A stretch of DNA of 22,724 nucleotides from a virus. The DNA is taken from positions 1-22,724 of IMG/VR virus record IMGVR_UViG_3300020477_000143; one strand, 5' to 3'. Below are positions 1-22,724 of the stretch, piece after piece (within the stretch, counting starts at the first letter, position 1; every line of letters starts with the position of its first letter). Made by a program: the position numbers and the translations under genes. The notes under the pieces were generated by a model. It did no database searches. It worked only from the letters and a program-made list of their open reading frames with translations, and was not told the origin of the DNA.

Positions 1-497
1 TCTGGATACGCAAAGGTGCCACTTGCCGTAATATCATCAGCGGCCTTCATCCCGTAATACCGCACTGTATGTGTCGCGTCAGGAAGCGGGTCCCAATAGA
101 TATGACTTCCATTTGTCCAGTATCGCACCGGACGACCTGTTGTCGCAGAATTAAACTGCACCGTGGGATACATCGTCCGAGAGGTATAGTGATCACCTGT
201 ATACCCCACGCGATCTAAATCCCACGACGGACGACTTGTTGTCGGATCAATAAACTGCAACCGATCCAGACGAACTAATCCTGTTGGAAAGGCCGTCGAT
301 TCTGTGCTGGCTGATGTCGTCACGGTGCCAATGCTTGATGCCATGACGTTGGGCTGCAACGACATCAGTGACTCGAAATGGTCTTGGGCGGCGTTTAATG
401 CCCGAAGCCCAAGCGTAACACCAGTTTCACCTGACTGAAGCTGAAGTCCACGATCCATCACTTCCATCGTGTCCAACAGTGATTGGCCTGTTGCCAT
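1..497 (-). CDS. Head-tail adaptor-like protein (partial, 3' end beyond window)
   Basis: The reading frame opens with ATG at 497 and stays open to the left edge for 165 codons, so the C-terminus is missing. The protein begins MATGQSLLDTMEVMDRGLQ and has a helical N-terminus (about residues 5-50). A region rich in Tyr, Trp and Pro follows (RLDRLQFIDP, YWTNGSHIYWDPLPD, HTVRYYG), which resembles phage neck adaptor (connector) proteins that sit under the portal and receive the tail. The start lies 5 nt after the stop of the upstream gene, with a G-rich stretch ahead of it, so it is in the late operon. Its order after portal, scaffold, coat and decoration genes fits a connector. The family call is from memory of similar phage proteins, and a tail-tube-like protein is the alternative. 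Confidence 0.6.
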   Translation of the reverse strand, partial: MATGQSLLDTMEVMDRGLQLQSGETGVTLGLRALNAAQDHFESLMSLQPNVMASSIGTVTTSASTESTAFPTGLVRLDRLQFIDPTTSRPSWDLDRVGYTGDHYTSRTMYPTVQFNSATTGRPVRYWTNGSHIYWDPLPDATHTVRYYGMKAADDITASGTFAYP

Positions 498-502
498 CTA
501 CT

Positions 503-985
503 TTAATCCCCCGCATGGTGATTCACAAATTTACTGCCAGAGGATGGGCCGCACATACTGATCTGTATCTGAGTATGATCCCATCGATCAGACCCGACAT
601 CAGAAAGCGTTTGCTCTCGATCAGCGTCACGTTCCATCTGCTCTCGCTGTGACTCTTGCTCCACTCTCGACCAATACTTTTTCCCCGACCCCCACTTGAA
701 ACCGCTCTGTTCATAACAGGCGGCTAACGCACGGGTGTCTAATGGGACATATTCGCCATTGGAGTTTTCCACCACAAACAACAGCAACCACCCTTTGGAG
801 AGTGAATGCTGTATACGAGGACGACGGTACCAGACCAACCAACGCTCACGAAGTGGATGCCATGTAGCGTCCAAGTCGTGATGAATGCCCTGAAGCTGCT
901 TTCGGAATGACTCTGGTGCAAATCGCACACCAAACCGATTGGGATGCCAAAACTGTGGACGTTCCTCAATCGGGGGGAGTGCCAT
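503..985 (-). CDS. Hypothetical virion-operon protein
   Basis: 160 codons, unrecognised. Its ATG at 985 overlaps the stop of the upstream gene in a TAATG junction, so it is probably translated by coupling. The N-terminus (MALPPIEERPQFWHPNRFG) is rich in Pro, Trp and Arg. The middle holds a WHPLRERWLVWYRRPR segment and a short hydrophobic beta-like stretch (GWLLLFVVE), and residues about 100-140 are charged. Proteins of this type, with a 'description of a field-measured surface' composition of aromatic and basic residues, occur beside neck genes, but I cannot assign a function. The position between the coat/decoration genes and the adaptor suggests a structural or assembly accessory protein. 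Confidence 0.6.
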   Translation of the reverse strand: MALPPIEERPQFWHPNRFGVRFAPESFRKQLQGIHHDLDATWHPLRERWLVWYRRPRIQHSLSKGWLLLFVVENSNGEYVPLDTRALAACYEQSGFKWGSGKKYWSRVEQESQREQMERDADREQTLSDVGSDRWDHTQIQISMCGPSSGSKFVNHHAGD

Positions 986-1629
986 TATCCGAAAACTTTC
1001 ATGCCGAACTCACGCACGCGATCATCTTTACTCGCTTTGCAGTGTCTCGACATACGCGCACGGGCCATGTTGTAGGACTGGCGAGAATCTGGCTTATAGT
1101 TCGCAACCCATCCATCAACGGGACACGTTAATGAGCCATTCTCAGTATCTTCGACCAACGCATCCGGTACGGGTTCTGCCTTTTTGACCCACGGAGCCTT
1201 GAATACTTCAGCCGCCGTGTCTCGTAAAGACACCCGAAACGAGACTCGCTCACCATTCTCATCAAAATACGTACTTACCGAACCAGAATCAGAAGTGATG
1301 CCACCCCGATGTGGACGACCACGACCATCCCATGAGTGCATCGTCGGGAATCGGGGCGCACCACGGGTGGACATTTCACGCCACCGCTCATGCTCCTGTA
1401 AATACTTCGTAATGGTGTCAGAAATCGCTTCTTTTCCTGCCCATTCAATCCCACGATGCTTGTTCAGTTCTTCCAGTTCATACAACTGACCAAGAACTTC
1501 TTGTACCGCGACAGGATTGACCCCCTCTGGGAGTGTATCCTGCATGGCTGACACAGGGGATTCGCCTAAATGTGACAGGAAAAACTTGTTTTCCTCTAGC
1601 GAGTACCGGACTGGATCAAAGACCTCCAT
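985..1629 (-). CDS. Hypothetical virion-operon protein with C-terminal Cys/His segment
   Basis: 214 codons. The start at 1629 is preceded by a very strong AAGGAGG sequence 3 nt from the ATG. That sequence immediately follows the stop of the decoration-like gene, so the two are in one operon. The N-terminal half is acidic and helical. A Gly/Arg-rich stretch (DGRGRPHRGG, about residues 100-110) precedes a beta-like section. The C-terminus has C169-PVDGW and then RMSRHCK, one Cys followed about 25 residues later by His-Cys. This could be an incomplete zinc-binding knuckle, and the spacing resembles that of phage proteins with a single C...HC finger. The function is not known to me. Neighbours suggest a head accessory protein. 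Confidence 0.62.
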   Translation of the reverse strand: MEVFDPVRYSLEENKFFLSHLGESPVSAMQDTLPEGVNPVAVQEVLGQLYELEELNKHRGIEWAGKEAISDTITKYLQEHERWREMSTRGAPRFPTMHSWDGRGRPHRGGITSDSGSVSTYFDENGERVSFRVSLRDTAAEVFKAPWVKKAEPVPDALVEDTENGSLTCPVDGWVANYKPDSRQSYNMARARMSRHCKASKDDRVREFGMKVFG

Positions 1630-1637
1630 GCGCCTCC

Positions 1638-2039
1638 TTAATACGTTGTATTCGTACGGACCGGCTTCAGTACGATATGCACAGAGCCTTCGTAGGCTGT
1701 CACCGTTCCGGTGTAATTCAACGCGAGTTGCTCCCCTTTATCGAGCTTGCGATTAGCGAGCGTCGAAGTCAGGGTCGATTGCACTGGCGTATTTGCTGTG
1801 CTATCCAACGCCAATGTCGAACTTAACGCGGTTGTTAAACTGCCAGGAGCAGTCCCTGATGCGGCTACACCGACATCCAACGTCGTGCTACTGGCTCCTG
1901 CGGTGCTATGAACCTCACGCACATCCATGATTTCGTAATCTTGGTCAGCGACAAAGATCCCCGTATCAGCAGCTTCTCCTGCTGAAATGGTATAAGCCAC
2001 ATGAACCGGCGCGAGTCGTGCGATTGCTTTAATACCCAT
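1638..2039 (-). CDS. Capsid decoration / head-stabilising-like protein
   Basis: 133 codons. The protein is dominated by Thr, Ser, Ala, Val and Gly with alternating hydrophobics (TLDVGVAASGTAPG, GEQLALNYTGTVTAYEG), as expected for a beta-rich surface protein with no catalytic motif. It lies directly downstream of the major capsid gene in the direction of transcription, which is the usual place for a capsid cementing or decoration protein. A purine-rich AGGTAGGT lies just before the ATG. It begins MGIKAIARLAP and ends in a KPVR-type strand. A head fibre or small tail protein is possible. The call rests on composition, size and position rather than on a diagnostic motif. Confidence 0.55.
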   Translation of the reverse strand: MGIKAIARLAPVHVAYTISAGEAADTGIFVADQDYEIMDVREVHSTAGASSTTLDVGVAASGTAPGSLTTALSSTLALDSTANTPVQSTLTSTLANRKLDKGEQLALNYTGTVTAYEGSVHIVLKPVRTNTTY

Positions 2040-2118
2040 ACCTACCTACTTTCTGGCGAAGTGACAGGGGAGCAGGGCTGACTCTCCAGTAAGACCCCAC
2101 TCCCCCCACCTACTCAGT

Positions 2119-3405
2119 TTACGATTCTGCTACATCTTCAATCTTCGCACCGGCTGCTGGATTATCACTCAGCAACTCACCCTGCCAGTACCACGCCACC
2201 TCGAAAGTAGCATTGGAAGTCTGACGGAAGAACGATGTTCCATCGAAGATTTCTGATGCCGGTCGAGGTACCGCATTTTCACCGTGACCGATGAAGAAAT
2301 GCTTGGTATCCAGACCGATAATCGTATTCGCCGCAAAATACGGCTCTGCGTGCCATGGATTACCGCTAAAACGGTAAATGGTGCGTCCATCGCCACCATC
2401 TTTACCTTTTTGCTGCGATCCACCGCTACGTCCTACACCTGACCCGCCGTCAAACGCTTTCGGTGAACTCATCGCAAAGAACGCATCTTCACGAAGCAAT
2501 TCATGGTACCGGCGAATAATCGGCAGGTTGGAGATGTAAGAGTTCAAGCTGGCCCCGCCCTTTTCACGAACAGAATCTTCTAGCTGCATCAGCAGGTCTT
2601 CTGTCAGTGCGCGGTTGGTGCCACCATTATCGAGAACCACAGATTCCCAAAATTCGTTTCCTGCGGTGCCACGATCAATCCCACCAAAGTCACCTTTTGG
2701 TGCCGGTGGGTCAGCATCATCAATAATGCCCAACAGTCCATTCGTATGGAGTGAAGAGCTTGACGACACCGTATCCTGAATGACCACATAGTCTCCCGCT
2801 GCCGTTCCGCTTGGTGCGCCACTCAGCGTAATCGTACGATTCGGGGCATCGACAGCCGTAACCGTCAACGAGTTTCCATGCTTGGTATTGTTGTCTCCGG
2901 TGTCCATGACATCGACCACCATTCCGACATCCACACTCGGAAGTGCGTTTACCGTAACCGTTGTCTGATCGTCTGCTGCCGGAAGCACGGCCAATTTGCC
3001 CAATCCATCAGAGAGCAAGTCAGCATTCAGTAGTTTAAGAATACGACGACGAAAACCAGCCTCCATCATTTTCAACGCCGTCTGGAACGCAAACTTTGAG
3101 TTCCGTGCGTCTTGGAGGAGTTTCCACGACATATTGTACAGTCCCGCAAATTCTGTGAGACTGAATGATGCTTCGGCAGTATCAGGGTTCAGATTGGATG
3201 GCAGTGCGCCACCTTCTGAAATACCCGTCCATGCGCCGGGGTTTTTCACCATAATGGGCATCAAGAATTGCCCTCGACCCCCAACAGGTTTTTTCGCCTT
3301 CTGGAACATATTCCAGCAGACAACCTCTTGGTTGACCAAGTACAAGACCTGATCGACACCATAGGTGTATTTCAGGGCTTCAACAACATCAGTTGTACTC
3401 GCCAT
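2119..3405 (-). CDS. Major capsid protein (HK97-fold type)
   Basis: 428 residues. The N-terminal part gives helices and an extended loop at about residues 41-69 (VGGRGQFLMPIM to SEGGALP) that matches the E-loop region of HK97-fold coat proteins. The middle, about residues 145-212, is a Thr/Val/Asp-rich stretch (VGMVVDVMDTGD, TITLSGAPSG, AGDYVVIQDT) that looks like a small beta-barrel insertion domain, as in many podovirus coats. A Gly/Ser/Lys-rich flexible loop lies around residues 325-345. The C-terminal third (FEVAWYWQGELL) resembles the A-domain end. The start is supported by AAGGAG 7 nt before the ATG. The gene follows the scaffold gene at a 27-nt gap and precedes the decoration-like gene. 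It encodes the shell subunit of the prohead. Confidence 0.85.
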   Translation of the reverse strand: MASTTDVVEALKYTYGVDQVLYLVNQEVVCWNMFQKAKKPVGGRGQFLMPIMVKNPGAWTGISEGGALPSNLNPDTAEASFSLTEFAGLYNMSWKLLQDARNSKFAFQTALKMMEAGFRRRILKLLNADLLSDGLGKLAVLPAADDQTTVTVNALPSVDVGMVVDVMDTGDNNTKHGNSLTVTAVDAPNRTITLSGAPSGTAAGDYVVIQDTVSSSSSLHTNGLLGIIDDADPPAPKGDFGGIDRGTAGNEFWESVVLDNGGTNRALTEDLLMQLEDSVREKGGASLNSYISNLPIIRRYHELLREDAFFAMSSPKAFDGGSGVGRSGGSQQKGKDGGDGRTIYRFSGNPWHAEPYFAANTIIGLDTKHFFIGHGENAVPRPASEIFDGTSFFRQTSNATFEVAWYWQGELLSDNPAAGAKIEDVAES

Positions 3406-3432
3406 AAACCAACTCCTTATCGGAGTAAGTAC

Positions 3433-4254
3433 CTATTCAGCACTATTGGGATTGAGCATGGGCCATAATTCATCGGTTCGTTCTTCCGGTGTTTTATACC
3501 CACCCGTTTTGCCGCTTGTCGGAGAAATTTGCCCACCCTGTGAGGGGAAGGGTGATTCCTTCGCTTTTTTTGCAGCAGCACGATCTCCATCCCTGACCGC
3601 TTTCTGAAGTTGCTCCCAACGCTTTCGCATCATTTCGGGATATTCCTGATCGAGTGTATCTCCCTCATGGGAGTAATACACATCTCGCATCAGTGTTTGA
3701 ACAATTTCAGAATCAGGTAATCCTAGTTGTTCCCGCATCTGAACAAACTTTGCATCGAGGGCATCTTGTGCTTGCTTGCCTTGTGAGGCTCCGACAGAGT
3801 CTTTTAAGGATTTGTAATCCTTATATAACTGCGCCAGCGCCTGATCGCGTTGCTGGAGTGCGGTATTCAGAGGGTTAATACCCTCATTCACCATACGCTC
3901 CATCAGTTGGGCAGCGGTGTTTCCATCCAGATACGGCATTGATCGCAACTGATCCAGCATGGTGTTATTCGACTGCTGTTTCGTTTGCGATTGTTGCTGT
4001 GCCTGTTGTTGTGCCTGATACGCGTACTGCTGCTGCTGCATTTGCTGTGCATATTGCTGTAGCTGCTGCGTTTGCTGTGCGCGTTCCGCTTCCCACTGTC
4101 TGCGTTCATCGGCAAGTGCTTGTGTTTTCCTCGTATATTCGGCTTGTGCCTCTGCGGGCCAGGAACCGTCTGATGAGGTATCTTCTCCTGTCTCAGTAGT
4201 GTTCGACGCTGCACTTTCTTCTTCTGGTGCAACGAACTCGTTATCATCTGCCAT
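3433..4254 (-). CDS. Scaffolding protein
   Basis: 273 residues from the ATG at 4254, chosen because GAGGAG lies about 8 nt upstream. A longer in-frame start at 4320 has no ribosome-binding site. The protein is acidic at the N-terminus (MADDNEFVAPEEES). It has a long Gln/Ala-rich coiled-coil-prone stretch at about residues 65-125 (several runs such as QQYAQQMQQQQ), and a charged helical C-terminal half with a basic patch (RDGDRAAAKKAKE). This architecture, and its position between portal and major capsid, is typical of phage scaffolds, which organise coat subunits during prohead assembly and then leave. No protease catalytic motif is visible. It is the first gene after the strong promoter at 4373-4401, so scaffold and coat are probably boosted together. 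Confidence 0.75.
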   Translation of the reverse strand: MADDNEFVAPEEESAASNTTETGEDTSSDGSWPAEAQAEYTRKTQALADERRQWEAERAQQTQQLQQYAQQMQQQQYAYQAQQQAQQQSQTKQQSNNTMLDQLRSMPYLDGNTAAQLMERMVNEGINPLNTALQQRDQALAQLYKDYKSLKDSVGASQGKQAQDALDAKFVQMREQLGLPDSEIVQTLMRDVYYSHEGDTLDQEYPEMMRKRWEQLQKAVRDGDRAAAKKAKESPFPSQGGQISPTSGKTGGYKTPEERTDELWPMLNPNSAE

Positions 4255-4372
4255 CGAACTCTCCTCAGTCGAGTGGTCTACGAGTGCTGAGTGGGTTGTT
4301 CTCCTGCCGAAGAATCCCATTCCGCGTGTTCGCGTGCCTTGTTCGCTCTAATAGAATTGAGCAGTCTTTTGA

Positions 4373-4401
4373 AGTATAAGAATGACTGATGCTGCCGTCA
4401 A
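4373..4401 (-). promoter_or_regulatory. Sigma-70-like promoter for scaffold and coat genes
   Basis: On the minus strand, TTGACG (4401-4396) and TATACT (4378-4373) are separated by exactly 17 nt. Each hexamer matches the sigma-70 consensus at five of six positions. The element lies just after the portal stop codon, and the predicted start near 4366 leaves a leader of about 110 nt before the scaffold ATG. An internal promoter here would raise the level of the two most abundant head proteins relative to terminase and portal. This is read from the sequence; activity is inferred. Confidence 0.72.
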
Positions 4402-4404
4402 CCT

Positions 4405-6606
4405 TTACTGTGGTCCCTGTTGTTGCTGCGCCATTGCCTGAGCCAGAGCGTCTGGTGCCTGTGGAGAGACTTGCTGACTGGCTTGCATTTGATCCATTGC
4501 CATATCAATCGCACCAGCAGCAGCTTTTGCAGCAGCTTGTTGGGCCGCTTGTGCGACGGCTCCCTGTATTTGCTGTTGTTGCATTCCATCCTGTCTCTGC
4601 TTGGATGCTTCAACTAAATACTGACGACATTTATTCCAGAATTGCACGAATCCCTGTTGGATCGGAGGACTGGCTGATAACCATTCTGTCGTAGCCATTT
4701 CGGACTCCAATTCATCCATAATGACTTTTAGGTTCCAGAAGGGCATGGGAATATGCTCTGGAAGCTGTTCACCCTGCCACAGACGCTCGACAAGGTGCAT
4801 GGCGAGTTTCCGATACTGTGATTCCTTATCTTCGCGGCCAACATCACCCATATTCAAGTCAGAGGCGATTTTTTCCTTATCCATCCGTCCTGTGCGCTCG
4901 TCGATATATAAAATCCCCAACGGAGACTGTAAATGCTCTCGGATACGGGCTTCTCTCAAAGCACGTAGCTCTGGTAATAAACTGCCCCGTTCCACAGTAA
5001 TAGAGTAATCTGTGCCGGATCGCAGGATTTCAGAAGTCTGAAAGATAAACACTTCGTCTTTCATACTGTTATCGGTGTAGTGCAGTGTCCGAAAGGTCGG
5101 ATAAAACTGCTTGACGCGGTTAATCCGCATTTCCTTGACTTTGCCGAGTCGCTGACCTAAATGCTGATAGAGATTCCCCCATTGGGTATCAATAATCTCC
5201 TGAAGCATGGGTACGGCCATCGGACCACGTAACTGACCGGGAAATTTCTGCTCCTGAAATAAATCGACTCCACCGGCAATTTCCCGCATGAGTTTCAGCG
5301 TTAAATCAACGGACTGCATAAACCAGTTTGGAAGCTGTGGTGGATCGCGCCGTTGCACCATCTTGACACCGGTATCGTTCAGCCCTCCTTCAATCGGGGC
5401 TGGATAATCAGCCGGAATATCTTCCCGTTTCAAGGTCGGCCCTAGCAGTTCGTCGGCATAAATCGAGGCATTCGCCTGTTCTCCAAGTTGCGACAAACGT
5501 TTATTCAGAAATCGTTGTGGGGCTACTAGATCGCTGACATAGTCATTGTTCCAGAAGCTGATTGTCGTTGGACTCCAGTGGAAATCCACTAATGGAATGG
5601 ACTCGTAGGGATTATCGCCATCATGCAACATCTGTTCGCCTGGAATAAAGGCAGAGTATTTTCCACGAGGATGTTTATCCGATGTTGGTTGAAACCGTTC
5701 AACCACCACAGCCATATCGGGGTCATTCTGTGTGCGACTCCCCTGAATCCGTGGAATGAGGTCTTGAAGATGCACTGAGCCAGTTGGATCACCAAATTGC
5801 TTGATATCGGTGCTGAGAATCCGCACATCCGTCGCATCTTTAATATTCTGAATGGTGTCTTTATTGACATCGTAATTGGCTTCAATCCATCCCAAGGTGC
5901 GAATTTTGGCAATATAGACCGCTTGATCAGGAGCTAGATCGTCAATCGACCGCACAGAGGCATCAATAAAGACCTGTAACGGGCTGATAATCTCACTCCC
6001 GACATCACCAGCCAGCACCATATCTTCAATTACTTCAAACTGTTCCTGTGGTGCGCCTTGTGCGAGTCGTTCCTGTCGAAGAGACTCAGGAATTTCCTCG
6101 CCGGTCATAATGTCAGTCCATTGCAGTTCGTTGGTTTCTTCATCGAACCGTGGCATCGGTTCCATCGTGGCATCTTTCACCCACGGCACATATTCAAAGG
6201 CCACCCCACCAATCGACATCCACCAGAGAATTTCCCAGGTGCGAGAGTGCTGATCCAGTTTTTCGTCCAGTGCGCGTACAAGTTTATTGACGACTTCTGA
6301 TGCCGCAATGGATTTTGGGTCTTGTTTATCGGCTCTGGCCTTAAATACCGGCGCAATACTACTCAGACGACCCATCATCTTATAGAGCATCTGTGCAGCG
6401 ATATTAAAGACGAGATACAGCTTATTTGGGTCACGTTTTCGTGTAAACAGCACACGATTTTGCGATCCGACCCAATGCTCACCAGAGGCAAATGATAGAT
6501 TTGTCAGAATCCGTAATTCGACTGATCCGACATTTCGGGCCTTCTGAGCACGCAATCGGTCATAGTCTTCACTGTAATCTGCGAGATTTTTGGCATCATC
6601 AGCCAT
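4405..6606 (-). CDS. Portal protein (P22-like size)
   Basis: 733 residues, close to the 725 of P22 gp1. Features typical of phage portals are a conserved aromatic N-terminal region (GEHWVGSQNR, NIAAQMLYKMMGRL), a segment with WMSIGGVAFEYVPWVKD at about 125-145, a wing-like region with PLQVFIDASV, a central clip/stem region with SFWNNDYVSDLVAPQRFLNKR, and a C-terminal Gln/Ala-rich helical tail (about residues 655-733) that could form the barrel. It forms the dodecameric ring at one vertex through which DNA enters and leaves. The start follows the TAA of the upstream small gene by one base, and GGAG lies about 9 nt before it. Transcription may continue from the terminase genes. No premature stop or frame break is seen. 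Confidence 0.85.
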   Translation of the reverse strand: MADDAKNLADYSEDYDRLRAQKARNVGSVELRILTNLSFASGEHWVGSQNRVLFTRKRDPNKLYLVFNIAAQMLYKMMGRLSSIAPVFKARADKQDPKSIAASEVVNKLVRALDEKLDQHSRTWEILWWMSIGGVAFEYVPWVKDATMEPMPRFDEETNELQWTDIMTGEEIPESLRQERLAQGAPQEQFEVIEDMVLAGDVGSEIISPLQVFIDASVRSIDDLAPDQAVYIAKIRTLGWIEANYDVNKDTIQNIKDATDVRILSTDIKQFGDPTGSVHLQDLIPRIQGSRTQNDPDMAVVVERFQPTSDKHPRGKYSAFIPGEQMLHDGDNPYESIPLVDFHWSPTTISFWNNDYVSDLVAPQRFLNKRLSQLGEQANASIYADELLGPTLKREDIPADYPAPIEGGLNDTGVKMVQRRDPPQLPNWFMQSVDLTLKLMREIAGGVDLFQEQKFPGQLRGPMAVPMLQEIIDTQWGNLYQHLGQRLGKVKEMRINRVKQFYPTFRTLHYTDNSMKDEVFIFQTSEILRSGTDYSITVERGSLLPELRALREARIREHLQSPLGILYIDERTGRMDKEKIASDLNMGDVGREDKESQYRKLAMHLVERLWQGEQLPEHIPMPFWNLKVIMDELESEMATTEWLSASPPIQQGFVQFWNKCRQYLVEASKQRQDGMQQQQIQGAVAQAAQQAAAKAAAGAIDMAMDQMQASQQVSPQAPDALAQAMAQQQQGPQ

Positions 6607-6607
6607 C

Positions 6608-6838
6608 TTATTGCGCTCCGAGATGTGCGTCTGGAAGAGTTGCTAATTCTGTATCGGTCGTGGACGGAACCAGCCCTGTGCCTTCATCCGGTCGTTGTAT
6701 CTGCGTCATTACCATTTTCTCCAGGGAATCCATCCGGTCCATCAGCACTTTGAGGTCGTGGTGGCTGACTTCTGGTTCCCGGTTTTCCGAAGGCACGTTG
6801 AGCCACATCAGCAAACGTCTGCGGATCTGTTCCAGCAT
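6608..6838 (-). CDS. Small coiled-coil protein overlapping the next upstream gene
   Basis: 76 residues from an ATG at 6838, with GAGGAG about 10 nt upstream inside the preceding gene. An earlier in-frame ATG at 6856 overlaps that GAGGAG and is less likely. The protein starts MLEQIRRRLLMWLNVPSE and continues with a heptad-like segment (LKVLMDRMDSLEKMVMTQ), then a polar Thr/Asp tail. The first 155 nt are shared, in the +1 frame, with the 98-codon gene at 6684-6980. In the shared stretch this frame has the more protein-like composition. Its stop lies one base before the portal ATG. It may be a separate portal-adjacent accessory protein, or the true C-terminal half of the upstream protein joined by a frameshift. 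Confidence 0.5.
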   Translation of the reverse strand: MLEQIRRRLLMWLNVPSENREPEVSHHDLKVLMDRMDSLEKMVMTQIQRPDEGTGLVPSTTDTELATLPDAHLGAQ

Positions 6839-6980
6839 GATTGTGCATCTCCTCAAAGAGTTCCGTCAAGGAACGAGCATCTGTCCGACCATCCGGTTTG
6901 TGTTGTGTCAGTGAGAGTGTCTGCATCACAAAATGAAGTTTCTTTTCGATCTGCTTGAGTCGCTTTTCAAAACTATCCAT
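6684..6980 (-). CDS. Small N-terminally coiled-coil protein following terminase
   Basis: 98 codons. The ATG at 6980 overlaps the TerL stop as TAATG, so translation is probably coupled. The first 50 residues look genuine (MDSFEKRLKQIEKKLHFVMQ, then SLTELFEEMHNH) and form an amphipathic coiled coil. After that the sequence becomes Gly/Pro/Asp-rich (the last 25 residues are low complexity), exactly where the competing +1 frame becomes protein-like. It could therefore be a real short protein with an overlapping neighbour, or the start of a longer protein completed by a frameshift near position 6830. Function unknown; the position between TerL and portal suggests packaging or portal assembly. Confidence 0.55.
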   Translation of the reverse strand: MDSFEKRLKQIEKKLHFVMQTLSLTQHKPDGRTDARSLTELFEEMHNHAGTDPQTFADVAQRAFGKPGTRSQPPRPQSADGPDGFPGENGNDADTTTG

Positions 6981-8560
6981 TAGAGTCTCCCTAAATGACT
7001 ATCTGGCGGTGACGATTTGGCCCGTTTTCTGAATGGCGATCCAAACCATTGGACGCTCCCGAAATGAGGAGCCATGTCCGGTTTTTCTTCTTGTGTTTTT
7101 GCGCGAGGATGTCGAGACAGCACATGCTCCAGACAATCCAGCACATGGTCGTTCACTTTATAGCGTTCATAACGTCCTGCGGCGGTAGTATGGTCAGGCC
7201 ACTGTGCGTTTTCGACTTCATATGGCAGCATCGACAACCACGGAGCCAGATAAATCTGCTCGTGTTGGAAATACTGTCGCGCCGCTTCGGTTCTGACTTC
7301 CCGACCACGTTTATTTGCCATCAGATGCACGCCATGGTGCAGACATTCCTGTTTGAACTGACTATTGCTATCGACCCACGCAATCGGGCGTGTTTTCCAA
7401 CGACGGGCCATCGCTTTGACCTCATCAGCCCATCGCACAATCGAACTGTTCTCATCCAGTTCAGGCGTATTTGCGACATACCGATAATTGGTCACTTCAT
7501 CAATCACAAAGGCATTGCCTTCTGGAGAAATCGCCACGGCCAAGGCCGCGCAGTAGGTGCCGGTATCGGCTCCGATTTCCACCCGCCAGTCTGACGGCAG
7601 TCTGAAATTACTCATTGTGGGTTCGATTTTTGTGTTGACCCAGACGGTGGGATGATCGGTCAGGGAAATCTGTCGATCTCCCCGATGGTAGTTATAGACA
7701 CGCCCGACGTAATCTCCGAGTTTTCCGAGATAGGCAATCGAAAACTGTTCTCTAGTGAGTAATTGCTCATCACGGTCCATCGCGGCCTGATCGAAGCTAT
7801 AGGGATTGACCATGGCTGGCACACCACATTTGCAGACCCATGAGGGAAAATCGGGATCGCCGTGTCCATGATCGTGAAAGACCTGCACCCATGGTCTGTC
7901 AGGCGTGGTCGGAAAGACCGCATAGCCCTGCCTGACCCGTAAATTCTGCGCGACTGACGTAAAACACTCGATACCGGGAAGTTGATACGCTTCGCAATAG
8001 ATATACGCATCGACTTCCTTCCCCTTGAGTGATTCTGACCGTTCCCACGACCGCGCTTCAAAGCGGCATCCGTTATCCAGTTCCAGCCACAAGCGTCCAT
8101 CTTTCGGGCGATTTTGCAGAGATTTGGGTTTTTGATTAAGGCCACGTTCTGAGCACAGGGCTTCCAGGAGATATTCAAATTCAGGGGCGGTCATGTCGTA
8201 TTCATTCCCGACCAGATAGACCAACGCATTCGGAACGGCAGCAAACGCAGCGGCCCAGATTCCTGCTCCGGCAGATTTGCCTGACTTGTAGGCTCCGAGT
8301 TCTGCCACCACTTTGGCACGCCCAGTGTCTCGTGGCACAAGTGATCTGGTCACAACATCCCCTGACGGCAATCGCACTTCAATGGATGGCCCTTCGTCAT
8401 CGGGATCAAGCACAATATCGGTCAGTTCATACCCATCGGTGGTGACCCACCAGGCGGCCTGATGCTCAAACGGCACGAACTCAGTTTTTTTACAGAGAAA
8501 TCGACGAAACTCCGTCATCAGACGATCTCTGAGCAGTGGGGGTGCCGTGGCCGATGCCAT
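6980..8560 (-). CDS. terL: Terminase large subunit (packaging ATPase-nuclease)
   Basis: 526 residues. The ATPase half has a P-loop, GAYKSGKS at residues 89-96, a Walker B-like strand ending in the catalytic Glu (VDAYIYCE, Glu190), and a coupling-type TTP at about 218-220. The nuclease half has an RNase H-like acidic set: Asp332 in EIGADTGTY, Asp397 in IAWVDSNS, and Asp471 or Asp475 in VNDHVLD. The enzyme cuts concatemeric genome DNA and pumps it into the prohead through the portal. The ATG directly abuts the TAG of the upstream small gene, and the stop overlaps the next ATG as TAATG, so the whole packaging module is translationally coupled. The Cys pair in WVCKCG (about 242-245) is not a standard terminase feature. 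Confidence 0.9.
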   Translation of the reverse strand: MASATAPPLLRDRLMTEFRRFLCKKTEFVPFEHQAAWWVTTDGYELTDIVLDPDDEGPSIEVRLPSGDVVTRSLVPRDTGRAKVVAELGAYKSGKSAGAGIWAAAFAAVPNALVYLVGNEYDMTAPEFEYLLEALCSERGLNQKPKSLQNRPKDGRLWLELDNGCRFEARSWERSESLKGKEVDAYIYCEAYQLPGIECFTSVAQNLRVRQGYAVFPTTPDRPWVQVFHDHGHGDPDFPSWVCKCGVPAMVNPYSFDQAAMDRDEQLLTREQFSIAYLGKLGDYVGRVYNYHRGDRQISLTDHPTVWVNTKIEPTMSNFRLPSDWRVEIGADTGTYCAALAVAISPEGNAFVIDEVTNYRYVANTPELDENSSIVRWADEVKAMARRWKTRPIAWVDSNSQFKQECLHHGVHLMANKRGREVRTEAARQYFQHEQIYLAPWLSMLPYEVENAQWPDHTTAAGRYERYKVNDHVLDCLEHVLSRHPRAKTQEEKPDMAPHFGSVQWFGSPFRKRAKSSPPDSHLGRL

Positions 8561-8827
8561 CTACAGAATCCCTTTCCATGTCTGATCGCGTGCAACCGTC
8601 TGGACACGCTTCGGATCGAGACGAAGCCACGCACACCACAGCACTAACCGGTCATTGGTCAGATCAGAGACAAATCGTTTCGCGGTACGCAAGGTATACG
8701 CATCATACACCTGTGTCGCTCGATGCCCTTCGTTAATAGGCCGTCCTTTGTCCGATCTGGCTAAATCCTTAATCGCACGGCTAATGACATGCAACGCTAA
8801 TTTTCGATACCCCTCGTCATCGACCAC
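8561..8827 (-). CDS. Small conserved phage protein before TerL
   Basis: 88 residues, with a GTG start at 8827 that lies inside the preceding 22-codon gene (overlapping its stop region), and GGCGGAAG about 10 nt upstream. The N-terminal half is helical (YRKLALHVISRAIKDLAR). The C-terminal half (AKRFVSDLTNDRLVLWCAW, then LRLDPKRVQTVARD) resembles a helix-turn-helix ending in an LGLDP-type turn. I recall this pattern in small phage proteins near terminase genes, but no reaction is established to my knowledge. A DNA-binding role in packaging is a reasonable inference from the fold pattern and location. Its stop TAG touches the TerL ATG. Confidence 0.62.
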   Translation of the reverse strand: MVDDEGYRKLALHVISRAIKDLARSDKGRPINEGHRATQVYDAYTLRTAKRFVSDLTNDRLVLWCAWLRLDPKRVQTVARDQTWKGIL

Positions 8828-8885
8828 CGCGTAAAATCACTTCCGCCGCCAGACACGCTTCACACTGACACTCGTCATTCGCCAT
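8817..8885 (-). CDS. 22-residue Cys-motif micro-gene between terminase genes
   Basis: A 22-codon frame starts with ATG at 8885, overlapping the stop of the small terminase gene as TAATG. It ends in a TGA at 8817-8819 that lies inside the start of the following gene (GTG at 8827). The peptide opens MANDECQCEACLAAEV, with a CxCxxC motif in its first ten residues. Both junctions have the tight overlap seen throughout this operon, and without this frame there would be a lone 57-nt gap in an otherwise gapless block. Three cysteines alone cannot form a full zinc finger, so it might bind metal as a dimer or with a partner. It could also be only a coupling device that carries ribosomes to the next gene. 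Confidence 0.42.
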   Translation of the reverse strand: MANDECQCEACLAAEVILRGGR

Positions 8886-9322
8886 TAGTTCGCTTTCCCC
8901 TGCTGCTCATACCGTTGCAGTAAATCATGGTAAAACGACGCCAACGGAGACTCTTTCCCCGCCATCCCCGCCACTTTCGCCTCAATCGACTGCCGACAGG
9001 TATCCGATTTCAGCTTCTCGCCACCCTCGCACTCCGCATAATTCGTCGTCCACAAAAAATACGCCATCTCGTTGTAATGCTTCTTCAACGACACATCCAG
9101 CCGCTGCTCATCCGTCATCTTGTGCCACGGCTCATTCCCCATCGCCTTCCGTAACGCCGCCTGGACTTCCTTCTGCTGCGGCCACCGCTCCTCACACAGA
9201 AGCAACACCTCCTCCGGCATCTCCACATCCCAGAAATACCGCACCACCTCCGCCACCGGCGCACCCGACATCACCATCGTGGCAAATTGATCAGCTTCCG
9301 TCTTTGTTAGTCGTCGATCCAT
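8885..9322 (-). CDS. Terminase small subunit-like protein
   Basis: 145 residues, mostly helical. The N-terminus (RLTKTEADQFATMVMSGAP then AEVVRYF) looks like a compact helix-turn-helix. The C-terminal half (HYNEMAYFLWTTNYAE, then a Lys/Cys/Arg stretch, and AGMAGKESPLASFYHDLL) resembles the oligomerisation half of phage small-terminase-like proteins. Small subunits recognise the packaging site and regulate TerL. It sits two small genes upstream of TerL in transcription order, as expected. The ATG at 9322 lies within the end of the XRE-like gene (32-nt overlap) with a weak GGTGA ahead. The family identification is from memory and position; no diagnostic residue is available. Confidence 0.6.
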   Translation of the reverse strand: MDRRLTKTEADQFATMVMSGAPVAEVVRYFWDVEMPEEVLLLCEERWPQQKEVQAALRKAMGNEPWHKMTDEQRLDVSLKKHYNEMAYFLWTTNYAECEGGEKLKSDTCRQSIEAKVAGMAGKESPLASFYHDLLQRYEQQGKAN

Positions 9323-9662
9323 ACGTCATCACCGCCGTTCGACCCGCTCTGGCCGATTCAGGAAATCGTAACGTGACCTCACACCCACACGCTTCCGCAT
9401 ACCGCAAAAACCACCGCATCGTACTCGTCCCACCGACCCCACGCTTTCGGTAGAAATACTGATGAATCGCATTCGGCACCACCCCCATCCGATACGCCAA
9501 CACCGGAACCGTTAACCCCGACCTCGACTTCATCTCCTGCAATAACGCCCCAAACGCCGACGGATCTTCAGCCAACGCATACGTCATCTCAGCCTCAGAT
9601 TTCGACGCCGCACGGCGAGGACGACTCGATAACCCCACAAACCCAATATCAGGCTTTTTCAT
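9291..9662 (-). CDS. XRE-like helix-turn-helix regulator
   Basis: About 123 residues from the ATG at 9662; a GTG two codons earlier (9668) is an alternative. The N-terminus is short and basic (SSRPRRAASKSE). The middle, about residues 35-75, reads FGALLQEMKSRSGLTVPVLA, then YRMGVVPNAIHQYFYRKRG, and this matches the five-helix DNA-binding fold of Cro/CI-like regulators. The last part (MRWFLRYAEACGCEVTLRF) resembles the usual 'column' helix followed by a strand. It is the first gene of the leftward block and faces the divergent control region with its repeats, so it is a candidate for the protein that binds there and sets the early/late balance. Confidence 0.68.
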   Translation of the reverse strand: MKKPDIGFVGLSSRPRRAASKSEAEMTYALAEDPSAFGALLQEMKSRSGLTVPVLAYRMGVVPNAIHQYFYRKRGVGGTSTMRWFLRYAEACGCEVTLRFPESARAGRTAVMTYGSTTNKDGS

Positions 9663-9723
9663 CCACACATCTTACAGTAGGGTCATAAAATAAGACAACA
9701 TCTCTCCACTTCGTAGAAAGGAA

Positions 9724-9768
9724 CCCCCCCCTGGCCCGCATCGCAGGGTCAAAACCCCCCTCCCCCCC
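9724..9768 (-). other. G-run cluster (potential G-quadruplex on minus strand)
   Basis: The plus strand has runs of eight C (9724-9731), three C (9735-9737), six C (9755-9760) and seven C (9762-9768). On the minus strand these give four G-tracts, about 60-105 nt upstream of the regulator gene, that could form an intramolecular quadruplex in DNA or in a leftward leader RNA. Long homopolymers are also error-prone in sequencing, so exact lengths are uncertain. Confidence 0.4.
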
Positions 9769-9875
9769 ATATCGCAGGGTGCATACAGAAAACGTCAATG
9801 TTTATAGGGGTTAGCGAGTAGGCGGTTACAGCATATCGCAGCTTGGAGACTTGGCTATTCCTGATATCGCAGGGT
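9740..9875 (+). repeat. Four helically phased ATCGCAG(GGT) direct repeats
   Basis: Copies begin at 9740, 9771, 9835 and 9866. Three read ATCGCAGGGT and the third reads ATCGCAGCTT. Start-to-start distances are 31, 64 and 31 bp, close to three, six and three turns of B-DNA, so all copies face the same side of the helix. This spacing suggests a cooperative protein-binding array, such as operators or iterons. Confidence 0.6.
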
Positions 9876-10146
9876 CGGCAGTTTACCCTTGTATTCATTG
9901 GGCGCATTACTGCGGATATGGATTGATAGCCGCTGGTCAAGTATTGCTAGTTGGCTGTGGACGTTTGCACGTATGCGGTAGTCGCTAGCACACTATGTAA
10001 TTGCTTGCCGGATTAGTGGATTTAGTCGGCTAATTGACGGTAATATATAACCGGTTACAGAAAGATAGATCCGTTTACGGCTGTTAGCCGTCTAAAGGAA
10101 TAGAACGTAAACAGATACACAACTACATGAGATAAGGAATAAAGGC

Positions 10147-10536
10147 ATGACTAAAACATACGAAAGCTACAGATGCGACCAAGCCTATAACAAAGAATAC
10201 CTACGGTTTTACCTCTGCAAGGTGCTGATCTTTTTTGGTGCGTTTTTTGTCGGAGGTGTAGCTGTGGTGTGCACTGAAATAGCGATCAGCTACGTCAACG
10301 AATACTGGCACCTGGTACCACAAGATCCGACTTCGTTGCTACCGTGGCGTGATGAGCGTGTGATCTTTCTGATACATCCTGTACTCCAGATAGCCGGATC
10401 GATTGCAGCGGTGATCTGTTGGTTCCATATCTCGGTTATGGCGTACGACATCAACCTAGATCACCATGAGTACAGGTGTAGTCAGATCCGTGAAATTAGG
10501 TCACGGCTACGCTTGAATCCTGCCAAAGAATACTAG
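10147..10536 (+). CDS. Two-helix membrane protein of unknown function
   Basis: 129 residues, the first gene of the rightward block, with AAGGAATAAAGG just before the ATG. Two hydrophobic segments are visible, about residues 22-50 (FYLCKVLIFFGAFFVGGVAV onwards) and 72-98 (VIFLIHPVLQIAGSIAAVI), joined by a 20-residue polar loop (YWHLVPQDPTSLLPWRDE). The basic C-terminus (REIRSRLRLNPAKEY) suggests a cytoplasmic tail. I do not recognise the family. Being first in the block and membrane-bound, it could act early on the host envelope, for example in superinfection exclusion or inhibition of a host membrane process, but this is inference only. Confidence 0.65.
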   Translation: MTKTYESYRCDQAYNKEYLRFYLCKVLIFFGAFFVGGVAVVCTEIAISYVNEYWHLVPQDPTSLLPWRDERVIFLIHPVLQIAGSIAAVICWFHISVMAYDINLDHHEYRCSQIREIRSRLRLNPAKEY

Positions 10537-10580
10537 GTTGTATGTAGTGGCTAGGGCATAGTTTAGACTGTGCCTCGGCT

Positions 10581-10595
10581 AGTGCATATCGCACT
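10581..10595 (+). promoter_or_regulatory. Perfect inverted repeat before small early gene
   Basis: AGTGC-ATATC-GCACT is a 5-bp stem with a 5-nt loop, 5 nt before the ribosome-binding leader of the next gene. The centre ATATCGCA resembles the ATATCGCAG repeats of the divergent region (for example 9833-9841). It may be an operator half or an RNA hairpin that limits access to the ribosome-binding site. Confidence 0.4.
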
Positions 10596-10611
10596 ATTGA
10601 AAGGACTAGAC

Positions 10612-10812
10612 ATGACTGTAAAAACGTTCAAGCGTAACCGCACGAATGCGGCTGATAGCCTATCGAACTTGGCGAGTTTAGTAGGTTTCTGTACTGGTAA
10701 CTTTGCCGATCCGAAAACACGCCAAGAAGAGATCAAAAAGTTTGTAAAAGCCGAACGTCAACGCGACCATGCTGCACGCGTACGCGTTAACGAATGGCGT
10801 AACAGTCAGTAG
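10612..10812 (+). CDS. Small basic protein of unknown function
   Basis: 66 residues from the ATG at 10612. This start was chosen because AAAGGACTAGA ends 1 nt before it; an upstream in-frame ATG at 10570 would run through the hairpin at 10581. The protein is basic and probably helical throughout (MTVKTFKRNRTNAADSLSN, then KTRQEEIKKFVKAERQRDHA). No cysteine pair or enzyme motif is present, apart from one Cys in VGFCTGNF. Such small charged early phage proteins often bind host proteins or nucleic acid, but nothing specific can be said. The gene is followed at once by a nested hairpin. Confidence 0.6.
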   Translation: MTVKTFKRNRTNAADSLSNLASLVGFCTGNFADPKTRQEEIKKFVKAERQRDHAARVRVNEWRNSQ

Positions 10813-10855
10813 TAGGTAGCGCACAGCATTGCGCTGTGCGTGTCCTAGTGCCTAC
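10812..10855 (+). ncRNA. Nested hairpin element, copy 1
   Basis: The inner stem is CGCACAGC (10820-10827) with GCTGTGCG (10833-10840) and a 5-nt loop. The outer stem is GTAGGTA (10812-10818) with TGCCTAC (10849-10855), one pair being a G-U wobble. No U-run follows, so it is not a plain intrinsic terminator. Its outer arms and the GCAC at the base of the inner stem resemble those of the element at 13067-13119, which suggests a repeated cis-acting RNA or DNA module between early genes. Confidence 0.55.
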
Positions 10856-10896
10856 TGTGGGCGCTGTCGTGAGTATTAAAGATAGGACTAGACAAC

Positions 10897-11217
10897 ATGA
10901 CTAATAAAGAACAGCTGACAATCAAACTCGAAGTAGCAAAGATCGCTAAGTCTGATACAGCCAAAGTCAACATTAAGCTTGGCGACTATCCAGCAGTGGC
11001 CGATCATAATGTAGTGATCGATCTGACAAACAAAGATAAAGCGACTTTATCATCATCTATGCTTGATCTAAGTCAAGTTAAAACGGATACGCTGATCGCG
11101 GCCATTACGACGTTGTCAAGCTTAATCGTCGCTATCACGGCGACACTTGAAGAACAACGAGAAGAACAACTAGATCGTGAATCTATTGCCCTGAAAAGCA
11201 TCGACGCGGCGAGCTAA
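10897..11217 (+). CDS. Small acidic helical protein of unknown function
   Basis: 106 residues, with ATAGGACTAGA ending 4 nt before the ATG. The N-terminal half alternates Lys/Asp with hydrophobics (AKVNIKLGDYPAVADHNVVI) and looks like beta strands. The C-terminal half (LIAAITTLSSLIVAITATL then EEQREEQLDRES) is a long amphipathic helix, hydrophobic enough to be a coiled coil but broken by Thr and Ser, so probably not a true membrane anchor. I do not recognise it. It is the last gene before the terminator at 11236-11270, so it ends a small early transcription unit. Confidence 0.62.
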   Translation: MTNKEQLTIKLEVAKIAKSDTAKVNIKLGDYPAVADHNVVIDLTNKDKATLSSSMLDLSQVKTDTLIAAITTLSSLIVAITATLEEQREEQLDRESIALKSIDAAS

Positions 11218-11235
11218 CCTACCTTAGCACCATAC

Positions 11236-11270
11236 AAGCCCGCTGGCGGCCTGCTGGCGGGCTTTCCTTT
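11236..11270 (+). terminator. Intrinsic terminator after early unit 1
   Basis: AAGCCCGC (11236-11243) pairs with GCGGGCTT (11257-11264). The stem is extended inward by two wobble and two G-C pairs, and a T-rich tract (TTTCCTTT) follows. It lies 19 nt after the stop of the 106-residue protein. Confidence 0.7.
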
Positions 11271-11301
11271 ACCCTTACAAACTTTCAACGGTTGAAACAA
11301 T

Positions 11302-12081
11302 ATGGCAAGCACACTCTTATACAGAGGTACATCTAAAAATCGACTTTTTAACAGTTCGATAGATGTAGCGATATCTGGACTCGATACACCGTCAGCTAAT
11401 CCTAAGACGGGCATTATGTCGCAGTTGTGGATAATGGTCACTGGTATGACACCGAAACAGGCACAGCATAGCGGCGATGATGCCGCAGTTTGTGGCGGTA
11501 ATAAAGATAAAGGCGGTTGTGTACATCGGCCAATGAACGCTACGCCTGGAACGGATAACCCAGACGACGCCACCTGCTACGTAAGGACGCAGCAAGGGCC
11601 GCTGGCAGTACACAAGGCAATCAAAGATCAACAGCCGCAAGTATTAGACGCTAGACAAAGGGCAATGGTAGCGGCTAGGGGCTTGCGGCTAGGTGCCTAC
11701 GGCGATCCGGCGATGATACCGCTGGCACTGCTTAAGAAGCTCGTAAGCTATGCGCGGCTGTTACGGCCATTTAACCATACTGGCTACACAGCACAGTGGA
11801 GTAATAGCGCAATACCCTCACAGCATCGCAAGGCGTTACAGGCGTTTTGTATGGCGTCAGTAGCCAGTCCACAACAGGCACAGCGTGCAGCTGATCAGGG
11901 TTGGCGGTATTACAGAATTAGACAGCGCAAAACCGATCCGATCTTACCAGCTGAGATCATCTGTCCTAACGAAACGATAGGTATTACCTGTAGCCAGTGC
12001 CTACTATGCGACGGCAACAGATCAGACAGCGATAAACGTAAACACGTAGTAATAACGAACACGTTTACGAAGTCTAAATAG
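11302..12081 (+). CDS. Conserved Cys-rich phage protein (DUF7227-like, from memory)
   Basis: 259 residues with eight cysteines: C64 and C73 in a VCGGNKDKGGC loop, C92, C183 in FCMASV, C221, and the cluster C230-x2-C233-x2-C236 near the C-terminus. The segment RLGAYGDPAMIP (129-140), the GYTAQW motif (161-166) and WRYYRIR (201-207) match a family widespread in phages and plasmids that I recall as DUF7227. Its biochemical role is not known to me. The cysteines look like ligands for zinc or an iron-sulfur cluster. The start is not certain: no good ribosome-binding site precedes the ATG at 11302, and the conserved part begins near residue 35. It stands alone after a terminator, so it may have its own promoter. 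Confidence 0.68.
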   Translation: MASTLLYRGTSKNRLFNSSIDVAISGLDTPSANPKTGIMSQLWIMVTGMTPKQAQHSGDDAAVCGGNKDKGGCVHRPMNATPGTDNPDDATCYVRTQQGPLAVHKAIKDQQPQVLDARQRAMVAARGLRLGAYGDPAMIPLALLKKLVSYARLLRPFNHTGYTAQWSNSAIPSQHRKALQAFCMASVASPQQAQRAADQGWRYYRIRQRKTDPILPAEIICPNETIGITCSQCLLCDGNRSDSDKRKHVVITNTFTKSK

Positions 12082-12258
12082 ACAGGTACTAGACTATGCG
12101 ACTGGTGGAGATCGTCGCGCTACGGGCCTGTGAGAGGCTCCGATCAGCCAGAATGGGGGTGATTAGGCAGTAATCGAGCCGTTATGCATAGAATCGAGCG
12201 ATATGCCACGAGCCATTGACGAGCGAGTGGTTACTACTTTATTTAAAGGAATAGATAC
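12082..12258 (+). promoter_or_regulatory. Long leader with direct repeats before DUF932-like gene
   Basis: This 177-nt gap holds two direct copies of AATCGAGC (12172-12179 and 12192-12199, 20 bp apart), each followed by a TATGC. It also has two small hairpins (GCGAC/GTCGC near 12099 and GGGCCT/AGGCTC near 12124), and a TTGACG at 12216-12221. The TTGACG would place a transcription start too close to the ATG to be a normal promoter for that gene. The gap ends with AAAGGAATAGA, 3 nt before the ATG. No tRNA-like fold is seen. Confidence 0.4.
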
Positions 12259-13062
12259 ATGAACGTAAGTACAGATACCAGAGCTGCTAACCGAGCGGGT
12301 TTAACCGGTGTCAGGTTAGTGACTATGAACGAGCTACACGAGCTACCAGATCCACTGCCACTCCCAACGAGTGATGGTCGGTTTAGACACCATAAGCCAG
12401 TGCGACACGATACCCTGGTGACAGCGTTAGCGGAAGCGGTCACGTCTGCGGGATGGGATATTACCGAAACCTATCACGGGCTAGCCGCTAAGGATAAAGC
12501 GTTGTTTGGCGTGCTGAAGCTCCGAGGGGACTGGGAGCGGGGCGACTCTCAGCCGGTACTGGGCTTCCGGTCAAGCGTTGACAAGAGCGTAGCCATTAAA
12601 GGTGTCGCAGGTGCCTCAGTGTTCGTCTGTAGCAATCTCTGTATGGCAGGGGATGAGTTTGTCTTTGGGCATAAGTCAACGACAAACTTACAACTGCCGA
12701 GTATGTTGGGACGGGGGTTACAGACTTTCCGTAGGCAGTCGAACGGACTCCAACGGGATATCCGCTTTATGGAGAATCTACAGCTACAGGATCGGGACGC
12801 TAAGATTGAGATCCATGATCTGTTTAAGGCAAAGGTACTTCCGGCAAAGCTCTTCTTGCCGGTGTCCGATCACTACTTTGCCAGACAGACCGACGACTGT
12901 CGGCCACGTAGCGTCTGGGGTCTGAATAATGCCTGTACTCGGGCGATTCAGTCCACCAACAGCCCACAGGCACAGTTTAATCAGCAAGTGTCGGTCGGTC
13001 GGTACTTCAAGAATCGGATCAACAGGATGCAACAGTCCGGCCACCTGTACTCCGACAACTAG
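12259..13062 (+). CDS. DUF932-like phage/plasmid protein
   Basis: 267 residues, with AAAGGAATAGA ending 3 nt before the ATG. The signature region at about residues 85-145 reads GVLKLRGDWE, LGFRSSVDKSVAIKGVAGAS and VFVCSNLCMAGDEF. This matches DUF932 proteins, whose hallmark is an LGFRNS-D-S strand followed by a G-x-V-F-V-C-x-N motif. Members occur in phages and conjugative plasmids; their molecular function is not established to my knowledge. The N-terminus (about 1-45) is a divergent Pro/His-rich tail. The C-terminal part is helical and basic (GRYFKNRINRMQQ). It is followed by the nested hairpin at 13067. Cys124 and Cys128 in the core may be structural. Confidence 0.72.
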   Translation: MNVSTDTRAANRAGLTGVRLVTMNELHELPDPLPLPTSDGRFRHHKPVRHDTLVTALAEAVTSAGWDITETYHGLAAKDKALFGVLKLRGDWERGDSQPVLGFRSSVDKSVAIKGVAGASVFVCSNLCMAGDEFVFGHKSTTNLQLPSMLGRGLQTFRRQSNGLQRDIRFMENLQLQDRDAKIEIHDLFKAKVLPAKLFLPVSDHYFARQTDDCRPRSVWGLNNACTRAIQSTNSPQAQFNQQVSVGRYFKNRINRMQQSGHLYSDN

Positions 13063-13066
13063 GAAG

Positions 13067-13119
13067 GTAGGTGTTGCACGGGTACATCGCTCCGGCGGTG
13101 TACCCTCTGGAGCACCTAC
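13067..13119 (+). ncRNA. Nested hairpin element, copy 2 (very stable)
   Basis: The inner hairpin is an 11-bp stem: GGGTACA plus TCGC (13080-13090) pairs with GCGG plus TGTACCC (13095-13105). It has one U-G wobble and is closed by a TCCG tetraloop at 13091-13094. The outer stem is GTAGGTGTT (13067-13075) with AGCACCTAC (13111-13119), one wobble. No U-run follows. It fills almost the whole gap between two early genes and ends just 7 nt before the AAAGGATTAGA leader of the next gene, so it could control translation or mark an RNA-processing site. Confidence 0.62.
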
Positions 13120-13139
13120 GCTCCTGAAAGGATTAGATA

Positions 13140-13559
13140 ATGAGTGAGACACTTGAACCACACGTTGATAACTGTACCTGTACCTCGTGTGCTGACCGCC
13201 GCGACGACGACATGCAATTAACTACAATGACCGGATACCATGACCGTGTCTATACGGATGATCTCAATAGGCTACTTGCCTACTTGAGCCGCCAGTCCAC
13301 ATGGGTGTCTATGCGGGACATTGCACGTCAGTGCGATGGGCTTACCCTGAAGAGCGATAGGGCGATACGCGCTATGGCGGCGGCGTCAGACGGTCGGATT
13401 ATCTCCGGCCAGCGAGGCTACCGCCTCACGAGCCTTGCCAGCAAGGCTGAACGTGACCATGCGATAGCATGGTATACGTCGCAAGCGGCCAAGATGATAC
13501 GGAGAGCCGAGCGAGTCAGAGCTAGATCGAACGAACGACAGACACAACTGGTGTTCTAA
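13140..13559 (+). CDS. Winged-helix protein with N-terminal CxCxxC knuckle
   Basis: 139 residues, with AAAGGATTAGA 2 nt before the ATG. Residues 12-17 form CTCTSC, a CxCxxC motif also found in two other small proteins of this window. Residues about 43-98 (LNRLLAYLSRQSTWVSMRDI, ARQCDGLTLKSDRAIRAM, then DGRIISGQRGYRLTS) fit a winged helix: helix, helix-turn-helix, then a beta wing. The C-terminal tail is strongly basic (KMIRRAERVRARSNERQ). It is probably a DNA-binding regulator of early or replication genes. Similar wings occur in phage replication-accessory proteins that test whether a template is 'open', so a role other than repression is possible. Confidence 0.66.
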   Translation: MSETLEPHVDNCTCTSCADRRDDDMQLTTMTGYHDRVYTDDLNRLLAYLSRQSTWVSMRDIARQCDGLTLKSDRAIRAMAAASDGRIISGQRGYRLTSLASKAERDHAIAWYTSQAAKMIRRAERVRARSNERQTQLVF

Positions 13560-13590
13560 GAAACTTGGTACTACGAAGGAGAAACCACCC

Positions 13591-13860
13591 ATGCAATGGA
13601 GAGACTCGCTGAGTCGTTTGTTTGACCGGCGACAGAAATACCGTGAAGACCAAGGCGAATACCCAAGAATGACTAAAAAGTCGGGAGTCACTATCGAATG
13701 GACGGTAGTTGATATACATACCGCTAGGCAAGACCTCGGTCTACCCCAGTGGACTAACCAGCAAGCCCTAGAGTCTCTCACCAGGCTACGTGATGTTATT
13801 ACCGATAGGAGTATTGAGATAGGTTGGGATATTATTAAGGACGACATGAGAGTATCCTAA
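13591..13860 (+). CDS. Small hypothetical protein
   Basis: 89 residues, with GAAGGAGAAA about 8 nt before the ATG. An internal ATG at 13669 (MTKKSGVTIEW) could give a shorter form but lacks a clear ribosome-binding site. The N-terminus is basic (LSRLFDRRQKYRED). The rest contains a beta-like strand (GVTIEWTVVDIH) and helices (NQQALESLTRLRDVITDRS). No motif is recognised. It is the last gene before a strong terminator and therefore closes the early block that starts with the DUF932-like gene. Confidence 0.58.
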   Translation: MQWRDSLSRLFDRRQKYREDQGEYPRMTKKSGVTIEWTVVDIHTARQDLGLPQWTNQQALESLTRLRDVITDRSIEIGWDIIKDDMRVS

Positions 13861-13874
13861 ACACAGCGTATCTG

Positions 13875-13914
13875 AACCCCTGATCTATTGTGTATAGGTC
13901 AGGGGTTTTTTTTT
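13875..13914 (+). terminator. Strong intrinsic terminator
   Basis: AACCCCTGATCTAT (13875-13888) pairs with ATAGGTCAGGGGTT (13894-13907), a 14-bp stem with one G-U wobble and a 5-nt loop. A run of Ts to 13914 follows. It separates the early block from the lysis-like cassette. Confidence 0.9.
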
Positions 13915-13946
13915 GCCTGTTGGTACCGATCAGATAGACTCTGGTT

Positions 13947-14189
13947 ATGGTCATACAGGCTATCTGGCAGGAAGTAAAAACAACGCTACGGGAACTCCTC
14001 CCGTATGCCATGCTGGTTGCTCTTGGTGTAGCCGTGCTATCCCAACAGGAGCGACTAGTTAACGAGCGATTGGATGGACTCCGAGCGGAGATCTACGAGC
14101 AGACCGCCGTCCTGGAAGCCATTCGGGATCAACTACGAACGAGTGGTCTGGTCGTGCCGCCCTTTCGCACCACTCCGAGCGATGATTAA
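13947..14189 (+). CDS. Small membrane protein with coiled-coil tail (lysis cassette)
   Basis: 80 residues. One hydrophobic segment at about residues 18-32 (LLPYAMLVALGVAVLS) is followed by a long charged heptad-like helix (QERLVNERLDGLRAEIYEQ, then TAVLEAIRDQLRT) and a Pro-rich C-terminus. A single N-terminal anchor plus coiled coil, immediately before an endolysin gene, fits an i-spanin-like or holin-like lysis protein; the i-spanin idea matches the topology better. No ribosome-binding site precedes the ATG. A weak TTGCCT-16-TAGACT promoter-like pair at 13913-13940 would start transcription at or next to the ATG, so the mRNA could be leaderless. The gene overlaps the endolysin start by 8 nt. 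Confidence 0.55.
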   Translation: MVIQAIWQEVKTTLRELLPYAMLVALGVAVLSQQERLVNERLDGLRAEIYEQTAVLEAIRDQLRTSGLVVPPFRTTPSDD

Positions 14190-14580
14190 GTTTGAAGGGT
14201 TGCGCGAGGCACTGCACCTGAACTATCCCCATCCAGAATTGATTGCCGTCTTAAAACTCGGAAGCGTCTGGTCAGCGAAATCTGGTTGGGATTTGAGAAT
14301 TACCTCGCTGAACGACCACATTCATACGAAACCGACAAAAAAGAACCCCAATCGAGCGATGAGCCTTCATTACTCCGACTTGGCGGTCGATTTTGTTGTG
14401 CAGTACAGTAACGGGCAACCAAATAAAGACGCGATGGCTGAACTTGCACAGTTCTTTCGAGATAATCTCGGCGCAGGGTATGACATTCTGCATGGGAAAG
14501 CGGTCAAGCATGAATCCCATATTCATGTGGAATGGGATACTAACCAACGCGCCCGTCGCAACGGGAGTCGCAGTGGCTAA
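14182..14580 (+). CDS. Endolysin, M15-type peptidase (D-Ala-D-Ala/L-Ala-D-Glu class)
   Basis: 132 residues from the ATG at 14182, which overlaps the previous stop; a longer frame upstream is only the alternate frame of that gene. The zinc-ligand pattern of peptidase family M15 is visible: SLHYSDLAVD gives His63 and Asp70 (H-x6-D), and SHIHVEWD gives His113 and His115. The usual Gly between His and Asp is replaced (DLAVD). M15 phage enzymes cut stem-peptide bonds of peptidoglycan to release progeny. There is no signal peptide or cell-wall-binding domain, so export would depend on a holin, as expected in this small cassette. The length is at the short end for the family. Confidence 0.74.
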   Translation: MIKFEGLREALHLNYPHPELIAVLKLGSVWSAKSGWDLRITSLNDHIHTKPTKKNPNRAMSLHYSDLAVDFVVQYSNGQPNKDAMAELAQFFRDNLGAGYDILHGKAVKHESHIHVEWDTNQRARRNGSRSG

Positions 14581-14899
14581 GAAACTTCCAACCATTAAGG
14601 GTGTCATCTCTGTGCCAGTGACCGATGATCTAGACACGCTGAAGAAGGCCGCGAAGGAAGCCAATCTCAGCGTTAAAGAACTACAGGCAGCGATGGCCTA
14701 CAGCGAACTCATCGCTGACGAGGCCGAGCGACGAGAAGTCAGTCCACCGATGATTATCTCTGCGTGTCTCCATTTGACCTCCGAGGTGATTACCAACTGC
14801 TACGCCGACAGCGAAGAAAAACGAGCGGAATATGTCACGAGCTTGTTTCATCAACTCTGGAAGGCCGTAGGGTTACCCCATGACGACTTTACGAGTTAA
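14573..14899 (+). CDS. Small helical protein of unknown function
   Basis: 108 residues from a GTG at 14573, with GGGAG 5 nt upstream, which decides the start over the longer open frame that overlaps the endolysin. It overlaps the endolysin stop by 8 nt. The protein starts with a short basic segment (AKKLPTIKGVISVPV) and is then helical and acidic (LDTLKKAAKEANLSVKELQA, AERREVSPPM, then SEEKRAEYVTSLFHQLWKAVG). No motif is recognised. In this position it may be a lysis-timing accessory or a DNA metabolism protein preceding the recombination genes. Confidence 0.55.
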   Translation: MAKKLPTIKGVISVPVTDDLDTLKKAAKEANLSVKELQAAMAYSELIADEAERREVSPPMIISACLHLTSEVITNCYADSEEKRAEYVTSLFHQLWKAVGLPHDDFTS

Positions 14900-15122
14900 G
14901 CCCTCAACGGTGCAGATGTTTTCCTTTGCGGTCGAACACGGCGAGAAGGGGAAGGAACAGACGACACTGCACCATGTGTTTGCCGTGACATCGAAGAAGG
15001 CACGCGCTACGCTGACAGAGCGATACCGTGGAAAGCCACGGGTTACCATTACACAGAAGCACCTTGTCGGCCCTCAATCACGGGAGAAAAGTAATAATGT
15101 CAAAGCCTTTTTGGAAGAGTAA
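14880..15122 (+). CDS. Small hypothetical protein
   Basis: 80 residues, overlapping the previous gene by 20 nt at its start and the next gene by 26 nt at its end. It has a short beta-like N-terminus (MTTLRVKPSTVQMFSFAVEH) and a basic middle (TSKKARATLTERYRGKPR). A weak GTAGGG lies upstream, so expression may depend on coupling. The composition is compatible with a small nucleic-acid-binding protein, but nothing specific can be claimed. Confidence 0.48.
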   Translation: MTTLRVKPSTVQMFSFAVEHGEKGKEQTTLHHVFAVTSKKARATLTERYRGKPRVTITQKHLVGPQSREKSNNVKAFLEE

Positions 15123-15267
15123 AACTGTCCTGCTCAATGCGGTAGCCGCTGCCTTGGCCGTGTTCATCGACCATGAGAACCCTGCACAAATTGCTCAGGG
15201 TTTAGCGTTGTTAAACATTGTCTTGCGGTTCTTTACTAGTAGTTCAGTAACCGCATCAGTGCGGTAA
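15097..15267 (+). CDS. Holin-like small membrane protein
   Basis: 56 residues from the ATG at 15097, with GGGAG about 9 nt upstream. Hydrophobic segments at about residues 10-24 (VLLNAVAAALAVFI) and 32-48 (IAQGLALLNIVLRFFTSSS) flank a short polar turn. The pattern K-S-K-T-hydrophobic-N ... LNIVLRFFTSS is one I recall from small phage membrane proteins near lysis genes, sometimes annotated as holins. The size, position three genes after the endolysin and before a terminator, and topology fit a class II-like holin. The experimental role is unproven. Confidence 0.58.
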   Translation: MSKPFWKSKTVLLNAVAAALAVFIDHENPAQIAQGLALLNIVLRFFTSSSVTASVR

Positions 15268-15294
15268 ATCACCGATTACCTGTGATACGATACT

Positions 15295-15327
15295 AGGGTC
15301 AGCCTGTAAGGGGCTGGCCCTTTTTCT
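15295..15327 (+). terminator. Intrinsic terminator after lysis cassette
   Basis: AGGGTCAGCC (15295-15304) pairs with GGCTGGCCCT (15312-15321), a 10-bp stem with one wobble and a 7-nt loop. TTTTTCT follows. The bet-like gene starts 16 nt further on with its own AGGAGGAA site. Confidence 0.82.
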
Positions 15328-15342
15328 ATTTCAGGAGGAACC

Positions 15343-16176
15343 ATGGAAGATACGAATGCTCTGGTCATTACCGATGACCAGATGAACCTGATTCGTCGGA
15401 CAGTAGCTAACGGTGCGACAGAATCTGAACTGGCACTCTACCTGTATGACTGCCAACGCCAACGGGTACACCCGCTGGATAAGCTGCTGCATTTCACGAA
15501 GCGCGGTGGACGCTATGTGCCTGTGACCTCTATCGATCTGATGCGGTCACGCGCAGCAGAAACAGGCGAGTATGCCGGAAGCTCTGACCCTGTTGTTAAA
15601 ACAGCAGGGAAGGAACTGAAGTCGGCCACGGTCACCGTGACTCGGATCGTGCAGGGACAACGGTGCGAGTTTACCGCGACGGCGGCGTTTGAAGAATACA
15701 AACCGGACAGGTCACCCATGTGGGTGAAGATGCCGATCACGATGTTGTCGAAATGCGCGGAAGCCTGTGCGCTCCGTAAAGGGTTCCCACAGCAACTCGC
15801 CGGAATGTATGGCAAGGAAGAACTCGATCAGGCCGTGACAGAACTTGACATCAAAGCGGTTGCGCCTAGCCCACTCCCGGCTGTTCCTGTGTCGCCTGGT
15901 TTGTCTATGAACGACGAGGAAGAACCGCAGCATACCGCAGACACGGTGGATGTCTCGACCGGAGAGGTGCAGCCGACAGCCGTGACCGGCAAGAAGGTCA
16001 CCGGCCCACAGGTCAAGCGTATCTACGGCAAGATTAGAAGCTCAGGCAAGGACAAGGACGACGTTCTGGCCTACGTCAAAGAGACATTCGGAGTCGATTC
16101 GTTTGAAGACTTGGTCTGGAATAAAAACGGTGACAGTCCCTACGATCAGGTATGTCAGTGGATAGACGACCAGTAA
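15343..16176 (+). CDS. bet: Bet/RecT-family single-strand annealing protein
   Basis: 277 residues, with an excellent AGGAGGAA before the ATG. The core matches phage recombination protein Bet: HPLDKLLHFTKRGGRYVPVT at about residues 43-62, DLMRSRAAETGEYAGSS, and the strongly conserved MWVKMPITMLSKCAEACALR and KGFPQQLAGMYGKEELDQA near residues 125-165. Bet anneals complementary single strands made by a partner exonuclease. The C-terminus (about 215-277, GPQVKRIYGKIRSSG, VKETFGV) is a separate small helical domain often found at the end of phage RecT or ERF proteins. The next gene overlaps it by 25 nt and encodes the probable exonuclease, so the pair forms a Red-like module. No RecA-like gene is needed. 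Confidence 0.85.
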   Translation: MEDTNALVITDDQMNLIRRTVANGATESELALYLYDCQRQRVHPLDKLLHFTKRGGRYVPVTSIDLMRSRAAETGEYAGSSDPVVKTAGKELKSATVTVTRIVQGQRCEFTATAAFEEYKPDRSPMWVKMPITMLSKCAEACALRKGFPQQLAGMYGKEELDQAVTELDIKAVAPSPLPAVPVSPGLSMNDEEEPQHTADTVDVSTGEVQPTAVTGKKVTGPQVKRIYGKIRSSGKDKDDVLAYVKETFGVDSFEDLVWNKNGDSPYDQVCQWIDDQ

Positions 16177-16685
16177 GGTTTAGTTCTGCGTGGAGTGTCG
16201 GTCGAGTTTTGGCAACGGTCTTCGGTTCGCCGGACTTTATCCCCGCCGTGTATCTCAAGCGGGGAGCCGACATTCACCGTTGGACTGAACATTACGATCT
16301 GGGACAGGTCTACAGGCCAGAGGAAGACTTGGCTGGCTGGTGCGATGCCTACAAAGCCTTCACCTATGCTCATGCACCCTCATGGCATGACAATGGGATT
16401 GAAACGGTGTTTGAGACAGGGGTCTATCACGGGGTGATTGACCGGATAGGCTTCCTGAAGGGCTTTGGTGAAAGCGTCTGCGACATCAAAACCGGCAAGC
16501 CTAATCCCAAGAAAGACTCGCTCCAGCTTGCCGCCTATACGCAGGGCTTCTTCCCTGAGACATACGACTCAATCGACAGGGTTGGTATTTATATTGCGAA
16601 GGATGGCACATATAAGGTGCGACAATACGACGACAATGAAGATTTTCAACGGTGGAAAGAAATTCTTCACCATGCGATTACATAG
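16152..16685 (+). CDS. RecB/Cas4-like PD-(D/E)XK exonuclease
   Basis: 177 residues, overlapping bet by 25 nt. The PD-(D/E)XK core is clear: His42 in GADIHRW, Asp97 in VYHGVIDRIG, the DIK pair Asp111/Lys113 in VCDIKTGK, and Gln125/Tyr129 in LQLAAYTQ. This order (H, GxxD, DxK, QxxxY) is that of RecB-family and lambda-Exo-like nucleases. It would digest one strand of DNA ends and supply the single strands that the Bet-like partner anneals. It lacks the Cys ligands of Cas4, so it is probably not an iron-sulfur form. Start choice: the ATG at 16152 is the only early start in frame and fits the tight overlap seen elsewhere. Confidence 0.82.
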   Translation: MSVDRRPVRFSSAWSVGRVLATVFGSPDFIPAVYLKRGADIHRWTEHYDLGQVYRPEEDLAGWCDAYKAFTYAHAPSWHDNGIETVFETGVYHGVIDRIGFLKGFGESVCDIKTGKPNPKKDSLQLAAYTQGFFPETYDSIDRVGIYIAKDGTYKVRQYDDNEDFQRWKEILHHAIT

Positions 16686-16699
16686 CGAGGGTTGTTGAC

Positions 16700-16870
16700 A
16701 TGAATATGGATTACCCGTGGAGTCATATAGATGGATGTCCCTGCCCGTCGTGCGGTGATAAAGCCGCCGAGGAACAAGAGAGATTAGAACGTGAGCTTGA
16801 AGATCCTGACAGCCCACTACATGATCCAGAGTCAGAGGAATACAAGGAAGTTTACGGTGAAGGTCAATGA
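16700..16870 (+). CDS. Small CPCPSC zinc-knuckle protein
   Basis: 56 residues from the ATG at 16700, preceded by GAGGG about 8 nt upstream; a longer frame starts inside the exonuclease gene. The sequence is MNMDYPWSHIDGCPCPSCGD, then a very acidic helix (AAEEQERLERELEDPDS) and a charged tail. The CxCxxC motif at about residues 13-18 is shared with two other proteins of the window. Its stop overlaps the ATG of the initiator gene, so it belongs to the recombination-replication operon and might modulate one of its neighbours. Confidence 0.6.
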   Translation: MNMDYPWSHIDGCPCPSCGDKAAEEQERLERELEDPDSPLHDPESEEYKEVYGEGQ

Positions 16871-17637
16871 AAGCGCAGACGGGGCCACTAGCCAATATCC
16901 CGTTGTGGCTGATTGAGCACCGTGAGGTCAGTGCGATGGCCGTCAGGCTCTGGGGGTTACTGTATGCCAAATACACCACCCGCACCCCTGACGCGCCCGT
17001 CGCTGAACCGACACGGCCACAACTGGCGCATGACCTTGATTGTTCCGTTGATTCTATTGACCGCTACCTGAAAGCCCTCTCAAAGGCAGGGGCTATTACA
17101 GTGATCAATCAACATACCAGTAGCAAACAACAGGCGCAGAATCGGTATGAACTGACGATGGTGCAGGGGGGCCGTAACGATACGGCTGGCCTAGCCGCAC
17201 CAGTGCGGCCCACCAGAACGGCTAACTTGTTTAGTGAGAAGCCTTTAACGATTGCTGAACAGTCAGAACGGGCAAAAGAGAGTAGTAGTAGTTCTTTAGT
17301 ACGTACAGTACAGTACGTACGGTTTGATCAATTTTGGAATCTCTATCCGAGGAACCATAAGAAACAACGGGCAAAAGTCGCATGGTTGAAACTCAAGGTG
17401 GAACAGGACATGGCCTTGTGGACGGCCATCATCGGTGGACTGCGACGATGGATGGACTATTGGTCGTCACAGGGAACCAAGCAGCAATACATTCCGTATG
17501 CCAGTACATGGCTGAATGACCGCCAATGGGAAGACGAGATTGAAATAGAGACTCGACCATCCCTGAGTCGGCAGTCTCAATCCCTTGTAGCGGCCTCACA
17601 AGCCTTCCTAGACCGCAGGAAGGGGGAAGCATCGTGA
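16867..17637 (+). CDS. O-like phage replication initiator
   Basis: 256 residues. The N-terminal part (about 14-95) is a winged-helix region (LIEHREVSAMAVRLWGLLYA, AHDLDCSVDSIDRYLKALSK) like that of phage O or DnaD-type initiators. A low-complexity Ser-rich linker (about 136-146) follows. The C-terminal domain (FDQFWNLYPRNHKKQRAK and YIPYASTWLNDRQWEDE, about residues 153-223) is the common end of phage replication-initiation proteins. It should bind the origin and recruit the helicase. The linker DNA contains a striking palindromic GTAC cluster (17299-17320), in the position where lambda places its origin inside gene O. It overlaps the upstream gene by 4 nt, and its TGA overlaps the downstream start. 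Confidence 0.78.
   Translation: MKAQTGPLANIPLWLIEHREVSAMAVRLWGLLYAKYTTRTPDAPVAEPTRPQLAHDLDCSVDSIDRYLKALSKAGAITVINQHTSSKQQAQNRYELTMVQGGRNDTAGLAAPVRPTRTANLFSEKPLTIAEQSERAKESSSSSLVRTVQYVRFDQFWNLYPRNHKKQRAKVAWLKLKVEQDMALWTAIIGGLRRWMDYWSSQGTKQQYIPYASTWLNDRQWEDEIEIETRPSLSRQSQSLVAASQAFLDRRKGEAS
17281..17336 (+). other. Palindromic GTAC cluster inside initiator gene (origin candidate)
   Basis: AGT repeats (17281-17292) lead into two identical GTACGTAC palindromes (17299-17306 and 17313-17320) around AGTACA. This makes a perfect inverted repeat with five GTAC sites, followed by an A/T-rich stretch (17321-17336). It lies in the part of the gene that codes for a Ser-rich linker, where sequence is free to vary, as in lambda O. 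Confidence 0.5.
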
Positions 17638-18203
17638 TGACCTATACGCTGGCGTCAGAGGCTCCTGAGCGGTTTCTACAAGCCTTCAACAATCTGGCGG
17701 TATCGAAGTCAGGTGAACATGACGAGAACGAGTTTGAGTCATATTTCCAAGAACTCGGTGAACTGCCCATAGACTCTGTCGAACAGGCTGCACGGGAGCT
17801 TAAACGGACACCTGGCCCATTTATGCCGGACTGTGGAACTTGGTTTCGATTAGCCGACAAGATTGCTGCGGAAGCACTAGAGAAAGACAACGAGGTAGAA
17901 GTCTTACAGTTGTCGTCAGGGCAGCATATTGAACGCGATGCGATAGAACGAACGAAGGTGGCACGGGCTGAGTTTGTAGAAAAACTGGAAGCTCTGACAG
18001 GGAGAACACTACCTGACGATCACCCAATGAAGTCTGGTGATATTCGACTTCCAACCTTCGCCTGTCATCTGTGTAAGGACTCTGGGTTTGTGTCAGCAGA
18101 ACATCGTCGTGTCCAGCGATGCGTCTGCCATGCTACGAATCCAGTCCTTCAGAAGTATCGGGTTAAGAGTCGAGTGAAGGATGCCAAGGATAAGGTAGGA
18201 TGA
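17637..18203 (+). CDS. Replication partner / helicase-loader-like protein
   Basis: 188 residues from the ATG at 17637; a GTG at 17634 gives one more residue. AGGGGGAAG lies about 8 nt upstream, within the initiator gene end. The N-terminal half is helical (ERFLQAFNNLAVSK, FESYFQELGEL, VEQAARELKRTPGPFMPDCG). The C-terminal third has a CHLCKDSGF segment, then RVQRCVCH, a Cys4-type zinc ribbon (C-x2-C ... C-x1-C). Similar proteins follow O-like initiators in many phages and act as lambda P-like loaders of the host helicase. That role is inferred from order and from the zinc ribbon; no Walker motif is present, so it is not a DnaC-type ATPase. Confidence 0.6.
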   Translation: MTYTLASEAPERFLQAFNNLAVSKSGEHDENEFESYFQELGELPIDSVEQAARELKRTPGPFMPDCGTWFRLADKIAAEALEKDNEVEVLQLSSGQHIERDAIERTKVARAEFVEKLEALTGRTLPDDHPMKSGDIRLPTFACHLCKDSGFVSAEHRRVQRCVCHATNPVLQKYRVKSRVKDAKDKVG

Positions 18204-18232
18204 TCTTGGGATATGAGGGGTTTTCGGGGTTG

Positions 18233-18249
18233 CTACGCTCCCTGCGTAG
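18233..18249 (+). other. Short hairpin after replication genes
   Basis: CTACGC (18233-18238) pairs with GCGTAG (18244-18249) around a 5-nt loop. No T-run follows, so it is not an intrinsic terminator. It stands in the 158-nt gap that also holds the 22-bp tandem repeat. Confidence 0.3.
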
Positions 18250-18303
18250 TGTCGGTCAGCCAGCCGTCCTCCACCCAGACAACCTCTCTATCCCCCCATT
18301 ACA

Positions 18304-18356
18304 AATCTCCACCTTTCTCCACCGTAATCTCCACCTTTCTCCACCGTAATCTCCAC
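18304..18356 (+). repeat. 22-bp tandem repeat, 2.4 copies
   Basis: The unit AATCTCCACCTTTCTCCACCGT (22 nt) occurs at 18304-18325 and 18326-18347 without mismatch, and a third partial copy (AATCTCCAC) runs to 18356. TCTCCAC occurs five times, at 18306, 18316, 18328, 18338 and 18350, about one helical turn apart. It ends 5 nt before the HNH gene start and follows the initiator genes, so it is either an iteron-like protein-binding site or a regulatory leader for the HNH gene. Confidence 0.7.
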
Positions 18357-18361
18357 ACATA

Positions 18362-18655
18362 ATGCAATTCCCTAAACCAACTTCTCGAAAACGGGAAAAA
18401 GCGGCAAAGAAAGCTCGTCGGAAGGCGCATATTGCCAAAATACGACGACAAGTGTCGATGCGTGACCGTCGATGTCGAATCTGTGGCGAACTGTTTGGGG
18501 TTGGTGAACTAACGCCAGAGATGCACGAGCTTCAAAGCCGCGCACAACTGCGAGGCCGACCGATTGAAGAAATCTTTAGTCTGGAAAACTGTGTCATGTT
18601 GCACCGGAAATGCCATCGTCATGTGACCGAAAAAAGGATATCCCTAAACCCATAA
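18362..18655 (+). CDS. HNH endonuclease-like protein
   Basis: 97 residues. A very basic N-terminus (KREKAAKKARRKAHIAKIRR) is followed by C38-RI-C41, the HELQSR segment with His55, and the C-terminal NCVMLHRKCHRHV with Cys77, His81, Cys84 and His85. This is the HNH zinc-nuclease layout with paired CxxC and C..H..CH ligands. Phage HNH proteins nick or cut DNA in packaging or as mobile elements. This one is in a replication region, not beside terminase. No ribosome-binding site precedes the ATG, because the upstream sequence is the pyrimidine-rich repeat, so the start may be later or translation may be low. It could be a free-standing homing enzyme. Confidence 0.7.
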   Translation: MQFPKPTSRKREKAAKKARRKAHIAKIRRQVSMRDRRCRICGELFGVGELTPEMHELQSRAQLRGRPIEEIFSLENCVMLHRKCHRHVTEKRISLNP

Positions 18656-18715
18656 TAGAATTGCCAGTAGAATGCCATAGCATCAATCGGTAAGGCGAGT
18701 ATCATAAAATTTCAA

Positions 18716-19048
18716 ATGGCAAAACGAGTCGATAAAAATCACAAGGAACTAGTTGCCGCGCTCAGGAAAATCCCAGGGGTCAGCGTCTTCAGCTTGGCCG
18801 ATCTTGGGAAGGGTGTTCCTGATATCTGCATCGGGTATCGCTCGTTCAACATACTGGCCGAGATAAAAAGTGCGAAGGGGAAGCTCAATCCCCTGCAAAC
18901 AGAGTGGCATTTCACATGGACGGGAACCCCTGTGGTTATTCTCAGGGACACTGATGACATCGCAGAACTCATCAAGACACTGGACACATTCTATGTCGAG
19001 CTAGGACAGAGACTGGCCGACGCAATCATCAAGAAGGAGAATCCATGA
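18716..19048 (+). CDS. VRR-NUC domain nuclease
   Basis: 110 residues. The conserved core GKGVPDICIG (Asp36), ILAEIKSAKGK (Glu49, Lys51) and a downstream Gln61 are the PD-(D/E)XK residues of VRR-NUC proteins. This family includes stand-alone phage nucleases and the nuclease domain of FAN1. A basic N-terminal helix (MAKRVDKNHKELVAALRK) fits DNA contact. The family acts on branched or junction DNA; a role in resolving replication or recombination intermediates is the natural inference. It overlaps the next start by 4 nt (ATGA). A 60-nt gap after the HNH gene shows no convincing promoter. Confidence 0.82.
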   Translation: MAKRVDKNHKELVAALRKIPGVSVFSLADLGKGVPDICIGYRSFNILAEIKSAKGKLNPLQTEWHFTWTGTPVVILRDTDDIAELIKTLDTFYVELGQRLADAIIKKENP

Positions 19049-19569
19049 CAGAGCTTTCTCTGGTCACAGACCCCACTGGCGTTGTTGCGCCACGCCCTGA
19101 TACCCAAGCACTCAGATTGACAGCGGGTATCCTGATGACATCGACAGGAGCGGTCATCAGTGAGGACATCACGATTGAGGAATTTTGCGACGGGTTGAAA
19201 AATTGCCAAGCCCTGGCGAACTCCAGCATGTGGACGCTTGGAGACTTACTAGCCTACGGAGAGTCCAGAGGCGAGTGGGGGGAAATGTATACCCAAGCTC
19301 TCGACCTCACGCAGAAGTCCTATAGCACCCTGACTCAGGCCATGCATATTTCCAAGCAATACCCCATGGAAGAACGCAATGCTGATGTCTCATGGAGCCA
19401 CCATCGTGAAGCGGCATCAATTAAAAATCGTGACGAGCGACAGTCAGTCCTGCGCCAAGCGGCTGACGAGGGATGGACACGGGAACAGGTGCGAGAGCAT
19501 GTCAAAGGCTCCAGCGTAGCCGCGAAGAAGGTCACTACCTGTCCTCAATGTGGTCACGAGTGGTCGTAG
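19045..19569 (+). CDS. ParB-like helical protein with C-terminal zinc ribbon
   Basis: 174 residues, with the ATG overlapping the VRR-NUC stop as ATGA. The central part (MWTLGDLLAYGESRGEWGE, SYSTLTQAMHISKQYP, WSHHREAASI, DERQSVLRQAADEGWTREQV) resembles the helix-turn-helix portion of ParB/KorB-like proteins, especially the segment that scores a site then packs on a HTH. The C-terminus ends in TTCPQCGHEWS (Cys166, Cys169), half of a zinc ribbon. Phage proteins of this shape can be partition, DNA-binding or recombination accessory factors. I cannot choose, but its place among nucleases supports DNA binding. Confidence 0.58.
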   Translation: MTELSLVTDPTGVVAPRPDTQALRLTAGILMTSTGAVISEDITIEEFCDGLKNCQALANSSMWTLGDLLAYGESRGEWGEMYTQALDLTQKSYSTLTQAMHISKQYPMEERNADVSWSHHREAASIKNRDERQSVLRQAADEGWTREQVREHVKGSSVAAKKVTTCPQCGHEWS

Positions 19570-19572
19570 ACG

Positions 19573-20121
19573 ATGTCGATAGGAATCTATACCAATATCT
19601 GGATTGGCTCACAGGACGATTGCACACACGGCTCTCAAGATCGTCGTGTTATTCACGCCTGTAAGTATCCCTGCTATAACAAACAGCTTGACGCAGGACA
19701 CAAACCGACAAAGTCTGACGATAATTATTTAGTCGTGCAGCATGAGCACGATCTGTATCTGAATATCGTTGATGCCAGAAAGCCCCTGTTTTTCTTTGAA
19801 ACATTCTGGGCTGTAAAACAGTTCTGCCTGGACACGCCATCGAAGCTCTTGATTCACTGCAATAAAGGGCAGTCTCGGTCTGTGGCCTTGGCTATCTTAT
19901 GTGCCACATGGAGGGGGCTTATCCATCCACGCACATGGAAGGATGCCATCAGGCGGCAGTCATGGGATGAGCGTATCCCTGTCAACTTTGGGGCTGGACT
20001 CAACAGGTTTCTAACAGACAACTGGATGTATCTCACACAGGAGAAAGACCAATGGGATGGCTCACAGCCGGACTCAAATTATTTCCTCTCATCGTGCAAG
20101 GAATCAAAGCCGTCGAAATAA
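19573..20121 (+). CDS. Dual-specificity / tyrosine phosphatase-like protein
   Basis: 182 residues. The phosphatase loop LLIHCNKGQSRSVALAIL is intact: His95, the nucleophile Cys96, and Arg102 in an HCx5R signature followed by the hydrophobic helix typical of dual-specificity phosphatases. A candidate general acid is Asp67 in NIVDARK, where the loop is short, so its assignment is weak. The N-terminal part starts MSIGIYTNIWIGSQDD, like the IxxxIYIGS strand of these enzymes. It would remove phosphate from proteins, RNA caps or small molecules. It starts 3 nt after the previous stop and its last 70 nt overlap the next gene. The nearby replication genes make a host-signalling or DNA-related substrate possible. 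This is a rare type of gene in phages. Confidence 0.76.
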   Translation: MSIGIYTNIWIGSQDDCTHGSQDRRVIHACKYPCYNKQLDAGHKPTKSDDNYLVVQHEHDLYLNIVDARKPLFFFETFWAVKQFCLDTPSKLLIHCNKGQSRSVALAILCATWRGLIHPRTWKDAIRRQSWDERIPVNFGAGLNRFLTDNWMYLTQEKDQWDGSQPDSNYFLSSCKESKPSK

Positions 20122-20321
20122 GATCGAAAGATAAGGGATCGAGTAAGCAGGAAGAAGCCCTGACAATCGTCAGAGAAACACTCGACCAAGATAAAGACGA
20201 CGGGGAAACACTAAAGAATCTCACTCTGTCAGATCCAGCGGTGGAGTTTGCTCTTCGTAACTGTATTGATGCCGCCGTCCATCTGATGAATGTATTATCA
20301 AAGCATAAGAGGTCTTCCTGA
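20052..20321 (+). CDS. Small helical protein overlapping the phosphatase gene
   Basis: 89 residues, with CACAGGAG about 8 nt before the ATG, which supports the start although the first 70 nt lie inside the phosphatase gene. The N-terminus (MGWLTAGLKLFPLIVQGIKA) is an amphipathic or membrane-associated helix. The rest is acidic and helical (SKQEEALTIVRETLDQDKDD, then a helix ending HLMNVLSKHKRSS). No motif recognised. It is the last gene of the rightward block and lies next to the minus-strand terminator. Confidence 0.56.
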   Translation: MGWLTAGLKLFPLIVQGIKAVEIRSKDKGSSKQEEALTIVRETLDQDKDDGETLKNLTLSDPAVEFALRNCIDAAVHLMNVLSKHKRSS

Positions 20322-20366
20322 AAAATTAAAAAGGGCGAAGCCATCTGACTAGGAATGGCAACGCCC
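20321..20366 (-). terminator. Minus-strand intrinsic terminator
   Basis: Read on the minus strand, GGGCG-TT-GCCAT pairs with ATGGC-TT-CGCCC (20366-20333), with a small internal loop. It is followed by TTTTTAATTTTT (20332-20321). It ends transcription from the leftward genes at 20581-22539 and prevents it from running into the rightward replication block. The hairpin alone could also pause rightward transcription. Confidence 0.78.
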
Positions 20367-20395
20367 ATAAGGAATAGACTCTTTCAGTATACACC

Positions 20396-20638
20396 ATGAA
20401 ACAGCAGACCTTGTTTCCGGCATTACACTCACGCGCAACGAACCGGACTAAGAATGGAGAACTTGCCTGTGCCTTTGGGACACCATGGCTTGACCATGAC
20501 ACCGCTCGTATCGATCACCTTACAGGATGTCGCGGTTGCGACGAGGCTACTCTCAGAGCGGTGACTCATAGTTCTTCTGGTCATAAACCACCCACGAAGA
20601 GTCCAAGGGCGGTTCCGCATCCTGCTCCAAAGGCGTAG
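20396..20638 (+). CDS. Doubtful small Cys-pair protein, convergent with membrane gene
   Basis: 80 residues, beginning MKQQTLFPALHSRATNRTKN, with a GCRGC segment (GCRGCDEATLRA) and a Pro-rich end. An AAGGAATAGA copy lies at 20369-20378, but 17 nt before the ATG, too far for a good ribosome-binding site. Its last 58 nt overlap the convergent membrane-protein gene. It sits after the minus-strand terminator. A competing minus-strand frame (start near 20566) also exists. I keep it as a candidate only because the middle looks protein-like. Confidence 0.35.
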   Translation: MKQQTLFPALHSRATNRTKNGELACAFGTPWLDHDTARIDHLTGCRGCDEATLRAVTHSSSGHKPPTKSPRAVPHPAPKA

Positions 20639-20829
20639 ACACAGGCGGCTCCGGCTCCGTCTGCGATTCGACTGGCAGATCGGGCGTTGAGCCACCAGAC
20701 TCCTGACAATAACATCGCCACCAGTATCGACTCACTCCTGCCATCAGCCAGGAGTCGTGTATTAAGAGAGACAAGGGCCACAATAAGGAAGCCTCGAAAC
20801 CAGACATCAACGGCTTGTCGAACTGTCAT
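20581..20829 (-). CDS. Three-helix small membrane protein
   Basis: 82 residues from the ATG at 20829, with GGAAA before it; the longer frame upstream overlaps the next gene more. Hydrophobic segments lie at about residues 10-24 (FRGFLIVALVSLN), 34-48 (SILVAMLLSGVWWLN) and 58-80 (GAACVYAFGAGCGTALGLFVG). The LNTRLLADG...SGVWWLNARSA...YAFGAGCGTALG pattern is one I recall from small phage membrane proteins. Function unknown to me; a holin-like or superinfection-related role is possible. It is the last gene of the leftward convergent block, before the terminator at 20321-20366. Confidence 0.66.
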   Translation of the reverse strand: MTVRQAVDVWFRGFLIVALVSLNTRLLADGRSESILVAMLLSGVWWLNARSASRIADGAGAACVYAFGAGCGTALGLFVGGL

Positions 20830-21118
20830 GGTGTTTCCAGACAAGAAAAGCCCATGCTGCAATCTTTAGAAGGTCTTCTGGATTCCTTTTCGCCATGTAA
20901 CGCACCGCTTTATAAATAATCTCTCCAATACCATGGGCATGGTCACCTGTAGTCTGCTGGACAAATGTATAAAGATGGTTCTGACCGTCAAGACCTGTCG
21001 TATTGTAGTTTTTATCTTTCGCTGTAGCACCGAGCAGCGACTCAACAGACGCACAAAATCTCTTATACGTCGGTGCTTCTCTGTTCCCCTGTTCGTTTTC
21101 GTTTCTGATACTCGTCAT
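20807..21118 (-). CDS. Conserved small phage protein (GEIIYK/AAWAFLVW type)
   Basis: 103 residues from the ATG at 21118 (an upstream ATG at 21139 is possible). It has a charged N-terminus (MTSIRNENEQGNREAPTY), a middle with GDHAHGIGEIIYKAVRYMA, and a C-terminal helix DLLKIAAWAFLVWKHHD. I recall this GEIIYKxVRY ... DLLKIAAWAFLxW pattern in small phage proteins next to membrane or metal-dependent proteins; their function is not established to my knowledge. The gene overlaps the metallopeptidase gene by 56 nt and the membrane-protein gene by 23 nt, so the three are probably expressed together. Confidence 0.64.
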   Translation of the reverse strand: MTSIRNENEQGNREAPTYKRFCASVESLLGATAKDKNYNTTGLDGQNHLYTFVQQTTGDHAHGIGEIIYKAVRYMAKRNPEDLLKIAAWAFLVWKHHDSSTSR

Positions 21119-21404
21119 AGAACCATAGCACCTCGTCATCGGTTAGTGTCTTGCGAAGCATCGTCGTCGTGCGTCGAATACTCCGCTCTGACCGTTCTGG
21201 ATAAATGCGGTGAAGCAACTCGTGAATCACGGTGTCTACCACATGATGATGAGGTGCAATAGTAATTGATCCATCCTCACACATGCCATCCACATAATGG
21301 TCAGCCGACACAATATATGCCTCAGTCAGAGGAGCCACAAGGAGTTCCGAGCACAACCGATCCCACAGTTTTTTATGATGTTCGCCACGGACCATCTTCG
21401 ACAT
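21063..21404 (-). CDS. Compact HExxH zinc metallopeptidase-like protein
   Basis: 113 residues from the ATG at 21404; an in-frame TTG precedes it, but GGAG lies about 9 nt before the ATG. The HExxH motif is in VIHELLHRIYPERSERSIRR, and the YPERSER that follows supplies candidate third ligands (Glu residues), as in small SprT-like or gluzincin-type phage proteins. A HHH stretch (APHHHVVD) precedes it. It is too short for a classical peptidase and has no signal peptide, so it acts inside the cell. It could remove a host or phage protein or act as a non-peptidase zinc protein. It overlaps both neighbours. Confidence 0.66.
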   Translation of the reverse strand: MSKMVRGEHHKKLWDRLCSELLVAPLTEAYIVSADHYVDGMCEDGSITIAPHHHVVDTVIHELLHRIYPERSERSIRRTTTMLRKTLTDDEVLWFYDEYQKRKRTGEQRSTDV

Positions 21405-22539
21405 CAAACCATCTCCATCCCACGCTGTTCAGGTCAGTGACTCCATCTTCCTGTTCAAACCAGATGTATCCCCGTCGCTGTGGCCGTCCACCGATACGTG
21501 CGCCAGTCATATATCCCTGCGTCTTACACAAACACCCACATTCAACTAGCAACGAGTCAGATCGCCACGGAAACACCGCCATCGTATGCGTATGTCCCAT
21601 TACCACGAGTCGAATAGCGTCTAGTCCTATCGCTGCTGAGTTATCTGCTGCCCATTCTTGAAAGAATCTCAGCGCACTACCAGGCACACGGCTGTATTTT
21701 TCAGGATGAGCAAGAAGCGCATCGCCCTCAACCAAAAGCCAATCAATAGAGTGGCCGGTATTCGGCACCTCATGCTTGGCAACCTCGATGTTAGGAAACT
21801 TTTTCGACAAGGCTGTAATAGGACATAGCGTTCCTCCTGTCATGGACGAAATAGCCTCAACCATGTCAACGGTCAGGTGAGCAGCAATCGCTTTCCGCAA
21901 TCTCGCATCATGGTTCCCGACAATGACCTTGACTTTAGGAAACGACTCAGAGAATGTCTGCATCAGAGCCGTGACTTCAGCCCATTCATGCGAATACGGA
22001 ACATTCTCATACTTCGCAAACCGAGAGTGACTATAAGCATCCCCAATATCACCAATACAAATAGCAAGATCGACATTACCTTCCTCTTTTGCCAGCATTG
22101 CCGCCACCATATGAGGGTCATGGAAAGGAATATGGAGATCAGGAATGACGAGAATACGCTTCCTGTTTGACTTCTTCTTTCTCGGCTTGGCAGGACCGCG
22201 ATAGCGATCCTTCATCATGCCAATGGTTTCCTGCCACTTCTTCCATGACTCCTCGAAGGTTCTCAGTGGTTGCCGAATCGTCTGGTCAGCCAGTTCTTTA
22301 AGGAGTTCTTTCTTTTGTCGTTGAAGAATGCGACTGTTCTCTGTATAAGGGCCACGTTTCCGGTGGCACTCCATACAGAGCGTCGAGTGCTTGGCGCACT
22401 TCTTCTTACAGTTTAAGCAATTCCACTGTTTCGCTGTAGATTTAATACCAATCCGTTTGTGGTAACACTCCCCACAACGCTTGGCTTTTGGATGAACAAG
22501 AGTATTTTTCTTACATAGAGGACAAATTCGTTTTGACAT
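21373..22539 (-). CDS. Zinc-ribbon metallophosphoesterase
   Basis: 388 residues. The N-terminal region has two zinc-ribbon-like segments: CPLC...CGEC (C6, C9, C22, C25) and CLNC...CMEC (C41, C44, C55, C58). A basic linker (PRKKKSNRKR) follows, then the calcineurin-like phosphoesterase motifs: VIPDLHIPFHD (Asp134, His136), CIGDIGDAYS (Asp164), VGNHDARL (Asn209, His210, Asp211) and GHTHT near residue 315. The fold hydrolyses phosphodiesters or phosphomonoesters with two metal ions. The ribbons suggest nucleic-acid binding, so a DNA or RNA phosphodiesterase or a phosphatase acting on ends is likelier than a protein phosphatase. No ribosome-binding site is strong before the ATG at 22539. Confidence 0.82.
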   Translation of the reverse strand: MSKRICPLCKKNTLVHPKAKRCGECYHKRIGIKSTAKQWNCLNCKKKCAKHSTLCMECHRKRGPYTENSRILQRQKKELLKELADQTIRQPLRTFEESWKKWQETIGMMKDRYRGPAKPRKKKSNRKRILVIPDLHIPFHDPHMVAAMLAKEEGNVDLAICIGDIGDAYSHSRFAKYENVPYSHEWAEVTALMQTFSESFPKVKVIVGNHDARLRKAIAAHLTVDMVEAISSMTGGTLCPITALSKKFPNIEVAKHEVPNTGHSIDWLLVEGDALLAHPEKYSRVPGSALRFFQEWAADNSAAIGLDAIRLVVMGHTHTMAVFPWRSDSLLVECGCLCKTQGYMTGARIGGRPQRRGYIWFEQEDGVTDLNSVGWRWFDVEDGPWRTS

Positions 22540-22563
22540 AGGCTTGAGAGCGAGACATTACAA

Positions 22564-22724
22564 TCACTGTAACCTCCGCGTGGCTCCTGGTAACAACTGA
22601 TACCCTAGAGTCATCCCCTCAAGACTCCACGACCCATTTTGAGAATCGTCACTAATACGGATTCGACACCCGACATCCTGAATGTAATCGCCATTCGTGC
22701 CTTCAAGATTGATAATGCTCTGCA
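22564..22724 (-). CDS. C-terminal end of an upstream gene, probably virion protein (partial)
   Basis: The frame is open from the right edge to a TGA at 22564-22566, giving 52 residues: ...GDYIQDVGCRIRISDD ... WSLEGMTLGYQLLPG ... ATRRLQ. The Ser/Trp/Leu/Gly-rich strand pattern is like the end of phage tail or head-tail proteins that carry a small beta domain. It is on the minus strand, like the late genes, and lies just upstream of the phosphoesterase gene. Start and size cannot be seen. The identity is a weak inference. Confidence 0.5.
   Translation of the reverse strand, partial: QSIINLEGTNGDYIQDVGCRIRISDDSQNGSWSLEGMTLGYQLLPGATRRLQ

Follow-up and report, generated by a model that had tools for sequence, protein, structure and literature searches.

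The window analysed here spans an entire IMG/VR virus record (22,724 bases), possibly a fragment, and carries among its recombination and replication genes one that encodes a small protein with an HCx5R motif, and the question arises what such a protein could do for a phage. The first-pass annotation had described an intact HCNKGQSRS loop with Cys96 and Arg102, a position in a phage replication/nuclease block, and a tail overlapping another gene, and these points were borne out. The translated gene (182 aa) contains ...LLIHCNKGQSRSVAL..., in which the numbering of Cys96 and Arg102 is correct, and the downstream ORF begins 70 bp before the end of the phosphatase gene. Read rightward, the block consists of RecT (Pfam, E 2e-20), a PD-(D/E)XK exonuclease (phrog_298), a replication initiator, Rep (phrog_270, 3e-27), an unknown gene, HNH, an endonuclease/Holliday-junction-resolvase-like gene, a 174-aa gene, and the phosphatase gene (Table 1). 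A promoter and terminator scan of positions 18600-20700 gave no excess over shuffles. The 174-aa product is probably a DNA-binding phage protein, and elsewhere in the window the gene at 14074-14580 resembles, by eye, a D-Ala-D-Ala peptidase-type endolysin.

Table 1. Features of the predicted phosphatase, its gene neighbourhood and the terminase gene in the window.
Feature	Position	Strand	Remarks
DSP-fold cysteine phosphatase (predicted), 182 aa	19573..20121	+	candidate catalytic Cys96 and Arg102, candidate general acid Asp67
P-loop HCNKGQSRS, residues 95-103	19855..19881	+	
Subfamily loop motif HACKYPCY, residues 28-35	19654..19677	+	consensus HACK[EH]P[CYF]H; Tyr35 in the window protein
N-x-x-D motif, residues 64-67	19762..19773	+	Asn64 and Asp67 in 66/66 representatives
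C-terminal tail, residues ~157-182, non-conserved, low model confidence	20041..20121	+	shares 20052-20121 with the following gene
Downstream ORF of 89 aa overlapping the DSP gene, without a trusted family match	20052..20321	+	AGGAGA upstream of ATG
Recombination/replication operon: RecT, exonuclease, Rep, HNH, endonuclease/resolvase-like	15343..19048	+	RecT, Rep and HNH in the same order in L007
Upstream neighbour, 174 aa, weak DUF1016_N match, C-terminal CxxC	19045..19569	+	47% identical to an L007 gene shortly upstream of its DSP
Terminase large subunit of the window phage	6980..8560	-	11 kb from the DSP, opposite strand

Taken singly, the window protein matched the DSPc family (PF00782) weakly (E 7e-4, 19.8 bits, with a cut-off of 33.5 bits); 34 of 36 aligned family members matched it at E<=0.01 (best 3e-14), and a family profile compared with solved structures found the dual specificity phosphatases (DSPs) DUSP10 and VHR at E 1e-10. 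Structure prediction, which had been proposed earlier as a check, recovered the alpha-beta fold of DSP/PTP enzymes: the AlphaFold2 model of the window protein (pLDDT 88.4, pTM 0.84) aligned best with DUSP15 (Z 13.8 over 136 residues) and with many DSPs at Z 12-14, and its top match among viral models was a protein of Vibrio phage VpV262. The HCx5R P-loop with a catalytic-type Cys and Arg is present in the window protein and conserved in 66 of 66 representatives, as is Asp67, which lies 29 residues before Cys96 and is a candidate general acid, a role assigned from its position. The enzyme class named in the first-pass annotation is thus supported by the fold, the intact P-loop, the candidate general acid and purifying selection. 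Membership of the DSP superfamily is sound, and enzyme activity is predicted from sequence and model.

A search with the protein itself returned one viral relative, and alignment-based scans yielded 44 and then 91 relatives (one IMG/VR scan). Beyond HCx5R, the subfamily has a signature composed of an H-x-x-K-x-P-x-H loop, an N-x-x-D motif and CNxGxSR, to which the window protein conforms except for Tyr35 in place of His, and with the other members of which it aligns across the full domain. Asn64, Asp67, Cys96, Asn97, Gly99, Ser101, Arg102 and Gly142 were invariant in all 66 representatives; 65 of them have Lys31 and 61 have His at position 35. The last IMG/VR scan selected on the P-loop pattern only and so cannot account for the conservation seen at Asn64, Asp67 and Lys31. 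The tail, residues ~157-182, is missing from most relatives. Selection on the subfamily is purifying, with pairwise dN/dS among the relatives of about 0.05-0.34, where computable. Two full-length members found among 242 haloarchaeal genomes scored 194-207 bits, and the remaining DSP-like matches there were partial and below 39 bits; this split sets the subfamily apart from the ordinary DSPs of cells. The tree divides it in two (support 98/93). One clade, of 21 rows, has a HACK(H/Y/F)PC(H/Y)-type loop and contains the window protein, the fusions to the terminase large subunit (TerL) and the archaeal copies; the other, of 45 rows, has a HACKEP(Y/F/H/W)HR-type loop. The earlier remark that such phosphatases are uncommon in phages held for the annotated phage collection, where each query matched 4-5 of 50,697 records, but the family is recurrent in uncultivated phages.

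Because the relatives match DSPc, the profile finds DSP structures, the model has the fold and dN/dS is low, the HCx5R motif of the window protein is not a chance occurrence; family, fold and selection rule that out. A broken gene or pseudogene was likewise ruled out, by the open frame and by purifying selection in the relatives. The protein might still bind phosphate without catalysis: in some relatives, the Ser after the P-loop Arg is replaced by Ala or Gly, a change that lowers activity in PRL-type phosphatases. However, Cys96, Arg102 and Asp67 are invariant in the 66 representatives, and a pseudophosphatase is, in our opinion, very improbable. Cys30, which presumably sits where the backdoor Cys of PTEN/PRL lies, was considered as a disulphide partner in a family mechanism and set aside, being Ala in 18/66.

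At many loci of the family, the large gene directly downstream of the DSP is TerL. On contigs of at least 20 kb, a same-strand TerL was located within 1.2 kb of the DSP or fused to it in 24 of 50 representatives, where random placement expects about 1.3, and one was located within 3.2 kb or fused in 37 of 62 representatives; the representatives are related, so the loci in both counts are not phylogenetically independent, TerLs of unmodelled type are missed, and the latter count relied on models of the TerLs found, with L077 and Tunturi_3 added by hand. The linkage spans several TerL types, and between DSP and TerL there are small genes of variable make-up. When the linkage was mapped as a label on the tree, 11-13 changes were obtained, only 4 of them forced by well-supported branches. 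The circular genome of the cultured phage Tunturi_3 (97,608 bp) is numbered from the TerL start; its DSP gene gp146 ends at 97081, leaving ~530 bp and a single gene ahead of TerL (gp1). Some TerL genes of 818-925 aa adjoining a DSP look intein-interrupted (L066 3500-5995, L020 6982-9753, L025 6230-9007 and L027 1781-4237).

Three divergent in-frame fusions of 756-767 aa (L008, L010/L011 and L015-L017; two are 48% identical to the first) have the DSP N-terminal to TerL, and their DSP domains keep an intact active site. The C-terminal parts match terminase (phrog_2, 1.4e-10; phrog_24361, 4e-11; PDB 3c6a, 2.8e-4), and it is on these profile matches that the terminase assignment rests, because a structure model of the TerL fusion was unusable (pLDDT 37, from an alignment of three sequences).

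The association with TerL is a property of the subfamily and not of the window locus, where TerL lies far from the DSP on the opposite strand. Same-strand TerL adjacency was found nowhere in the window lineage, which comprises the window, its nearest relatives L051-L055 (about 40% identity) and L007 (36%). L007 shares with the window, in order, RecT, Rep, HNH, the 174-aa gene and DSP; in L051 and L053, the DSP start overlaps with a helicase-like gene, and downstream follows a gene recognised by eye as a RecB-like nuclease. Many other relatives are near neither TerL nor recombination genes, lying for example beside tail or ribonucleotide reductase genes.

The linkage of the family to TerL suggests that the DSP works on the phage's own DNA machinery, and the TerL-adjacent, TerL-fused and recombination/replication contexts point to a role in DNA handling, an option outside the list given in the first-pass annotation, which named a host kinase-based response, RNA 5' ends and an ADP-ribose or nucleotide-type signal as possible targets. 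Alternatively, the gene could be a mobile accessory that settles where insertion is tolerated, for instance at the boundary between replication and packaging genes, with proximity to TerL reflecting a landing site and the substrate lying outside the DNA machinery, for example a host signalling protein or a metabolite. In favour of this reading are the sporadic distribution (the two full-length haloarchaeal members, few isolate phages), the several unrelated contexts and the variable small genes between DSP and TerL, whereas the retention of an intact active site in three divergent in-frame fusions and the spread of the linkage across several TerL families argue against it; we regard it as rather unlikely.

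From the computed properties, namely family, fold, residue conservation, selection and the linkage of the family to TerL, a hypothesis may be inferred that extends to catalysis, to service to the DNA machinery in the window phage and to the class of substrate: the protein would be an active DSP-fold phosphatase of a virus-enriched subfamily that serves the phage DNA-handling machinery, preferably acting on a phosphoprotein. We give this hypothesis, as a whole, about an even chance of being correct. By the chemistry of the superfamily, whose conserved residues suggest catalysis by Cys96, Arg102 and Asp67, Cys96 would attack the phosphate, Arg102 and the CNxGxSR loop would hold it, Asp67 would protonate the leaving group, and the cysteinyl-phosphate intermediate would then be hydrolysed; HxxKxPxH is a conserved basic loop added in the subfamily. 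In some lineages, the DSP most likely serves the packaging motor, adjacent to TerL or fused with it, and in the window lineage, the recombination/replication complex, the putative substrate being a phosphorylated protein in or on the DNA machinery, either a phage protein or a host partner. We lean slightly towards a protein substrate, ahead of DNA ends or nucleotides, since the closest relatives by both sequence and structure are protein DSPs; the in-frame TerL fusions lower the odds that the substrate is a diffusible signal.

The conserved basic loop makes nucleic-acid ends or nucleotides a serious rival as substrates. With its conserved basic residues, the HxxKxPxH loop might help to bind polyphosphate or a DNA or RNA 5' end, and the enzyme might, in the course of recombination or packaging, remove phosphates from DNA ends, from modified bases or from the 5' ends of RNA. 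The contexts of the family would suit such an activity, being DNA-centred (TerL fusions, the RecT/exonuclease/Rep operon, helicase, RecB-like nuclease, ribonucleotide reductase), and one haloarchaeal DSP copy adjoins an Eco57I-type restriction-modification gene. On the other hand, the top matches in sequence and structure are protein DSPs, a Rit1-like match was weak only, and the P-loop, HCNKGQSRS, is not the HCxxGxNRTG form of metazoan and baculoviral RNA 5'-triphosphatases. We consider this reading possible, with a probability well below that of the hypothesis outlined above.

The first-pass annotation had also suggested that the enzyme counters a host kinase-based response. Kinase-mediated abortive infection is real, as exemplified by Stk2 (PMC9952470), and a phosphatase reversing the phosphorylation would be a plausible answer to it. 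The neighbourhoods lend this suggestion no support: neither an anti-defence gene nor a kinase gene was recognised near any viral member, and PADLOC matched 0 of 36 family members. Moreover, an in-frame fusion to TerL is unexpected for a freely acting early counter-defence protein, so that this role appears improbable.

Phosphatases of this type have been annotated in phages before. ORF44 of Vibrio phage VpV262 and NVP1077O_32 of Vibrio phage 1.077.O, both annotated as dual specificity phosphatases, belong to the same subfamily, with an HA[CA]KEP[YF]H loop, N-x-x-D, CNxGxSR and full-length alignment. They nevertheless share 25-26% identity with the window DSP, fall in the other tree clade and are found in a VpV262-type early region without RecT/Rep synteny with the window. 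The TerL fusions L008, L010 and L015 are in the same major clade as the window DSP (L008 and L010 being 38-41% identical to it in the best segments), which, in contrast to them, stands alone in a replication/recombination operon. The eukaryotic DUSP10, DUSP15 and VHR have the fold and P-loop chemistry in common with the window DSP, but identities in structural alignments are 11-21%, and the profile match is concentrated around the P-loop and does not take in the HxxKxPxH loop. The DSP of Sulfolobales Beppu filamentous virus 3 (SBFV3; PDB 7ncy) has a viral DSP fold and a similar P-loop, yet it is a short protein (131-136 residues) of an archaeal filamentous virus that matches the window DSP in sequence only around the P-loop. 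Phrog_5614, of unknown function, was matched by 17 of 36 family members, and by the window protein weakly (E 1e-3). One paper (PMC12038007) counts a tyrosine phosphatase of a Vibrio phage among auxiliary genes. Among open-licence papers, we found none linking a phage dual specificity phosphatase with terminase and none on the SBFV3 phosphatase. DSP annotations in phages (VpV262, 1.077.O) are already known; what is added here is the terminase linkage, of which no description was found.

The viral DSPs for which we found solved structures belong to eukaryotic viruses and to a single archaeal virus; tailed-phage DSPs are annotated, and an explanation of them was not found. A subfamily of DSPs that has a signature of its own and recurs next to TerL or in fusion with it gives the search for the substrate a concrete starting point, and with the gene ~530 bp from TerL in the cultured Tunturi_3, the question is directly testable. 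Tentatively, a wide range of tailed phages may have a phosphatase activity within their DNA-packaging and recombination machinery, in some of them as a part of the terminase itself, and genome handling may include a step of reversible phosphorylation, whether of the motor, of a partner protein or of DNA ends; we hold this wider proposal to be considerably less probable than the hypothesis on the enzyme itself.

Several further observations were made at these loci. In the window, a metallophosphoesterase gene (21373-22539; phrog_221, E 1.6e-21) is convergent with the DSP operon, and L074 has a distant homologue of it, ~3 kb upstream of its own DSP. The Alteromonas macleodii plasmid pMIT1002 carries an unannotated DSP relative (L094 8001-8309; 42.7% over 99 aa) with a HipA-family toxin gene ~3 kb upstream. 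In the haloarchaeal genome G222 (L104 9033-16446), the DSP directly follows a 1291-aa Eco57I-type restriction-modification gene and is followed by a membrane protein gene, with a GmrSD-type gene 4.6 kb away, a defence-island-like setting. The copy in Halobellus captivus (L105 9556-19322) is less than 10 kb from two TGT-family genes (one with DUF5591) and from PTPS/QueD-like, DUF6884, GHKL-type ATPase and 681-aa ATPase-like genes, which together may form a DNA-modification locus of the archaeosine or 7-deazaguanine kind.
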